Source: Candidatus Pyrohabitans jungbluthii (GTDB lineage Archaea; Hydrothermarchaeota; Hydrothermarchaeia; Hydrothermarchaeales; BMS3B). Taken from it: a stretch of 64,000 nt of DNA. Within the stretch, counting starts at the first letter, position 1. Every line of letters starts with the position of its first letter. Made by a program: the position numbers and the translations under genes. This document shows positions 1 through 64,000 of this stretch, piece by piece. The stretch spans positions 1 to 64,000 of the forward strand of contig MTMD02000008.1 in the NCBI GenBank assembly GCA_002010065.2, in the 5' to 3' direction. The notes below the pieces were generated by a model. It was not told the origin of the DNA. It did not search any database and saw only the letters and a program-made list of their open reading frames with translations.

Positions 1-1
1 A

Positions 2-87
2 TGCGGGGGAAGGGATTTGAACCCTCGCAGGCTCTACGCCAACAGGTCCTAAGCCTGTCTCCTTTGACCGGGCTCGGACACCCCCGC
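2..87 (-). tRNA. tRNA-Leu (anticodon UAG)
   Basis: Read on the minus strand, the 7-bp acceptor stem GCGGGGG/CCCCCGC closes the molecule with discriminator A at position 2. The T arm contains GGTTCAAATCC. The anticodon stem ACAGG/CCTGT carries loop CTTAGGA, giving anticodon TAG. A long variable arm is present, as expected of a class II leucine tRNA. No CCA is encoded, because the base after the discriminator is not C. No intron is seen. Confidence 0.95.
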
Positions 88-107
88 AAAGATTAAAAAG
101 AAAGAGA

Positions 108-221
108 TTACCTCTGCTGGAGCTTTCTCTTTCTTCTTCTCTCCTTCAGCTTTTTCTTTCGGGTTTTCCACCGGCATTTTCCACGCTTCTTCCATTTTCT
201 TGACGAATGCTTACCTGCCAT
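108..221 (-). CDS. 37-residue very basic protein, ribosomal-protein-like
   Basis: This short ORF encodes 37 residues, more than half of them Lys or Arg, with two Trp and one Cys. It begins MAGKHSSRKWKKRGKCRW and ends in a Lys/Arg-rich helix-like stretch. A strong Shine-Dalgarno sequence (AAGGAGGAG) lies five to eight bases before the ATG, which is the main reason to accept it as real. It lies between tRNA-Leu and the chorismate lyase gene on the same strand. Size, charge and composition resemble the tiny rRNA-binding proteins such as L41e, but I cannot align it confidently to a named family. A role in the ribosome is inference. Confidence 0.7.
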   Translation of the reverse strand: MAGKHSSRKWKKRGKCRWKTRKKKLKERRRKRKLQQR

Positions 222-343
222 TAAACTCCTCCTTGATGATTATGGTTCCTTTAATGAGGATTACTCACGAGGTAAACTTTTCCAAAATAACTTAATTGAT
301 TACATGACGCGTTTCCTTGGTGTTTCCCTCATATCCCTGTTGG

Positions 344-361
344 GGAGGGGCGTTCCCCTCC
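344..361 (-). terminator. GC-rich hairpin downstream of the chorismate lyase gene
   Basis: A perfect 7-bp inverted repeat, GGAGGGG/CCCCTCC around CGTT, lies eight bases beyond the stop of the minus-strand gene at 369-893. It has no long T tract, so intrinsic termination is only suggested by position. Confidence 0.35.
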
Positions 362-368
362 TCTGGTA

Positions 369-893
369 TCAGAAAAAGCTGTGGGGGAAGACCTCGGTTA
401 TATAGAGCAACGGCTTGCGGCGATGGATGATGGTATAGTTCCTCTCCAGCAGGAGTTCGCCCTCTGCTATGCCAAATACGCTGGCAAGCTGGGAGTTTGC
501 TTTGAACGCAGAAAAGCTGAGAATCTCTCTGCGCGACTCTATCTCAAGCTCAGCCATTATCTTGCCTATGGGTATGTCCGCCCGCATCACCGCATCTCTG
601 AATCTGGGCTCAAGCCTTTTAAGTGGCGCATAGGATGTAGCCCTCACTAGTATTCGTCTGCAACTGCGGAGGTTAACTATGCGGTGGTTAACCTCCTCCC
701 CACCTGCGATGCGGAGCAGCTTTGCGATGCGCTCCTTAGCCTTTACCACCTCCTGATGCACCGTCTCAACCTGAACCTCGCAACCCTCGAGAGCTTCGAG
801 GATTCGCGTTATTGAGCCATCTGTGGTTAGCAAAATTCTGTGCACAGGACTTAGTTTCACCTGCGCCGCAAGCTTCTCAAGCTCGGGTATCAT
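369..893 (-). CDS. chorismate--pyruvate lyase, DUF98/UbiC-like
   Basis: A 174-residue protein of the size of the archaeal DUF98 family. It opens with the family-like segment RILLTTDGSITRILEAL and ends with RNYTIIHRRKPLLYITEVFP, which matches the conserved C-terminal signature of chorismate lyases. The Methanocaldococcus member (MJ0807) is known to convert chorismate to 4-hydroxybenzoate, the precursor of the methanopterin aryl group; the same role is inferred here and fits the CofE and CdhC genes nearby. The start overlaps the end of pyrD by four bases (ATGA), so the two genes are translationally coupled and the lyase is the downstream member. Assignment is by motif only. Confidence 0.82.
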   Translation of the reverse strand: MIPELEKLAAQVKLSPVHRILLTTDGSITRILEALEGCEVQVETVHQEVVKAKERIAKLLRIAGGEEVNHRIVNLRSCRRILVRATSYAPLKRLEPRFRDAVMRADIPIGKIMAELEIESRREILSFSAFKANSQLASVFGIAEGELLLERNYTIIHRRKPLLYITEVFPHSFF

Positions 894-1792
894 TTCAGAG
901 CAAGCCCCACGATATCATCTACGCAAGAATAGCCCCTTTCCTCGAGGAACTCCTGAATCTCAAGGGCCACCTTCCTGAAAACGCTTAGCCCTCTAGTGAG
1001 CACGCCAGTGCCTATCTGCACCGCCTGAGCTCCTGCCATGAGGTACTCCACCGCATCTTTGCCGGTGGTTACGCCTCCGCACCCCATAACAGGTATGTCA
1101 ACCTCCTGGGCAATCTCGTACACGCAGCGCAGGGCAATGGGCTTAATACATGGCCCCGATAGTCCTCCAACTTTATTACCAAGCAAGGGCGTCTTCGCTC
1201 TTATGTCGATTGCCATCGCTTTTAGCGTGTTTATCGCCGTTACTCCGTCAGCACCACCCTCTTCGCACGCCTTTGCAATCTCCACGATGTCCCCCACGTT
1301 GGCGGTGAGTTTAGCGAACACTGGCAGTGAGACAGCACGCTTAACCTCGCGCACCACCTCAAGCGCAAGTTCTGCGTCAGCGCCGAAGAGCGCACCCACC
1401 TTCTCCACATTTGGGCAGGAGAGGTTGAGCTCAATAGCAGCAACGCCAGCATCTGCGAGAATCCTAGCGGCGGCTGCGTAGTCCTCAACCCTGAAGCCAT
1501 ACACGCTCGCTATAACAGGCACCCCACCCTGAAGGGCGATCTTTATCTCCTTCGCAAACTCCTCGACTCCAGGATTTGAAAGACCCACTGCGTTCAGAAT
1601 ACCCTGCTCAATCTCAATCACAGTGGGGTTAGGGTGCCCCTCTCTCGGAACTATCCCGCAGGACTTAGCTACAACTGCCCCAGCACCGTTGCGCGCCACT
1701 CGAAGAAGCGCAGCGCCAGTTGTGCCCAGGATACCTGAGGCGAGCACTGTTGGATTGTTGAGCTTTAAGCCAGCGAACTCCACATCAAGCAT
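890..1792 (-). CDS. pyrD: dihydroorotate dehydrogenase, class 1B
   Basis: A 300-residue flavoprotein of the TIM-barrel dihydroorotate dehydrogenase family. It oxidises dihydroorotate to orotate in pyrimidine synthesis. Visible signatures are the N-terminal NPTVLASGILG, the ELNLSCPNV strand and the C-terminal glycine-rich phosphate-binding stretch GCGGVTTGKDAVEYLMAGA. Length and sequence match the class 1B form that usually works with an iron-sulfur flavoprotein partner, PyrK. No pyrK is present in this window. The gene overlaps the downstream chorismate lyase gene by four bases, linking two otherwise unrelated pathways in one transcript. The start ATG is the first in the frame and gives a normal family N-terminus. 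Confidence 0.93.
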   Translation of the reverse strand: MLDVEFAGLKLNNPTVLASGILGTTGAALLRVARNGAGAVVAKSCGIVPREGHPNPTVIEIEQGILNAVGLSNPGVEEFAKEIKIALQGGVPVIASVYGFRVEDYAAAARILADAGVAAIELNLSCPNVEKVGALFGADAELALEVVREVKRAVSLPVFAKLTANVGDIVEIAKACEEGGADGVTAINTLKAMAIDIRAKTPLLGNKVGGLSGPCIKPIALRCVYEIAQEVDIPVMGCGGVTTGKDAVEYLMAGAQAVQIGTGVLTRGLSVFRKVALEIQEFLEERGYSCVDDIVGLALK

Positions 1793-1826
1793 GGTTGTAA
1801 AACACCCCGCGACAATAAAACCTTTT

Positions 1827-2864
1827 CTAATTTTTTATGCCAAAGAGGTAAACTCTTCCATCCCTGCTACCCACCGCAAGAGCGTTCCCATCGGTGGAGA
1901 ACTCCACGCTTGTTGGCTCCTGTACAAAGTCAAGCTGGGTGATTAAACGACCATCGTAGCTCAGCAGGTAAACCTTTTTATCCCAGGAGGCGAGAGCTAT
2001 TAGCTCGGGGTTCTCAGCTATTGCAACGTCATGGTTAGAGAACCCGCTTCTGAATTTCCACAGCAGCTTCCCATTTATGTCGTAAACGTAGAGCATCCTA
2101 TCCTGTGTGGCGCCTGCAACCAACTTAGATGAGAGAGCGCACCCGTAGATATAGCTCCCCCGTCCACCGCTCCTTTTCCATTTAAGCTTTCTGCTGGTGT
2201 CCAGAAGGTAAAGATAGGTGTCATCTCCTGCCAGCGCTACGTGCATGCCGTCTGTTGCGACGTCCCAAACCCCCCAGGCGCTATCCTGAGTTTCAAAAAT
2301 CCAACGTGGCTCGCCTTCGAGTGTGTACGCATAAGCCCTGCCATCGCCAGCAGCCACAACTACCAGGTTCGTCTCCTCTGAAATTGCCACCCCCTTTACT
2401 ATGTTCTGGAGCTTCTTCTCCCAGATTAAGCTTGCGTTACTGCTTGTTAGATTGAAAAGGTAGATTCTCGCCTCTGGCACGAGGTAGCTCGCCGCAACTA
2501 GGTAGTTCTCCCTTTCGCTCAGCGCCACCGCTTCAGCGTTTCCTCGCGTTTCAAACCTCCAGAGCAGAACGCCGCTCATGTTAAAAAGGTAAAGGTGGTT
2601 GTCGTAACTTGCGGCAGCCACGTAGCTTCTGCCTGCGTCCACCCCATAGACTGGCTCGCGGGTGTAGTAACTCCACAAAAGTGAAAGGTTTAGCCTATCC
2701 ACGCTTTCGTGAAGGGGTGGTGCATTCTCCTGCAGTGCTGGTGGCGTCGTCGTCGGAAGGGTATCGCCCTTAGCAGGTGGCGGTTCCTCAACCACCTCAC
2801 CACTTTCTTCAGCGATGCATGCTGAGAAGGCAAGGAGCATGAGAAGCAGGATAGCTCTTTCCAT
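1827..2864 (-). CDS. PQQ-like beta-propeller lipoprotein
   Basis: A 345-residue protein with a lipoprotein-type signal peptide: a hydrophobic run (LLLMLLAFSAC) places a lipobox cysteine at about residue 16, followed by an acidic, Pro-rich linker to about residue 50. The rest is a repeating propeller. Blades recur with the pattern YLFNMSG...LLWRFETRG, YLLDTSRKLKWKR, YVYDINGKLLWKF and YLLSYDGRL, typical of WD40/PQQ-like repeats. It is probably anchored outside the cell membrane. It is the last gene of a minus-strand cluster with two polymerase-like membrane proteins and a glycosyltransferase, starting two bases after its neighbour stops. No enzymatic function can be read from the repeats. Confidence 0.75.
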   Translation of the reverse strand: MERAILLLMLLAFSACIAEESGEVVEEPPPAKGDTLPTTTPPALQENAPPLHESVDRLNLSLLWSYYTREPVYGVDAGRSYVAAASYDNHLYLFNMSGVLLWRFETRGNAEAVALSERENYLVAASYLVPEARIYLFNLTSSNASLIWEKKLQNIVKGVAISEETNLVVVAAGDGRAYAYTLEGEPRWIFETQDSAWGVWDVATDGMHVALAGDDTYLYLLDTSRKLKWKRSGGRGSYIYGCALSSKLVAGATQDRMLYVYDINGKLLWKFRSGFSNHDVAIAENPELIALASWDKKVYLLSYDGRLITQLDFVQEPTSVEFSTDGNALAVGSRDGRVYLFGIKN

Positions 2865-2866
2865 TT

Positions 2867-4042
2867 TTATCTCACTTTTTCTACTCTGAGTGAGAGGTAG
2901 AGGAGGGTGAGCAGGAAAAGCACACTCGTTGGCTGAATTCCAACTTCTATTAGAATGAGCACATGGGTAAGGGCAACTGCATACACAGCGTTGCCCACGT
3001 TATTCTCAGCAAGGCGGTGCATAATGCCTAGGTACAATCCCACCAGCGAGGCGGTTATCATTAAGCCAATAATCCCAAAATCAAGCGTTGCAGGGCCGAA
3101 AAGCGTTGAGGTTATTATGTGCTCCTTTTCGTAGCCCAGTATTACCCTGCTTGTAATTACCTGGATAACGTCGGCGAGCGCAGCGCCGTGAAGCAAACCC
3201 CAGGGCAGAGAAAGCTCTACTATTCTGTCGAACACCGAGAAGGTGAAGCCGGCGCGGTAAAATATGTAGTAGTGGGGTGGAATCTTCCAGCTCGCGTAGG
3301 CAACGCTTGCTATGTGGGTGCTCACAAGGGTTAAGATTACTGCTATGCCCGCAAGCGCAGGTGCAACCCCACGAAGGCTCAGCCTGTCTGTAAGTAAACC
3401 TGCTATGGTTGCGCTCAGAATCACAGCAATGGCATCGCTCTTGAAGCCTGAGAGCACAGCGAGGATAACAAGAAAGAGGATGCCTAATATTGCGACTCTG
3501 CGTGCGGCGAGGGCGGCAAGCAGAGAGGCTGAGAGCACCGCAAGTCCATGAAAGACTGCACGCGCCGGCGATACCGCCATGCTCTCGCGGAAGCCTGCCT
3601 CAAGCAGTGGTATGCCGTGCAGGAGTGTTAGTGCCGCAGCAGCCACAGCGAGGGCGTAGGAACCAGCTATCAACGCAGGTACAGAGCCGAAGCGGGTGAA
3701 CAGGAGCCAGAAGGCGATGCTTCCAAGGGAGAGAGTGAGGTTGAAAACAAGCTGCTCCGGAAAGGTGGACTGCAGAGCGAAAAATGCGAGGGCAGCCATA
3801 ACCGGAAGGAGGTAGTCTGGATTCAATTTCACCTCAACCTTCTTCCCCAGTAGCGCAAAGGCGACGACGAGGGCGACGCCGAAGAGGCTCACAATGAAGC
3901 TCAAACTATGAAGGCTGCCGAATGCTTGGGCTAGGTACCTGCTGGTGACCTCTATCCTGTAGCCAAGATAGGCGCAGGCAAGGAAGATAAGGTAGACCGA
4001 GGGGAAGACGACCTCAGGATGAAGAATTCTCTTAACCCTCAT
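2867..4042 (-). CDS. polytopic membrane protein, oligosaccharide polymerase-like
   Basis: A 391-residue protein consisting almost entirely of hydrophobic helices, about ten to twelve by eye. Its C-terminal third (ITSTLFGPATLDFGIIGLM) is clearly related to TSTLLGTVSLDLGLAGIV in the 5071-6393 gene, so the two are paralogues. A late small loop followed by hydrophobic helices, beside a GT4 glycosyltransferase, is the usual setting of Wzy/O-antigen-type repeat unit polymerases. Polymerase activity is inferred from topology and context. The ATG overlaps the stop of the glycosyltransferase gene by four bases (ATGA), indicating tight coupling. Confidence 0.6.
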   Translation of the reverse strand: MRVKRILHPEVVFPSVYLIFLACAYLGYRIEVTSRYLAQAFGSLHSLSFIVSLFGVALVVAFALLGKKVEVKLNPDYLLPVMAALAFFALQSTFPEQLVFNLTLSLGSIAFWLLFTRFGSVPALIAGSYALAVAAAALTLLHGIPLLEAGFRESMAVSPARAVFHGLAVLSASLLAALAARRVAILGILFLVILAVLSGFKSDAIAVILSATIAGLLTDRLSLRGVAPALAGIAVILTLVSTHIASVAYASWKIPPHYYIFYRAGFTFSVFDRIVELSLPWGLLHGAALADVIQVITSRVILGYEKEHIITSTLFGPATLDFGIIGLMITASLVGLYLGIMHRLAENNVGNAVYAVALTHVLILIEVGIQPTSVLFLLTLLYLSLRVEKVR

Positions 4043-5058
4043 CTTTTCAGCTCCGCGTAGAGGTTAGCGTACTGCTGCGCGGTCTTCTCCCATGAAAACA
4101 TCGCAGCGCGCTTTCTGGCATTCTGGGATAACTTCTGCCACAGCGCTTTGTCCGCCATCACCTTAATGAGCGCCTCGGCTAAAGCGGAGGCGTCGTCCTT
4201 TTCAACCAGCATCCCAGCTTCGCCGTGGGTAACAACCTCAGGTATTCCTCCAACTCGAGTAGCCACGACGGGCAAGCCATACGCCATTGCTTCAAGAGCC
4301 ACGAGTCCAAAGCCTTCACTGCGTGAGGGAAGCGCAAGTACGCGGGAGCGGGAGTAGTAGCCGCCTAGCCTGTTTCTGCTTCCCTCAAAAAATACATCTT
4401 TTAGCTTTAGCCTAGTGCTCATATTCTCTAGTGCTTCCCTCTCCCTGCCGTCGCCGACGATAACCAGCTTCGCCTCAGGCAGGCGTTCTTTTACAATGCG
4501 GTAAGCCTTGAGCAGGGTGTCTATGCCTTTCTGCTTCACAAGGCTGCCCACGAAGAGTATGCTCATCTCCCTCTCCGCTTCTTCCCATTCAGGAAGTTCA
4601 ACGCCATTATAGATAACCCTAACCTTTTCTGCCTCCACCCCCAGCTTCTCAGCCTCCTCTTTCAGAAATCTGCTCACGGCTACGACTGCGTCAGCCTGCT
4701 TTAAAACAAGCTTTACGAGGGGTCGCGTCATTCGCCTCCTTGCTAGGTAGTTTATGTCTGTGCCGTGGAGGGTTACCACAAGAGGCAAGCGCAGGGCATG
4801 CTTGAGCGCCACGCCGAGTAAGCCCTGAGGAATCGCGTAGTGGGCATGAATCAGGTCGTATTTTCTTCTTCTACTCTTTCTAAGAGCGGTGAGGAAGCCT
4901 AAAACAGTAAAGCTGATTGCTCTGATAAGTGGAAGCCTCGCAAATCGTGGATATGTGACTATCTCAAAGGCGTGAGGAGAGCGCTTAATCAGGTTCTCCA
5001 CGTGGGTCACAACCCCGCCCCTCGCGGGCTTCCATATGGTGAGAAGCAGCACCCGCAT
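4039..5058 (-). CDS. GT4-family glycosyltransferase
   Basis: About 339 residues with a two-Rossmann GT-B fold. The N-terminal domain has the acceptor-side motif IHAHYAIPQGLLG and LHGTDINYL. The C-terminal domain begins near ILFVGSLVKQKGIDTLLKA and carries the donor-binding E-x7-E motif in EGFGLVALEAMAYGLPVVA, diagnostic of retaining GT4 enzymes that use nucleotide sugars. It probably adds a sugar to a lipid-linked or surface glycan together with the two flanking membrane proteins. The ATG at 5058 is chosen because it follows GGTGGTGG; an in-frame GTG at 5067 is also possible. The donor sugar cannot be told from the sequence. Confidence 0.87.
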   Translation of the reverse strand: MRVLLLTIWKPARGGVVTHVENLIKRSPHAFEIVTYPRFARLPLIRAISFTVLGFLTALRKSRRRKYDLIHAHYAIPQGLLGVALKHALRLPLVVTLHGTDINYLARRRMTRPLVKLVLKQADAVVAVSRFLKEEAEKLGVEAEKVRVIYNGVELPEWEEAEREMSILFVGSLVKQKGIDTLLKAYRIVKERLPEAKLVIVGDGREREALENMSTRLKLKDVFFEGSRNRLGGYYSRSRVLALPSRSEGFGLVALEAMAYGLPVVATRVGGIPEVVTHGEAGMLVEKDDASALAEALIKVMADKALWQKLSQNARKRAAMFSWEKTAQQYANLYAELKR

Positions 5059-5070
5059 TACCACCACCAG

Positions 5071-6393
5071 CTACATTCTCGCAATGGATGTTACCGCGAC
5101 GAAGGCTGTAAACGCGTAGAGCACAAAGACATTGAAGTCCACCAAGCCAGTTTCTATCCCCGCAAGCAGGTAGGCGAAGCAAATGCTAAAGAGCGCAGTG
5201 GCGAGCGCAGAGCCGGTGCGCTTTGAAAGTGCGTATGCCGCGCCGATTATAGCTCCAATGGCGAGGGCAAAGGTAACTATGCCAGCGAGCCCCAAATCTA
5301 AGCTTACAGTGCCGAGAAGAGTCGAAGTCAGCGAAACCCCGCTGACGCCAAAGTTCCTCGCCACTATTGTGCGCGGTCCAAGGCTTAAGCCAGGCACAAA
5401 ATCCAGGAAGGAGGAGAAGGTGGCTAAGGCTATGTCGCCTTGGTAATATCCAAATAGAAGGGTAGTAACACCCGCCTTATAAAGGCTATTAACCGTGAAG
5501 TCGTAAAGCGTCAGGGTTAAATCAGCCCTCTTTGCTATCACCTCGAGGATGCCAACCTCGCTTCCAATAACGAGGGCGCGGTAGTAGCCCAGTGCTGCCA
5601 CAGAGAGGAGACCCGCGCCAAGGGCGATGAGCATCTCTGCCATGCCTATTATTCGGTAGCGGTTCATTACAAAGGTGAAGGCGAGAATTGAAACCACAGT
5701 CTGAGTACGGTAGCCGAGCAGGGTTATAAGGAAGGTTGTCGCCACTGCAATTGCAAGGGTGTAAACCCTCGCATCCCGCAGGCTCAGCTTACCGGCGAGG
5801 AGGTGCTTCCCGAGCAGAGAGGCGAGGATAACACCTCCGAGGACCAAGAAAGTGGCAATGTAGGTGTAGGCGACGCTTAGCTTAACCCTTGCCTGCGGCT
5901 CAAGCAGCGGAACCTTATAAGCCCTGTAGAGGTCAGCGCACAGCGCGAGCAGGGAGAGAATGAACAGCACAAGCCCAAGCCTCAGACTACGCTCCTCGAA
6001 TGCAACGCTTCTCACCTTAACCCTGGTTGCCAGCGAAAAGGCGAGGAGGAAGGAGATGAGGGAGACAATCACAAGCAAAAAGGAGAGAAGGCTTATCTTC
6101 CCGAGGGAGAGGAAGACCAAGTAGGCGAGGGGAAAGAGAAATGCTGGTGAAAGCTCCGCCTGAGGAAGCCTGCGGTTCACCCTGTCCACAATTGCGTAAA
6201 CCCTCTCAGGATAAAGCCGGAGCAGAAGCGCAGCGGAACTGCGCAGGCAAGAGAGCTGCAAGCTCCTCTCAAGAAAGGCTGCACCTCTGTCCACGGTGCG
6301 CATAATGAGGCTCTTCTCAAGGGAAGCTGTGAGAAACAGTGTCGCCTCTTTTAGAAGGCTCACAAGCTTACAGGAGCTCACCAATGCTGACAT
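5071..6393 (-). CDS. polytopic membrane protein, oligosaccharide polymerase-like (paralogue)
   Basis: A protein of about 440 residues. After an N-terminal region of some 90 residues without strong hydrophobicity it has roughly ten to twelve membrane helices. The C-terminal segment PRTIVARNFGVSGVSLTST with the following helix parallels the same region of the 2867-4042 protein. The start at 6393 (MSALVSS...) is preferred over an upstream in-frame codon because GAGGGAGA precedes it and the upstream start would overlap the neighbouring gene deeply; the chosen start still overlaps that gene by 26 bases. A role in polymerising or exporting a surface glycan is inferred from topology and the adjoining GT4 gene. 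Confidence 0.58.
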   Translation of the reverse strand: MSALVSSCKLVSLLKEATLFLTASLEKSLIMRTVDRGAAFLERSLQLSCLRSSAALLLRLYPERVYAIVDRVNRRLPQAELSPAFLFPLAYLVFLSLGKISLLSFLLVIVSLISFLLAFSLATRVKVRSVAFEERSLRLGLVLFILSLLALCADLYRAYKVPLLEPQARVKLSVAYTYIATFLVLGGVILASLLGKHLLAGKLSLRDARVYTLAIAVATTFLITLLGYRTQTVVSILAFTFVMNRYRIIGMAEMLIALGAGLLSVAALGYYRALVIGSEVGILEVIAKRADLTLTLYDFTVNSLYKAGVTTLLFGYYQGDIALATFSSFLDFVPGLSLGPRTIVARNFGVSGVSLTSTLLGTVSLDLGLAGIVTFALAIGAIIGAAYALSKRTGSALATALFSICFAYLLAGIETGLVDFNVFVLYAFTAFVAVTSIARM

Positions 6394-7195
6394 AGGTTGC
6401 GTCTCCCTCTTCTCTAAGGAATCCTTGCATGACCGCAGCTTTTGCTGCTTCTGCCACCCTCTCCCTTTCCAGCTCCCTATCATAACCCAGGTATATCCTC
6501 AGGTTTCTGGCTATAACCTCGCCGCTCTCGAGGTTGAGGTGCTCAAGCTCCCCCAGGTCAACAGCTCTAAGGGAGAGCATGTACAGGTCTTCGCCTATCT
6601 TGTATGCCCTCGCATCCACACAGTAGAAGCAGCCCTCGATGGCCTTCTTAACATCCAAATATCTCCTCCCTGGCTGGCTTATGCTTATTTCCCCTGTCAG
6701 CACCATCCTGCTGGCATCAGTATTTTCCCTTAACTGCTCGAGTTCGGCAAGAAATTCACTAAAATTTCCAAAATGCTCTTTCTTTGAATAAAAACTCAGG
6801 GAGGATGAGTAAAGAGGCATAAGTTTAATTTCTTTTGCTGCCACGTCCTCGAGGTAGCTCATGCTGCCGCCAACTCTGAACTCATCCCCATACTGATTTT
6901 TAATATGCAGGGTGCCTCCCCTCGCAGCTATAACCATCCCACTGAAATTTCTCTCCCTCTGCATAGGGTCGCCGATGTTAATCCCCCTTATCTCCGCCTC
7001 TATCAGAAAGCCTTTGCTTTCCAGCTTGTTGTAGGTTTTAACCGCCTTATAAACTTCTTCGCCGCTGAAAACAAGCTCCTCTGCTAGCACCGTTCTGGCA
7101 AACGAAAAAGCGAGAAAGAGAATAAGAGCAACAAAAATGAGGTCAACAAAGTTCACACCCAGAACCTTTCCCTCTTTAATATCCAGAAGCTTCAT
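6368..7195 (-). CDS. DUF4330-like membrane-anchored protein
   Basis: 275 residues. The N-terminus (LLDIKEGKVLGVNFVDLIFVALI) matches the DUF4330 pattern of a short cytoplasmic lead followed by one transmembrane helix at about residues 15-35. The remainder is hydrophilic and presumably external, with beta-rich segments. No catalytic motif is recognised. It overlaps both its upstream neighbour (ATGA, four bases) and the polymerase-like gene downstream, so it belongs to the polysaccharide operon. DUF4330 proteins elsewhere often accompany surface polysaccharide genes; their biochemical role is unknown to me. Confidence 0.6.
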   Translation of the reverse strand: MKLLDIKEGKVLGVNFVDLIFVALILFLAFSFARTVLAEELVFSGEEVYKAVKTYNKLESKGFLIEAEIRGINIGDPMQRERNFSGMVIAARGGTLHIKNQYGDEFRVGGSMSYLEDVAAKEIKLMPLYSSSLSFYSKKEHFGNFSEFLAELEQLRENTDASRMVLTGEISISQPGRRYLDVKKAIEGCFYCVDARAYKIGEDLYMLSLRAVDLGELEHLNLESGEVIARNLRIYLGYDRELERERVAEAAKAAVMQGFLREEGDATYVSIGELL

Positions 7196-7527
7196 TTCTC
7201 TCGCCTTTTCTGATAGGCAAAAAATGCCAAGTTTATTATGAACAGAACGAAAAACACAAGTTTAAATACATTGTTGAATCCAGGGGCATGGGGGTAGGAG
7301 GGGCCGAAAATTTTGAAAAGAATGCCAACGAAGAGGAAATAGAGCCTGTCGAGGAAGAAGAGGTAGTTCTCAAAGAAGTGCCGGAAGGCAAGAAAGATAT
7401 TGTACTTGTTAAAAAGGCTGAGAGACAGCAGTACGTAAAGGGTAATCGCCTGGAGCATCGTAAAACCTACAGCATAGCCCAATATCTCCAGCACCCTCTC
7501 AACCCTGCTATTCCCTTCCTCGCTCAT
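7192..7527 (-). CDS. small membrane protein, unknown function
   Basis: 111 residues with three hydrophobic stretches, roughly residues 12-35, 45-68 and 85-105, and a Lys/Arg-rich C-terminus (YQKRREK) that should lie in the cytoplasm. Many Phe and Tyr residues occur. I do not recognise the family. It is the first gene of the surface glycan operon and overlaps the DUF4330-like gene by four bases. It may be an accessory subunit, but that is only inference from position. Confidence 0.55.
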   Translation of the reverse strand: MSEEGNSRVERVLEILGYAVGFTMLQAITLYVLLSLSLFNKYNIFLAFRHFFENYLFFLDRLYFLFVGILFKIFGPSYPHAPGFNNVFKLVFFVLFIINLAFFAYQKRREK

Positions 7528-7609
7528 ACTAACCTACATGTTCTATTAAGCCCCTGCGTTAAAAATCTTGCGCTGATTGAAAACAAAACTTTTAAGCTTC
7601 AGGTGTACA

Positions 7610-7683
7610 TGCGGGCGCCGGGATTCGAACCCGGGCAGGTGGCTTGGAAGGCCACAATCCTAACCAGACTAGATCACGCCCGC
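7610..7683 (-). tRNA. tRNA-Gly (anticodon UCC)
   Basis: A 74-base cloverleaf on the minus strand. The acceptor stem is GCGGGCG/CGCCCGC with discriminator A. The anticodon stem GTGGC/GCCAC carries loop CTTCCAA, giving TCC. The T loop GGTTCGAATCC is intact. CCA is not encoded and no intron is seen. Confidence 0.95.
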
Positions 7684-7729
7684 TCTCAGCATGCATTTTA
7701 TCAGACTAACAAGAGTAAGAATTTCATCT

Positions 7730-8476
7730 TCACCTGAAAACATCCATCTCCTTTGGTCTTATTAGCTCCTTCACTGTGCCCTCACCCAGCACCTTTAGCC
7801 CGCGCACTATTGCGACAGGAATCCCCTCGCCGCCCTCGCCCATCACCAGGTTGGCCGCCGCAGCTATGTTGTCAGCTACAGCGACGCGGGTTACCTGAAG
7901 CTCCCTGCCAAGCAAATCCCGCTCTCCACGCCGATCCAAAAGCGCAACCACGCCTGCGCAACCAATTGCCACGCCCACGCTGCCGTAGCGGAAGCACCTG
8001 CCAAAGGAGTCGGCTATAATAACGCCCACCCTCTTTCCGGTCGCAGCCTCCAGTTTCCTTCTAATCTCCTCAGCACTCCTGTCAGGGTCAATAGGCAGAA
8101 GCTTTGCTTTACCCTCATGCACATTGCTCTGGTCTATTCCAGCGTTGGCGCACACGAAGCCGTGCTTGGTTTCAACGATGATAAAATTCTCGCCCACGGC
8201 GAGCACCTCTCTTGCCTCGTCGAGTATTAGCTGCACCACCCTTGCGTCCTTACCTGTTATCTCCGCAAGCCTGCGCGCCTCCTGCGAAGGCGTCACGTTG
8301 CTCAGCTCCACTTCGCGCCCCTCTGCCCTTGCGACAATCTTTTCGGTCACCACAACCACGTCACAATCCTGTAGCCTGAGGTTTTGCCTCTCCATCGCCT
8401 CTAGGATAAGCGCCGCTATGTCGTCACCCTTCATTACGTAGGGTATGTGCCTTAGCGCGTAAATCTCAAGCTTCAT
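7730..8476 (-). CDS. cofE: coenzyme F420-0:L-glutamate ligase
   Basis: A 248-residue single-domain CofE. It adds gamma-linked glutamates to F420-0 using GTP. Visible family signatures are VVTEKIVARAEGR near residue 45, the strongly conserved DSFGR..RYG..GVAIG segment near residue 155, and VADNIAAAANLVMGEG near residue 200. Length matches the archaeal stand-alone form rather than the fused actinobacterial FbiB. It stands alone between tRNA-Gly and a divergent tRNA-modification gene. Its presence shows the host makes F420, consistent with methanogenic or reverse methanogenic C1 chemistry. Confidence 0.95.
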   Translation of the reverse strand: MKLEIYALRHIPYVMKGDDIAALILEAMERQNLRLQDCDVVVVTEKIVARAEGREVELSNVTPSQEARRLAEITGKDARVVQLILDEAREVLAVGENFIIVETKHGFVCANAGIDQSNVHEGKAKLLPIDPDRSAEEIRRKLEAATGKRVGVIIADSFGRCFRYGSVGVAIGCAGVVALLDRRGERDLLGRELQVTRVAVADNIAAAANLVMGEGGEGIPVAIVRGLKVLGEGTVKELIRPKEMDVFR

Positions 8477-8498
8477 ATTCTAACCTTGCCTTTTTGGC

Positions 8499-8506
8499 TT
8501 TATATC
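8499..8506 (+). promoter_or_regulatory. TATA box for the methylthiotransferase gene
   Basis: TTTATATC lies about 38 bases before the GTG at 8540, placing a predicted transcription start near 8527. It falls inside the longest possible reading frame (TTG at 8486), which argues that the true start is downstream. Confidence 0.5.
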
Positions 8507-8539
8507 TTGTTGCCCACGTTATGCCTTTTGAAGCAGAGC

Positions 8540-9778
8540 GTGAAGGTGTATTTCTCAACCTATGGCTGCACAATGAATCAGAGTGATACTGAGATACTTA
8601 AGGCGCTGGTTGCGAAGCGCCATGAGGTAGTTGATTCTCTCGAAGAGAGTGATGCCGTTGTGGTGAACTCCTGCGCTGTTGTGGGTTTTACAGAACGCAA
8701 GGTTCTCAAGGAGATAAAAAGGCTAAAGCAGGCAGGTAAGCGTGTTATCCTTACAGGTTGCTTGCCCGGGGCAAATCCTGCCTCTGCGCAGGCTTCAGGC
8801 GCTGATGTTGTGCTCCCTCTGAAGCACATAGCGGCGATAAACAGCGCTCTGGATGGGCACCTTGCGATAGAGGCTGCCCCTGTGGTTAAGTCAGAGCTGC
8901 CAAAGCTGAGGCACCGCGACAGCGCGATTGCAATTGTGGCGATTAGCGAAGGCTGCCTTGGGGCGTGCAGCTACTGTGCCACACGATTCGCCCGTGGAAA
9001 GCTGCGAAGCTTCCCTGTAAATAGCATAGTGAAGGAGGTGGAGAGTGCGCTGGAACAGGGGTACCGTGAAATCCAGCTCACTTCGCAGGACACCGCCGTT
9101 TATGGACGTGATATCGAAACCACTCTGCCAGAGCTTCTCGGCGAGATAATAGACCTGCCCTATGAGTTTAGGGTGCGCGTGGGCATGATGAACCCCACAT
9201 ACGCTCGAGAAATCTTCGACGAGCTTCTCGATGCATATTCCAACGAGAAGATCTACAAATTCCTCCACCTGCCAGTGCAGAGCGGCGACGACGAGGTGCT
9301 ACGCCACATGCGCCGTGGGTATCGCGTGGCTGATTTTATGGAGCTTGTCGCTGACTTCAGGCGTCGCTTTCCGGAGAGCACGCTATCCACCGATGTTATA
9401 GTGGGCTACCCAACCGAGAGTGATGAGTCTTTTGACAAGACATACAGGTTGATAGAGGAGATAAAGCCTGAGATACTCAACATCACCCGCTTTTCACCCC
9501 GTCCAGGTACTGAGGCAGCGAAGTTGCGGGACATTCACGACTGGATTAAGAAGGAGCGCTCCCGCAGGCTTACAAAGCTCATGCGTAGCATAGGCATGGA
9601 GAGGAACTCCCGCTACGCTGGCAAAAAGCTCAGGGTGCTGGTAACAAAGCACGGAAAGGGCAACACCCTGCTTGCGCGAAGCGATGCCTACCGTCAGGTA
9701 GTGCTCAAAGAAGGAGAAATAGGAGAATTCAGGGATGTGAAAATCAGAAAGGTGAGACCCACCTATCTCATAGCCTAA
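8540..9778 (+). CDS. archaeal MiaB/MtaB-type tRNA methylthiotransferase
   Basis: About 412 residues with the three-part methylthiotransferase layout. The N-terminal UPF0004 domain has its three cluster cysteines in STYGCTMNQ, VVNSCAVV and TGCLPG. The radical SAM domain has the CxxxCxxC motif in EGCLGACSYCATRFARG. A C-terminal TRAM-like segment follows. Archaeal proteins of this subgroup methylthiolate t6A at position 37 of tRNA; that substrate is inferred. The GTG at 8540 (VKVYFSTYGC) is chosen because the protein then starts at the family N-terminus and the TATA box falls at a proper distance. Its end overlaps the convergent response regulator by four bases. Confidence 0.9.
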   Translation: MKVYFSTYGCTMNQSDTEILKALVAKRHEVVDSLEESDAVVVNSCAVVGFTERKVLKEIKRLKQAGKRVILTGCLPGANPASAQASGADVVLPLKHIAAINSALDGHLAIEAAPVVKSELPKLRHRDSAIAIVAISEGCLGACSYCATRFARGKLRSFPVNSIVKEVESALEQGYREIQLTSQDTAVYGRDIETTLPELLGEIIDLPYEFRVRVGMMNPTYAREIFDELLDAYSNEKIYKFLHLPVQSGDDEVLRHMRRGYRVADFMELVADFRRRFPESTLSTDVIVGYPTESDESFDKTYRLIEEIKPEILNITRFSPRPGTEAAKLRDIHDWIKKERSRRLTKLMRSIGMERNSRYAGKKLRVLVTKHGKGNTLLARSDAYRQVVLKEGEIGEFRDVKIRKVRPTYLIA

Positions 9779-10176
9779 CTTGCCTGGGCATACTTCTCTA
9801 TAATCTCATATAGCTTGTTGAAGTTTATAGGTTTTCCAATATGCGCATCGGCATGGGCATATTTAAGGCTTTTCTCTATATCCTCAGGCTCCTTCCGAAC
9901 AGAAAGAACTATTATGGGTATGTGGCAAGTTTTCTCATTCTCCTTTATCGCCTTGGCAGCTTCCCACCCGTTCATTGTGGGCATCATAACATCCATTACA
10001 ATTATATCTGGCTTAGCCTCTTTCACTTTTTCAATTGCCTCCTCGCCACTCAGGGAACTAATAACCTCGTAACCACGCCTCGATAAAACCTTATTTAAAA
10101 GGAGTACCACATCAGGGTCATCATCAACCACCATAACTTTTGTTGGTGATGTTGGTTTTTTCATTCCAGGTGCCAT
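9775..10176 (-). CDS. single-domain response regulator (REC)
   Basis: 133 residues forming one CheY-like receiver. The acidic pocket VVDDDPD, the phospho-acceptor Asp in IIVMDVMMP and the conserved Lys in AHIGKPI are all present. There is no output domain, as in many archaeal receivers. GGTGGAGAC precedes the ATG. No kinase adjoins it; the AT-rich gap on its upstream side separates it from a divergent membrane-anchored protein. Partner and output are unknown. Confidence 0.9.
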   Translation of the reverse strand: MAPGMKKPTSPTKVMVVDDDPDVVLLLNKVLSRRGYEVISSLSGEEAIEKVKEAKPDIIVMDVMMPTMNGWEAAKAIKENEKTCHIPIIVLSVRKEPEDIEKSLKYAHADAHIGKPINFNKLYEIIEKYAQAS

Positions 10177-10403
10177 GTCTCCACCTTATATCCCTTATCC
10201 TTATCATAAAAATTTTTAGTTGTTGAATCTAATTCTTTTCAAATATTTTATCCGAATGTTTTATATATACTTTACGTTTAACTTTTTAAAATTTTTTCAA
10301 ATATTGTTGAGAAATTTTTACATGTTGTAAGGGAGGAAAATATTTATCCTCAAGATTATATATGGTAGGCTTGAAGTTACACTCAATGAGAGGTGATAGT
10401 TGA

Positions 10404-11234
10404 ATGAAGTTTTTAAAGATCATGGGAGTACTTTTCGCCTTTCTTTTAATTCTTGGAATTGTGGCTGTAAACATTGTTCTTTCCATTAAGGGTGACATAG
10501 AGGATATGCAGGATGAGAACCCTGCGATTTTCGTTGTAAACCCTGAGAATGGCGAGGTTGAGCTGGGAATTGCTATAAATAAAAAGGAAGGCGGTGTTGT
10601 GCTTGTAGACTCTGCCCAGAAGGTGGGTGACACCACCTTGAGAAACCTGTTTCAGAATTCAGAAAAATCTGGCGCAGATATGATAATAGGCAGCGCTGTC
10701 AAAGGCTATACCTACACAGAAGGAGAGATAAAAGAAAAGAGCGTTAAGGTGGACAGGGTTGTGCTGGTAGACGACATTGTAATTGCAGAAATTTTTGCCC
10801 TTGCAGGTGCCCAGAAAATTGAAATTGGCAAGAAGGGCGACCTCTTCTATGCCGAGCGGGTGGTGGACACTAATGAGCTACTTCAGATTTTGCGGGGCGA
10901 AATGGAAGGAATGGAGTGGGAAGTTTCAATATACAACCCTCTCCTCGGGAAGCCAGTTGCCAAGAAGATTACCACAGGTGAGCTTCTGAGCATAGCTGAG
11001 GATTTTGGTATTGAGATAGATAAAGATTTAATAAAGATTCTAATTCTGGCGCAGTTGGCAGATAAGGCAGCTCCTGTTCTGCGTAGTGATGAAATTAAAA
11101 TAGAAATTGTAAAGATAATGCTCAGGGAGTATAAAAATGGGAATATTAGGACGTACCCTGTGAACACCCTGACAAAAGCGATAAAATACATTCCAGAAGA
11201 GCAGCTTTTAAGCTTGCTGGAGGGGATGGAATGA
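10404..11234 (+). CDS. membrane-anchored protein, unknown function
   Basis: 276 residues. One hydrophobic helix at about residues 5-28 acts as signal anchor; the rest is soluble and probably extracytoplasmic, with alternating beta (AIFVVNPENGEVELGIAI) and helical segments. I do not recognise the family and see no catalytic motif. It is preceded by GAGGTGATAG and, further up, a TATATAT element near 10354. The stop overlaps the phosphoribosyltransferase start (ATGA), so the two are co-translated. The 227 bases before it, up to the divergent response regulator, are very AT-rich and hold no gene that I can see. Confidence 0.65.
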   Translation: MKFLKIMGVLFAFLLILGIVAVNIVLSIKGDIEDMQDENPAIFVVNPENGEVELGIAINKKEGGVVLVDSAQKVGDTTLRNLFQNSEKSGADMIIGSAVKGYTYTEGEIKEKSVKVDRVVLVDDIVIAEIFALAGAQKIEIGKKGDLFYAERVVDTNELLQILRGEMEGMEWEVSIYNPLLGKPVAKKITTGELLSIAEDFGIEIDKDLIKILILAQLADKAAPVLRSDEIKIEIVKIMLREYKNGNIRTYPVNTLTKAIKYIPEEQLLSLLEGME

Positions 11235-11779
11235 AGTATCTCCGGCTAACCTGGGAGGACATTGAGAGGCAGTGCCTAACCCTTGCCAAAAAAATTAAGG
11301 AGAGAAAGGTGCCCTTTGACCTGATAATAGGTATAGCCCGTGGAGGGTGGGTGCCTGCAAGGCTGCTCAGTGATATGCTTAACAACGATGAGGTGCACAG
11401 CATGAGGGTTAAATTCTACACAGGCATAGGCGAGGTTGCGGAAAAACCAGTGATTCTGCATCCAACGCAGATAGATGTTACAGGAAAGAAGGTGCTTCTC
11501 GTTGATGACATTGCCGACACTGGGAAGAGCCTGAGCATAGCCAAGGAGCACCTTGAGAAAAGAGGCGCGGGGGATATATTTGTTGTTACCCTGATTAAGA
11601 AGCCCCACTCCGAAATAAATCCGGACCTCTACGTGGAGGAGACAGACGCCTGGGTTATATTCCCCTGGGAGGTGAGGGAGACTGTGAGGCTGATACTAAA
11701 GAAAGCCAAGAGCAGGGAGGAAGCTGAGAAAGAGCTTGCGCAAGCCGGCCTCATGGGTGAAGAGTTTCTGGATTGTTAA
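11231..11779 (+). CDS. purine-type phosphoribosyltransferase
   Basis: 182 residues of the type I phosphoribosyltransferase fold. The PRPP-binding loop is visible as VLLVDDIADTGKSL at about residue 90, preceded by LIIGIARGGWVPARLLSD, which is characteristic of the hypoxanthine/xanthine-guanine salvage branch (gpt/hpt-like). It would convert a free purine base and PRPP to the nucleotide; the base preference cannot be read. It overlaps the preceding unknown membrane-anchored gene by four bases and is followed 43 bases later by cdhC. Confidence 0.85.
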   Translation: MKYLRLTWEDIERQCLTLAKKIKERKVPFDLIIGIARGGWVPARLLSDMLNNDEVHSMRVKFYTGIGEVAEKPVILHPTQIDVTGKKVLLVDDIADTGKSLSIAKEHLEKRGAGDIFVVTLIKKPHSEINPDLYVEETDAWVIFPWEVRETVRLILKKAKSREEAEKELAQAGLMGEEFLDC

Positions 11780-11822
11780 TGATTTTTCATGTTAAATCTC
11801 CTCTGTTCTCTGAGGTGTGGCA

Positions 11823-13178
11823 ATGGAGCTTCCTGTTGATGTGGGCGTTATATATGAGGGAGAGCGCATATCAAGGGAAGATGCCTTCGTTGAGCTTGGG
11901 GGTAGTGAAACTGGGGTGGAGCTGCTCCGCGTAGTTTCTTCTGAGGAGATTGAAGATGGCGCTGTTAAGATCACAGGCGAGGATTTCTCTGGAATGGAGG
12001 AGGGCAAAGCTTATCCCTTTGGTCTGCTCGTAAGGATTGCCGGGGAGAAGCTTGAGGAGGATGTGGAGGGCGTACTCGAGCGCAGAATTCACGAGTTTGT
12101 CAATTACATCCAAGGGGTAATGCACCAGAATTCGAGGGACAGGGTGCTGGTGAGGGTTAGAAAGGATGCGGTGGCAAAGGGGCTAACCCTTACGGATATA
12201 GGCCGGGCCCTTATACAGCTTCTAAAGAAGGAGTACAGGGCGATTGAGAGGGCTGAGGTGCAGATCTTCACCCGCAAGGAAGAGGTCGAAAGCCTGCTCA
12301 CAGAGGCGAGGGAGGTTTACAGGAGGCGGGATGAAAAGGCGGCAAAGCTGAGGGATGAGGATGTGGATGTCTTCTATGGCTGCACCATGTGTCAGAATCA
12401 CGCCGCCAACCATGCGTGCATCATAGCTCCTTCCCGTGTCTCCGGCTGCGGGGTTATTTCATGGCTCGAGGCAAGGGCTGCTGTAAAGATAGGAGAGGGC
12501 GCTATCTTCGAGGTGCCAAAGGGGAAGGTGATAGACGAGAGCAAGGGTGAGTTTGAGGGTGTGAATAAAGCTATTGCAGACAAGAGCAGGGGCGCAACCA
12601 CGCGGCTCTACCTCCACAGCCTCTTTGATTATCCACACACCCAGTGCTCCTGCGCCCAAGCGATGGTGTTTTACATCCCTGAGGTGGATGGCTTCGGGAT
12701 TGTGGACTCAAACTTTAAGGGAAAAACGCCTTTCGGCATGAACTTCTCTACGCTCATAAAGCAGGTCGGGAACGGAAGCCAGCATCCGGGTTTCATAGGC
12801 ATAGGTCTTGCTTACTTGCGCTCCCCTAAATTCCTCCAGGGCGACGGCGGCTGGAGTCGCGTAGTCTGGATGCCCTCCCATCTTAAGGAAAGCCTCCGTG
12901 AGGTTATTCCACCGGAGATTTATGAAAGGATTGCCACAGAGAAAAAGGCAGAGGACCTTGAAGCTCTTGTGAAGTTTCTGGAGGAAAAGGGGTACAAGTT
13001 GCCATCAAAGGAGGAAGTGGCTGAGGAAGCGCCTGCTCAGGAGGCAGAAGAGGCTCAGCCTGCTGCCGCGCAGGTGGTGCATGCCCTTCCGAGGCGTCGC
13101 GTAACTGTGGCTTTTATAAATTCCACATTTCATTTTAAAAAATTAATAATTACCACCGAAAAAGAAAAAAATATTTAA
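11823..13178 (+). CDS. cdhC: acetyl-CoA decarbonylase/synthase beta subunit
   Basis: 451 residues. The A-cluster region is well preserved: FYGCTMCQ, CIIAPSRVSGCG and PHTQCSCAQA supply the Ni-Fe-S cysteines. Later blocks IPEVDGFGIVD and SPKFLQGDGGWSRVVWMP match archaeal CdhC. The protein makes or cleaves the C-C bond of acetyl-CoA from CO, a methyl group on a corrinoid protein and CoA. An Ala/Glu-rich linker near residue 395 leads to a C-terminal tail ending with TVAFINSTFHFKKLIIT. ATG 11823 is chosen because GAGGTG precedes it; an in-frame GTG lies at 11817. No other cdh subunit adjoins the gene, which is unusual, since cdhABCDE are normally clustered. Confidence 0.95.
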   Translation: MELPVDVGVIYEGERISREDAFVELGGSETGVELLRVVSSEEIEDGAVKITGEDFSGMEEGKAYPFGLLVRIAGEKLEEDVEGVLERRIHEFVNYIQGVMHQNSRDRVLVRVRKDAVAKGLTLTDIGRALIQLLKKEYRAIERAEVQIFTRKEEVESLLTEAREVYRRRDEKAAKLRDEDVDVFYGCTMCQNHAANHACIIAPSRVSGCGVISWLEARAAVKIGEGAIFEVPKGKVIDESKGEFEGVNKAIADKSRGATTRLYLHSLFDYPHTQCSCAQAMVFYIPEVDGFGIVDSNFKGKTPFGMNFSTLIKQVGNGSQHPGFIGIGLAYLRSPKFLQGDGGWSRVVWMPSHLKESLREVIPPEIYERIATEKKAEDLEALVKFLEEKGYKLPSKEEVAEEAPAQEAEEAQPAAAQVVHALPRRRVTVAFINSTFHFKKLIITTEKEKNI

Positions 13179-13238
13179 AGGGTTCAAATATTTTTAAAAG
13201 CAAATTTTTTATATTCTTCTGTGCATCAAAACTACTTG

Positions 13239-13616
13239 ATGGAAATTCTTCTTGTGGACGACGACGAGGGAGTAGGAGAGCTTGCCCAGCTTCTTCTGGT
13301 GAAGCGCGGGCATAGCGTGAAACGTGTTCTAACTGGAGAGGATTGTCTTGCTCTCCTTGACTCTGGGTATCACCCTGACCTTATTTTAATGGACATCTTT
13401 ATGCCAGGTAAGGATGGTCTCCAGATAACAAGAGAGATAAAAAGCAATCCGAGAACCAAGGATATACCTGTCCTGCTTTTCACTGTGATGGGCACAATAG
13501 ATGGTATAAAAGAAGCTGCTAAGAAGGCGGGCGCCGATGGTTATATAACCAAGCCCTTCGACAAGAGCGAGTTTCTTTCATACATCGAAAAACTTGCAAA
13601 ACTTGCAAAAGCATAA
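13239..13616 (+). CDS. single-domain response regulator (REC)
   Basis: 125 residues with a receiver pocket LLVDDDEG, phospho-acceptor in LILMDIFMPG and conserved Lys in ITKPFDKSE. No output domain follows. The ATG at 13239 is chosen over an in-frame GTG at 13221 because a TATA-like TTTTTATATT about 30 bases upstream predicts a start of transcription close to the ATG, so the mRNA may be leaderless. No kinase gene is adjacent. The 122-base gap after it, before the convergent ADTH synthase gene, holds no gene. Confidence 0.9.
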   Translation: MEILLVDDDEGVGELAQLLLVKRGHSVKRVLTGEDCLALLDSGYHPDLILMDIFMPGKDGLQITREIKSNPRTKDIPVLLFTVMGTIDGIKEAAKKAGADGYITKPFDKSEFLSYIEKLAKLAKA

Positions 13617-13738
13617 TTTTGTCTCAGCGCTCATAGGGCTCATCATCCTTCAGTTCGCCCATCACTCATCATCGACGTAATTTTTGGGATTTATATCCTC
13701 ATAAATGTATATCGTAATATCTGCCCTCTCAACCCAAC

Positions 13739-14536
13739 CTACTCCAGCAGCTTCATCGCCTCCTCCACGCTCGCTTCTTCATGCACTATGGCTGCGATTG
13801 CGCGAACAATTTTCGTGGGCGAGGGGTGCTGGAATATGTTTCTGCCTATGCTCGTGCCAGCTGCGCCAGCCTCTATCGCACCAGCCACCATCTCAAGCAC
13901 CTCGCGGTCGTTGCCCATTTTTGGTCCACCCGCTATTACCACAGGCACCGGGCAGCCCTTGACGACCTCCCTGAAGCTGTCCACGTCTCCGGTGTAGTTC
14001 GTTTTAACTATATCTGCGCCCAGCTCGGCGCCTACGCGGGCAGCATGCTTCACCACCTCAACGTCGTGCTCGCTCTCAATCTTCCTTCCCCGCGGATACA
14101 TCATCGCTAAGAGGGGCATGCCCCACTCTAGGCACTTCGCGCTTATCTCGCCAAGCTGAGAAAGCATCTTTGCCTCGTTATCGGCGCCAATATTAACATG
14201 AATGCTCACCGCGTCAGCGCCCAGCTTTATTGCCTCCTCAACGCTTGCCACGAGCACTTTGTGGTTGGGGTCTGGCGAAAGCGAAGTGCTCGCGCTGAGG
14301 TGCACTATTAACCCCAGGTCTCTCCCATAGCCACGGTGCCCGAAGATAGCAGCGCCCTTGTGCACAATAGCAGCGTTGGCTCCGCCCTCTGCGATGGCGT
14401 TTGCCATGCTCTTTATGTCAACTATGCCAGGGATTGGGCCAAGGCTAACCCCGTGGTCCATGGGCACGATTATCGTCTTACCTGTCCTGCGGTTGAATAT
14501 CCTCTCAAGTCTAACGCGCTTGCCTATCTCGCTCAT
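13739..14536 (-). CDS. 2-amino-3,7-dideoxy-D-threo-hept-6-ulosonate synthase
   Basis: 265 residues of the archaeal class I aldolase (DhnA-type) family. [15 protein letters not shown] near the N-terminus, YPRGRKI near residue 150, the Schiff-base Lys in [11 protein letters not shown] and the phosphate-binding [13 protein letters not shown] are visible. The SLGPIPG and YPRG patterns match the ADTH synthase branch (MJ0400 type) that starts the archaeal aromatic pathway from aspartate semialdehyde rather than glycolytic aldolase. The location at the end of an operon with trpC, trpE and trpG supports that choice. The gene begins four bases after ppcA stops. Confidence 0.85.
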
Positions 14537-14540
14537 GCTC

Positions 14541-16004
14541 TCACCCCAGAAACTTTCTAACCCACGCAGCCTCTACGATATCCTTTTCCAGATTCTCAAG
14601 CCTTCCCGCCTTAATCGAAGCAATTATCCGCGAGGTAATCTCTACATGCGCCTCATCGCTCTCGTGCTCCACCAACGAGAGGTTCAACCTCTTCCACACA
14701 TCCTTGGGCAGGAGCTTCTCCACCTCTGGGTTAAAGTAGCGCAGCGCATCGCGCAGGTCTTCCTCGAAGTTGACGTACATGTCGCTTATAAAGTCGAGAT
14801 CGCGCTCCCTCAGAGCGCCCAGCCCCAGAAGCTCTGGAGGCAGGCCTATTGAGTACAGCGCTGCACAGAAAGGAATCGCCCTGGGAAGCGAGACATCACC
14901 CACCTCACGGGAGTAGCCGAATAAGCCTATGTGCAGCTTTCTTCTTCGCCTTGCAGGCACATGCTTCGCCACAAGGTTTATCAGCGGGGAGAGAAGCTTC
15001 ACAAGCTTGGCATACTCCTCGCTCACCTTGTTTATAATCTCAAGACACTTATCCTCGCTAACAAAGCGCGGCTGCCTTCGCTGCTTTGACTTAATTTCTT
15101 CGATAGCCTCGCGTACGAGATTTTCCGGGTAATCATACTTGAAGGCGCTCTGCACCGTGTAGGTCTGAACGCTTGGATACTCCCACAGGCAGTTGTAGAC
15201 GTTGGTGGGCTTAAAGTTGCCCCTGAAGGGCGCCGAGCCCACGCCGATTATTGGCAAAAGTTCAACGCTCAGCTTCTCAGCCAGCCTCCACAGGCGCTGG
15301 AGAGCTATCTTGTTGAGCAACACTGCACTCAGCGAGCCGTAGTTCATCGCAGGGTCGGAGCGCGCTAAGAAGACGCGCTGCGCAGAAATTCGCTTGTCGG
15401 CGAGGTACTCTTCGAGTATCGCATCGCTGCGCAGCATGCTTTCGCGGTCTTCGATAAGCGGAATAACATTGATCTCCTCAGGTTTGAAATCGCCTATCCA
15501 CTCTTTGATTTTTATATCTCCCTCGAAGAAGCGCTTTTCAGCCTTGCCTGAAACGAAGTTTTTGTAGTAATAATAAATGCGGTTCAGTGAGGCTGCGGAG
15601 GAGGTCATTGGCAGAATAACCTCAAAGATGGGCGCTACGTCCTCGCCGTAAAAGGCTCTTGCAATGTCGAAGTTGCGGGGTATGCTTTCGAGAGTCTCCA
15701 AAAGTATCTTCGCCTCTGTACGCTCTACCTCCGGATTAGGGACACGCAGGGTGAGGAATACCTCTCTCCCCAGCCTTCTGCTACGAAAGAAACGCTCATA
15801 GCGGGAGAGCAACTTCTCCACTACAAAGTTGTCAACCTCCTTGCCCTCGCAGTCCCACATCTGTTCTTCTATGCCAAGGTGGGAGAAGGCATAGTAGGCT
15901 TCCTGAATCTCGTCCTCGCCCGCGAGCACACTGTTATGCGCAAAGAAGGGTGTTGTTACGTTGTCTGGATGCTGGGTGCTCATGCAGCGCGGCACTACTC
16001 GCAT
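14541..16004 (-). CDS. ppcA: archaeal-type phosphoenolpyruvate carboxylase
   Basis: 487 residues, about half the length of bacterial PEP carboxylase, as in the archaeal PpcA family. The N-terminus [16 protein letters not shown] is the hallmark of this group. Further conserved segments are [28 protein letters not shown] and [11 protein letters not shown]. It carboxylates PEP to oxaloacetate, feeding the incomplete citrate cycle and aspartate. It follows trpG by about 34 bases and precedes ADTH synthase by four, so it is embedded in the aromatic amino acid operon. That placement is unusual and may coordinate PEP and aspartate use, which is inference. Confidence 0.95.
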
Positions 16005-16038
16005 TTCTGCGCCTCCTTCGTGGGATACCTGCCCATAT

Positions 16039-16605
16039 TCACAACTCCAGGAAATTCCTGATAATCTTTTTGCCCTCGCTGGTTAAAATGCTCTCCGGAT
16101 GAAACTGCACTCCCTCGATGGCATACCTGCGGTGGCGCACCCCCATAACCACGTCGTCGCCAAGGCTTCGAGCGGTAACCTCGAGTTCAGGGGGAAGCGT
16201 CTCCTCGACTATCGCCAGCGAGTGGTAGCGCGTTGCGATGAAGGGGTTGGCTATGCCTTCATAAATCCCCTTACCGTCATGGGTAATCTTGCTCACCTTG
16301 CCGTGCATCAGCGTCTTAGCTCTGGCTACCTTGGCGCCGAAAGCAACACCTATCGCCTGGTGCCCCAGGCAAACGCCCAGAATAGGGATGCTCCTCCCCA
16401 GCTCTCTTATAACCTCCACGCTCACGCCTGCTTTCTCAGGCACTCCAGGACCTGGGGATATTATTATTCTGTCCGGCTTTAGTTTCTTTATCTCCTCTAT
16501 GCTCACGTGGTTTCTCTTTACAACTACGTCTGCGCCAAGCTCTCCCACGTATTGATACAGGTTATACACGAAGCTGTCTATGTTGTCTATAATGAGCACT
16601 CTCAT
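16039..16605 (-). CDS. trpG: anthranilate synthase glutamine amidotransferase subunit
   Basis: 188 residues of a class I glutamine amidotransferase. The oxyanion region ISPGPG, the nucleophile in GVCLGHQAIG and the His-Glu pair in GVQFHPESILT are all intact. It supplies ammonia to TrpE. ATG 16605 is preferred over a GTG at 16614 because GGTGGA precedes it; the start codon falls just past the trpE stop. It is a separate polypeptide, not fused to trpE or trpD. No trpD, trpF, trpA or trpB is in the window. Confidence 0.95.
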   Translation of the reverse strand: MRVLIIDNIDSFVYNLYQYVGELGADVVVKRNHVSIEEIKKLKPDRIIISPGPGVPEKAGVSVEVIRELGRSIPILGVCLGHQAIGVAFGAKVARAKTLMHGKVSKITHDGKGIYEGIANPFIATRYHSLAIVEETLPPELEVTARSLGDDVVMGVRHRRYAIEGVQFHPESILTSEGKKIIRNFLEL

Positions 16606-16606
16606 T

Positions 16607-18067
16607 TTATCCACCCGCCAGCTCTATAGCGCGGAGCATCGCCTTTCCCTTATTTCTCGTCTCCTCATACTCCCGCTCTGGTACTGAGTCAGCGACAATG
16701 CCTGCGCCCGCCTGCACGTAGGCTTTGCCGTCCTGAATAACTATGGTGCGAATTGCTATGGCGAAGTCCATCTCGCCAGCGAAGGAGAAATAGCCAACCG
16801 CACCTGCGTATACGCCTCGCCTTGTTGGCTCAAGCTCCTCTATAATCTGCATCGCTCTCACCTTGGGCGCGCCGCTCACTGTACCTGCGGGAAAGCACGC
16901 TTCTAGGGCGTCGAAGGCGTCCTTATCCTCACGAAGCTCTCCCATCACGTTGCTCACTATGTGCTGCACGTGGGAGTACTTCTCTATGGTCATGAACTCG
17001 TCCACGATGACGCTTCCGAAGCGCGCCACTTTACCCACGTCGTTCCTCCCCAAATCCACCAGCATTACATGCTCCGCTCTCTCCTTGGGGTCGTTCACCA
17101 TCTCCCTTGCGAGAGCCTCGTCCTCCACCACATCCCTGCCTCTCGGGCGCGTGCCAGCGATGGGGCGCACTATAACCTTGCCCTTCTCCACGCGCACCAG
17201 TATCTCTGGAGAAGAGCCAACTATCGCCTTGTCACCCAGCTCAAGGCAGTACATGTAGGGGGAGGGGTTGATTTCCTTAAGTGCTAGGTAGGCGATGAAG
17301 GCATCGCCGCTGAAGGGCACCTCAAAGCGCTGGCTCAGCACCACCTGAAATATATCGCCGGCAAAGATGTACTCCTTGGCTTTTGCCACAGCCGCCTCGA
17401 AGGCTTCTCGCGTGAAGTTGCTCTTAACTTCGAGACTCTTCTTACCTTGTGGGGAGGAGTGGATTGGCTTTGCACGCTTCAATGTAGCTTCAAGCTTATC
17501 CAGCGCCTCAACAGCGCGAGCGTACTCAGCTTCAAGCTCTTCCTCGCCTTCCAGAATTAGATTGGAGATGAGCAAGACCTCCTCGCGCCAATGGTCGAAG
17601 GCGATCAAATCCTTAGCAAGAAGGAAGAGGGCATCCTCGTGGTGCAGGTCGTCCTTCGTGGCGTTGCCAATCTCCTCGAAGTAGCGCACCACATCGTAGG
17701 CAAAGAAGCCGATAAGCCCGCCGAAGAACTTGGGCAGCTTTTCTCCAAGAACCTCATAGTCAACGAAGCGGCGAAGCGCTCGGAGCGGGTTCTCCTCTAT
17801 CCTCTCTTCCCCGCCGGTAACACGGAGCACTCCATCCTTAAGTGATATAACCTCTTCTGGCTCAGCGCCAAGGAAGGAGTAGCGCGCTATCTTCTCCCCG
17901 AAAATCGCGGATTCGAGAAGAAAGGAGTAGCTAGCGTTACTGCGAAGCGCTGCGTAGACGTCAGTTGGCTTGAGGCGGTCGATGGGAAACCTGCGAATAA
18001 GCGGCACTACGCATCGCCGCCGACCTGCGACGAGGCTTCGCACCTCCTCTAAGCCAAGCTCACGCAT
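16607..18067 (-). CDS. trpE: anthranilate synthase component I
   Basis: 486 residues. The N-terminal domain contains SYSFLLESAIFGEKIARYSF, with the LLES element that binds feedback-inhibiting tryptophan. The chorismate-binding domain shows VVLSQRFEVPFSG, PSPYMYCLELGD, RPIAGTRPRG, LVDLGRNDVGKVA and the terminal GAGIVADSVPEREYEE, all typical of a functional enzyme. It converts chorismate and ammonia to anthranilate with TrpG. ATG 18067 follows GGAGG at a good distance and overlaps the trpC stop by eight bases; a TTG at 18073 is also in frame. Confidence 0.95.
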   Translation of the reverse strand: MRELGLEEVRSLVAGRRRCVVPLIRRFPIDRLKPTDVYAALRSNASYSFLLESAIFGEKIARYSFLGAEPEEVISLKDGVLRVTGGEERIEENPLRALRRFVDYEVLGEKLPKFFGGLIGFFAYDVVRYFEEIGNATKDDLHHEDALFLLAKDLIAFDHWREEVLLISNLILEGEEELEAEYARAVEALDKLEATLKRAKPIHSSPQGKKSLEVKSNFTREAFEAAVAKAKEYIFAGDIFQVVLSQRFEVPFSGDAFIAYLALKEINPSPYMYCLELGDKAIVGSSPEILVRVEKGKVIVRPIAGTRPRGRDVVEDEALAREMVNDPKERAEHVMLVDLGRNDVGKVARFGSVIVDEFMTIEKYSHVQHIVSNVMGELREDKDAFDALEACFPAGTVSGAPKVRAMQIIEELEPTRRGVYAGAVGYFSFAGEMDFAIAIRTIVIQDGKAYVQAGAGIVADSVPEREYEETRNKGKAMLRAIELAGG

Positions 18068-18803
18068 GCACAAGCCTCCTCGTCGCTTCCTCTATGTCCT
18101 CGCTGCGCATTATGCTGGTGCCAATCAGCGCTGCATCGCAATAGCGAAGCACACGCTTTAACTCTTCTCCACTGGAAATGCCTGAGGCAGAGATTTTTAT
18201 GCCTTTCACAAGCTTCCCGAGCCTCTCGCTGCGCGAGATGTCAATCTCCAGTGTGTCCTTGTTGCGGTTATTTATCACGTAGATGCGTGCGCCGCAGCGT
18301 TGTGCCAGCTTTACGTCCTGTGGAGAGTGAACCTCCACCAGAGGCTCCATTCCGAAGTACCTGCACCTTTCAATTAGCGCGCTTAACTCAGCTTCCGAGA
18401 AAAAGCTGGAGATGAGTAGCACCGAGTCTGCCCCGTAATGATAAGCCTCATCCACCTGCGAGGGGTCGAAGATAAAGTCCTTGCGCAGCACTGGTAAGGA
18501 GGTTGCACGCGTCGCCTGCTTCAGGTATTCGAGCTCCCCCCTGAAGTACTTCTTCTCGGTGAGTACTGAAATTGCACAGGCCCCGCCCCGCTCCATCGCC
18601 TTGGCAATTTCCTCAACGCCGCCTGGCTCGCGTATCTCACCCCGAGGCGAGGCAAACTTTATTTCCGCAATCACTGGATTAACTCCTTGCCTTTTAGCTG
18701 CAAGAATCGCTTCTTCGAAGTTGCGCGGTTTCCTTTTGGGCTCTACCTTGGTCTCAAATCTCTTATACCGCCTTTTGCAGTCAGCCAGTATCTCAGCAAA
18801 CAT
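18060..18803 (-). CDS. trpC: indole-3-glycerol phosphate synthase
   Basis: 247 residues, a single TIM barrel of the TrpC family. VIAEIKFASPRGEI holds the catalytic lysine, LPVLRKDFIFDPSQV the next active-site Lys and INNRNKDTLEID the Asn-containing strand. It closes the indole ring from CdRP. It is the first gene of a minus-strand operon continuing into trpE, trpG, ppcA and ADTH synthase. Upstream lie two dyad-symmetric elements and a TATA box that probably control the operon. Confidence 0.95.
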   Translation of the reverse strand: MFAEILADCKRRYKRFETKVEPKRKPRNFEEAILAAKRQGVNPVIAEIKFASPRGEIREPGGVEEIAKAMERGGACAISVLTEKKYFRGELEYLKQATRATSLPVLRKDFIFDPSQVDEAYHYGADSVLLISSFFSEAELSALIERCRYFGMEPLVEVHSPQDVKLAQRCGARIYVINNRNKDTLEIDISRSERLGKLVKGIKISASGISSGEELKRVLRYCDAALIGTSIMRSEDIEEATRRLVHA

Positions 18804-18808
18804 TTTTT

Positions 18809-18844
18809 AATCACCAATGATTATTATTGTTCATCAATGAACAA
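18809..18844 (-). promoter_or_regulatory. dyad-symmetric sites upstream of trpC
   Basis: An 18-base palindrome, TTGTTCATCAATGAACAA (8-bp arms, two-base centre), lies 24 bases upstream of the trpC ATG at 18827-18844. A second, weaker dyad, AATCA/TGATT with a four-base centre, lies between it and the gene at 18809-18822. On the minus strand a TATA-like ATTTAAATA occurs about 30 bases further upstream (18872-18882), so the palindrome falls at or just after the predicted start of transcription. A repressor operator is the simplest reading; the regulator is unknown. Confidence 0.6.
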
Positions 18845-18904
18845 CAAGAGCTATTATAGTGTGGTGCATGGGTATTTAAATGTTACGGCTAGCTAAAAAT
18901 AAAA

Positions 18905-19360
18905 TTAAACTCGCCCTTTCGTGGAGTACATGAGCGTTGAGGCTCCTGCAATTAAACCCGCGATGGCGTCATCCACGAAAGGGCCGAGGGAAGATAGCAC
19001 ACCTGGTTTAGCCATGTCAAAGCGAACGTATTCGAACCTTGCCCTTGTGCCGGCGATGTACTCTGCGATTGCCATGCCTATAATCTCATCAGCAACTATA
19101 AACACCGCATCCTTCTCGTAGGCTTTGCTGGAAATGCCATAGAGTTCCCCACGCGCAGCCTTTTCTTCAAGGGCAAAGGCAGCCTCAAGCAGAGCACACA
19201 CGTTAGCATCCTCAAGGAGCGAGTCAAAAATTTTACTCAGAACCTGCTCTGCGCGCTCCCTGCTCTCTATCTCCGGGTGGGGAACAAAGAGTTCAAGGCA
19301 GGTGGAGATAAGCTTCTCCTTGGTTATACCTCTTTCAGCGAGCGTGTTGAGGTAGCTCAT
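18905..19360 (-). CDS. cobZ: alpha-ribazole-5'-phosphate phosphatase, CobZ type
   Basis: About 151 residues of the PgpA-related CobZ family. Conserved features are the N-terminal LAERGITKEKLI, the acidic FIVADEIIGMAIAEYIAG and the C-terminal FVDDAIAGLIAGAS, whose Asp pair resembles the PgpA metal site. In Methanosarcina CobZ dephosphorylates alpha-ribazole phosphate in lower-ligand assembly; the same role is inferred from the neighbouring cobalamin genes. ATG 19360 is chosen because GGGGAGGA precedes it and it lies just after the stop of the preceding gene; an upstream start would overlap by about 40 bases. Confidence 0.8.
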   Translation of the reverse strand: MSYLNTLAERGITKEKLISTCLELFVPHPEIESRERAEQVLSKIFDSLLEDANVCALLEAAFALEEKAARGELYGISSKAYEKDAVFIVADEIIGMAIAEYIAGTRARFEYVRFDMAKPGVLSSLGPFVDDAIAGLIAGASTLMYSTKGRV

Positions 19361-19362
19361 GT

Positions 19363-19974
19363 CTACATCCTCCCCACGGGGCACACGTCTGTACATAGAG
19401 TGCATTTCTTAATCAGCAAACCAGAATCCCGCTCAAGTGTCTGGTTGTACCTCCTGCACGCCTCAATATTAAAGCTTCCATTAAGGGCTCCCGAAGGGCA
19501 GGCTTCACAGCATATCTCGCATCCCCTGCACAGGTCGGGCACGTTTCTGGGCTCTGCCGCAAGCTCTGCGTCGGTAACAACGGCGCTGAACCTCACCCTG
19601 GGTCCGAACTCAGGCGTTATTATAAGGTGGTTTTTGCCCTCTACCCCCAAACCAGAGGCGAGCACAAGGGGGCGGAGGTCTATGCTTCTGTTGCTCGCTC
19701 CAAGAGCCTTGGCGCGGTAGCCCCGAGCCTCGAGGAATTCCTCAATGCTCAGCGCAATTGCGTCCATTATAACGTCTATGAACTGTCTGGGCTCCTCCCA
19801 AGAAGGGTAGCGCACCCCGGTGGCAAGGAGGGGGTGGCGGATTGACAATCCTAAAACTATGGCGCTTCTTGCCCATGGAAGGCGAAGGTAACTGAGCGTC
19901 TGCCTTGAGCGGGTGAAACCCACAAGCTCAGCACCCTTCTTCTTCGCAATCCTCTCAATCTCTTTTACAAGCAA
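19363..19974 (-). CDS. QueG-like double [4Fe-4S] protein
   Basis: 203 residues. The middle (LASGLGVEGKNHLIITPEFG and RFSAVVTDAEL) matches the corrinoid-site region of epoxyqueuosine reductase (QueG) relatives. The C-terminus has a ferredoxin-like pair, CRGCEICCEACPSGAL and KKCTLCTDVCPVGRM. QueG proteins are cobalamin-dependent reductases of about 300 or more residues; this is a short relative. It sits between cbiB and cobZ in a cobalamin operon, so it may reduce or bind a corrinoid; that is inference. The start is a TTG after GGTGATG, which is less certain than the rest. Confidence 0.72.
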   Translation of the reverse strand: MLVKEIERIAKKKGAELVGFTRSRQTLSYLRLPWARSAIVLGLSIRHPLLATGVRYPSWEEPRQFIDVIMDAIALSIEEFLEARGYRAKALGASNRSIDLRPLVLASGLGVEGKNHLIITPEFGPRVRFSAVVTDAELAAEPRNVPDLCRGCEICCEACPSGALNGSFNIEACRRYNQTLERDSGLLIKKCTLCTDVCPVGRM

Positions 19975-19986
19975 TCACATCACCGC

Positions 19987-20907
19987 CTAAAAGTAAAGCA
20001 GTGCAAATAGCAGGATTATAATATATAAAAGCGAGGCAACGTCGACAATCATAAGCGCTCGCTCTATCTCTTTGGTAGAGGCACTGCTATGGAAATCGCC
20101 TATAGTGTAGTGTCCAGGCTTTTTGAGGCGAACACGCAGTGCTCCTGCCATGATGCTCATCGCAATCCCTGCGTTTGGGCTGGTGGGTTTTTTTCTGTCC
20201 CTGAGGAAGCTCTCAAGGGCACCTCTTAGACTGGCGCGAGTCAAACATGTGGAAAGGAGCAGAAAGGGTATGAAGAGTCGAGCCACAGGAAAGTTGAGGA
20301 GGTCATCTAACTTTGCGGAGGGCATGCCAAAGGAGGCATACTTAGGGTAGCCCACCATGGCATCGAGGGTATTTACAGCGCGGTAAAGCACAGCAGCTGC
20401 AACGCCCAGCTCAAGATCGAAAAATGAGAAGATGGTGAAGTAGAGCAAAGGCGCTGCAACAGCATCAATGCTATTCTCTGCAATGCTCTCCACGGCTGCC
20501 GAGCTAATCTCCTCGTAGTTAAGCTGACTCGGATCTCTGCTCACTATGTATGGAAGGAGCTCCCTTGCACCCTCAATGTCTCCGCTTTCAAGGGCGCGCT
20601 TCACCGGCAGTGTGTACTCAGACAAGGCACGCCAGCTGAAGGTGGTTTTGAGCAGAATCGCAGCCACGGCAACCTTGAGGCTAATCCAGGAGAGCGAGGT
20701 GATCATGAGGTAAGCGGGAAGGGAAAAAACGAGGGTTACAATTAGGAGAAGGAGCACGCCCCCAAGGGCGTTGCATGGCATCAGCGGCTTGAGCATAGAG
20801 ACGACCTTGCCCATGTAGACAGTGGGATGCACCCTGTCGGGAGGTTCGCCCAGGATGCGGTCTATGAGCACAGCCCCAACCAAAGTAGCTCCTGCTTCTA
20901 TGTGCAT
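19987..20907 (-). CDS. cbiB: adenosylcobinamide-phosphate synthase
   Basis: 306 residues with several membrane helices. The N-terminal DRILGEPPDRVHPTVYMG is a family hallmark, followed by YIVSRDPSQLNYEEI and ESIAENSIDAVAAPLLYF, which are strongly conserved in CbiB. It attaches (R)-1-amino-2-propanol phosphate to cobyric acid at the membrane. ATG 20907 follows GAGG and lies just past the cobQ stop; a TTG at 20925 is in frame but overlaps cobQ. It is between cobQ and the QueG-like gene in one transcript. Confidence 0.93.
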   Translation of the reverse strand: MHIEAGATLVGAVLIDRILGEPPDRVHPTVYMGKVVSMLKPLMPCNALGGVLLLLIVTLVFSLPAYLMITSLSWISLKVAVAAILLKTTFSWRALSEYTLPVKRALESGDIEGARELLPYIVSRDPSQLNYEEISSAAVESIAENSIDAVAAPLLYFTIFSFFDLELGVAAAVLYRAVNTLDAMVGYPKYASFGMPSAKLDDLLNFPVARLFIPFLLLSTCLTRASLRGALESFLRDRKKPTSPNAGIAMSIMAGALRVRLKKPGHYTIGDFHSSASTKEIERALMIVDVASLLYIIILLFALLYF

Positions 20908-20911
20908 CTCA

Positions 20912-22690
20912 TCATCCTCTTCCAAATACCTGTGACTCTATGTACCGCATGTCGAGGCTATGCTCCACTACATCAGCAGCGCGCTCAATCGCTGCGTCCC
21001 ATAGTTCTTCTACATCTCTGCCTTCAGCCTTCGCTTCTCTGCTTTTCAGCGATGAGATGTACTTCAGGAATACCCGCCTGAAGCCGAGGGTATCGAAGAT
21101 GCCATGGATGTATGTGCCCATTACCCTCTTCTGGGCGTCAAAGGCACCCTCTCCGCGGGAATCGAACCTGAGCAGGGGCTGATGGGTATGAAGTGATTCT
21201 CCCATGTGAATCTCATACCCTCTCACTTCCACCTTGCTTCCTGTTAGAGCCTCAAGGGCTTTGCCCTCTATGCGAGTGGTGCGCTTTTGCATCCCTTTGA
21301 AGCGGGTGGTCATCTTCAGCAAACCAAGTCCGCGATACTCCCCTGCCTCGAAGTTCTCCACACCCTCTTCGTCTATCACCTTTTCTCCTAGCATCTGATA
21401 CCCGCCGCATATTCCCATTATCGGCACGCGCCCTTGAAGCTCTCTAAGAGTCTCGGCAAAACCGCGCTTCTTGAGCCACTCCAGGTCGGCGATGGTATTT
21501 TTTGTACCGGGTATGATAACAGCATCACAGCCGCGCAGCTCTTGTGGTGAGGTGATAAAGCGCACAGCAACGCCGTACTCATAGCGAAGGGCGTCAAAAT
21601 CGGTAAAGTTCGCTATCCTCGGGAGGCGAATTACGCAGAGCTGCACAGCGCCCTCGCCATGGCTGAGCTTCTCCAGTGCTACGGAGTCCTCCTCTGGCAG
21701 GGTTAGGTCTCCTAGGTAGGGGAGCACCCCCAACACTGGCACGCCAGTGAGCCTCTCAATCTCCTTCAGCCCCGGTTTGAGAATATCTGGGTCTCCTCTA
21801 AACTTGTTTATCACCACACCTTTTACGCGGCGACGCCATTCTTCAGGGAGCAGCATGAGGGTGCCGTATATGCTGGCAAAAACTCCCCCTCTATCTATAT
21901 CAGCGACTAGTATCACGGGCGCGTCTGCTAGTTCAGCGACGCGCATGTTTGCAATGTCCTGCTCGTAGAGGTTTATCTCAGCCGGGCTGCCGGCGCCTTC
22001 GATTATTATGAGCTCATACCTCTTTTTAAGCCTGTGAAGCGCCTTCTTAACCGCCCTGATACCTTCCTCAAGCGCAAACTCACGGTAGTAACTCATCGCC
22101 TCCAGGTTTTTATAAGGCTTTCCAAAGAGCACAACCTGCGCTCTGCTCTCCCCCATGGGTTTAACTAGGATAGGGTTCATTTCCACCTCCGGCTCCACCC
22201 TCGCGGCAAATGCTTGGAGCGCCTGGGCTCGAGCAATTTCCTCGCCGCGAGGGGTTACGTAGGAGTTGAGAGAGGTATTCTGTGCCTTGAAGGGCGCCAC
22301 TCTTATACCTCGCCTTGCAAAAACCCTGCAAAGTGCCATTACCAGGAAGCTCTTCCCAGCGAAGGAAGAGGTGCCCTGAATCATAAGCGTCCTCGCTTCG
22401 CCCTGCTGCATGGCGCGGAGCCTGGCTTGCTGAAGCGTCTCTCTATCCCTGCGCTCCCCAAGCTTCTCCAGCTCCTCGCTCACCCTGGCTGCAGCGTCGC
22501 TGCGGTGTATCCAGTAGCAGTACTTGCAGCTCCACACTCGACGAGAGGTGCGCCTGCTTATTATCCACCTTCCTCCTGTGGAGGTATCCTCGCAGGGGTA
22601 GAAGGGACAGTAGCAGAAGGTGCAGTCCTGCCCTTCGAAGTGGCAGGGGTAGTACTCGCATTTCCTGTTGCTTCCTTTAAGCCTGCTCAT
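20912..22690 (-). CDS. cobQ: cobyric acid synthase with N-terminal Cys-rich domain
   Basis: 592 residues, about 100 longer than ordinary CobQ/CbiP. Residues 1-80 form a cysteine-rich module (CEYYPCHFEGQDCTFCYCPF, then WSCKYCYWIHRSD) with about nine cysteines, resembling the small Cys-rich domain found near archaeal cobalamin genes. The synthetase starts near residue 100 with the P-loop-like GTSSFAGKSFLV, then PFKAQNTSLNSYV and VADIDRGGVFASIYGT. A glutaminase domain follows with nucleophile in GICGGYQMLG and catalytic His in YIHGIFD. It amidates adenosylcobyrinic a,c-diamide at b, d, e and g. The start overlaps cobD by 14 bases and has GGAGGT upstream. Confidence 0.93.
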   Translation of the reverse strand: MSRLKGSNRKCEYYPCHFEGQDCTFCYCPFYPCEDTSTGGRWIISRRTSRRVWSCKYCYWIHRSDAAARVSEELEKLGERRDRETLQQARLRAMQQGEARTLMIQGTSSFAGKSFLVMALCRVFARRGIRVAPFKAQNTSLNSYVTPRGEEIARAQALQAFAARVEPEVEMNPILVKPMGESRAQVVLFGKPYKNLEAMSYYREFALEEGIRAVKKALHRLKKRYELIIIEGAGSPAEINLYEQDIANMRVAELADAPVILVADIDRGGVFASIYGTLMLLPEEWRRRVKGVVINKFRGDPDILKPGLKEIERLTGVPVLGVLPYLGDLTLPEEDSVALEKLSHGEGAVQLCVIRLPRIANFTDFDALRYEYGVAVRFITSPQELRGCDAVIIPGTKNTIADLEWLKKRGFAETLRELQGRVPIMGICGGYQMLGEKVIDEEGVENFEAGEYRGLGLLKMTTRFKGMQKRTTRIEGKALEALTGSKVEVRGYEIHMGESLHTHQPLLRFDSRGEGAFDAQKRVMGTYIHGIFDTLGFRRVFLKYISSLKSREAKAEGRDVEELWDAAIERAADVVEHSLDMRYIESQVFGRG

Positions 22691-23768
22691 TCAGCAGTAC
22701 CTCCATGGCAGCAAGCAAGCGCAGATTCTCCTCACGTTTTCTAACGCAAACCCTTATGTGCTCCTCGCCGAGGTGCTTGAAGGTGGAGCAGTCGCGAATT
22801 AGCACACCCTTTTCTACGAGCTTAGCCTTCATCTCAGGAGATTTCAGTCCTGTTTCTTTTATGTTTATCAGGAAAAAGTTTGCAGCGCTGGGATAAACTT
22901 TTAGCAGGGGGAGGCGGCGAAGCTCCGAGAAGAGGCGCTTCTTCTCCTTTGCCAGGTACTCTCTGCTCTTCTCTGCGAACTCCTCATCTCCGAGCGCTGC
23001 AAGTGCCGCTCTCTGAGCCAGGGTGTTGACATTCCAGGGAGGTAACGCAAGGCGGAGGTATTTTGCAACCTCGGGTGAGGCGATGCAATAGCCGATCCTC
23101 AGTCCTGGGATGGAGTAAAATTTTGTCATTGAGCGGAGAACAACAAGGTTTGGAAAAGCTTCCACGAGCTGTAAGGCGCTTTCAAGATTTGAGAATTCTA
23201 CATAGGCTTCGTCAAGGAACACCAGTGAGTCCTTTCTCAGCGCCTCCTCTGCCAGAGCTTCTATCTCTTTAAGCGCGAGCGCGTGCCCGGTGGGGTTGTT
23301 GGGGTTGCACAGGAAGAGCACCTTGGCATCGCCTGCGCTGGAGAGAAGAGCATCTTTTTCAGCAGGTTGCATCAGTACATCTCGTACACTAGCCCCGTAG
23401 AGCTTGGAGAAGTACTCATACTCCGAAAAGGTGGGCTGGGGTATAACCACTGTATCGCCCTGGGAGAGAAATGCCTCGCAGAATGTTTTTATTAGCTCCG
23501 AAGAGCCATTTCCAAGCACCACACACCTCTCATCTACCCCATGCTTCGTGGCGATTGCGGCGCTTAGCTCTTCACCCGAGGGGGGGTAGCTCCTAACCTC
23601 GGCTATTGCTTTGGCAACTGCCTTAAGCACTCTACTGTTCGGTCCGAGGGGGTTTACATTTGAGCTGAAATCTATGAGTGTGTGTGGGTACCTCCACACA
23701 TCGCCACCGTGCGCAGCCCTTGTGGCTGTCTTCAGATTTCTGTTTACCAACAATCTTTCAATTTCCAT
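22677..23768 (-). CDS. cobD: L-threonine-O-3-phosphate decarboxylase, CobD type
   Basis: 363 residues, fold-type I PLP enzyme. AAHGGDVW and IDFSSNVNPLGPN near residues 19-45 are typical of CobD rather than HisC. The PLP pocket is visible in LGNGSSELIKTF, LCNPNNPTGHAL, FLDEAYVEF and LRSMTKFYSIPGLRIGY, in which Lys is the Schiff base. It makes (R)-1-amino-2-propanol phosphate for the nucleotide loop of cobalamin. Its neighbours cobQ and cbiB support this over histidine synthesis. The start lies eight bases beyond the kinase gene stop, so the kinase may be co-transcribed. Confidence 0.88.
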   Translation of the reverse strand: MEIERLLVNRNLKTATRAAHGGDVWRYPHTLIDFSSNVNPLGPNSRVLKAVAKAIAEVRSYPPSGEELSAAIATKHGVDERCVVLGNGSSELIKTFCEAFLSQGDTVVIPQPTFSEYEYFSKLYGASVRDVLMQPAEKDALLSSAGDAKVLFLCNPNNPTGHALALKEIEALAEEALRKDSLVFLDEAYVEFSNLESALQLVEAFPNLVVLRSMTKFYSIPGLRIGYCIASPEVAKYLRLALPPWNVNTLAQRAALAALGDEEFAEKSREYLAKEKKRLFSELRRLPLLKVYPSAANFFLINIKETGLKSPEMKAKLVEKGVLIRDCSTFKHLGEEHIRVCVRKREENLRLLAAMEVLLNEQA

Positions 23769-23776
23769 AAAAAAGT

Positions 23777-24820
23777 CTACAGCCTCCTCTTCTCTATTCC
23801 GGTGCTGGTTGGCAGGGTAAAGCAGAATTTTGAGCCCTTACCGGGCTCGCTCTCAACCCATATCTCGCCATTGTGACTGGTGACTATGCTTTTTGCAAGG
23901 TAGAGGCCCAGCCCCATTCCTGCGTATCTCCTACTGGGACTGCTATCTATTTGGTAAAAGAGGTCAAAAATTTTATCCTGCTCCTCGGAGGGGATGCCTA
24001 TACCGGTATCCTCTACACACACCTCTATCATGCCTCGCCCCAGAGAACGCGGCGACTCGCGCCACTTTGCAGATATAATGACTCTTCTCCCTTCCGGTGT
24101 AAACTTTATGGCATTGCTCAGCAGTACAATCATAAGATGAACCAGTGCATCTCTGTCTCCCTCCACCTCGGGCAGCGCTTCCTCGATGCTCGTCTCAACT
24201 ACTATATTCTTGCATGCAGCATGCTTTTCCATATGCTTGAGAGCAATTTCAATCACGTTGCTGATTTGTATCGGCTCTGATTTCTGTTCAGGTGCCTTCA
24301 CAGGCCCTGCCCTAACAAGCTCCCTGAGCAAATTTTCCAGCCTGAGGATTGCGTTCATTGCGGTAGAAACCATCTCTTCCGCTTCTTTCTCTGGATTAAA
24401 GGCTTCCAAAGAAGCCTTTGCAATCGTAACCGGTGTTAAAAGCTCATGGGTTATATTAGCGAGAGTGTTGTGCTTTATTACTTCCAGTTCCTCTTGGGTA
24501 ATGTCCCGCCTCTTCAGAATTAAAAGCCAGAGTTTCTCATCATGAAGTTTTATAGGCATTATTATGAGACTAATTGGCTCAGAAGTACCTAAAATTTCAA
24601 TTATTTTTTCTTTTTCATATTTCATTGCCTCTTCTAGCAGCTTCTTCTCTTCTTCACCAAAGGATAGTCCGAGAGATTTAAAAAATTCTGAGATATTTTC
24701 GCCTAGCAATGCATCACTGTCACGCAGGACACCAAAAATGCGGAACTCACTGTCAATTAAAACTGCACCATAGATGCCCTCTTCTAAATAAATCTTTCTC
24801 TCACTCTTAAGCCATGGCAT
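23777..24820 (-). CDS. sensor histidine kinase
   Basis: About 347 residues, soluble, with no membrane helix. Residues 1-120 look like a PAS-type sensor. The dimerisation box NITHELLTPVTIAKASLEAF carries the phospho-acceptor His. The ATPase has the N box LLSNAIKFTPEG, G1 VEDTGIGIPSEE, F box FDLFYQID and G2 GMGLGLYLAKSIV, all intact. ATG 24820 is proposed; a TTG at 24850 would overlap the upstream membrane gene by 14 bases. It precedes cobD closely, but no response regulator is in the operon. The single-domain receivers at 9775 and 13239 are possible partners, without direct evidence. Confidence 0.9.
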   Translation of the reverse strand: MPWLKSERKIYLEEGIYGAVLIDSEFRIFGVLRDSDALLGENISEFFKSLGLSFGEEEKKLLEEAMKYEKEKIIEILGTSEPISLIIMPIKLHDEKLWLLILKRRDITQEELEVIKHNTLANITHELLTPVTIAKASLEAFNPEKEAEEMVSTAMNAILRLENLLRELVRAGPVKAPEQKSEPIQISNVIEIALKHMEKHAACKNIVVETSIEEALPEVEGDRDALVHLMIVLLSNAIKFTPEGRRVIISAKWRESPRSLGRGMIEVCVEDTGIGIPSEEQDKIFDLFYQIDSSPSRRYAGMGLGLYLAKSIVTSHNGEIWVESEPGKGSKFCFTLPTSTGIEKRRL

Positions 24821-24836
24821 ATCCTCTTGCTTTTTC

Positions 24837-25430
24837 TTATCCAAATACAATTATTCTGTAAAGGCTCTTCAGTGTCGGCAGCCACTTTATCATTATTCTG
24901 CGCAGCTCAATCCTGCCTAGGTAGCCAACGGTGTCATAGGCGGCGTCAAAGCACAGAAAGGCAACAAAGTAGGCAAAAGGTATCAAGGAGGCTACGCAGA
25001 TTGCAAGCAATGCCAGCTTGAGCGCAAACCTGTGAGCAAAGAAGAATTCCACCACTCTATGAGCTCTATTCGCATCTACGTAGTCATTGCCTTTCTCGTC
25101 TATGATGCCAAAGATTGTGAGAACAGCAAGCGGCAGAAGGAGAAGGTTTTCCCGTGCAAAAAACAGGATTGTTAGGACAATTAACGCTGTGCTTGCTGTG
25201 AAAATTCTGTTGTCTATTTTGCCTGAGAAGAGCACGCCCAGCAACACCGCAGTGAGTATGGTTGCAGAATAGGCGTCGGTTGCAGAGAGGGCTATCCACA
25301 GCACGACGAGAACGGCAGCTATTGCTGAGGCAACTCGCCTGCTGTGCAAGCCTTCGTCGAAGGTGTCGTCTATATATTTAAGGCCACCTCCAATCAGGGC
25401 ATATATTGCCACTAAAGGAAGCATATCCAT
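24837..25430 (-). CDS. polytopic membrane protein, unknown function
   Basis: 197 residues with about six hydrophobic helices. An acidic motif, GGGLKYIDDTFDEG, sits after the first helix, and a second acidic cluster, IDEKGNDYVDAN, lies in a central loop. The paired Asp-rich loops recall prenyltransferases of the UbiA type superficially, but helix count and length do not fit well, so I do not assign it. It precedes the histidine kinase gene. A signalling or lipid role would be guesswork. The 154 bases upstream, before the AT-rich block, hold no gene that I can see. Confidence 0.55.
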   Translation of the reverse strand: MDMLPLVAIYALIGGGLKYIDDTFDEGLHSRRVASAIAAVLVVLWIALSATDAYSATILTAVLLGVLFSGKIDNRIFTASTALIVLTILFFARENLLLLPLAVLTIFGIIDEKGNDYVDANRAHRVVEFFFAHRFALKLALLAICVASLIPFAYFVAFLCFDAAYDTVGYLGRIELRRIMIKWLPTLKSLYRIIVFG

Positions 25431-25584
25431 CCCACCTCTTTTATAAATTACCCGTCAGCAATATATAATAATTACTTTAAAATCACGGAATCCTTCGGCT
25501 ATTTTTTAAATAATTATTTAACAAGATATTGATTTTTTTCATCTGTTTGAAACTTCGCTAAATGGCATTAAAGTCCGAGCTTAT

Positions 25585-28500
25585 TCAATAGTTTATGATA
25601 ACGGACCTCTCCTTTGGCAATCCTCCATATAGCTTTTCTATTGTTATCTTTACTGCCCTTCCAGAGCCCTTTAATATCAAAGAATTGTCAAAGAACTTCT
25701 TCATATTCTCTATTTCTTTTTTGGGGATAATATCAGGGTTAAGCACAATCAAAGAGGTGCAGTTCCACCTCTTGTAGCCTTCGAGATGTCTTGTTAATAT
25801 CTCCTCCATCTCCTCCCACTTGTAGTAGGAGATTAGGTCAGAGAATATGTCGATAATCACCCGCTTATGAACATCCTTTGGGAGCGACTTTATGCTCTTT
25901 ACTATCGCATGCTGAATGAGGATTAGATTCAAAGGTACAATAATCCTGCCGTCCTGCTCCAAAAGATGTGTTAGTGTGTGTTTTGTGTTTAAGGTGTAAT
26001 ACATGTCCAGAAATGTCAGATTTTTCAGGTGTTTCCGCGATAATTCTTTTAGAACAAAATCCCTAATCTCATTGTAAGACACGTTCGATGTAAAATATAT
26101 CACTTTATCTCCATTCTTCAAACCTTTTAGCAGGAAAGATTTAATAAATATGGATTTTGCTCTTGTTTCCTCACTGAGCAGAAGAGTAGAAGAGCTTTTT
26201 GCGATACCTCCGCCCACGAGTTCATCAAAGGCTTCAATCCCCGTTGCAACGATGTTTAGCGCTTCTTCACTCTTTATACCGTAGGATGAGAGTTTTTCAT
26301 TTATTGTTCTGGTTATTGCGGTTCTGAAAAGTGAATACTCAAAGGGAAAGCTTTCTTCTAGGGAGTCTAGGTAGAGCCTTAGATTGCGGCTGAATTCTTT
26401 TTCATCCATTGGTGGTGAATCCCCGTTGCTTAAGCTTCTGAAAAATTCACTGACATTTGCTAATTTTGAGATTATCTTTCTGTTTTCCTTTTCTGGAACA
26501 AATGCTGAGATTTTGTCAGAAACCGCTTTTAGGGTGTCCTTCAACACTATAGGGTAGTATTTCCTTGTGTCGAAGTGTCTTTTGAGGTCTTCTGGTAGGC
26601 TCAAGACATTAACACCAAGTAGTTTCTCAATGTCTGCTCGAATTTCACCTATACTCTGCCGTTTGAGAGAGAATTTTTTGCTATCTTTGCTGGAGTACAT
26701 CTCGAGAAGGAGCGCCACAGCCAGCGCATTCTTTACATCCTCTCTCATTTCAGGGAACCAGAAGGTTCGCGTGGTGGCGTCGAATTCTACTGCCTCAGCT
26801 TCAGGATATTCCTCGGCAAACCTTCTTTTCACCTTGTCGAGGATTTCCTTCAGCGCATCGATTCGTATCCAGAAACCTGCATGGTGGTTTAGGAGGTCAA
26901 CAAGGGTGCTTGTCTCTTCGGAAAGGTGCTTAATTTTTAAGGTGTTTATGGCGTAGATCTCTATCACAAGGACGGCAAAGTAGGCCAAGAAAAATGCACC
27001 GTGGAGAGGAAACATGTCTACCTGTGTGAAAGATTTATAGAAGAGGTAAACAATCACAAAGGCTGTAAAACCACTCAGATAGCTGAGGTTCGTCCAGATA
27101 TTCTTTTCCATTAGCTCTTCGAATCCTTTGTGGGTTATGCTGAGGTATCCTATGTATGAGATGAGAAAGATCACTATGAAGGCGATGATTAGAGGATAAT
27201 TTTCAATGCTGAGGACTCCAATTAATGGCAGAGTTCTGCCATAGGTGAGGCTGATTCCAAAGAATATTATAAAGAAAACTGAGATGTAGGAGACGAGATA
27301 TCTTGAGAAGTTGAGAAGATCATATTTTACCTGAATTCTTAGATTTTTTACTATTGAACGAAGGTCCAATATATAAAATGTGTAGAAGGCGAAGAGGAAA
27401 GTGATGTAAGTACCTGCTAGGAGTTGCGATTTCTCTCCAAGGCTGTCCCAGGAGAACATTGTCAATGCAAGAACATAGAAGCTTGCCCCCGTGTGCACAA
27501 AGAGGCCTATCTTAAGGTAGTTCCAGTACTTCAGTCCTGTTCTCTCTCCAACGACGCGGGTGTAGAAGGATACAACTCCAATTAAGAAAGTAAGAATTAA
27601 GACAATCGCATACCAGAGAGTTGGCACTTCTCTGTAAATGTCAAAAAGTGGGGTTTCCTTTATAGAGAAGTAAAGCGAGAGGGCAAAAAATGCGAGGGTG
27701 ACTGAAGCTGTGACTTTGACTATGTCAAATGGCATTAAAGCGCGCCATTTGGGATGGAGGATGGAGGGGTATTCGATTATATATCTTAGGTAGTGAATAA
27801 TCGAAAATGTGCAGACGATTAAATAAAAAGATAAGTTAAAAAATAAGTTTGCAGGCTCTTTAATATAAATGAACATATAGTAGGTAGGTAATGCAATCGA
27901 CAATAGAAAAGCCATGCCTCCAAACCCTGCTATAAAGAAAGGTTTATGCACAAAACCTACCTTTTCGTAACTCTTCGAAATGGAGAGTACAGAATAAACG
28001 AAGTACGATGTTAATAATAAGAGAACTGTTATATACAGAACTAATAAATTAAATTGAGACACTTTTGGAAATGTGAAATTTAAAATATTCATGGTTAACT
28101 CATAAGTGAGTACTACAGAAAATATATATAAAATTAGATAAGGAATTCTAAATAAATTCAGCGATTTTTTTATTATCGGCTTAATAAGCAGGTAAAGAGG
28201 GATATTAACACATGCATGTCCAATAATTTCAAATACTGCTGATAAAATTAGTATGAAATGGATAGTTGAAATTGAAAGAGTAGACAAATATAATTTATAA
28301 AGAAGAATTGCTTGTGTTATCACAATTAACCAGCAAAAGAAATCACCTATGAGTATACTATCCCAAACTTTTGACGGAGCTACTCTTTTAACTTCTGATA
28401 TAAAAGAAGCAGTTATAGAAACCTGAATAGCCATTATTATCAGGAAAATTTTTATGAAGAGAGGGATATGAAAATCTCCAGATGTTGAAGAAGCTTCAGC

Positions 28501-28587
28501 CACTCCAACATTGAAAGTTAGCAATACACTAAATAATAATAGCAATTTTACGATTAGTGTACTTCCAAACAATTTTGCTGAAATCAT
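25585..28587 (-). CDS. large membrane protein with C-terminal KaiC/RadA-like domain
   Basis: 1000 residues. A signal-like N-terminus (to about residue 33, AEASS) is followed by some fourteen to sixteen hydrophobic helices up to about residue 560. A soluble helical linker (about 560-790) leads to a RecA/KaiC-like domain at about 790-1000, recognised by NIVATGIEAFDELVGGGI and RVIIDIFSDLISYY (Walker B region). The P-loop is degenerate: SEETRAKS replaces GxxxxGK[ST], keeping Lys-Ser but losing both glycines, so ATP hydrolysis is doubtful. Base composition is far more AT-rich than flanking operons. It lies downstream of three flavoprotein genes on the same strand, 17 bases after the last. I do not know a family with this architecture. 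Confidence 0.75.
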   Translation of the reverse strand: MISAKLFGSTLIVKLLLLFSVLLTFNVGVAEASSTSGDFHIPLFIKIFLIIMAIQVSITASFISEVKRVAPSKVWDSILIGDFFCWLIVITQAILLYKLYLSTLSISTIHFILILSAVFEIIGHACVNIPLYLLIKPIIKKSLNLFRIPYLILYIFSVVLTYELTMNILNFTFPKVSQFNLLVLYITVLLLLTSYFVYSVLSISKSYEKVGFVHKPFFIAGFGGMAFLLSIALPTYYMFIYIKEPANLFFNLSFYLIVCTFSIIHYLRYIIEYPSILHPKWRALMPFDIVKVTASVTLAFFALSLYFSIKETPLFDIYREVPTLWYAIVLILTFLIGVVSFYTRVVGERTGLKYWNYLKIGLFVHTGASFYVLALTMFSWDSLGEKSQLLAGTYITFLFAFYTFYILDLRSIVKNLRIQVKYDLLNFSRYLVSYISVFFIIFFGISLTYGRTLPLIGVLSIENYPLIIAFIVIFLISYIGYLSITHKGFEELMEKNIWTNLSYLSGFTAFVIVYLFYKSFTQVDMFPLHGAFFLAYFAVLVIEIYAINTLKIKHLSEETSTLVDLLNHHAGFWIRIDALKEILDKVKRRFAEEYPEAEAVEFDATTRTFWFPEMREDVKNALAVALLLEMYSSKDSKKFSLKRQSIGEIRADIEKLLGVNVLSLPEDLKRHFDTRKYYPIVLKDTLKAVSDKISAFVPEKENRKIISKLANVSEFFRSLSNGDSPPMDEKEFSRNLRLYLDSLEESFPFEYSLFRTAITRTINEKLSSYGIKSEEALNIVATGIEAFDELVGGGIAKSSSTLLLSEETRAKSIFIKSFLLKGLKNGDKVIYFTSNVSYNEIRDFVLKELSRKHLKNLTFLDMYYTLNTKHTLTHLLEQDGRIIVPLNLILIQHAIVKSIKSLPKDVHKRVIIDIFSDLISYYKWEEMEEILTRHLEGYKRWNCTSLIVLNPDIIPKKEIENMKKFFDNSLILKGSGRAVKITIEKLYGGLPKERSVIINY

Positions 28588-28604
28588 TCATATAATATTA
28601 AAAT

Positions 28605-29918
28605 TTATAAAGTACTTGAACTTTTTGCTTGTATTTCAATTTGCTTAGCAGCTTCGAAGCCACTATAAACAGCAGCTTCTATAGACGGTAAATATAAATA
28701 GTCCCCTGCGAGGACTATATTATGGATAGATGTTCTAAATTCTTGACTTATTTTTGGGAAATTTGGCGAATGAATAGGAAGTACATAGTTCCATGGGATG
28801 ATTTCACACCATACAAGTTTTTTCCTAATTTTAGGAAATAAATATTCGAGTTTTTCCAGTATGAACTCAGTTATTTCTTGTTTATTAAGTTTGGATAATC
28901 TTTCCGCAGTTTTTCCATAGATAAATAATTCCATTAATCCCTTTCCTTTTGGAGCGGATAGCGGCGAGGCTAATGTTGATTCGATGATCATAGCAAAGTC
29001 TTTTAATTCCTTTCTTGGTATAAGAATCGCCCAAGTATTATTCCACACTCGTTCATTTAATGCAAGCAATATTTGTAAACCACTTGAATATTCTACTTTG
29101 GATAGAGCAGATTTTACATTATTGGGAAGTGGCAAAATTTTACTAGTTACAAAAGCAGGAGTTGAGCAAATTATATTTTCAGTTTCAATCATTTTTATTT
29201 CCTTATTATTTTTATATTCAACTTTAAATTTATTATTTTTTTCTTCTATTTTTAATACTTCACAATTTGTGTTGATAATTGTACCAAAATTCTGTAATTT
29301 TTTTATTATCTTAAAAATAATATGAGATAAACCTTTTTTTAATGTAAAGGAAATTTTTAAATCGCTATACATCAATGTAAGTCCGTAAAGAGCGGATAAC
29401 TTTTCTGGTTCTGTGAGTGTCAGGCCCGTTATAGATGGCTGTACAAGATATTCTAACATCTCTCTATCGAAAGCTTCAAGGACCCAATCTGCAATAGATA
29501 AATTGTCCAAGTTTTTATTTTTGACATTAGTAAACGCTAAATGATTCTCCTCACCAATGTGATATATCATATTTATTAGTTTAAACAATTTTTCCTTGTC
29601 TATACTTTCTACATTATCTAAAGAAAAAAATCTTTTTTTAATATAGAGACTAGCACTTGGTTCTTCAAGCTTAACTAAATCTTTTTCGCAGCCTAGGTCT
29701 TTGATTAAATTTAACGTATGTATGTAATCCTCACCAATCAATTGCGCCCCAGCATCTATCTTAAATTCACCTCTAATGAATGGATATAATCTACCACCAA
29801 GTCTGTCCTCCTTTTCCAAAATAGTAACCCTATATCCACGTTTAGCTAATTCGTATGCAGAAACTAAACCGCTTATGCCTCCGCCTATGACTACGCATTC
29901 CTTATCGCATCCTCGCAT
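28605..29918 (-). CDS. FAD-dependent amine oxidase/desaturase-like protein
   Basis: About 437 residues. The N-terminal dinucleotide-binding fold is clear: CVVIGGGISGLVSAYELAKR followed by VTILEKEDRLGGR, the pattern of protoporphyrinogen oxidase, phytoene desaturase and amine oxidases. The C-terminal FAD contact LAGDYLYLPSIEAAVYSGFEAA is typical of the same superfamily. The substrate cannot be read. Codon usage is AT-rich like its neighbours. ATG 29918 is preferred over a GTG at 29930. It sits downstream of two geranylgeranyl reductase-family genes, so an isoprenoid substrate is a reasonable but unproven idea. Confidence 0.78.
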   Translation of the reverse strand: MRGCDKECVVIGGGISGLVSAYELAKRGYRVTILEKEDRLGGRLYPFIRGEFKIDAGAQLIGEDYIHTLNLIKDLGCEKDLVKLEEPSASLYIKKRFFSLDNVESIDKEKLFKLINMIYHIGEENHLAFTNVKNKNLDNLSIADWVLEAFDREMLEYLVQPSITGLTLTEPEKLSALYGLTLMYSDLKISFTLKKGLSHIIFKIIKKLQNFGTIINTNCEVLKIEEKNNKFKVEYKNNKEIKMIETENIICSTPAFVTSKILPLPNNVKSALSKVEYSSGLQILLALNERVWNNTWAILIPRKELKDFAMIIESTLASPLSAPKGKGLMELFIYGKTAERLSKLNKQEITEFILEKLEYLFPKIRKKLVWCEIIPWNYVLPIHSPNFPKISQEFRTSIHNIVLAGDYLYLPSIEAAVYSGFEAAKQIEIQAKSSSTL

Positions 29919-29945
29919 ATGGGAGACCACCTTCAGCTAAATTGC

Positions 29946-31124
29946 TTAAAATTGTTTCCTATTATGATCCCAATCATTCAAATAACTCTTTAGCGAAGTA
30001 TAATCCTCATTTACCAAGTTATGAATCTGTTCCAAAGAAAAAATGTTTGAAAAAATACCCAACCTGAGTAAGTGACCTCTTTTATCTGGGAATTTACCTA
30101 ACCAATATAATGTGTCAATAAGACGATCTGATTCGGTGAAGAAATTACCCAATTTATTTTCCATATATGTGGTATAATTACTCAGCGGCTCCCCTTTTAA
30201 AATAAAATTACTCGATACTACTCCCGCCAAATCACCACATATTATTGCAGGTAGAATCCCTTCAATAAATGGCTTAAAATTTTGATTTGCAACATCGCCA
30301 GTTAGTAAAACATTTCCATAGTTTAATTTGTCTATACCATAGCGAATAGGTGCCCATCCACTCCTATCCTCCACAATTGTTCCTCTGGCGATCTGTTTTT
30401 TGATTAGAGGGAGATTTACAAATTCCTCATAACATTCTTCTAATCTTTTCTCAAAAAAGATAGCACCAACTCCTATATTTGCAGAAGTATTGGACTTAGG
30501 GAAAATATATGCATAAGCGCCTGGTGCAAAGTCTCCTAGATATATCTGATAATGATTGGGCTTTTCTAACTTTAAATTTTTCATCTTGAAACCAATAACA
30601 TAACCAGCATTTTTTTCTAAATCTAAATTAAACCCAAGCAACTTCAAAACCGTCGAATCTACACCATCTGCAGCGATTACAACTTTTGGCACAATTTCTT
30701 TGTTTCCCTTAGGCGTTTTTACTATAGCCTTGGTAACATTGTAATCTCCTTTAACTTCCAAATCAATTAGCTCTGTTTCGAGCATAAGTTTTGCTCCAGC
30801 ATTTGTGGCTTTGTCTGCCAGCCACTTATCAAATTCGTCTCTGTTTATTGAATATCCAGACCAGTTGCTCCCAGTCCTCTCTATTGTGATATCTTCAGCC
30901 CAGAAGGATATGCCATCTATCTTCCACACCTGGAGGTGCTTTGGAATTTTAAAAGGTAGATAAGGGAAGAGATATTCACCGATACCCTCGGCGCACTGTA
31001 CAGGCACGCCCACTTCCCTCTTTTTGTCGATAAATATGGTTTTTGCACCACTCAAGGCTGCTGCTCTAGCCGCGCTACTTCCCGCAGGACCTGCTCCCAC
31101 CACAAGCACGTCGCACTCTATCAT
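29946..31124 (-). CDS. geranylgeranyl reductase family flavoprotein (1)
   Basis: 392 residues. The FAD motif DVLVVGAGPAGSSAARAAA is at the N-terminus, with VPVQCAEGIGEY near residue 40 matching the conserved Cys-containing motif of archaeal (di)geranylgeranyl reductases. VVIAADGVDSTVLKLLG and LLTGDVANQNFKPFIEGILPA supply the second and third family motifs. Family members reduce double bonds of isoprenoid lipids or quinone side chains. The gene belongs to the AT-rich block and lies nine bases after the second reductase. Whether it acts on core lipids cannot be told. Confidence 0.85.
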   Translation of the reverse strand: MIECDVLVVGAGPAGSSAARAAALSGAKTIFIDKKREVGVPVQCAEGIGEYLFPYLPFKIPKHLQVWKIDGISFWAEDITIERTGSNWSGYSINRDEFDKWLADKATNAGAKLMLETELIDLEVKGDYNVTKAIVKTPKGNKEIVPKVVIAADGVDSTVLKLLGFNLDLEKNAGYVIGFKMKNLKLEKPNHYQIYLGDFAPGAYAYIFPKSNTSANIGVGAIFFEKRLEECYEEFVNLPLIKKQIARGTIVEDRSGWAPIRYGIDKLNYGNVLLTGDVANQNFKPFIEGILPAIICGDLAGVVSSNFILKGEPLSNYTTYMENKLGNFFTESDRLIDTLYWLGKFPDKRGHLLRLGIFSNIFSLEQIHNLVNEDYTSLKSYLNDWDHNRKQF

Positions 31125-31133
31125 ATCATCCCC

Positions 31134-32252
31134 TCAAATAAAAGCACATTCGATTAACCTGTTTAAATCAATTTTCTCCTGTAATCTATTCAGAAAATCT
31201 ATCAACCACTCAAAATCTTTATTCTCCATACACTCAAATATTTCCCTATATTGGTAATAACTATCCCAGTTCATACATTCTTCAACTACATTTTCATATC
31301 TCGATAAGAAGTCAAGTGGTCTGTGAGATCCTTCTAATCCTTCTTTTATTACCTCATAAGCCAAATAGGAGCTCAATATGGCAGGAGTCATTCCATAGCC
31401 GAGCAAAGGATCTATAAAACCACCTGCATCTCCAACAAAAAGCAGATTTTTAAAATAGTGCTTCTCTATTCTGAATATATATCCAAAACCACTAAAATAA
31501 TTAATGCTTCTCATAGGTAAATCGGAGAAACTGTCATTTGATCTCACAAATTTCTCAAAATGTTCTTTTATATTTCCTTTTATTTTAGATTTATTAACAA
31601 CTGCCCCAGCAGAAGAAAGTCCATCTGGGCATGTGACAACATAGAAGTATCCTCCAGGTAGAAGTTCCGAATTTAGATATATGTTGGAGTAGTCTGGTGA
31701 AGTAAAGTCATAGCCACTAATCCCATAGCCTGCGAGAATTCTAAGAACTTCTTTTTTTACAAATTTATGGAAAAACGAATTCCCACCGTCAGCAGCTATT
31801 ATCACTTTTGGTTTTATAGTTATACTCCCATTAATGCTTTTGATTCTGACTTTTTCAAATATATCTTTTTCTTCAACTTTAATATCATTTACACCAGTAA
31901 TGAGCTGTGCATCATTTTCTAAGGCTTTTCTGGATACTATATTTTCATAAGAATCTTCATGTTTCCCTCTTTGAAAATAAAATTCTCCACTATCTGATTT
32001 CAATGTGAAAAAATTGCCGGATGGTGTATGCCATTTCGATAGTTTAACATGATTTTTTATCGGAAGATCATATTCTCTAATAATTCTTTCAATATCAATA
32101 TTTGGTGAAGAGTCAATCTTTACGGCGGTGTGTTCTCCTACAGACTTATTTTTTTCTATTAAAACAGTCTCCAAACCCTCTTTAGCGCAGAAGTACGCAG
32201 CACTCGCACCCGCTGGCCCAGCACCCACCACAAGCACATCGCATTCTAACAT
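31134..32252 (-). CDS. geranylgeranyl reductase family flavoprotein (2)
   Basis: 372 residues. DVLVVGAGPAGASAAYFCAK begins the FAD fold; KVIIAADGGNSFFHKF and LLFVGDAGGFIDPLLGYGM are the DG and GD motifs. The central part diverges strongly from the neighbouring reductase, and the Cys-containing VQCAEG motif is replaced by EHTAVKID, so the active site differs. ATG 32252 is chosen because the protein then begins like its paralogue; the upstream TTG at 32276 adds eight atypical residues. It is the promoter-proximal gene of the AT-rich block. Confidence 0.8.
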   Translation of the reverse strand: MLECDVLVVGAGPAGASAAYFCAKEGLETVLIEKNKSVGEHTAVKIDSSPNIDIERIIREYDLPIKNHVKLSKWHTPSGNFFTLKSDSGEFYFQRGKHEDSYENIVSRKALENDAQLITGVNDIKVEEKDIFEKVRIKSINGSITIKPKVIIAADGGNSFFHKFVKKEVLRILAGYGISGYDFTSPDYSNIYLNSELLPGGYFYVVTCPDGLSSAGAVVNKSKIKGNIKEHFEKFVRSNDSFSDLPMRSINYFSGFGYIFRIEKHYFKNLLFVGDAGGFIDPLLGYGMTPAILSSYLAYEVIKEGLEGSHRPLDFLSRYENVVEECMNWDSYYQYREIFECMENKDFEWLIDFLNRLQEKIDLNRLIECAFI

Positions 32253-32337
32253 GCTGAGAATAATGTATTTGCGCAATTAATAAAACTTACTCGATTTTCT
32301 TTGCCATGTTAATTCCTAGCACTGTAACGGTGGTCAG

Positions 32338-32469
32338 GTGGATTTGGAGAAGTGCGAAAACTGTCCCATACCAATAAACTACTGTGACGGACTCACCCGC
32401 TACAAGTGTGGCGTCCAGCGAAAGGATGTGGAAAACTACTGCATTTACGACAAATACATGCAGAAGTAG
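32338..32469 (+). CDS. 43-residue Cys-rich small protein (candidate)
   Basis: A short frame from GTG to TAG encodes 43 residues with five cysteines, beginning MDLEKCENCPIPINYC, followed by single Cys at about 24 and 35. A CxxC plus spaced cysteines suggests a metal-binding finger. GGTGGT lies four bases upstream of the GTG. The composition matches the host genome rather than the AT-rich block beside it. It is too short to be secure and could be a remnant of a larger gene. Confidence 0.4.
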   Translation: MDLEKCENCPIPINYCDGLTRYKCGVQRKDVENYCIYDKYMQK

Positions 32470-32533
32470 CTGGTGGGGCCTCGTTATTAACCTTCTTCTC
32501 CCAGCATTGGCGTAACTAACCTATAGGCTTTTG

Positions 32534-32638
32534 TCACCATGAATCTACCTGTCTGCCAGTACTCCCGTCAGAGCTGGTTAACTTACAGGGGGTATAACCT
32601 TCTGAATCAACATTATTTGCCGTGGGCCTAGATCCCAC
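32534..32638 (-). other. possible 3' relic of an IS605-type tnpB, in a gene-free stretch
   Basis: Between the Cys-rich frame and the TrmB promoter no complete gene is seen. On the minus strand one frame reads RPTANNVDSEGYTPCKLTSS and ends GRQVDSW-stop, reminiscent of the low-complexity tail that follows the last zinc-finger region in some archaeal TnpB proteins. A 6-bp hairpin, CGTGGG/CCCACG, overlaps its start (32621-32639). No transposase core remains. The reading is weak and rests on resemblance only. Confidence 0.2.
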
Positions 32639-32692
32639 GCTCTCTTTCTATGATTAATACCCTGCCTTCACAAAGATTTAAATAGTATGACC

Positions 32693-32726
32693 TATATAAT
32701 TTTGTTGTTAAGTGACTTAACAACAA
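32693..32726 (+). promoter_or_regulatory. TATA box and palindromic operator of the TrmB-exporter operon
   Basis: TATATAAT at 32693-32700 is followed directly by a perfect 25-base palindrome at 32702-32726: arms TTGTTGTTAAGT and ACTTAACAACAA around a single G. The predicted transcription start falls inside it, and the trmB-like ATG is 13 bases further on. A repressor bound here would block transcription, so autoregulation by the adjacent TrmB-family protein is the simplest inference. Confidence 0.75.
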
Positions 32727-32738
32727 GGGAGTTTTACG

Positions 32739-33560
32739 ATGGAGAACAAAGAGGTCTCCCTGCTAATGGGGTTGGGACTAACAGAAGCCGAGGCCAAAGT
32801 TTATATCAGGCTTCTGTGGGAAGGTTCAGTAACCGCCGGGGAGCTAGCCAAATTGACCAAGTATTCCCGTACGAAGGTATATGAAATCCTTGAAAAACTC
32901 CAGAGGGAGGGGCTGGTGGAAAGCTACCCCACCAGACCCACTCAGTTCAAGGCTTTAGATCCCAGCGTCTCAATCCCCCTGTACGTCCAGCTCAAACGCC
33001 AAGAGCTTGAAACCGCCGAAAATCTCCTGTCTAGAAGCCTTTCTAAAATTTGGAACAAGAGACCCTCTCAGGATGCTCAGGTCTTTATCAATGAGGGTTT
33101 AAATAAAACCTCTGCCAAGTTTTTGGAGCTTATAAACCAAGCAGAAGAAAATATATATACCTTCATGGCATGGATATCAAGAGGGGAATATGATTCTCTC
33201 TTAGATGCCTTTAAAAAAGCCCGTGAAAGGGGAGTGGAGGTTTATATGGCGGTTTATGACAATCCTGATTTTAAGGATGGGGTATCCCCTGAGATGTTGA
33301 CTGAATTTTCAACTTATTCCCATGAGTTTTATCTTGTACCAAGAGACTTCCACCCATTCCCACTGCCGCCGGTAAAGCTTCTGGTGGTGGACGAGAGGGA
33401 TGTCAACATAGTTTTTGGAGACTACCTTGAAACCGGCTCACTGAAAGATGCGATTTCTGTCCACTACCACAATATATCAGGAATGGGTGTGGTGGCCAGG
33501 AAGATTGCACCCATGTGTTTCGAGACATTTTTTGCCAGGTTCAGGAGGGGCAAAGAGTGA
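32739..33560 (+). CDS. TrmB-family transcriptional regulator
   Basis: 273 residues. An N-terminal winged helix (about 5-75) reads LGLTEAEAKVYIRLLWEG, ELAKLTKYSRTKVYEILEKL and GLVESYPTRPTQFKAL, the typical TrmB DNA-binding domain. The C-terminal part (about 110-270) resembles the phospholipase D-like effector module of TrmB proteins (EENIYTFMAWISRGEYDSLL). The ligand is unknown. It is first in an operon with an ABC-2 exporter and overlaps the ATPase gene by four bases (GTGA), so it probably senses what that exporter carries. Confidence 0.9.
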   Translation: MENKEVSLLMGLGLTEAEAKVYIRLLWEGSVTAGELAKLTKYSRTKVYEILEKLQREGLVESYPTRPTQFKALDPSVSIPLYVQLKRQELETAENLLSRSLSKIWNKRPSQDAQVFINEGLNKTSAKFLELINQAEENIYTFMAWISRGEYDSLLDAFKKARERGVEVYMAVYDNPDFKDGVSPEMLTEFSTYSHEFYLVPRDFHPFPLPPVKLLVVDERDVNIVFGDYLETGSLKDAISVHYHNISGMGVVARKIAPMCFETFFARFRRGKE

Positions 33561-34549
33561 AAATTATCGAAACTCATGAGCTAACAAAGGAGTTCAACGG
33601 CTTAGTTGCGGTGGATAAGGTTACCTTCAGCGTAGAGCGGGGAGAGATATTCGGCTTTCTTGGTCCCAACGGCGCCGGTAAGACCACGACAATAAAAATG
33701 CTGACGACGCTTCTCCTTCCCACTAGCGGCACAGCGTACATCTCAGGCTTCGACGTTGTTCGCGAAGCTGCGCAGGTGAGGCGCAGAATAGGTTTAGTAC
33801 CTCAGAGGATTGTGCTTGAGGGTGACCTCACAGCAAGGGAGAATCTCCTCTTTCACGGCATGCTCTACGGCTTGAGCAGAAGAGATATTGAGGCAAAAAT
33901 TCCAGAGCTGCTGGAGCTTGTTGGTCTAAAAGAGCGTGCTGACAGCAAGGTCAGGACCTTCTCGGGTGGGATGAAGCGCAGGCTGGAGTTGGTTAAGGTA
34001 CTGCTTCACGAGCCAGAGGTAATCTTTCTCGACGAGCCTACAGTTGGCTTGGATCCACAGACAAGACGCAAGATCTGGGAGTACATACAGATACTAAACC
34101 GAGAGAGGGGAGTTACCATCTTTCTCACAACACACTATATGGAAGAGGCGGACTACCTGTGCAATAGGATCTGCATTATCGACCACGGAAAAATCCTCGA
34201 TATAGACACGCCACAGAGGCTCAAGGACAAAATCGGCGAAGGCGATATAATTGAGATGGAAGTTTCCGGCAAGGGAGAAAAGTTTGCACAAGCGCTGGAA
34301 AAAGAATGTGGCTGTCAGATAAAGAAGATGGAGGAGAACAGGATTACTATTACAGCCAGGCGAGGAGAATACGCCCTCAAAGAGATTTTCTTCCTCGCAG
34401 ACAAGCTTGGGGTTGAGGTAACCTCTATCTCCGTAAGGGAACCCACCCTAGAGGATGTGTTCATCCACTACACTGGTAGGGGAATTCGCGAGGAGCTGGT
34501 CCCGGGAAGCGGCATGATGAAGTATCTCACAAGGAGGCTCAAGCAATGA
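33557..34549 (+). CDS. ABC-2 type exporter, ATP-binding subunit
   Basis: 330 residues. Walker A GPNGAGKTTTIKML, the Q loop VPQRIVLEGD, signature FSGGMKRRLEL, Walker B VIFLDEPTVGLD and switch His in LTTHYMEEAD are intact. A C-terminal extension of about 100 residues (KGEKFAQALEKECGC onward) is typical of drug/lipid exporter ATPases. GTG 33557 is chosen: AGGAGGGG precedes it and it gives the normal start KIIETHELTKEFNG; a longer frame reads back into the regulator gene. It is co-translated with the permease (ATGA). Confidence 0.93.
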   Translation: MKIIETHELTKEFNGLVAVDKVTFSVERGEIFGFLGPNGAGKTTTIKMLTTLLLPTSGTAYISGFDVVREAAQVRRRIGLVPQRIVLEGDLTARENLLFHGMLYGLSRRDIEAKIPELLELVGLKERADSKVRTFSGGMKRRLELVKVLLHEPEVIFLDEPTVGLDPQTRRKIWEYIQILNRERGVTIFLTTHYMEEADYLCNRICIIDHGKILDIDTPQRLKDKIGEGDIIEMEVSGKGEKFAQALEKECGCQIKKMEENRITITARRGEYALKEIFFLADKLGVEVTSISVREPTLEDVFIHYTGRGIREELVPGSGMMKYLTRRLKQ

Positions 34550-35661
34550 GCTTTCTCCGAGAACTCTACGTGGTGTTCTGGAAGGAGATGCTGCTATGGA
34601 TAAACAACCCCATGCTGCCAGTTGTAAGAGCGCTGGTATTTCCCATGATGTGGATAGTCATCTTCGGCTCCGCCTTTGGAGGCGAGGTGAACCACATTCC
34701 CCTGGCGGTTGTTCTCAGCGATACAAGCGAGCTTTCCATTGAGTACCTTAACGCCCTGAACATCGGCACCACACTTGACATAAAAAACACAAACCTGGCA
34801 ACGGCCCAGAAGATGCTGAAAAACCGCAAAGTCTATGGGATACTCTATATCCCCGAAGATTTCAGTAAAAAGCTGGCCGCGGGCGAGAAGGTGAGCGTCG
34901 TCTTAAGCCTGGACGAAACCACGCCCCAGATTTCCAGCGCCATTGTAGCGCACGTAACCAGCGCAACGCAATCCTTCTCAAAAAACATCGCCCTGGCTGA
35001 AAACAGGGTGGTGGTTGAGAAAAACACCCTTTTTGGCAGGGGGATAGAATACCTGGACTACTTAGCCCCCGGCGTGGTGATGATGACAATCCTGTTTTCT
35101 GCTCTCTTCTCGGGCGGACTCAACCTCATAATCGACCGCGAATTCGGCACCCTTACAATGCTTATGGTTTCGCCCGTCTCACGAGATGCGATAATTCTGG
35201 GCAAGATATTTGCAGGTGTGCTCCAGAGCATAACCAGTGGCGTGGTTGCGCTCGCTGTAGCCATGCTCATGGGCGTTCACCTGAAAAGCGGTGCCGCTGG
35301 TTTTCTACTGATGGTGCTCCTTATGTTCATTGCTGGCTTCGGTTTCATTGGGATGAGTACCGCCATCGGTACGCGCATATCTGAGCTGGAACAGCTCATG
35401 GTGGTGATGATGGTTTTATTAATGCCTATGTGGTTCTTGTCTGGTGGATTCTACCCCATTGAGTCGATGCCCGATTGGATGCGCCCCCTCGCGATTGTAA
35501 ACCCCATGACCTATGCCACAGACGCGGCGCGATCAATAATGATTCGCGGGATAATCTGGGAGACCCTTGCTCTTGACCTTGTAGTAATCACAACCTTTGC
35601 AGTGGCGATGTTCCTTATCGGCTCCTACTCATTCAAAAAAACTCTTGGAGGTGTAAAATAA
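34546..35661 (+). CDS. ABC-2 type exporter, membrane subunit
   Basis: 371 residues with the six-helix ABC2_membrane layout: one helix near residues 20-40, a large external loop to about 170, then five helices. The segment GGLNLIIDREFGTLTMLMVS is the conserved coupling region of this family and PMWFLSGGFYPIESMPDWMR the typical re-entrant loop before the last helix. It pairs with the adjacent ATPase. The substrate is not evident; drugs, lipids and glycans are all known for this class. Confidence 0.92.
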   Translation: MSFLRELYVVFWKEMLLWINNPMLPVVRALVFPMMWIVIFGSAFGGEVNHIPLAVVLSDTSELSIEYLNALNIGTTLDIKNTNLATAQKMLKNRKVYGILYIPEDFSKKLAAGEKVSVVLSLDETTPQISSAIVAHVTSATQSFSKNIALAENRVVVEKNTLFGRGIEYLDYLAPGVVMMTILFSALFSGGLNLIIDREFGTLTMLMVSPVSRDAIILGKIFAGVLQSITSGVVALAVAMLMGVHLKSGAAGFLLMVLLMFIAGFGFIGMSTAIGTRISELEQLMVVMMVLLMPMWFLSGGFYPIESMPDWMRPLAIVNPMTYATDAARSIMIRGIIWETLALDLVVITTFAVAMFLIGSYSFKKTLGGVK

Positions 35662-35662
35662 A

Positions 35663-37219
35663 ATGAGGAGGGTATTAATAGTAGTTCTGGCTTTTACAGC
35701 CCTTTTAAATGTCGCGGCAGCGCAGATTGGCGGTGGACAATCGTTGATTATAACCGACCTGAAAATCACTCCAGCGGAGGTTCACCCCGGTGATAACTTC
35801 ACCCTCTCCTTTAAGGTTGTAAACGCCTGGGGGTGGGATAGATTTATTGAGGACGCGTACGTGCACCTGGAGGGGGGCTATCCCTTCCTTAAAATAAGCC
35901 CAACTCAGCCCCAGAGGCTCCGCGGCTTGGGGTATGACATAGACTGGTGGGTCAGCAGGGGCGCAGAGGTTAGCTACAACCTCAGCGTCGACCCAACTGC
36001 AGTGGCGGGTGTATATACCCTAAATGCGGTGTTCAGCTACACCCGTTACAGCGATGCAGTGGGCACAAAGGGCGGAGATGAGAGGTTCACAGAAGTTCAT
36101 CCCATAGCTATAAAGGTGGTGGGCAAACCAGAGGTGGAGGTGTATGTTAAGAGTTCTCAGCCAGAGAAGCCTCAACCGGGCGATACTATAACTCTCTCGC
36201 TCAAGGTGGCCAACCTGGGCAGCGATTATGCGAGGAATGTGTTGCTCTACGTAGGTGAACTTCCCGATATAGCTCCGGAGTGGAACAGCAGGGTCGTGTA
36301 TGTGGGCGACGTAGCACCGGAGGGCTCTGTCAATGCCCTGATTACTCTTGAGACTTCCTCCGAGCTTCTCCCGGGTGAGTATCTCCTGCCTATTGGTATT
36401 CTTTACCAGGATGGAAACGATAGGTGGGTGGAAAAAAATTCCAGCATAAAACTCACCATTCGCGGTGTGGAGGAGCTGGAGGTTTATGTGGAGTCGTCGA
36501 AGCCTGCAAAACCTACCCCGGGGGATGATATCACCCTCATCCTCAAGGTTGTTAACTATGGTTCCCTGCCGGTGAAGGAGGCTGTCCTGGAGGTTGGAGA
36601 GGCTCATGGCGTGGAGCCCCTGTGGAGCAGCCGGAGGATTTATTTAGGTGATATACCAGCCAAAGGCTCTACTCAGGCAAGGGTTGAGCTTGAGGCTGAT
36701 GAAAACACCACCACCGGAGACTACACGCTGCCGGTGAAGATATTCTCGCGGGGTGTCCTCACTAATATAAAAAGCATTGGAGTCACCCTCCACAGCGAGG
36801 CGGACTTTGAGATAAAGCCGGTGCAAAACCTGGTAAAGGCAGGTGAATCGGAGCAGATGGTTAGTTTTACAGTGAAGAATACGGGGACAAAAGCTGCGGA
36901 GGATATTAGGCTCACTCTGCGCGCAAACTATCCTTTCACGCCGGTGGGCAACGAGTACTATATAGAGCGCCTTGCTCCAGGAGAAGCCACAGTGGCGGAG
37001 TTCCATGTGGACGTAGATAGCGATGCGGCGAAGCAACGCTACCCCATTGACGTGGTGATAAAGTGGAAGGAAGAGGAAGACGACGAGGAGCAGATTGATG
37101 TTAAGTACTCATACGTGGAAGTGCTGAAGAAGGAGAGGAAGATTGCCTACTATGTTGCTGCACTACTCGGCGTAGTGGCTATTGCCGCCGCTTTGGTCAA
37201 GAAGAGGAAGAAAAAATGA
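35663..37219 (+). CDS. secreted, membrane-anchored CARDB-repeat protein
   Basis: 518 residues. A signal peptide (LIVVLAFTALLNVAAAQ) ends near residue 21. Three to four CARDB/S-layer-like beta-sandwich repeats follow, each starting with a form of VEVYVKSSQPEKPQPGDTIT or ELEVYVESSKPAKPTPGDD. A C-terminal helix (VAALLGVVAIAAALV) and KKRKKK anchor it. Proteins of this kind often accompany ABC-2 exporters in archaea, and here GGAGGTG places it in the same operon. It probably binds substrate outside or links the exporter to the cell surface; both are inference. Confidence 0.83.
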   Translation: MRRVLIVVLAFTALLNVAAAQIGGGQSLIITDLKITPAEVHPGDNFTLSFKVVNAWGWDRFIEDAYVHLEGGYPFLKISPTQPQRLRGLGYDIDWWVSRGAEVSYNLSVDPTAVAGVYTLNAVFSYTRYSDAVGTKGGDERFTEVHPIAIKVVGKPEVEVYVKSSQPEKPQPGDTITLSLKVANLGSDYARNVLLYVGELPDIAPEWNSRVVYVGDVAPEGSVNALITLETSSELLPGEYLLPIGILYQDGNDRWVEKNSSIKLTIRGVEELEVYVESSKPAKPTPGDDITLILKVVNYGSLPVKEAVLEVGEAHGVEPLWSSRRIYLGDIPAKGSTQARVELEADENTTTGDYTLPVKIFSRGVLTNIKSIGVTLHSEADFEIKPVQNLVKAGESEQMVSFTVKNTGTKAAEDIRLTLRANYPFTPVGNEYYIERLAPGEATVAEFHVDVDSDAAKQRYPIDVVIKWKEEEDDEEQIDVKYSYVEVLKKERKIAYYVAALLGVVAIAAALVKKRKKK

Positions 37220-38166
37220 AACCAAGCGTAGACTACATCTCTGGTGAAAGCCTCTATCGCCCTGAAGTTGTAAGGTGGAGGCGTCGCATTGAGGAGCGCT
37301 ACATTCCGCCGGAGGACGCAGCCGTTGCAGTGCTCCTTCCATGCTCTGCCACAAAACCCTACTCGGCCTCGCCATCGCATCGCCGTTTCATCGCCGCTAT
37401 TAAGCGCGGAGCTAAAGGCAAGCGCAGCCTTGTGCATGAAGCAATAATGACCTCTCCTCTCGCCTTAGTGCCAAGAGAGCTGGAGAACCTCTATCCCGCG
37501 TGCTGCTACGACACCACCGTGACGGGGCACTGGAGCGAAGAGGAGAAGGAAGTCCTAGCTAAGGCGATACGAAGCTATGCGGCGAAGTTTAAGGGGGAGC
37601 TTCTGTGCTACGCGGGCGAAGCCTACGCAGAGGTGTGCGAGTCTCTTGGCATAGACGTCATAGCCAAAGATAACCTTCTCAGCGAGGACTCCCTTAAAGC
37701 CCTAGAGGAGCGCATCCGGGAGGCGCTTATGGACAAGCAAGGCACGGGGTATAACCCGCTTGAACCGCTAAGGAAGGTCGCAGATGTCCAGTTTGGCTTG
37801 GGCGCGGGCAAGGCACTCATCTGCGAAGGAGCAAGAGTAAGGAGGGGCAGGATATTCTACAAAGGCGAGCAGGTAGCGGCGATAAGTGAGAGGCACGGTT
37901 ACCTTGCACTCACACTGCGCGGTGGGGAGCTTCTCAGGGACTTCTCGGGCTACGTGGTGGAGCTCAGCTTCTTCCCAAAGAGCAATAACATTTTCACGCC
38001 AGGGATTGAGCATGCTGGCGAGGATATTAGACCTGGGGATGAGGTTATCGTAGTGTACGGCGATGAGGTGGTGGGCGTGGGCAAAGCGCTGCTCAACGGC
38101 AGTGAGCTTGCCAAGGCTGAGCGAGGCTTGGGCGTGGTGCTGAGGCACAGAAGGAAAGCTGCTTAA
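37216..38166 (+). CDS. archaeosine synthase-like (ArcS core plus PUA)
   Basis: 316 residues. [19 protein letters not shown] at about residue 40 matches the core motif of archaeosine synthase ArcS. A middle domain extends to about 215, and a C-terminal PUA domain runs from about 230 ([20 protein letters not shown]) to the end. ArcS acts on preQ0 at position 15 of archaeal tRNA. Most euryarchaeal ArcS proteins also carry an N-terminal TGT-like domain; here it is absent and the ATG overlaps the preceding stop by four bases, so this is a naturally short form. Function is inferred from the core motif. Confidence 0.8.
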
Positions 38167-38236
38167 TTTCGCTTTCGGAAAACTTTACGATGTGAATCTT
38201 CAGCTTGCGATTGGTTCATTTTTATGGAGGTATACT

Positions 38237-38692
38237 ATGGCAAGGATGCACACCAGGCGAAGAGGTAAATCTGGTTCCACTCGCCCTTATCGCACTTCAC
38301 CCCCCGAGTGGATAGAGCTGAGCAAGGAGGAAGTGGAGGATATAATAGTCAAGCTCGCCAAGCGTGGCGAGTCGCCCAGCAAGATAGGAATAATCCTCCG
38401 CGACCAGTATGGCGTGCCTCTCAGCAGGTACGTCACCGGTAAGAAGCTGACAAAGACCCTTGAGGAGAAGGGCATAAAGTATCCCATACCCGAGGATTTG
38501 ATGAATCTCATAAGGAGAGCGGTGACCATAGACAAGCACCGCAAAGAGCACAAAAAGGACATGGTGGCAAAGCGCGCCCAGCAGCTTGTTGAGGCGAAGA
38601 TACGCAGGCTGGTGAAATACTACAAGCGCGAGGGCAAACTTCCGGCTGACTGGAAGTATAGTATTGAAACCGCAAAACTCCTGGTGAGGTAA
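38237..38692 (+). CDS. rps15: 30S ribosomal protein uS15
   Basis: 151 residues, the normal archaeal/eukaryal length with the N-terminal extension [19 protein letters not shown]. The core [11 protein letters not shown] at the C-terminus and [20 protein letters not shown] in the middle are highly conserved. It binds 16S rRNA in the central domain. ATG 38237 is chosen because TGGAGGT precedes it and the family begins exactly there; an earlier in-frame ATG at 38192 adds residues foreign to the family. It opens a run with recJ-like, pcc1 and serS. Confidence 0.97.
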
Positions 38693-38724
38693 AAAACCCT
38701 CACCTTTTTATTTCGGGGAGCAGG

Positions 38725-40209
38725 ATGGAGGCTGTGCCGAAGAAGCTTGAGCATGATTTAGAAGAGGCGGCGGATTTTCTTCGAGATTATCTTGAGAGGG
38801 GGGGCGTTCCAAAGGTTGTCACCCATCATGATGCAGATGGGCTAAGCGCCGGGGCGATTGTTCACAGCGCCATTACCAAGGAGGGCTACCCCTGCCACAC
38901 ACGCTGTGTCAAGCAGCTTGAAGATAGGATTATTGCAGAACTAGCCGCAGAAAAGCCCGAGATGGTGATTTTCACGGACTTTGGCTCGGGACAGGTGGAT
39001 CTGATCCAGAAACATCTTAAAGATACCAAGGTGATTATCCTTGACCATCACCAGCCCAAGGAGGTTAAGGCTGAGATAGAGCACAACATCAACGCTCATA
39101 AATATGGCATCGACGGGGCGCGCGAAGTCAGTGGCTCGGGTATGGCGTACTTCTTTGCTCGCGCATTCTGCGATGGCTGTGAAGAGTTACCTGAAACCCA
39201 GTTCCGGGTGACGGAGCTTGCAGCACTTGCAATCGTGGGAGCGGTAGGCGACCTGCAGGATAACAGCGGCGCCTTCCACGGTCTGAACAGGCTGATAATT
39301 AAAGAAGGTGAAGCCGCTGGTGTGCTTCGCGTTGAGAAGGACCTCCGCCTCTTCGGCAGGCAGACGAGGCCGCTCTACAAGGCTATAGAATACACCACAG
39401 AGCCATTTATCCCCGGCTTAAGTGGAAGTGAGAGCGCGAGTTTGCAGTTTCTGAGTGAGCTCGACATACCTGTGAAGCGAGATGATCGCTTTGTAATGCT
39501 GGCTGATTTAACCCAGGAGGAGAGGCAGCGTCTGACAACGGCGCTGATATTGAAAATGATAGAGCACCGCGTACCACCGCGGATAGCTGAGAGCATTGTG
39601 GGCGAGGTTGTGACGCTGCTCAAAGAGGAGAAGCGCACACCCCTGCGCGATGCCAAGGAGTTTGCAACCCTGTTAAACGCCTGCGGGAAACACGAGCATT
39701 ATGGTATAGGCTTAGCGGTATGCTTGGGAGAAAGAGGCGAGCTATACCGCCGCTCCCTGGGCATGCTTCGGGAGCACCGTGAGTATTTGAGCACCTGCTA
39801 CAACTGGATAACCCAGAATCTGGACAAAATCAGAGACGAGGGCGCGGTGTATGCACTTCACGCGGGTGAGGAGATAGACGAGAACGTCATAGGCACCGTC
39901 GCCGGGATGGTGCTCAACTCCCGCATACTCAACCCCATAAAGCCCATAATCGCCTTTGCCGACGCCGAGGACGGCGAGGTCAAGGTCTCAGCGCGGGGAA
40001 ACCGCGAGCTTGTGGATAGTGGTCTCAATCTGGGCAAAGCGATGCTCTACGCCAGTGAGCTTGTCGCGGGAGAAGGCGGTGGCCATGACATCGCCGCTGG
40101 GGCAAAGATACCTAAAGGCAAGGAGGAAGAATTTTTAAAGCACGTGGAAGAAAAGATAAGGGAGCAGCTTGCCGTCCCGTCTCGCGAAGCGATAGGGGGA
40201 CGAAAGTAG
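38725..40209 (+). CDS. archaeal RecJ-like DHH/DHHA1 nuclease
   Basis: 494 residues. Motif I VVTHHDADGLSAG and the name-giving motif III VIILDHHQPKE supply the metal-binding residues of the DHH superfamily. Motif II (MVIFTDFGSGQ) and a distal DHHA1 glycine-rich GGHDIAAGAKIP are also present. Archaeal homologues (GAN/RecJ) bind GINS in the replisome or act as single-strand exonucleases. Which role applies cannot be told. The gene lies between rps15 and pcc1, the common euryarchaeal order, with one base separating it from pcc1. Confidence 0.9.
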   Translation: MEAVPKKLEHDLEEAADFLRDYLERGGVPKVVTHHDADGLSAGAIVHSAITKEGYPCHTRCVKQLEDRIIAELAAEKPEMVIFTDFGSGQVDLIQKHLKDTKVIILDHHQPKEVKAEIEHNINAHKYGIDGAREVSGSGMAYFFARAFCDGCEELPETQFRVTELAALAIVGAVGDLQDNSGAFHGLNRLIIKEGEAAGVLRVEKDLRLFGRQTRPLYKAIEYTTEPFIPGLSGSESASLQFLSELDIPVKRDDRFVMLADLTQEERQRLTTALILKMIEHRVPPRIAESIVGEVVTLLKEEKRTPLRDAKEFATLLNACGKHEHYGIGLAVCLGERGELYRRSLGMLREHREYLSTCYNWITQNLDKIRDEGAVYALHAGEEIDENVIGTVAGMVLNSRILNPIKPIIAFADAEDGEVKVSARGNRELVDSGLNLGKAMLYASELVAGEGGGHDIAAGAKIPKGKEEEFLKHVEEKIREQLAVPSREAIGGRK

Positions 40210-40446
40210 ATGCACGCCCGAGCAGAGCTTGTGTTTCACTACGCCAGTGAGGAAGAGGCTTCACAAATAGCTTACCTCCTGGAGCTTGACAACCGCGTTG
40301 CCCCTAGAGGACTGAAGGTTAAAACTGAGCAGAAAGGTAAAGCGGTGGTAACCAATACGGAGCACACCAACGTAGGAACGCTCTTCGCAACCATAGATGA
40401 CCTGCTCTTCTGCGAGAAGCTTATAAGCGAGATACTGAGGCTGTAG
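40210..40446 (+). CDS. pcc1: KEOPS complex subunit Pcc1
   Basis: 78 residues, the typical size. The sequence (ASQIAYLLELDNRVAP near the N-terminus and VGTLFATIDDLLFCEKLISE at the C-terminus) fits the Pcc1 dimerisation subunit of KEOPS, which makes t6A at position 37 of tRNA. It starts immediately after the recJ-like stop and ends two bases before serS, so all three are co-transcribed. Confidence 0.88.
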   Translation: MHARAELVFHYASEEEASQIAYLLELDNRVAPRGLKVKTEQKGKAVVTNTEHTNVGTLFATIDDLLFCEKLISEILRL

Positions 40447-40448
40447 TC

Positions 40449-41729
40449 ATGCTTGACATAAACCTTTTCAGGGAAAATCCGGAGGTAGTGAGGAAGGATT
40501 TAAGAAAACGCGGCGCCCACGACAAGCTGAAGCTGGTGGACGAGATTATAGCTCTCGATAAAGAGTGGCGCTCCTCGCTTACTCGCCTGAATGAGCTGCG
40601 CAGGCAGCGCAATGTGCTGAGCAGAGAGATTTCTCAACTTAAAGCTAAGGGTGAGGACATCTCAGCGAAGGTGGCTGAGATTAAACGCCTGCCTGAGGAG
40701 ATTAAAGAGCTTGAGGCACGCGTAGATGAGCTCGAGGCAAGGCTGCGCAGCCTGCTGATGCGCATGCCCAACCTGCTTCACGAGTCTGTGCCCGTAGGCG
40801 AGAGCGAGGAAGACAACGTGGTAGTGCGCACCTGGGGAGAGCCTCGCGAGTTCGACTTCCCGCCTAGAGACCACATTGACCTCGCGCTGCTCAACGACCT
40901 CTTCGACATAGAGCGCGCCGCCAAAGTTGCAGGCTCGAGATTCTACTACCTGAAGAACCAGCTGGTGAAGCTGAACTATGCGCTCATAAACTTTGCGCTG
41001 GATTTCCTTGCAGAGAAGGGCTTTACCCTACTCCAGCCGCCCTACATGCTGCGCCGCGCTGCTGAGGAGGCGGCTACCGACTTAGCTGATTTCGAGGATG
41101 TGATTTACAAGGTGGAGGGCGAGGATTTATATTTAATACCCACCTCTGAGCACGCGATTCTCGCTATGCACATGGACGAAATCCTCGACGGCAAAGCCTT
41201 GCCCCTGCGCTATGCCGGCATAAGCCCGTGCTTCAGGAAGGAAGCAGGTGCGCATGGCAGGGATACCAAAGGCATCTTCCGCGTGCATCAGTTTGAGAAG
41301 GTGGAGCAGTTTGTGTTCTCTCGCCCCGAGGAAAGCTGGGATGAGCATGAGCGTCTGCTCGCCAACGCCGAGGAAGTGTACCAGAAGCTGGGAATACCCT
41401 ACCGCGTGGTGAACATATGCACCGGCGACATTGGTACGGTAGCAGCCAAGAAGTACGACATCGAGGCTTGGCTTCCGGGACAGGGTAAGTACCGCGAGGT
41501 GGTGTCCTGCAGCAACTGCACAGATTACCAGGCGAGGCGTGCGAGAATACGCTTCCGTGACTCCCCAAGCGAGCCAACGCAGTATGTTCACACCCTCAAC
41601 AGCACCCTAATTGCTACTGAGCGCACCCTTGTGGCGATCCTTGAGAACTACCAGCGAGAGGATGGGAGTATAGAGGTGCCCAAGGTACTGGTACCCTACA
41701 CCGGCTTTGAAGAGATTAGGGTGGAGTAG
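40449..41729 (+). CDS. serS: seryl-tRNA synthetase (common type)
   Basis: 426 residues. The N-terminal coiled coil (about 25-110) binds the long variable arm of tRNA-Ser. Class II motif 2 is FRKEAGAHGRDTKGIFRVHQ and motif 3 is TERTLVAILENYQ; the serine pocket TSEHAILAMH is intact. This is the bacterial/eukaryal-like form, not the zinc-dependent methanogen type. That narrows the lineage because some methanogens use only the rare type. The gene converges on azlD, with a 56-base gap. Confidence 0.96.
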   Translation: MLDINLFRENPEVVRKDLRKRGAHDKLKLVDEIIALDKEWRSSLTRLNELRRQRNVLSREISQLKAKGEDISAKVAEIKRLPEEIKELEARVDELEARLRSLLMRMPNLLHESVPVGESEEDNVVVRTWGEPREFDFPPRDHIDLALLNDLFDIERAAKVAGSRFYYLKNQLVKLNYALINFALDFLAEKGFTLLQPPYMLRRAAEEAATDLADFEDVIYKVEGEDLYLIPTSEHAILAMHMDEILDGKALPLRYAGISPCFRKEAGAHGRDTKGIFRVHQFEKVEQFVFSRPEESWDEHERLLANAEEVYQKLGIPYRVVNICTGDIGTVAAKKYDIEAWLPGQGKYREVVSCSNCTDYQARRARIRFRDSPSEPTQYVHTLNSTLIATERTLVAILENYQREDGSIEVPKVLVPYTGFEEIRVE

Positions 41730-41785
41730 AATAGTTGTGTCGCCAGTGCTGATGCTGAAGTCTTTTGCCTGAATGCCGGAGCTTA

Positions 41786-42115
41786 TTATACCCACCAGTA
41801 CCGAAGTACAGCCACAAATAAAATGCCTAAAATCACAGTCCAGAACAGGCTTTTTGTACGCCAAGCAACCAGCAGGGTGGGCAGGGAGGCGACCAGAAAT
41901 TCATTGCTCAAAGAAAGCTCCAGCTTCCCATCTGGCATTAACAACGCTGGAAAGAGCAGTGCTGATAGAACTGCAACTGGAACATACCTCAGCCAAGCAA
42001 TCACTGCCTTGGGCAGTGAAAATTTTGCCAGCACCAGTAAGGGTAATGCCCTAGGGATATAGGTTACCAGGGCCATAAGTAATATTGTCAGTGCTATTCT
42101 TTGCTCGATTTCCAT
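41786..42115 (-). CDS. azlD: AzlD-type amino acid exporter small subunit
   Basis: 109 residues with about four hydrophobic helices. The pattern ALVTYIPRALPLLVLAKF is the AzlD family start, followed by YVPVAVLSALLFP. It forms a two-component exporter of branched-chain amino acids with AzlC, whose stop it overlaps by 22 bases. Substrate preference is inferred from the family. Confidence 0.88.
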   Translation of the reverse strand: MEIEQRIALTILLMALVTYIPRALPLLVLAKFSLPKAVIAWLRYVPVAVLSALLFPALLMPDGKLELSLSNEFLVASLPTLLVAWRTKSLFWTVILGILFVAVLRYWWV

Positions 42116-42810
42116 CTTTCCAGCATCACCCCCGATGTGGCTGCTATTACTGTGGCTCCTATTGTACTCCAGTGCCCAAAGCCAACAAGGTGCATAATAA
42201 CTGCCGCACCCCCTGCGAAAAGGCCCACCACCAGAAAGGTCTTGTTCTGCATCTGCATGAGTACCAATGCAATAAACATAGCAGGGAGGGCGAAGTCCAG
42301 TCCAAAGGTTTGTACATCTGTTATCAATTGCCCGGCTAAAGCCCCAAGAAAGCTCCCCGTTACCCAGCCTAAGTGGGCAGTACCATTTAGAGCAAAGGAT
42401 TCCATAAGTGGTGGCACAGCCTTTCTGAACTTGGTGCTATGTAAGGCGAAGGTTTCGTCTGTAATCTCATATCCAAACCAGGCCAGCTTCTTTTTAGACA
42501 CCCCTTTAAGATAGGGCACCAATGCGGCGCTCATGAGCAGGTGGCGCAGATTAACTATAAAGGTGGTGAGCACAATCGCAAGCATCCCTGCTCCTGCTCC
42601 AATCATCCCCACTGCTATAAGCTGAGCAGAACCAGCGAATACAAAAATCGACATGGCAGTTGCTTCAATTAAGCTCAGACCCACCTGCGATGCCAGTACG
42701 CCAAAGGCAAATCCTATGGGGAGGTAACCCAAGACGATGGGCGTGGCATCTTTAATGCCCCGTAGCACCGCAGCCTTGGGATCTGTGTTAGACAAAGACT
42801 GGAGATGCAT
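42094..42810 (-). CDS. azlC: AzlC-type amino acid exporter large subunit
   Basis: About 238 residues with seven or eight helices. The family stretch GYLPIGFAFGVLASQVGLS and FVFAGSAQLIAVGMIGAGAG are clear, as is NLRHLLMSAALVPYLKG. ATG 42810 is chosen after AGAAGGT; a TTG at 42840 is in frame. It is partnered by azlD. It is on the same strand as the NifS-like gene whose stop is 75 bases upstream of it, but a functional link is not evident. Confidence 0.88.
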   Translation of the reverse strand: MHLQSLSNTDPKAAVLRGIKDATPIVLGYLPIGFAFGVLASQVGLSLIEATAMSIFVFAGSAQLIAVGMIGAGAGMLAIVLTTFIVNLRHLLMSAALVPYLKGVSKKKLAWFGYEITDETFALHSTKFRKAVPPLMESFALNGTAHLGWVTGSFLGALAGQLITDVQTFGLDFALPAMFIALVLMQMQNKTFLVVGLFAGGAAVIMHLVGFGHWSTIGATVIAATSGVMLERWKSSKE

Positions 42811-42884
42811 GGAGTTTACCTTCTGCGCTGCAATATACAAAAAATTTTCTGGCTTTATTTTTGTTCTTTTTTAAAACAGAACAG

Positions 42885-44039
42885 CTACCCATCCCACAGC
42901 GGCGAAATTTTCCGAAGCTTGGCAACAACGCCAGGGAACTTGCTGAGCACATACTCTATATCGCGCTTCGTGGTCTCTCTCCCCAAAGTGAATATCGCGC
43001 TGCACTGGGCGCGCTGCGATGGGTAGCCCATCGCGAGCAGAATCGGCGAAGCGCGGAGTACCTGAGAGATGCACGCGGTGCCATTGCCCATGTATATACC
43101 CTCAAAGCTCAGCGCCATCATTAACGCTTCGCCGTCTACGCTCTCTACGATAAAGCTTGCATGGTTGGGCAGCCTCTTCTCCGGGTGCCCCGTCAGCTCC
43201 ACCTTCTCAACTTCAAGCACGCCCTCTATCAGCTTGTCCCTCAACCAGCGAACCTTCTCCACCTTGTCGAGATGCCTTAGTGCAAGCTCTGCTGCCTTGC
43301 CGAAGCCAACTATGCCGGCGACATTCTCAGTGCCACCCCTGCGCCCCTCCTCCTGAATGCCGGAGTAGATAAGCGGGACTATGCGCAGCCCCTCACGAAG
43401 GTAGAGTGCTCCCACACCCTTGGGACCATACATGGTGTGGGCAGAGATCGAAAGAGCGTCCACGCCCAGCTCCTTAACATCTACAGGTATGTTCCCCGCC
43501 GCTGCCACGGCGTCGGTATGAACAAGAGCACCCTTCTCGTGGGCTATCTCGGCGATTTCCTTCACCGCCTGCAGCGTTCCAACTTCGTAATTGGCGAGCA
43601 TCACAGAAACAAGTGTGGTTCTATCGGTGATAGCACTTTCAAGCTTCTCAACACTCACCTCTCCATAGGAGTTGACTGGGAGAAAGGTTACCACGTAGCC
43701 CTCCTTCTGCAGGGAACGGAAAGCATTAAGCGTGGAGTGGTGCTCTATCTCAGAGGTTATAACGTGCATACCCTTATTCTGGTTCGCCTTTGCTAAGCCT
43801 CTAATTGCCAAGTTATTCGCCTCTGCCCCCGAAGAGGTAAATATGATCTCGTTGGGCGAGGCGTTTATCAGCCTTGCCACGCTCTCGCGAGCGCGCTCTA
43901 TCGCCTCCTTGGCTTCAGCTCCAAGGTCATACATCCTTGAAGGATTCCCAAAGCTATTCTCAAGGAAGGGCAGCATAGCTGCGAGTACTTCCCTGTCAAG
44001 AGGCGTTGTCGCCATATGGTCAAGATATACGCGAAACAT
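42885..44039 (-). CDS. NifS/IscS-family protein lacking the PLP lysine
   Basis: 384 residues, full length for class I cysteine desulfurases. GAEANNLAIRGLA, SEIEHHSTLNAF and VHTDAVAAAGNIPVDV are typical. At the PLP site, where the family has SAHKxxGPKG, this protein has SAHTMYGPKG: the Schiff-base lysine is Thr, checked in the nucleotide sequence at about 43430. The catalytic-loop cysteine remains in GNGTACISQVL. Without the lysine normal desulfurase chemistry is unlikely. Archaeoglobus IscS is known to lack the same lysine and was proposed to provide a cysteine ligand during cluster assembly. It starts one base after the TusA-like gene stops. Confidence 0.9.
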   Translation of the reverse strand: MFRVYLDHMATTPLDREVLAAMLPFLENSFGNPSRMYDLGAEAKEAIERARESVARLINASPNEIIFTSSGAEANNLAIRGLAKANQNKGMHVITSEIEHHSTLNAFRSLQKEGYVVTFLPVNSYGEVSVEKLESAITDRTTLVSVMLANYEVGTLQAVKEIAEIAHEKGALVHTDAVAAAGNIPVDVKELGVDALSISAHTMYGPKGVGALYLREGLRIVPLIYSGIQEEGRRGGTENVAGIVGFGKAAELALRHLDKVEKVRWLRDKLIEGVLEVEKVELTGHPEKRLPNHASFIVESVDGEALMMALSFEGIYMGNGTACISQVLRASPILLAMGYPSQRAQCSAIFTLGRETTKRDIEYVLSKFPGVVAKLRKISPLWDG

Positions 44040-44040
44040 C

Positions 44041-44334
44041 TCAATCTACCGTTTTCTTTATGTAGAACTTGAAGAATTCTCCCGTGTCCTCAACACCTAT
44101 GAGTTCATTCCCCGTCTTTCTGCACCAGTCAGGTATATCAGCGAGCGCGCCCTCGTAGTCGGTCTGAAGCTCCAGTATCTGCCCCTTCTTAAGCTCCTTC
44201 ATGCGCTCTTCCAGGCGCATGAGGTGCATGGGGCACATGCGATAAACAACGTCCTCAACGGCGTCCGCCACGATGCCCTCGACGAACTTTATCTCTGGCT
44301 GCTTCTGCTCTGTCATGTTTATGAAGTAGTACAT
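44041..44334 (-). CDS. TusA/SirA-like sulfur carrier protein
   Basis: 97 residues. MCPMHLMRLEERMKELKKGQ resembles the TusA helix with its active cysteine, but the CPxP motif is CPMH here. The C-terminal strands (ELIGVEDTGEFFKFYIKK) fit the same fold. The N-terminal 20 residues are extra. It lies directly before the NifS-like gene, so sulfur or persulfide handling is inferred. ATG 44334 is the first in frame; an ATG at 44316 would also give a family-like N-terminus. Confidence 0.7.
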   Translation of the reverse strand: MYYFINMTEQKQPEIKFVEGIVADAVEDVVYRMCPMHLMRLEERMKELKKGQILELQTDYEGALADIPDWCRKTGNELIGVEDTGEFFKFYIKKTVD

Positions 44335-44343
44335 TACCCTATT

Positions 44344-44495
44344 TTATCTTTTGCGTAATCTTACTCCACGCAGCACGACCTTAGCCACATGCAAGAGATG
44401 CTTTGTTGGCAGGCATCCAACGTTTATGCAGGTTCCGGCTAACCTTACAGCGGAGTTATTAACAGGCAGATCTCAGCCTCAAGCTCGTTTGCTTC
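44344..44495 (-). pseudogene. decayed mercuric-reductase-like flavoprotein fragment
   Basis: Just after the metallochaperone stop, one frame reads EANELEAEICLLITPL-stop and, one frame over, LAGTCINVGCLPTKHLLHVAKV before a stop at 44344. The second piece is the redox-active disulfide signature (GTCxNxGCxPTK) of pyridine nucleotide-disulfide oxidoreductases, closest by eye to MerA. A frameshift separates the two pieces; both the FAD-binding N-terminus and the rest of the enzyme are missing. Only some 50 codons remain. Confidence 0.75.
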
Positions 44496-45186
44496 ATTTC
44501 TTTTCCTCTTCTACACCCCTCGCACCGTAGCCAGCATCTCTCACAGCTTTAACGAACTTCTCCAAGCTTTCTTCCTCAGGTATTAGCATTTCAGCCTTTC
44601 CTTCGCTTAAGGAGACTTTCACATTTGTCGCCCCGGTGCTCTCCAGTGCGCCCTGAACAACGCCCACGCAGCCCTGGCAAGTCATTCCAGTAATCTCAAG
44701 CACAAGCCTTCTCAACTTCTGCTCCTTTGCCGCCTTCTTCTGCGCAGGCTTCACATTCGCCTCCCTGAGGTAGGAGTTTATTATGTCCTTCAGGTACCAC
44801 TCACAGCACCTTCCAGAGGGATTTGTGGTAATGCACCACTTGCCTTTGCCTGCGCCTGTTACCTCCTGCACTTCTTCTATGCTCGAGCAGCACCCCTCCT
44901 CGAGTATTGCCTTTCTCAGCATTTCATCTGTAACTCTATTGCAGTAGCACAGAGGCCTTGGCTCTGAATCTTCTTTAATCCCAACCCTGGTCTTAACCTC
45001 TGCCTTGGTGAGGTAGACCCCCGAGATGTTGTTGAAATACACCACATCGCATTCGCGGGAGGGGCAGAAGTAGAAATTCTCGTCTATCTTGCTCCAGTGC
45101 TCCTCCTTGACATGCACTCCCAGAGTTAGAGGCACAACCTTCATTCCCTCGCTACCGCAGTGTCTGCACACCTTTTCAGAACTCAT
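44494..45186 (-). CDS. CopZ-like metallochaperone ([2Fe-2S]/Zn domain plus HMA domain)
   Basis: 230 residues in two parts. Residues 1-140 hold paired cysteines CRHCGS, FCPSRECDVVYF, CYCNR, EEGCCSS and KWCITTNPSGRCC, matching the N-terminal [2Fe-2S]/zinc domain of Archaeoglobus CopZ. A linker leads to a heavy-metal-associated domain (about 160-225) with the metal site GMTCQGCVGVVQGAL. It should bind and transfer a soft metal such as Cu(I) or Hg(II). Its neighbours are an ArsR regulator upstream and a decayed MerA-like fragment downstream, so a former mercury or copper resistance unit is inferred. Confidence 0.88.
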   Translation of the reverse strand: MSSEKVCRHCGSEGMKVVPLTLGVHVKEEHWSKIDENFYFCPSRECDVVYFNNISGVYLTKAEVKTRVGIKEDSEPRPLCYCNRVTDEMLRKAILEEGCCSSIEEVQEVTGAGKGKWCITTNPSGRCCEWYLKDIINSYLREANVKPAQKKAAKEQKLRRLVLEITGMTCQGCVGVVQGALESTGATNVKVSLSEGKAEMLIPEEESLEKFVKAVRDAGYGARGVEEEKK

Positions 45187-45235
45187 GCTCTTATCCCCTT
45201 TTCAGATTGCCAGTTCATCTGCTTATGCTTCATGC

Positions 45236-45580
45236 TCATTCAACCATCACTTTAGCTATACCCTCCTCTCTCAGAATACCGCACTCCCTTAGCCAGGATT
45301 CGTAAAGCTGAATGTGGTTTTTAATCTTTGAAATCAGCTCTTTTATCTCGCCGTTGAGCCGGTATATCCGCCTCTTGCCGCGCCGCTCCACCTCCACAAA
45401 ACCGCAGTTTAGAAGACATCTCAAGTTGTGGGAAACTCTGCTCTGCTCATATCCCAGAGCGTCGCACAGCTCCAGCACAGACATCTCCCTTTCCATAAGC
45501 AGCATCACTATGTCAAAGCGCGTACGATTGGAGAGGACCCTTGCGAACAGTTTAAATGATTCATACATCATATGACGCAT
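45236..45580 (-). CDS. ArsR-family metal-responsive regulator
   Basis: 114 residues, a single winged helix. LSNRTRFDIVMLLMEREMSV, ELCDALGYEQSRVSHNLRCL and VERRGKRRIYRLN are typical of ArsR proteins. Cysteines at about residues 39, 55 and 59 and near 101 could form a metal site. It stands 49 bases upstream of the CopZ-like gene. Two direct repeats of ATCATAT lie around its start (near 45570-45590), a possible operator. ATG 45580 is taken; ATGs at 45571 and 45568 are also possible. Confidence 0.88.
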   Translation of the reverse strand: MRHMMYESFKLFARVLSNRTRFDIVMLLMEREMSVLELCDALGYEQSRVSHNLRCLLNCGFVEVERRGKRRIYRLNGEIKELISKIKNHIQLYESWLRECGILREEGIAKVMVE

Positions 45581-45658
45581 TTATCATATATAGTACATAA
45601 AGTTTACCCTTTCCAGAATGATTAACACCGCAACGCTCAGCTTTCAATTTGCAGTTTA

Positions 45659-46702
45659 TCAATGAATGTTCCTGTTCTCATAGCCTATTCCACGGGTGCT
45701 TATGTGGAATAGTCCGCGCTCTTCTCTAATCTCAAACCGCGTGCCAAGAATCTGCTCCGTCACAAAAATGTTGGTCTTAAGGTGTCCCGTTAACTCTCTT
45801 ACGGTAAACGCTGACCTTCCCTCGGCAAGGGCGAGGAATGGCACAAGCTGGTCAGCGAGGTGAGTATCCACGCATGCACCGCTTTCAATCTCTACCAAAA
45901 GCGCTCTGGCAGCTTCTTCTCCTACCTGCTCCGCAGGCTTGCCACGCTCACCAAGAGCGCTTGCTCCAAGACGGGTGTTCTCGTACATCGCCCAGAGCGC
46001 TATGCCAGTGCCCGTAGAGAAGTCCCGCCTCTCCTCGAGGGCGATTTCGGGGTTGTACTCTGCAAGAAGCTCGCTCGCGGCCTTCGCCTCGCGCTCAATC
46101 ACATGCCTTGGCAGGTTGCTTGCATGGGCTATGCCCCTAACTCCTAGAAACTTCCCCCGCTGGAGCAGTGCCATGCCTTTAAGCTTTTTAACCGGCTTTA
46201 CCTTAACCTTCACCTTCCCTCCACCCTTGGGGTAGTATCCCCTTGCAAGAATCTCAACTTCTGCGCTGAAGCCGAGCTTCGCCACCACCGGCAGGAGCAC
46301 ATGTTTGACGAAGTCTATTGGCGGAGACCACCTCACGTTAGTGCCCCCTTTAATTTCAAGCAGAACCTCACTTTTGGCAAATGCACATGGCAGAAGCAGC
46401 ACCTGCAGAATGAGGGAGACGCTACCTGCGGTGCCTATATCGATGCGTAGCCTCTGAGGTGTTATCTCCCCGGGCTCAAAGTAAACGCGGGTTGACCCAA
46501 CCTCTGCGCCCTCTACGCGGGCGTTGCACAGCCTTGCCAGAGCCTTTATTCCATGCATGTGCTGCGTTGCCAATCCGGGCTTTGGTCTATTTGCGCGGAT
46601 GTTTACAACCTCTACTGCCCTGCCGGTTATTGCGCTAAGCGCGAGCGCCGTACGGAGCACCTGTCCGCCGCCCTCGCCGTAGCTGCCGTCTATGCGAAGC
46701 AT
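45659..46702 (-). CDS. rtcA: RNA 3'-terminal phosphate cyclase
   Basis: About 347 residues. The N-terminus LRIDGSYGEGGGQVLRTALAL is a hallmark of RtcA. RPKPGLATQHMHGIKAL, GYYPKGGGKV and the catalytic-His segment THLADQLVPFLALAEG follow. It converts RNA 3'-phosphate to a 2',3'-cyclic phosphate using ATP. ATG 46702 is chosen because the protein then begins at the family start; the frame extends upstream without similarity. It faces the divergent amtB gene across an AT-rich promoter region. Confidence 0.95.
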   Translation of the reverse strand: MLRIDGSYGEGGGQVLRTALALSAITGRAVEVVNIRANRPKPGLATQHMHGIKALARLCNARVEGAEVGSTRVYFEPGEITPQRLRIDIGTAGSVSLILQVLLLPCAFAKSEVLLEIKGGTNVRWSPPIDFVKHVLLPVVAKLGFSAEVEILARGYYPKGGGKVKVKVKPVKKLKGMALLQRGKFLGVRGIAHASNLPRHVIEREAKAASELLAEYNPEIALEERRDFSTGTGIALWAMYENTRLGASALGERGKPAEQVGEEAARALLVEIESGACVDTHLADQLVPFLALAEGRSAFTVRELTGHLKTNIFVTEQILGTRFEIREERGLFHISTRGIGYENRNIH

Positions 46703-46883
46703 GATAATTACTGAGCGTGTGAGGTTTATAAAGTGTTGCAGTGACTTTGAGGGTGAATATGAAGATTTCATAATTTTTATGAAACTTTCTTATATTTTCT
46801 TAATTTTTCTCAAAAACTCTTATAAATTCATATTTTAACCAATCTCTGAAACTTCTACTCACAAGTAAAAGGAGGTAGTTATA

Positions 46884-48487
<1,604 letters not shown>

Positions 48488-48654
48488 CCCTCTACCAGGT
48501 GAATCATAACACTGCTCCTCGCTCCCTCTTTTATATTCCCTCTGCTAACCGTGCTGTGGCACTCGCCATTGTTGACAGGCCACCAGGCTGTGCGCAAGTT
48601 TTTTATCTGCAGGTAATACAAAGTAGAGTAGCCGGAGGTATCGCTCTGCAAAAT

Positions 48655-49215
48655 ATGACAAGCGCTAGGTTGGGGAAGAGGCTTACAATATTAGTCTTTA
48701 TGTTCATTCTGTTCGCAGGCTGCGCTTCTCAGCCCCATCTGGAAGAGCCCAAGACCCTTGATGTAAAGCCTGTGGTGGATTACTACTTCTTGGCTGAGTA
48801 TACCGGAAATTCAGGTGAAGGCTTTTATGTTGTAGCCGGGGATGTGAAGGAGGTTAAGGGCGCGCTGATGGAAATCCTCGCCGGGAAGGCGCCGAGGACA
48901 ACTTTTTCTGAGGATGAGAGTCTCAACCTCGTGGTGTTCCGTGGTGTTTTCAGCACAGGCGGCCACGGAATAAAGATAAACAGAGTGGAAAGGGTGGGTA
49001 ACACCTTTATCGTCCACGCCACCTTCACAGATCCTGGTAAGGGGACGATTGTAACGCAGGCCTTCACCCAGCCGACGGCGGTTATCCCACTTGGGAAGCT
49101 GCCAGCAGGTGGTTACTCTGCAGAACTGTATGTGAATAAGGTTGTATCTGGAGAGGGTAAGGAGGTAATAGAGGAAGAAAAATTGCATAAGCGCATTGAA
49201 TTTGTAGTAGAATAA
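48655..49215 (+). CDS. PrcB-domain lipoprotein
   Basis: About 186 residues. A lipoprotein signal, LTILVFMFILFAGCASQ, gives a lipobox Cys near residue 22. The C-terminal part (VVFRGVFSTGGHGIKINRVE, then TAVIPLGKLPAGGYSAELYV) matches the PrcB domain of protease-complex subunits. ATG 48655 is chosen because it begins the signal; the frame upstream looks non-coding and a TATA-like TTTTTATCT sits at about 48600. The large subtilase follows some 200 bases downstream, so the two might act together, which is inference. Confidence 0.72.
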   Translation: MTSARLGKRLTILVFMFILFAGCASQPHLEEPKTLDVKPVVDYYFLAEYTGNSGEGFYVVAGDVKEVKGALMEILAGKAPRTTFSEDESLNLVVFRGVFSTGGHGIKINRVERVGNTFIVHATFTDPGKGTIVTQAFTQPTAVIPLGKLPAGGYSAELYVNKVVSGEGKEVIEEEKLHKRIEFVVE

Positions 49216-49426
49216 ATTTTCTGGGAAGGGGGCATTGTCGATGGAAACCAGTGTAAAATATGCTAGAAATAAATTGGTTACGTTTCATGTTCAGGGACGA
49301 GTAAGAGTATCAAAAATATAAGAAGATGGAAATGAGATTATGGAGGAGAGCGATGAGCATGCGATCATTGCTTTCACAGTTAAATAGCTTAATCCTGCTA
49401 ATTCTAATAGAGAGTGGTGATTAGCA

Positions 49427-52400
49427 GTGACCATGGGAAAAAGGATTTCCAAGGTGAATCTGGCCTATATCACAACATTTATTTTATTTTGCGCATTTTT
49501 TACCGGCCTACCTTATTCTAATGCCCAGCCTCTCCCTTCAGAGCACAAAATCACAAAAAACCTTGCTGAAAAGGTCAATTCCGTTCCTCCTCAAGAAAAG
49601 GTCAGGGTCATTATAATCCTCAAAAAACCAGCGGGGCAGTTCCAAGCTCAAGCCGCTAGGAGTTTGGCAAAAAAGGATATACTGGAGAAGGGAGGGGAGG
49701 TCATAAGGGATTTTTCAATCTTTGAGGGCATGGCCGCAGAGATTCCGGCTTCTAGGGTAGAGGCACTGGCGAATAATCCCAATGTGGAATTAATTGTGGA
49801 GGATAGGCAAGTCAAAGCCTTCCTGACAGAAAGTGTCCCATTAATTAATGCGGATGATGTTTGGAACAAAATTCTGTCCGGGACCAATATAACAGGAAGA
49901 GGTCAGACGGTCTGCGTCATTGACACAGGTGTGGATTATACTCACCCTGATTTGGGGGGAGGCATGGGCATAGGCTTCAAAGTTCTGGGGGGATACGACT
50001 TCGTAAACAACGATAATGACCCGATTGACGATAATGGACACGGCACCCATGTGGCAGGGACTATTGCTGCAAATGGTAATTTAAAAGGAGTGGCACCTGA
50101 TGCGAACATAATTGCTATAAAGGTCTTGAATGCCTCAGGGTTTGGCTCTACGATAGATGTTCTGGCCGGAATAGATTGGTGCGTAAGCAATGCGAGCATT
50201 TATAATATAACAGTAATCAGCATGAGCCTTGGTGGCGACCTTTACACTTCATACTGCGATGATGAACTACTGGAGATCCCGTTCAGGGATGCCATTAACG
50301 CAGCGGTGGCAAGAAACATCACCGTTGTTATTGCCACAGGGAATGATGCCAATTATACTGCCATTTCCTCCCCCGCCTGTATCAAGAACGCCACAAGGGT
50401 GGGGGCTACTTATGATAGTAATATCGGTAGTCTAATAACTTGGGGTGACCCACCTATATGTACTGATACCACAACCTCTACCGATAAAATCACCTGCTTC
50501 ACCAATCGGGGGGCTAACTTTCCAGATATCCTTTTGGCACCGGGTGCTCTAACGAATTCAACTTATCTATCTAATGGATACGAAGAATTAGGCGGCACCT
50601 CAATGGCCACACCCCATGTCTCAGGTCTTATTGCACTTCTAAATCAGGAGTACAGGGCAATTTATGGCACAAATCCAACGCCAGATTATCTCTTCCATGT
50701 ACTGAACTCCACGGGAGTGCCAATCTACGACAATGCAACTGGAATGACATATTACAGAGTGGATGCCCTCACCGCCTACAACGCGATTGATCAGGTGCCG
50801 CCTGCAATAACCTTTGTTTTCCCAACTCCAGAAAACGCCACCCTTTGGGGCAAAACCTGGATTTATATCAATGTCACATTTTCTGAAAATGTGGACACAG
50901 CCATACTAGATTGGAACGGTACAAACTATACAATGCAAATGCTTGGAAGCACGGTTGCTTATTACAACGTCACAAACCTTTCCGAAGGTGATTACATCTA
51001 CATGGTATATGCAAACGACACCTCTGGTAATATGAATGTTTCTGAGACGAGGGTAATTACAGTTGACTTAACTCCACCTACAATAACCTTCGTAGCTCCT
51101 ACACCTGCCAACACCACCTCTGTGAACGTAAGCTATGTCTTTGTGAATATAACAGCATCTGAAATATTAAATCGCTCAATCCTTGAGTGGAACGGCACAA
51201 ATGAGACGATGCAGGGCTCAGGGTTAAACTGGTATCTGAATAAAACATACCTGCTCAACGGGAATTACACCTTCAGAGTGCATACTCAGGATTTAGCCGG
51301 GAACTGGAACTCCAGTGAAATAAGGGTGGTTGGGGTAGACGCCCCCCTTTTAATAAGCATAGAGTCGCCACTCAACAGAAGCTATCCCTCGCAGAATGTG
51401 CATTTCAACATAACTGCCAATAAACCTCTGGGAAGTGCTCTGGTTTCTATAGACGGCGGAGGCAATCACACACTAACCAACGACTCTATAATCCACTGGT
51501 ATAACACTTCGATATTTATAGCCGAAGGTCCGCATAACGCAACATTTTACGTTCAGGACCTCACGGGCGATGTCAACTCCTCAACTGTTTACTTCACAGT
51601 GGATGTAACCCCGCCAAATGTAAGCTTCATTGACCCCACACCGCCGCCTTATTACAACTCTTCCACACACAACATAACCATAAATGTCAGCCACGCGGAG
51701 CTTTATCCTGATACACTGATACTGAGCTGGAACGGTACCAACATCTCACAGGCATACAGCGGCAGCTACACCAACATCACCTTTGACAATCTCACGGACG
51801 GACGCTACTTCTACTACGTTTGGGTGAACGACACCGCAGGCAACTGGAACAGCACCGAGGTAAGGGTTGTTACCATAGACACCTCTCCTCCCGAGATAAT
51901 CAACATCACACCCGCCATCGGCTCCGGCGTTAAGGGCGTGGTAACAATAAGCGTGGTCGCTCGTGACGCTGGCGTAGGCGTCGCCTCTGTTGTTGCGGAA
52001 GTGTCGAACGCCACCTACTCGGAGGTGCTAACACTAATCAACAACGGCTCTGACGTGTGGTACAACGATACCTGGAACACCTCCGCATTGGCTGAGGGCG
52101 AGTACAACATAACCATCAATGCAACCGACTTACTTGGACAGAGCAACGCCAGTGAGTACGTCACGGTAATCGTGGACAGGACGCCTCCGGCATCGCTTGT
52201 GCTTTCCCCAATACCCAACAAGAACATCTCCACTACTGTGTACACCATCAACGGCACAGCGATAGACAATGAAAGCGGCGTGGCACGAGTATGGGTAAGC
52301 GTGGACGGCGGCTCAACCTGGGCGCTGGCAAATGGCACCCTAAACTGGAGCTACGAATGGAATATTCTGAGCGACGGCGGGTACAACATCACCAGCAAGG

Positions 52401-53557
52401 CAGAAGACAAAGCGGGTAACAACCAGACAACGCTTCAGTATGTGCCCGTCACTGTGGACGCAACACCACCCTCAATAACCCTCCTCCCTCCAACCCCTGG
52501 TGATGGTGACACGCTGAGCGCCGGCACAACCAGCGTCACCATAAACATCTCCATCAACGAAGCGCATCCTGCAACGTTAATATTAAGCTGGAATAACGTT
52601 AATCAGAGCTTCAACTACTCTTCCGGCTATGTGAGCATAACTAAAAGCGTTTCCAGCGGAAACAGCTACACCTTCTATGTCTGGGCAAACGACACCTTTG
52701 GCAATGCCAACGCCACGCCAAAGATAACCTTCTCCGTTGCCTCAAGCGGTGATAGCGGCGGCGGAGGTGGCGGGGGCAGAGGCGCAAGAGCGTGCAATGT
52801 TGCTGAGATTGAAAAGGTGTTCAAAGGTGAGAGTGCAACTGCAACCTTCGATGAGGAGTGTGTACCTGACATAAAGAACATAACCATCTTTGCTTCGCAG
52901 ACTCACTACTATACCACCATATACGTGGAGAGCTACAAGACAAAACCCGCGTGGGTGGTCTTTCCCGAGCCGTCGCAGGCGGTGTACAGGTACTTCAAGA
53001 TAAGGTATGAAAAGCCCAACACCTACATCACAAAGGCTGAGATAGTGTTTAAGGTGGGCAAAGCCTGGCTCATGGAGAAGGACATAAATCCCAATACCGT
53101 AGCGATGCTCAGATATGATAAGCGCTGGGAGGAGCTTGAGACGCAGCTTGTTGGCGAGGAGGAGGGTTACCTCCTGTACAGAGCCATTACACCTGGGTTT
53201 TCCTACTTCGCCGTGGTTGGAGAGGAAGGCTCGGGATTCAGCATCGAAGAAGAGGAGAAAGGGCAGAAGGAAGAGGAAGTTAAAGATGTTGAGGAGTTTG
53301 AGGAGTTAGCGCAGATTATGAGCCTCCTAGCAAAGAATGAGACGGTGGAAAAAACTGTAGAGAAAGGCAAATCGGAGGAGGCGCCTGAGAAAACGGAAGC
53401 AAATGTTACCGAAGAGGCAAAGCGGGTGGAAGAGAATGTTTCTGAGGCTGAGGAGACGGCAGAGGAAGAAAAAGGCATCTGCGGTCCCACGTCAGCGCTC
53501 CTTATAGCCCTGCTCTCCGCATTGGCAATAAAAGGGCTTACTCGCCCCTACCGTTGA
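49427..53557 (+). CDS. large secreted subtilisin-like protease with CGP-type C-terminus
   Basis: 1376 residues. A signal peptide ends near residue 34 (SNAQ). An I9-type propeptide (about 55-130) precedes the S8 domain with Asp in VCVIDTGVDYTHPDL (about 166), His in GHGTHVAGTI (about 204) and Ser in GGTSMATPHVSGL (about 391). Six or seven Ig-like modules of about 100 residues follow, rich in N-glycosylation sequons (NGT, NIT). After a Gly-rich linker near 1110 comes a PGF-pre-PGF-like domain, then a charged segment and a C-terminal helix starting ICGPTSALLIALLSA. It is likely surface-anchored and degrades extracellular protein. The end overlaps the convergent RNA ligase by 20 bases. GTG 49427 or ATG 49433 starts it. 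Confidence 0.92.
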   Translation: MTMGKRISKVNLAYITTFILFCAFFTGLPYSNAQPLPSEHKITKNLAEKVNSVPPQEKVRVIIILKKPAGQFQAQAARSLAKKDILEKGGEVIRDFSIFEGMAAEIPASRVEALANNPNVELIVEDRQVKAFLTESVPLINADDVWNKILSGTNITGRGQTVCVIDTGVDYTHPDLGGGMGIGFKVLGGYDFVNNDNDPIDDNGHGTHVAGTIAANGNLKGVAPDANIIAIKVLNASGFGSTIDVLAGIDWCVSNASIYNITVISMSLGGDLYTSYCDDELLEIPFRDAINAAVARNITVVIATGNDANYTAISSPACIKNATRVGATYDSNIGSLITWGDPPICTDTTTSTDKITCFTNRGANFPDILLAPGALTNSTYLSNGYEELGGTSMATPHVSGLIALLNQEYRAIYGTNPTPDYLFHVLNSTGVPIYDNATGMTYYRVDALTAYNAIDQVPPAITFVFPTPENATLWGKTWIYINVTFSENVDTAILDWNGTNYTMQMLGSTVAYYNVTNLSEGDYIYMVYANDTSGNMNVSETRVITVDLTPPTITFVAPTPANTTSVNVSYVFVNITASEILNRSILEWNGTNETMQGSGLNWYLNKTYLLNGNYTFRVHTQDLAGNWNSSEIRVVGVDAPLLISIESPLNRSYPSQNVHFNITANKPLGSALVSIDGGGNHTLTNDSIIHWYNTSIFIAEGPHNATFYVQDLTGDVNSSTVYFTVDVTPPNVSFIDPTPPPYYNSSTHNITINVSHAELYPDTLILSWNGTNISQAYSGSYTNITFDNLTDGRYFYYVWVNDTAGNWNSTEVRVVTIDTSPPEIINITPAIGSGVKGVVTISVVARDAGVGVASVVAEVSNATYSEVLTLINNGSDVWYNDTWNTSALAEGEYNITINATDLLGQSNASEYVTVIVDRTPPASLVLSPIPNKNISTTVYTINGTAIDNESGVARVWVSVDGGSTWALANGTLNWSYEWNILSDGGYNITSKAEDKAGNNQTTLQYVPVTVDATPPSITLLPPTPGDGDTLSAGTTSVTINISINEAHPATLILSWNNVNQSFNYSSGYVSITKSVSSGNSYTFYVWANDTFGNANATPKITFSVASSGDSGGGGGGGRGARACNVAEIEKVFKGESATATFDEECVPDIKNITIFASQTHYYTTIYVESYKTKPAWVVFPEPSQAVYRYFKIRYEKPNTYITKAEIVFKVGKAWLMEKDINPNTVAMLRYDKRWEELETQLVGEEEGYLLYRAITPGFSYFAVVGEEGSGFSIEEEEKGQKEEEVKDVEEFEELAQIMSLLAKNETVEKTVEKGKSEEAPEKTEANVTEEAKRVEENVSEAEETAEEEKGICGPTSALLIALLSALAIKGLTRPYR

Positions 53558-54671
53558 GAACTGAGCGTATCTTGTCGGTGCTGGAGCTTCTCAGTCTTTT
53601 CAGTATTACCCTTACGCCTCCATCCCTGTGCTGCATCTCCTCCACAATCACGCTCACACCCTGCCTTCGCAGGTAGGCGAGGAACTCCTCCAGCTCAGCT
53701 TCACTTGCAAAGTCAAGCTCATAGTCTTCGGTCAGAATCTCTCCCTGTCTAACTTTTTTGATGCTTTCCACCATTGGTAAGAGGATACTCTTCCCCAGCC
53801 TGAGTGCACGCTTCTCAAGCTCAGCCTCGCTTTCGTCCCACTCCACCGCCTGAAAACCCTCACGGATAATTCGCGAGAAGAAAAACTCCCTGCCGTACTC
53901 ATAGGGGAAGCGGAAGGCATAGGCGAGGTCACTGGCATTCGTCTGCGAAGAGGTGTACTTTATTGGCGGGAGCTTCATCTCAGGATCTTTAATAACCACG
54001 CCCTCTCTGCCCTCGGCGGCGAGTTCTTGCACAATCCTGAAGATCTCCCTTGTTGCATCGCCCTTATCAAAGATTCCGAAAAGCCTCACGTGTCTTAGCT
54101 CGTACTCCTCAACCAGGGCGTTCCTCTCCAGCACCGGCATGCTCTCATTGCTCTCCCTCTCGCGGAGGTCGAAGATAAAAAAGCCGAAGTCCCCTGCCTC
54201 AGGGTAGTGGTGCACCACATATGGGTTCTTCTCCCCCACAGCCTCACCGCACAGCATAAGCGAAGGATGCTCTTTAAGGAAGCGCTCAGTATTCCTGCTC
54301 TCCCTGAGCTTAGCCGTGGTATAGGGGCACACATAGCCGCCACGCGTTAGGGCAAGGAGCCTGCCCTCCACGAGGGCAACGCGCACATTGTAGCCGTTCA
54401 TTTTCTCCTCCACCGCAACGCGAGAGGAGAAGTGCTTCTTCAGCAGGGGCTCGAGGTAGAAGGCACGCTTAATCTTGGGAAACCCGCGGACAACGCTTAG
54501 CTCCTCGCCTAAGAATACGGCGGTGCCCCGCTCTATTCCAGAGACATCCTTCTTAAAAACAAGATAGCTGGGCTGGAAGTTTTTAACCAGCTGGATTGAC
54601 TGCCTCTCCAGCGCACCCTTCAGACGCCACTCCGCAACGCCCAGCTTCTCGGCTACTTCTGCAAGCCTCAT
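53538..54671 (-). CDS. ATP-dependent RNA ligase, Pab1020 family
   Basis: About 377 residues. Motif I with the adenylated Lys is VEEKMNGYNVRVALVEG; later nucleotidyltransferase motifs include CGEAVGEKNPYVVHHY (III), FGFFIFDLRE (IIIa), EGVVIKDPEM (IV) and LAYAFRFPYEYG (V). The C-terminal dimerisation segment is present. Archaeal members ligate or circularise RNA. ATG 54671 is used; a TTG at 54689 would overlap the upstream CBS gene. It is the last gene of an operon with three CBS-domain proteins, beginning 11 bases after the last of them. Confidence 0.9.
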   Translation of the reverse strand: MRLAEVAEKLGVAEWRLKGALERQSIQLVKNFQPSYLVFKKDVSGIERGTAVFLGEELSVVRGFPKIKRAFYLEPLLKKHFSSRVAVEEKMNGYNVRVALVEGRLLALTRGGYVCPYTTAKLRESRNTERFLKEHPSLMLCGEAVGEKNPYVVHHYPEAGDFGFFIFDLRERESNESMPVLERNALVEEYELRHVRLFGIFDKGDATREIFRIVQELAAEGREGVVIKDPEMKLPPIKYTSSQTNASDLAYAFRFPYEYGREFFFSRIIREGFQAVEWDESEAELEKRALRLGKSILLPMVESIKKVRQGEILTEDYELDFASEAELEEFLAYLRRQGVSVIVEEMQHRDGGVRVILKRLRSSSTDKIRSVLNGRGE

Positions 54672-54681
54672 TATGCCTACT

Positions 54682-55461
54682 TCACGCAAGAAGCTTCACC
54701 AAGTCGGTTTTTGTAACTATGCCCGCCAGGTTGTCGCTAGCATCAACTATGGGTATACCAGAAAAGCCTCGTTCCAGCATCAAGCGAGCGGCTTCGCCAA
54801 CGGTCGAATCGTTGCTCAGCGTCACCACCGTCTGAGTCATGACATCCTCAACAATAAGGTTGCGCACCCTATTAGCCTGCTTGTTATCAGCGGCGCTCTT
54901 GAATGCTCCCAGGGCTCTGCCAAGCTGCCTTTCGGTGAGAATACCCACGATTCTCCCCTCTTCCACCACCACTAAGCGAGAGATGCCGTTGTCCAGCATT
55001 AATCTGCGAGCGTGTATCGCCCTATCCTCTGGGGAGACGGTGATCACCTGCTTGGTCATTACCTTCTCAACTCCCTCCTCGCTATCCTGCAGAGGCTTGA
55101 GCAGGTCGGTCGTCGTTACAATGCCCACAAGCTTGTCGTCATTAACCACGGGCAGGCTCTTTATCTTATGCTCAAGCATTAAGCGAGCAGCCTCACTCAC
55201 ATCGGCGTCTTTTCCAATGGTTATCACTCCTTTACTCATGGCCGTTGAGACGTGCAGGCTGCTGGGCAACTTGTTAGCATACCTGGAAGAGCCCATAACC
55301 TCGAGTATATCGTTGTCGGTAATCATCCCCACTATCTCGCCCTCATTTACAACCACAAGTCTCGAAATCCTGTGCTTCTCCATTAGCTCAAGCGCATCTG
55401 AGAGCTTCCTGTCCTTATCTATCGTCACAACCTCCTGCGTCATAAGCTCCTCTATTTTCAT
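54682..55461 (-). CDS. four-CBS-domain protein (A)
   Basis: About 259 residues made of four CBS motifs, forming two Bateman modules. Each repeat follows the pattern IEELMTQEVVTIDKDRKLSD, RLVVVNEGEIVGMITDNDIL or SLPVVNDDKLVGIVTTTDLL, with the final GIPIVDASDNLAGIVTKTDL. Bateman modules bind adenine nucleotides or related ligands and regulate partners. No catalytic domain is fused. ATG 55461 follows AGGTGA; a GTG at 55470 is in frame. It lies between two other proteins, CBS protein B upstream and the RNA ligase downstream. Confidence 0.88.
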   Translation of the reverse strand: MKIEELMTQEVVTIDKDRKLSDALELMEKHRISRLVVVNEGEIVGMITDNDILEVMGSSRYANKLPSSLHVSTAMSKGVITIGKDADVSEAARLMLEHKIKSLPVVNDDKLVGIVTTTDLLKPLQDSEEGVEKVMTKQVITVSPEDRAIHARRLMLDNGISRLVVVEEGRIVGILTERQLGRALGAFKSAADNKQANRVRNLIVEDVMTQTVVTLSNDSTVGEAARLMLERGFSGIPIVDASDNLAGIVTKTDLVKLLA

Positions 55462-55466
55462 CCTCT

Positions 55467-56321
55467 TCACCTCTCAACCATTGCCTTTAGGATATCACGC
55501 TTGGTTACAATCCCCTGAAGCTCAAAGGCATCGTTAACCACGGGCAGAGAGGAGATGTGGTGATCTAGCATTCGCTGCGCAGCCTTGGCAGAGTCTTCAT
55601 TCTCGTTAGCGGTGATAAGCTCACTGCTCATCACATCACCCGCGGTTACGAAGGGCAGTGTTTTGATGTACCGATACTTCGGGCGACCCCCCTGCTCTGG
55701 CTTCCTCACATATAGTACTCGCTTAGCTTTTATGCCAAGCACTGGATCTTCCAGCTCAAGTAAGCTGAGGTCAGTGGCGGTGACTATACCCACCGGCTCA
55801 GCGCCGTCGGTTATCACCACTCGGCTTATGCCGTTCTCAACCATCAGCTCCACTATGTGCGCAAGCGTGTGGTTCCTGTTTGCTGTTATTACATCTCGCG
55901 TCATTAGCTCGGAGGTTTTGTACATGCCCTCCATATTCTCCACATAGGCGCGGAGAATATCAGTTGTGGTTATTATGCCCACGAGCGAGTCATTCTCAAC
56001 CACGGGTATTGAGGAAATCCCCTTCTCAATCATAAGTTTCGCAGCTTCTTTTACTTCAGCATCAGGCGGGAGGGTTATAAGCCCCTTGGTCATTACGCGG
56101 GAACAGGCTACCTTATCTATCGGTCTGCGCCTCCACGGAGCGCGACCCTCGCCGAGACGGCGTGCCATGTCTTTCTGTGTTACTATTCCTACAGGTTTTC
56201 CCTGCTCCAGGATAACAACACGGGATATGTCGTTTTTAATCATTAAATTTCGAATGCGCTCAAGCGTGGCGTCGCTCTCTGCAGCTATAACAGGGCTCTG
56301 CATGTACTTCTCCAGCTTCAA
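55467..56321 (-). CDS. four-CBS-domain protein (B)
   Basis: 284 residues with four CBS repeats: RVVILEQGKPVGIVTQKDMA, SIPVVENDSLVGIITTTDIL, RVVITDGAEPVGIVTATDLS and SLPVVNDAFELQGIVTKRDI. An insertion of about 40 residues (LLELEDPVLGIKAKRVLYVR onward) separates repeats three and four. The start is a TTG after GGAGGG. It shares its operon and repeat order with proteins A and C, so the three probably arose by duplication. Confidence 0.87.
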   Translation of the reverse strand: MKLEKYMQSPVIAAESDATLERIRNLMIKNDISRVVILEQGKPVGIVTQKDMARRLGEGRAPWRRRPIDKVACSRVMTKGLITLPPDAEVKEAAKLMIEKGISSIPVVENDSLVGIITTTDILRAYVENMEGMYKTSELMTRDVITANRNHTLAHIVELMVENGISRVVITDGAEPVGIVTATDLSLLELEDPVLGIKAKRVLYVRKPEQGGRPKYRYIKTLPFVTAGDVMSSELITANENEDSAKAAQRMLDHHISSLPVVNDAFELQGIVTKRDILKAMVER

Positions 56322-56334
56322 TTAAGCTCCCTCC

Positions 56335-57270
56335 TTAACTTACCAGTGCCCGCACCAGGTCGCGCTCTGTAATTATACCCAAAAGCCGACTATCTTCAAC
56401 CACGCACACGGTGCCAACGCCGGTATCTTCAATAATCTTGGCAACCTCGCCCAGGTCGGTGCCTTCTTTTACTGTGGGTACGTCTTTGCTCATTATTTCA
56501 GAAACACGGGTCTTGAGCACCTCATCCAGGCGATTCTTCACAATCTTTTCAAAAATGTGGTTTCTGCCTATGAACTCTATTATCATTCGCGTGGTGAGAA
56601 GTCCCTCAAGGAAGCCCTGACTCGTTACCGGAAGGCGTCTGAAGCTGTTCCTCACCATTATCTTTGTAGCATCTCCCAGAGTGGTGCCAGGCGTTGTTGT
56701 TATCACATTGCGACTCATGTACTCTTCCACGCGCTTGCCTGTCTTCTTGTCTGCGATAAGATAAACGAAATCGCGCTCTGTGACTATTCCTGCGACGCGG
56801 TTTTCATCATCCACCACCACAACGCCGCCTATCCTGGACTTGAGGATCTCCTCCAGGGCGTCGTCGATGCTTGCGCTTGTGGGAAGCGTCACCACATCGT
56901 TTACCATAATTTCATGGATTGATTCATTTATGGCGGCGAGGAAATTCCCCCCATACTTCTCGCTTATCAAGCGGGTCTTTTCATTCCCGCCCAGCAGGTC
57001 AATTATGTCGCTTGAGCCAATAATTCCCAAAAGCTTCTTGGTTCCGGGGTCAGCGACAGGCAACCTGCGAAAGCGGTACTTGGTCATGGTTTCGGCAGCG
57101 CCCTTTATGGTCATGGTAGGCGGGACAGTGACAACATCTTTGGTGGCGATGCTCATTATGCTACCAGATTTCTTGGAGATGTGGCTTTTGAAGTCCAGCG
57201 AACCCCTGTCGCGTGCCTGACTTATGGTGTACTTTTCCTTTCTCTTCATGTCCACATGCTCTTCCTGCAT
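56335..57270 (-). CDS. four-CBS-domain protein (C)
   Basis: About 311 residues. After a charged leader of some 35 residues, four CBS repeats follow, e.g. RLPVADPGTKKLLGIIGSSD, GVVVVDDENRVAGIVTERDF, RLPVTSQGFLEGLLTTRMII and TVCVVEDSRLLGIITERDLV. ATG 57270 has a strong AGGAGGT five bases upstream and is preferred over an in-frame start at 57333. It is first in the operon C-B-A-ligase. A TATA-like element and AT-rich DNA lie upstream, shared with the divergent RNA and iron permease region. Confidence 0.88.
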   Translation of the reverse strand: MQEEHVDMKRKEKYTISQARDRGSLDFKSHISKKSGSIMSIATKDVVTVPPTMTIKGAAETMTKYRFRRLPVADPGTKKLLGIIGSSDIIDLLGGNEKTRLISEKYGGNFLAAINESIHEIMVNDVVTLPTSASIDDALEEILKSRIGGVVVVDDENRVAGIVTERDFVYLIADKKTGKRVEEYMSRNVITTTPGTTLGDATKIMVRNSFRRLPVTSQGFLEGLLTTRMIIEFIGRNHIFEKIVKNRLDEVLKTRVSEIMSKDVPTVKEGTDLGEVAKIIEDTGVGTVCVVEDSRLLGIITERDLVRALVS

Positions 57271-57540
57271 TTCATACCTCCTGGTGATGATCATGTAAGT
57301 GTTAAAAAAGTGGTTTCCAACCTCCCATGGCAAGTAACTTCACATAGGTATATCTAAAGACCCCAGCCATTGTTTTATATTTTTTGTTACATGGTTAATA
57401 AACCTTTGGAGCATCTTGCATAGATAACAGGCTATACCCCTGTAAGATATGAAAATGTCCTTATTGTTAAGATGAAGTTATTCAGACATAAACGATTTTA
57501 AAAAGCCTGCGTAGGTTATGCTTCCCCTTTTTATATACCG

Positions 57541-57830
57541 CCGATCCGAAGACCGGTTTGAGCTAGCATAAGCCTGCGGTGAGAGCCGGGGCAAGTCGGC
57601 GGGAACACAGCGCGTATGGGCCCCTCCCCGAGAGTGCCTCGAGATGCAGGCGATGAGGGCGAGGACAACCACGCGCTGGAAAAGGGCTCGTCAGAAAATC
57701 CCTTTCTCTGTAGAGGGTCCCCGGGTGAGCTCAGGCGCTAGCCAGCGATGAGCTCCGGGAGTTAGAGAGCAGGGGACATGACGGGCCTGAAAGAGCAATA
57801 CGCTGATTCTGTGGTCTTACGGTTTGGGGG
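57541..57830 (+). ncRNA. candidate structured RNA, family not identified
   Basis: A GC-rich stretch without credible coding potential stands in otherwise AT-rich intergenic DNA. TTTTTATATA lies at 57528-57537. Clear complementarities are GTCCCC/GGGGAC (57717-57722 with 57772-57777) enclosing GAGCTC/GAGCTC (57727-57732 with 57750-57755) and CGCT/AGCG; CAGCGCGT/ACGCGCTG (57608-57615 with 57671-57678); and a possible closing helix CCGAAGACC with GGTCTT(A)CGG near the two ends. GCCTGC/GCAGGC (57572-57577 with 57646-57651) would cross the second helix as a pseudoknot. Size and closure recall RNase P RNA, but its invariant P4 sequences are not recognisable. Ends and strand are uncertain. Confidence 0.55.
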
Positions 57831-57845
57831 TGAAATCTGGGAAAA

Positions 57846-57889
57846 TTTTATATAGCCCTTTTTAGGCCTACCTAATTAGGTAAACCTAA
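57846..57889 (+). promoter_or_regulatory. TATA box and iron-repressor-like palindrome of the ftr1-like gene
   Basis: TTTTATATA at 57846-57854 is followed by a 28-base dyad at 57862-57889: outer arms TTAGG/CCTAA and a perfect inner core TACCTAATTAGGTA, with only two unpaired positions per side. The TTAGG...CCTAA form resembles DtxR/IdeR/MDR-type boxes. It covers the predicted transcription start and lies 13 bases before the permease ATG, so iron-dependent repression is strongly suggested. No DtxR-type regulator is in the window. Confidence 0.75.
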
Positions 57890-57902
57890 GAGAGTGAAAT
57901 AG

Positions 57903-58763
57903 ATGATTGCGAGCTTTGTAATAACCTTCAGAGAAGCGCTTGAGGCCGCGCTGATAATTGGGATAGTTGCCGCCTATCTCAGAAAGGTAGGAAGAAAAGA
58001 TATGGAAAGGTATCTCTTCATAGGCGTGGCCGGAGCAATTCTGGCGAGCGTCCTAGCGGGAGCTCTTTTCCTTCTGATTTACGGTGGCCTGGAAGGCAGG
58101 GCAGAGGAGATCTTCGAGGGCGTAGCCAGCCTGAGCGCAGCGGCTGTGCTCACCTACATGATATTCTTCTTTGCGAAGCATGCTAAAGGGATAAAGGGTG
58201 AGCTTCAAAACAAGGTCGACGCCTCGCTGGGCAGAGGTTCTGCATGGGGAATAGCTGCGCTGGCATTCCTGGCGGTGTTCAGAGAGGGCGTTGAGACGGT
58301 GCTCTTCCTGGGAGCAATCGCTGTAAAGGAGCCCTTAAGCACACTGGTTGGCTTAATAGCAGGTATCGTCGCAGTGACTGCACTCAGCATTGCAATGTTC
58401 GCTGGAATATACCGCCTCGACTATGCAAAGTTCTTCAAATATACGAGTGTCATCCTTGTGATCTTCGCCGCTGGCCTTGTTGCCTATAGTGTACATGAGC
58501 TGAATGAAGCAGGTATAATCCCGCCAGTAATTGAGCACGTATGGGACATCAACCCGCCGCCTAACGAGGACGGCACCTATCCAGCGCTGCACGAGAAGGG
58601 GATCATCGGCAGCATGCTCAAGTCGCTTATCGGCTACAACGGCAACCCCTCGCTCACAGAGGTGCTTGCATACCTCGGTTACTGGCTTACTGTGGGCTAC
58701 TTCCTGACAAGAAACTTCAGAGACACAAAGCAGGCGGCAGGCGCAAAAGCAGAGACACTTTAG
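57903..58763 (+). CDS. FTR1-family iron permease
   Basis: 286 residues with seven hydrophobic helices. The two REGLE-type iron motifs are FREALEAALIIGIVA at the N-terminus and VFREGVETVLFLGAI near residue 125. The family transports iron across the membrane, in eukaryotes with a multicopper oxidase and in prokaryotes often with a periplasmic partner; no partner gene is adjacent. A C-terminal loop (WDINPPPNEDGTYPALHEKG) before the last helix is typical of the EfeU/archaeal branch. The palindromic operator upstream supports iron control. Confidence 0.93.
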   Translation: MIASFVITFREALEAALIIGIVAAYLRKVGRKDMERYLFIGVAGAILASVLAGALFLLIYGGLEGRAEEIFEGVASLSAAAVLTYMIFFFAKHAKGIKGELQNKVDASLGRGSAWGIAALAFLAVFREGVETVLFLGAIAVKEPLSTLVGLIAGIVAVTALSIAMFAGIYRLDYAKFFKYTSVILVIFAAGLVAYSVHELNEAGIIPPVIEHVWDINPPPNEDGTYPALHEKGIIGSMLKSLIGYNGNPSLTEVLAYLGYWLTVGYFLTRNFRDTKQAAGAKAETL

Positions 58764-58900
58764 TGAGAGTTCACCTCTTTTCATTTCCTTTTTTAGCACC
58801 AATTCTCAATATTTGAGACTTTGTATGAGAAAAAAATGTTATATATGCACCACCCAGATTTCTTAAATAGGCCCCATAATTCCCCGAGAGGTAGATAAAG

Positions 58901-60337
58901 ATGAATATAAAGAGGTTGTTTTCTTTTCTGGCCATACCAGGTCTTAAAACCCTACCAAAAAAAGCGGGAAGGGAGGAGATTGTTGAAGTTAAGGCTGAAA
59001 CCGATGAGGACGTCATGAAGACAACTGCAAGCGTATTAGAAAACATGGGCGAAGCTTTTTACATCACAGATACCAGCCTCAGGATTATACATTTCAATCA
59101 AAAGATTGCAGAACTCCTTGGATATAAGCCCGAGGAGGTAATAGGCAAGTACTGCTATGACATCACCACCTACGTTGGCATTACCCCGGCATGCCACACA
59201 CCCAACTGCTCTTCCGTGGCGGTGTGCGAGGGTAGGGCTGAGATTATCAGAAGGGATGTGAGCCTTCAAACGAGAGACGGTAAGCGGATACCGGTGGAGA
59301 TAAGCACCTCACCAATAATCAATAGCAAGGGTGAGCGCATAGGTGCAGTGAAGCTGGTGAGAGACAAGCGTGATTTAAATGCAGTTATTGATAGCATTGG
59401 CGAAGCTGTAATGGTGATGGATGAAGAGCTGAAGATAACCTACTTTAATCCGGCTGCGGCAAAGCTGGCGAACGTGGATGTGGATGAGGCAATAGGGAAG
59501 TACTGCTACGAAATTCTTCCAGAAGAAGCCTGCCACACGGATGAGTGTCCTGCAAACAGGGTTCTTAAAGAGGGCAAGATAACAATCCAGACAATTAAAA
59601 GATCAAGTGCGGGAGATATACCTGCGGAGATAACCGCCTCGCCCATTAAGAATTCTAAGGGCGAATTTCTTGGAACGGTGGAGATAATAAAGGACCTCAG
59701 AGAGATGAAGGCAATAAAGGAGCTTGTGGAAAAGCTTCAGGAAGCAAGCTCCCACGTATCGGCAGTCTCAGAAGAGCTTGCAGCAAGCAGCGAAGAGATG
59801 ACTGCGAGCTTTGAGCATCTTTCCGAGACCATCGCAACCATAACTAGGGAGACCTTTGAGAACTCCAAGAAGGCAACCTCTGCCTCTGAGGCGATAAAGG
59901 AACTCGCCAGGATAAGCAAGGAGAACTCCGCAAGGGTGGCAGAGGTTGTAAAGGTTATAACAAAAATCGCCGACCAGACGAATCTGCTTGCACTAAACGC
60001 TGCGATAGAAGCGGCGCGCGCAGGTGAGCATGGGCGTGGCTTTGCTGTAGTTGCTGAGGAAGTAAGGAAGCTTGCAGAAAGCTCAGCGAAGGCAGCTGAG
60101 CAGATAGCGGAGATGGTAAGAGAGATGCAGATAGAGACTGAGAAGCGCACTCAGGAGCAGGTGGAGGCTATACTTGAGATCGCCCAGCGCTATGAGAAGA
60201 GCGCCAAGGATATCAACGAGGCCAACATCGCCACAGAGGAGCAGACCGCCAATATGCAGAGTCTCTCAGCTTCGGCGCAAGAACTGGCGAAGCTTGCCAC
60301 CGACCTCCAGGAGCTTGTTGACAAGTTCAACCTGTAG
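58901..60337 (+). CDS. soluble methyl-accepting chemotaxis protein with two PAS domains
   Basis: 478 residues and no membrane helix. Two PAS domains occupy about 45-165 and 165-275. Each has a Cys cluster after the same helix: GKYCYDI with [13 protein letters not shown], and GKYCYEI with [11 protein letters not shown]. The signalling domain follows (about 280-478), with the tip [20 protein letters not shown] and [19 protein letters not shown]. It probably senses a cytoplasmic signal such as redox or a metal, acting on CheA through CheW. GAGAGGT gives a good start. It heads a che operon. Confidence 0.92.
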
Positions 60338-60346
60338 GGGATAGAA

Positions 60347-60826
60347 ATGAACGAGGCTGAGGAGCTAAAGCTGGTGGTTTTCAAGCTGGGCGATGAGGAG
60401 TACGCTGCAGAGGTTTCACAGGTGAGGGAGATAATAAAGCTTGAACGCATCACAAAGCTACCCCGTGCGCCTGAGTTTGTTGAGGGGATTATAAATCTCA
60501 GAGGACAGCTCACCACAGTACTAAACCTGAGAAAGCTGTTTAACTTGCCGGAGAGCGACGCTCCCAATGCTAGGATAGTGGTGCTCGACCAGGAGGAACC
60601 TACTGGTATAATAGTGGATGCAGTAACAGAGGTACTCAGCCTGACAAAGGATGAGATAGATAAGCCAACAAGAGTTTTCGGGATAGATGCTAGGTTCATA
60701 AAGGGCGTAGGAAAGAAGGACGACAGACTTATAATCATACTCGACCTGGATAAGATTCTAAGCCCAGAAGAGATAGAGCGCGTTCAAGAGGTAAGGGATG
60801 TGCTCCTGCAGGAGGTGAAGGAGTGA
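60347..60826 (+). CDS. cheW: chemotaxis adaptor protein
   Basis: 159 residues of the CheW fold: LVVFKLGDEEYAAEVSQVRE, ITKLPRAPEFVEGIINLRGQ and VLNLRKLFNLPE are hallmarks. It couples receptors to CheA. It begins nine bases after the receptor gene and overlaps cheY by four bases (GTGA). Confidence 0.95.
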   Translation: MNEAEELKLVVFKLGDEEYAAEVSQVREIIKLERITKLPRAPEFVEGIINLRGQLTTVLNLRKLFNLPESDAPNARIVVLDQEEPTGIIVDAVTEVLSLTKDEIDKPTRVFGIDARFIKGVGKKDDRLIIILDLDKILSPEEIERVQEVRDVLLQEVKE

Positions 60827-61194
60827 GTCTCAGGGTTTTAATAGCAGACGACGCAGCCTTCATGCGGAATATGCTGAAGAAAATACTGACGCAGGCTGGT
60901 TACGAAGTCGTAGGCGAAGCGAGCACCGGCGTGGAGGCTGTGGAGAAGTACAAGGAGGTAAGGCCAGACATCATGACGATGGACATAGTGATGCCAGAGA
61001 AGGACGGCATAGAGGCGGTGAGGGAGATAATCGAGTATGATCCGAATGCAAAGATAATCATGTGCAGTGCACTTGGGCAGCAGTCCATGATTATTGAAGC
61101 AATTCAGGCAGGTGCCAAGGACTACATTATCAAACCTTTCCAGCCTGCGAAGGTAATTGAAACTATTAAGAAAGTGGTTCACAGAACAAGCTAG
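60823..61194 (+). CDS. cheY: chemotaxis response regulator
   Basis: 123 residues. IADDAAFMRNMLKKIL is typical of CheY; the phospho-Asp is in MTMDIVMPEKDG and the Lys in YIIKPFQPAKV. In archaea it signals to the archaellum motor through CheF and related adaptors, which are not seen here. GTG start with GGAGGTG upstream, overlapping the cheW stop. Confidence 0.93.
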   Translation: MSLRVLIADDAAFMRNMLKKILTQAGYEVVGEASTGVEAVEKYKEVRPDIMTMDIVMPEKDGIEAVREIIEYDPNAKIIMCSALGQQSMIIEAIQAGAKDYIIKPFQPAKVIETIKKVVHRTS

Positions 61195-61203
61195 GATTTA
61201 AAA

Positions 61204-62205
61204 ATGTCGAAAATAAGGGTGCTTGTGGTTGATGATTCTGCGCTGATGAGGCGCGTGCTTACTGACATACTTAATAGTGTTGAAGATATTGAAGTGGTAG
61301 ACACTGCTGAAAGTGGGGAGGAGGCTGTAGAGAAGGTTGGGGAGCTTGCGCCCGATGTAATAATTCTAGATATACTCATGCCTGGAATGGGGGGCCTCGT
61401 TGCTCTCAATACAATTATGAAAACGAGACCAACGCCTGTGATTGTGTTCAGTTCCTATGACAAGCCAGACATAACCCTCGAGTCCCTCGAGAGAGGCGCA
61501 GTAGACTTTGTATCCAAGCCCGTGGGTGACTTAGAGAGGGTTGCCAGCGAACTCATAGAAAAGGTGAGAGTAGCTGCGAGAGTGGACGTGGGCAGGCTGA
61601 AGGAGAGAAAGGCTCCCATAAGAGAATTCAAAATCGTGGTTATTGGCGCCTCCACAGGTGGCCCCCGCGCGCTTGGTGAACTTTTACCCATGCTTCCTGC
61701 TGATTTAACCGCGGCGATTGTGGTTGTGCAGCACATGCCCCCAAAGTTCACCAGTTCGCTTGCGGCGAGGCTTAACAAAGTCTGCGCCCTTGACGTGAAG
61801 GAGGCGGAAGATGGCGAGGTTATCGCACCTGGAAAGGTGTACATCGCACCAGGAGGCTATCACCTCCTTGTTGAAAGGGAAATTGTCAATGGCAGCGAGG
61901 CGTTTCTAATAAAACTTGCCAAAGGAGCAAAGAGAAACAACGTAATACCCTCAATAGACACAACCATGGAATCTGTTGCAAAGGCTGCAGGTAATCGCGC
62001 CATAGGTGTCCTGCTAACCGGGATGGGGCACGACGGCGCTGCTGGAATGAAAGCCATAAGGGATGCAGGAGGTTTTACAATAGCAGAGGACTCCTCCACA
62101 TGCATTGTCTATGGAATGCCAAAAGCTGCTGCAGAACTCGGTGCCGTGAATAAGATTTTACCTCTCCATGACATATCAAAAGAGCTTACCAAGCAGGTGA
62201 CGTAG
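61204..62205 (+). CDS. cheB: chemotaxis protein-glutamate methylesterase
   Basis: 333 residues. The N-terminal receiver has VVDDSALMRRVL and phospho-Asp in ILDILMPGMGG. The C-terminal methylesterase has the Ser-His-Asp triad in VIGASTGGPRAL, VVVQHMPPKFTSSLA and GMGHDGAAGMKAI. It demethylates receptors during adaptation. No cheR is present within the window; it may lie beyond the right edge. Confidence 0.96.
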   Translation: MSKIRVLVVDDSALMRRVLTDILNSVEDIEVVDTAESGEEAVEKVGELAPDVIILDILMPGMGGLVALNTIMKTRPTPVIVFSSYDKPDITLESLERGAVDFVSKPVGDLERVASELIEKVRVAARVDVGRLKERKAPIREFKIVVIGASTGGPRALGELLPMLPADLTAAIVVVQHMPPKFTSSLAARLNKVCALDVKEAEDGEVIAPGKVYIAPGGYHLLVEREIVNGSEAFLIKLAKGAKRNNVIPSIDTTMESVAKAAGNRAIGVLLTGMGHDGAAGMKAIRDAGGFTIAEDSSTCIVYGMPKAAAELGAVNKILPLHDISKELTKQVT

Positions 62206-62209
62206 GAAA

Positions 62210-64000
62210 ATGAACACTCAGAAGTATATGGACCTCTTCCTCGAGGAAGCAGGAGAACACCTGCAAAACCTGAATCGCCTACTTATTGAGCTTGAGGCAG
62301 ATCCAAGCGATGCAGAAGCAATTAATGAGATTTTCAGATCGGTACACACAATAAAGGGGCTCGCCGCAACTATGGGTTTTGAGAAAATCTCTACGCTCTC
62401 CCACCAGCTTGAAAATCTGATAGAGAGTCTGAAAGAAGCTAAGCGAGCCGAGCCTGAGGTAACAGACCTGCTCTTTGAAGGCATTGACCTCCTGGAGGCT
62501 ATGCTGAAATCTCCACAAGATGGGGAAGAGTTCACTGACCTGGAGTTTTTCCTTGAAAAGGTAAAAAGGGTCAAAAAGGAAGAAAAAATGGAAAGGAAAA
62601 GCCCCTTCCTGGAGCTTATCTCCCCGGGGGCAGGAAAGGCTAACTACGAGCTGAAAATAAGGCTGGAAGAGAGCTGTGCACTGAAATCAGTGCGCGCCTT
62701 CACTGTGCTGAAGAGCCTTGCAGAACTCGGTGACATAACTGCCACATTCCCTGACCCTGAAAAACTAGAAAATGAAGAATTTGGGAAAGGCTTTACGGTA
62801 CGTCTGCGCTCACAGCGAGTTGAGGAAGAAATCAAGAACAAGGTATTAGCCTTGCCTGAAATAGAGGAGGTAGAGGTTAGAAAGCTTAAGGAAAAGGTGC
62901 GAAAAAACCAGAGTATTAGGGTGGGCATAGACACCCTCGACACCCTGATGAATATCACCGGCGAGCTTATTATCAATCGCTCAGTTCTCGAGGAAATTGC
63001 AAAGAAGCATGAGCTGGAAGAACTTAAAGACGCTCTGGAGATGACAAAGAGGCTCACCACTGACCTGCAGTATGTGGTGATGCAGGCAAGGATGGTGCCT
63101 CTGAGCTATGTTTTTAGCACTTTTCCAAGGCTTATAAGAGATATCTCTAAAAAAGAGGGCAAAGAAGTGGATTTCAATATATATGGTGGGGATATCGAGT
63201 TGGACAGAGCTGTTATAGACGAGATCGTTGAGCCAATCGTCCACATTTTAAGAAATGCCGTCTCTCATGGAATTGAGTCTCCAGAAGAAAGGGAGAGGAA
63301 AGGAAAACCGAGGAGAGGCAGGGTGACCCTCTCTGCGGTTAAGGAGAAGGACCACGTTGTGATTTCAGTTGAGGACGACGGAAGTGGCATCGACTTGGAG
63401 AAGGTAAAGGAGACGGCAGTAAACAGAGGGCTTATATCCAGAGAAAAGGCTGCCACGTTGAAGCGCGAGGAGGTTTTAGACCTGCTGTTTCTGCCCGGCT
63501 TCAGCACCGCCAGCGAAGTAACAGAGATTTCTGGAAGAGGCGTTGGGCTGGATGCGGTTAAGAGTCAGATTGAATCCTTGGGCGGTCACATAGAGATTGA
63601 GACATATCAGGGAAAGGGCACAAAGGTTTCTCTGAGGCTGCCAATAACAATGGCAATACTTCAGGCTCTCCTCGTGAGAATAGGCGGCGTAACCTATGGC
63701 GTTCCAATATCCAACGTGCTTCGCGTGCTTGAAAGTACCAGCCTAAGGAAGCTGCACAACAAGCAAGTGATAAAGCTGGATGAGGAGATAATACCTGTGG
63801 TGCATCTGTTCAACGCTAATGAAGAGGGCAGATTTATTGTGGTGCTGGAAAAGGGAAACAAACGCACTGGCGTTACTGTTGATGAAATAGTGGGTATTCA
63901 GGAGGTGGTGCTAAAATCGCTCTCCGGCGCAGCGGCACGCCTTCATGAATTTGCAGGCGGTACCATACTAGGAAATGGAGATGTTGCCCTTATGTTGGAC
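62210..64000 (+). CDS. cheA: chemotaxis histidine kinase, partial (runs off window)
   Basis: 597 codons are present, open to the window edge. The Hpt domain (about 1-105) has the phospho-acceptor His in SVHTIKGLAATMG. After a linker with a P2-like region, the dimerisation domain contains RVGIDTLDTLMNITGELI. The ATPase has N box HILRNAVSHGIESPEERERK, G1 VEDDGSGID and G2 SGRGVGLDAVKSQI. The CheW-like regulatory domain begins near residue 480 (AILQALLVRIGGVTYGVPIS) and is incomplete. ATG 62210 follows GTAGGA. It lies directly behind cheB. Confidence 0.95.
   Translation, partial: MNTQKYMDLFLEEAGEHLQNLNRLLIELEADPSDAEAINEIFRSVHTIKGLAATMGFEKISTLSHQLENLIESLKEAKRAEPEVTDLLFEGIDLLEAMLKSPQDGEEFTDLEFFLEKVKRVKKEEKMERKSPFLELISPGAGKANYELKIRLEESCALKSVRAFTVLKSLAELGDITATFPDPEKLENEEFGKGFTVRLRSQRVEEEIKNKVLALPEIEEVEVRKLKEKVRKNQSIRVGIDTLDTLMNITGELIINRSVLEEIAKKHELEELKDALEMTKRLTTDLQYVVMQARMVPLSYVFSTFPRLIRDISKKEGKEVDFNIYGGDIELDRAVIDEIVEPIVHILRNAVSHGIESPEERERKGKPRRGRVTLSAVKEKDHVVISVEDDGSGIDLEKVKETAVNRGLISREKAATLKREEVLDLLFLPGFSTASEVTEISGRGVGLDAVKSQIESLGGHIEIETYQGKGTKVSLRLPITMAILQALLVRIGGVTYGVPISNVLRVLESTSLRKLHNKQVIKLDEEIIPVVHLFNANEEGRFIVVLEKGNKRTGVTVDEIVGIQEVVLKSLSGAAARLHEFAGGTILGNGDVALMLD

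Follow-up and report, generated by a model that had tools for sequence, protein, structure and literature searches.

Gene Pair at the Locus and Its Conservation

Within the window (the whole stretch of 64,000 nucleotides that was analysed), a TusA-like gene is followed on the minus strand by a NifS-like gene, with the following features:

44041..44334 (-), TusA-like protein of 97 aa with CPMH for CPxP; open reading frame, PF01206 with E=1.8e-18
44233..44235 (-), C34 of the TusA-like protein (in CPMH), candidate sulfur-carrying cysteine
44040..44040 (-), single base separating the TusA stop codon from the NifS start codon
42885..44039 (-), Lys-less NifS/IscS-like protein of 384 aa, T-type; open reading frame, PF00266 with E=2.2e-80
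43434..43436 (-), ACC codon of T202, at the position of the PLP lysine (K206 in E. coli IscS) by alignment
43071..43073 (-), TGC codon of C323, the mobile-loop cysteine (E. coli C328); loop 322-326 is predicted to be flexible

Given the spacing of 1 nt, the TusA-like gene upstream and the NifS-like gene downstream are likely to form a co-translated pair. Their Pfam domains are TusA and Aminotran_5, respectively, and the NifS-like protein matches the curated NifS and IscS families over its full length at scores below their cut-offs (TIGR03402, 475.8 bits against 530.75; TIGR02006, 366.4 bits against 643.2). The original prediction had read threonine in place of the PLP lysine (SAHTMYGPKG, codon ACC), a retained mobile-loop cysteine and CPMH in the adjoining TusA-like protein, and all three were confirmed. 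All intact orthologues identified in the phylum have threonine at the lysine site (54-95% identity), while CPMH, including C34, is invariant in 12 aligned TusA orthologues. Strong purifying selection acts on the two genes, with dN/dS between the window and its relatives of 0.03-0.08 for NifS and 0.01-0.02 for TusA. Since all intact orthologues share the same threonine and dN/dS is low, a sequencing error or chance change at the lysine codon could be ruled out, and intact reading frames together with selection likewise ruled out a pseudogene.

Upstream of the pair, the window encodes a CopZ-like protein with zf_CopZ, 2Fe-2S and HMA domains (44494-45186, minus strand) and an adjacent ArsR-type regulator (45236-45580, minus strand). 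A 1376-aa protein at 49427-53557 (plus strand) resembles, as judged by eye alone, a secreted subtilisin-type protease with repeated domains.

Active Site and Fold of the NifS-Like Protein

E. coli IscS, whose sequence was checked to be identical to 1p3w, served as the residue ruler. In the alignment with this protein and the Archaeoglobus fulgidus structure sequence, T202 falls in the K206 column, and no nearby lysine could replace the PLP lysine, the lysine of GPKG being common to the whole family; the proposed check of the lysine column thus upheld the loss. In E. coli numbering, the window protein has A76, H104, Y155, D180, A183, S203, H205, T206, T243, C328 and I354, so that N155, Q183, K206 and R354 of E. 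coli are replaced by Y, A, T and I. Among the features of a desulfurase, it lacks the PLP lysine, R354 for the substrate carboxylate, the PLP contacts N155 and Q183 and a score above the curated cut-offs, and it has the catalytic cysteine of the mobile loop (C323).

The same pattern extends across a set of 216 different IscS/NifS sequences taken from the loci. Of the 110 Lys-bearing proteins, 109 have N155, 102 have Q183 and 109 have R354. The 106 Lys-less proteins have these residues in 8, 0 and 1 cases, respectively; all of them keep C328 and D180, and 104 keep H104. The PLP and substrate site is therefore lost as a set, comprising the Schiff-base lysine, the carboxylate arginine and the PLP-contact residues together. 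This joint loss, with C328 kept, indicates that the chemistry has very probably gone from the window protein, which retains the fold and the loop cysteine, and we infer from its sequence that it is not a functioning PLP cysteine desulfurase. Its AlphaFold2 model has the IscS fold with a mean pLDDT of 91.9, the cysteine loop 322-326 being the only very low-confidence stretch, and the best structural matches are human NFS1 complexes and the A. fulgidus IscS-IscU structure 4eb5 (TM ~0.96). Since D180 and most of H104/H205, which are PLP contacts, are retained, Lys-less NifS may still bind PLP non-covalently; the retention of D180 and H104 has no explanation if PLP never binds.

Archaeal Relatives and the Window's Own Genome

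The TusA(CPMH)-NifS pair occurs in 11 of the 23 genomes of the window's phylum, and the named near relatives of the window include two Candidatus Hydrothermarchaeota genomes; in one genome (G009) the NifS copy of the pair has two stops in frame. Among the 394 archaea sampled, no further genome has TusA with CPMH, the scores falling from 150 to 83 bits. Three genomes (G020-G022) have an IscU-type gene directly upstream of the pair, in the order IscU-TusA-NifS, and a domain scan of the G022 protein found NifU_N and FeS_assembly_P. The FeS_assembly_P (MIP18-like) domain of this protein (locus L127, 1757-2365) is C-terminal, with similar proteins in G020 and G021, and the TusA of all three genomes ends with a cysteine-bearing tail (RSRCDYxCxR). 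G021 has a second Lys-less NifS (SSNLIHGPKG) after the pair, a type that G020 and G022 hold elsewhere (SSTL, SSCL). These Leu-type genes (L396, 2551-3699, in G020; L397, 2511-3659, in G022; L042, 2864-4006, in G021), with SSTL, SSCL or SSNL before IHGPKG, have also lost His205 and kept the loop cysteine in GSACY; R354 is kept in G021. At E<=1e-40, no Lys-bearing IscS/SufS-like match was found in G020-G022 or in four genomes of family f16.

The pair has no IscU next to it in the family to which the window belongs. The search for a second, Lys-containing desulfurase and IscU that the original prediction had proposed was successful, as the window's genome contains a canonical Lys-bearing IscS elsewhere (SAHKMYGPKG; 49-50% identical to the window NifS) with two IscU-like genes downstream, and also a SufS-like protein. 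A SufB/D core was not found in this genome, and the positive control matched in all 14 genomes searched. The presence of these Lys-bearing IscS, IscU-like and SufS-like proteins means that the window pair is not a simple replacement for the desulfurase in its own genome. Upstream of the canonical IscS lie two further genes, one for a second TusA (CPVP) and one for a third NifS-like protein, which has arginine at the lysine site. The gene order at this locus (G000:C2, L002) is Arg-type NifS (2824-3993; SAHRFYGPKG, loop GSPCMA), TusA with CPVP (2597-2827), canonical IscS and IscU. The TusA of the Arg-type operon has CPAH or CPVH in G008 and G009, a second case of CPxH. The canonical IscS of the window's family (L002, 1384-2595, and family members) has isoleucine for Q183, a residue that other Lys-bearing IscS proteins almost always keep; in all, isoleucine stands there in 8 of the 110 Lys-bearing proteins.

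Bacterial Operons with the Same Pair

A scan of one-genome-per-species contigs found CPMH-TusA with a Gln-bearing NifS in bacterium BMS3Bbin05, which is placed by NCBI in unclassified Bacteria and which may belong to Nitrospirota. At least ~30 of 148 genomes of its phylum, among the matches listed, contain CPMH-TusA, with a drop in score from 128 to 88 bits. When the sampling of its relatives was widened, ~164 of 396 genomes had the motif protein, a figure obtained from 182 genomes matching at E<=1e-20 by subtracting the 18 weakest (E>=1e-25), which resemble ordinary TusA. Among these relatives 80 loci were read, a few of them representing the same gene fetched twice, and the NifS gene is present in 77, with glutamine at the lysine site in 70, glutamate in 4, methionine, isoleucine and leucine in 1 each, and lysine in none; in the other three loci NifS is cut off, unread or lost. 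The operon has the order Rrf2-TusA(CPMH)-NifS(Q/E/M/I/L)-IscU. The best NCBIfam match of its Rrf2 regulator is IscR at 132.6 bits, below the cut-off of 207.55, and the regulator is therefore termed IscR-like. The window NifS is 53-60% identical to these bacterial orthologues, and some of the bacteria (e.g., G394, G478, G521, and G504) have Lys-bearing NifS-type genes elsewhere.

Two further observations concern these loci. In G474 (L415) a decayed copy of the operon has shortened Rrf2 and TusA genes and no NifS beside them, and the Gln-type NifS of loci L207-L306 often has a cysteine-bearing C-terminal tail (such as ...GGxCTxKK). The BMS3B sulfide deposit has been a source of Hydrothermarchaeota genomes too (PMC6759336), so that gene transfer between co-inhabitants may have taken place.

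TusA Adjacency and Phylogeny of the Lysine Loss

Adjacency to TusA (same strand, within 600 bp) was counted for genes flanked by >=600 bp at each end; bacterial loci found through TusA did not enter the count. On this count, TusA stands beside 28 of 29 Lys-less NifS/IscS genes versus 3 of 96 Lys-bearing ones. The three exceptions among the latter are the canonical IscS genes of the window's family, whose TusA is shared with the Arg-type gene. Among the counted Lys-less genes, only the second gene of L042, which is Leu-type, stands without TusA. TusA is also missing beside a His-type gene of G005, whose flank is too short for the count. A contingency table for the whole set (68/69 Lys-less vs. 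4/99) was set aside as biased, because its bacterial loci had been fetched via TusA. In the D-type group, which holds A. fulgidus IscS in the tree, the D-type loci examined have the order TusA-NifS-IscU, the A. fulgidus locus itself lying outside the set. Lys-less NifS is thus coupled to TusA in general, which goes beyond what was originally proposed.

The tree requires 3 changes between Lys and not-Lys. The free tree separates a T/Q/R clade from a D/S clade, and constraining these groups to one clade was not rejected (p-AU 0.578). Many independent losses of the lysine are therefore not supported by the tree, and few independent events lie behind the link with TusA.

Possible Role of the Pair

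IscS is the textbook sulfur source of ISC assembly. With moderate confidence, we suggest that the pair could be a sulfur-relay and scaffold module for Fe-S cluster assembly without cysteine cutting. The TusA-like protein would carry persulfide sulfur on the CPMH cysteine to the NifS platform, whose C323 would then pass the sulfur to an IscU-type scaffold or hold the nascent cluster on the scaffold. Possible first donors of this sulfur are sulfide (the source named in the original prediction), another sulfurtransferase and a separate desulfurase of the Lys-bearing kind. A flow of sulfur from TusA to a dead IscS platform is hypothetical here, since TusA in E. coli is the acceptor of sulfur from IscS and not its donor. 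The original prediction had assigned both genes to a non-canonical Fe-S assembly route. This assignment gains support from the IscU-type scaffold adjoining the pair in archaeal and bacterial relatives and from the joint loss of the active-site residues, but the Lys-bearing IscS kept in the same genome weighs against it. Given that canonical IscS elsewhere, and since the pair of the window's family lacks an adjoining IscU, the target of the window pair may be special or not Fe-S. More tentatively, our results raise the possibility of a widespread desulfurase-free ISC route, in which the IscS of ISC operons would be PLP-free in whole archaeal lineages and many bacteria and TusA would feed IscU with sulfur derived ultimately from sulfide or sulfane sulfur.

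The Lys-less protein could instead be a scaffold that only lends its loop cysteine as a ligand to the IscU cluster, with no sulfur transfer and with TusA as a separate regulator or competitor, as has been proposed for A. fulgidus IscS (IscS-IscU precedent, PMC7585200); the fold and loop cysteine are the same and the cysteine column is invariant. However, such a role would not need TusA, and a member of this IscS-docking sulfur carrier family stands beside nearly every Lys-less gene, including those of the A. fulgidus-like D-type relatives, so that we regard this reading as unlikely. It is more doubtful still that the pair delivers sulfur outside Fe-S assembly (e.g., for tRNA thiolation or the molybdenum cofactor) or works as a decoy that binds TusA/IscU to tune canonical IscS. 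The window's family, without IscU beside the pair and with canonical IscS in the same genome, would agree with this, but the bacterial operons contain IscU and IscR-like Rrf2, and G020-G022 have IscU next to the pair and no canonical IscS to be tuned.

Some fold-type I sugar enzymes use PMP without a lysine, and the fact that Lys-less proteins always keep D180 and nearly always H104 could point to an enzyme that remains catalytic, acting on some substrate other than cysteine with PLP or PMP and no Schiff-base lysine. Nevertheless, these proteins have also lost R354, N155 and Q183, and the residue at the lysine site is free to vary (T, Q, E, M, I, L), which renders continued catalysis quite improbable. 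The sulfur-relay and scaffold module remains the reading that we favour.

Lys-less IscS as such is already known. What seems to be new in the literature searched is the tie of the Lys-less class to TusA, the T/Q clade, the CPMH motif and the bacterial operon. At the level of titles and abstracts, with most subscription papers outside its scope, the search returned no paper that links Lys-less IscS with TusA, and nothing relevant was found for 'pseudoenzyme' with 'cysteine desulfurase'. A. fulgidus IscS had looked an oddity. In the present data, proteins of the Lys-less IscS/NifS kind make up large conserved groups, both among archaea and within a bacterial phylum. TusA is the gene regularly found next to theirs, and the bacterial genes lie in an ISC-like operon. 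The occurrence of the same pair in a deep-sea archaeon and in many bacterial Fe-S operons suggests that cluster building without cysteine cutting at the IscS/NifS step could be widespread, providing a testable answer to how anaerobes living where sulfide is plentiful supply IscU with sulfur. Caution is also due with annotations, since many of the genes labelled cysteine desulfurase probably cannot encode such an enzyme.

Comparison with Known Systems

The precedent named in the original prediction is real: A. fulgidus IscS is cited in PMC7585200 as being without desulfurase activity and as giving a cysteine ligand to the [2Fe-2S] cluster on IscU. The window protein resembles it (PDB 4eb5, 4eb7, 4hvk; D199) in the IscS fold, the replaced PLP lysine and the retained loop cysteine, and Q183 and the substrate arginine are changed in both (to A and L in A. 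fulgidus). It differs in having SAH-T and Y at 155 where A. fulgidus has Asp in SSN-D and keeps N155, and thus lacks these two marks of the A. fulgidus type. The two proteins also lie in different clades of the free tree (a common clade was not rejected), and the D-type relatives of A. fulgidus IscS have TusA with CPxP rather than CPMH. An IscU partner, as in the A. fulgidus type, adjoins in G020-G022 and the bacterial orthologues and not in the window's family. The available part of PMC7585200 does not mention TusA coupling.

With the NifS/IscS desulfurases (E. coli IscS, TIGR03402/TIGR02006), the window protein shares fold, length, mobile-loop cysteine, D180 and H104, but it lacks K206, N155, Q183 and R354 and falls below the curated cut-offs. 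The window TusA-like protein has the PF01206 domain and the conserved active-site cysteine of E. coli TusA, which docks on IscS (TusA-IscS complex 3lvj), and differs in its CPMH for CPxP, its extended N-terminus and its regular Lys-less NifS neighbour. In E. coli, IscS is a docking site for both TusA and IscU, which compete for binding (PMC11302665), and H2S/sulfide can feed IscU without IscS (PMC13015791). The SMS scaffold is likewise supplied by sulfide, and the minimal ISC system (MIS: IscS+IscU) of anaerobic prokaryotes has been described with a working desulfurase (PMC12192291). The genes studied here resemble MIS as a NifS-like and IscU gene pair without carriers, and depart from it in having TusA as an additional member and a NifS-like protein that has lost its desulfurase site.
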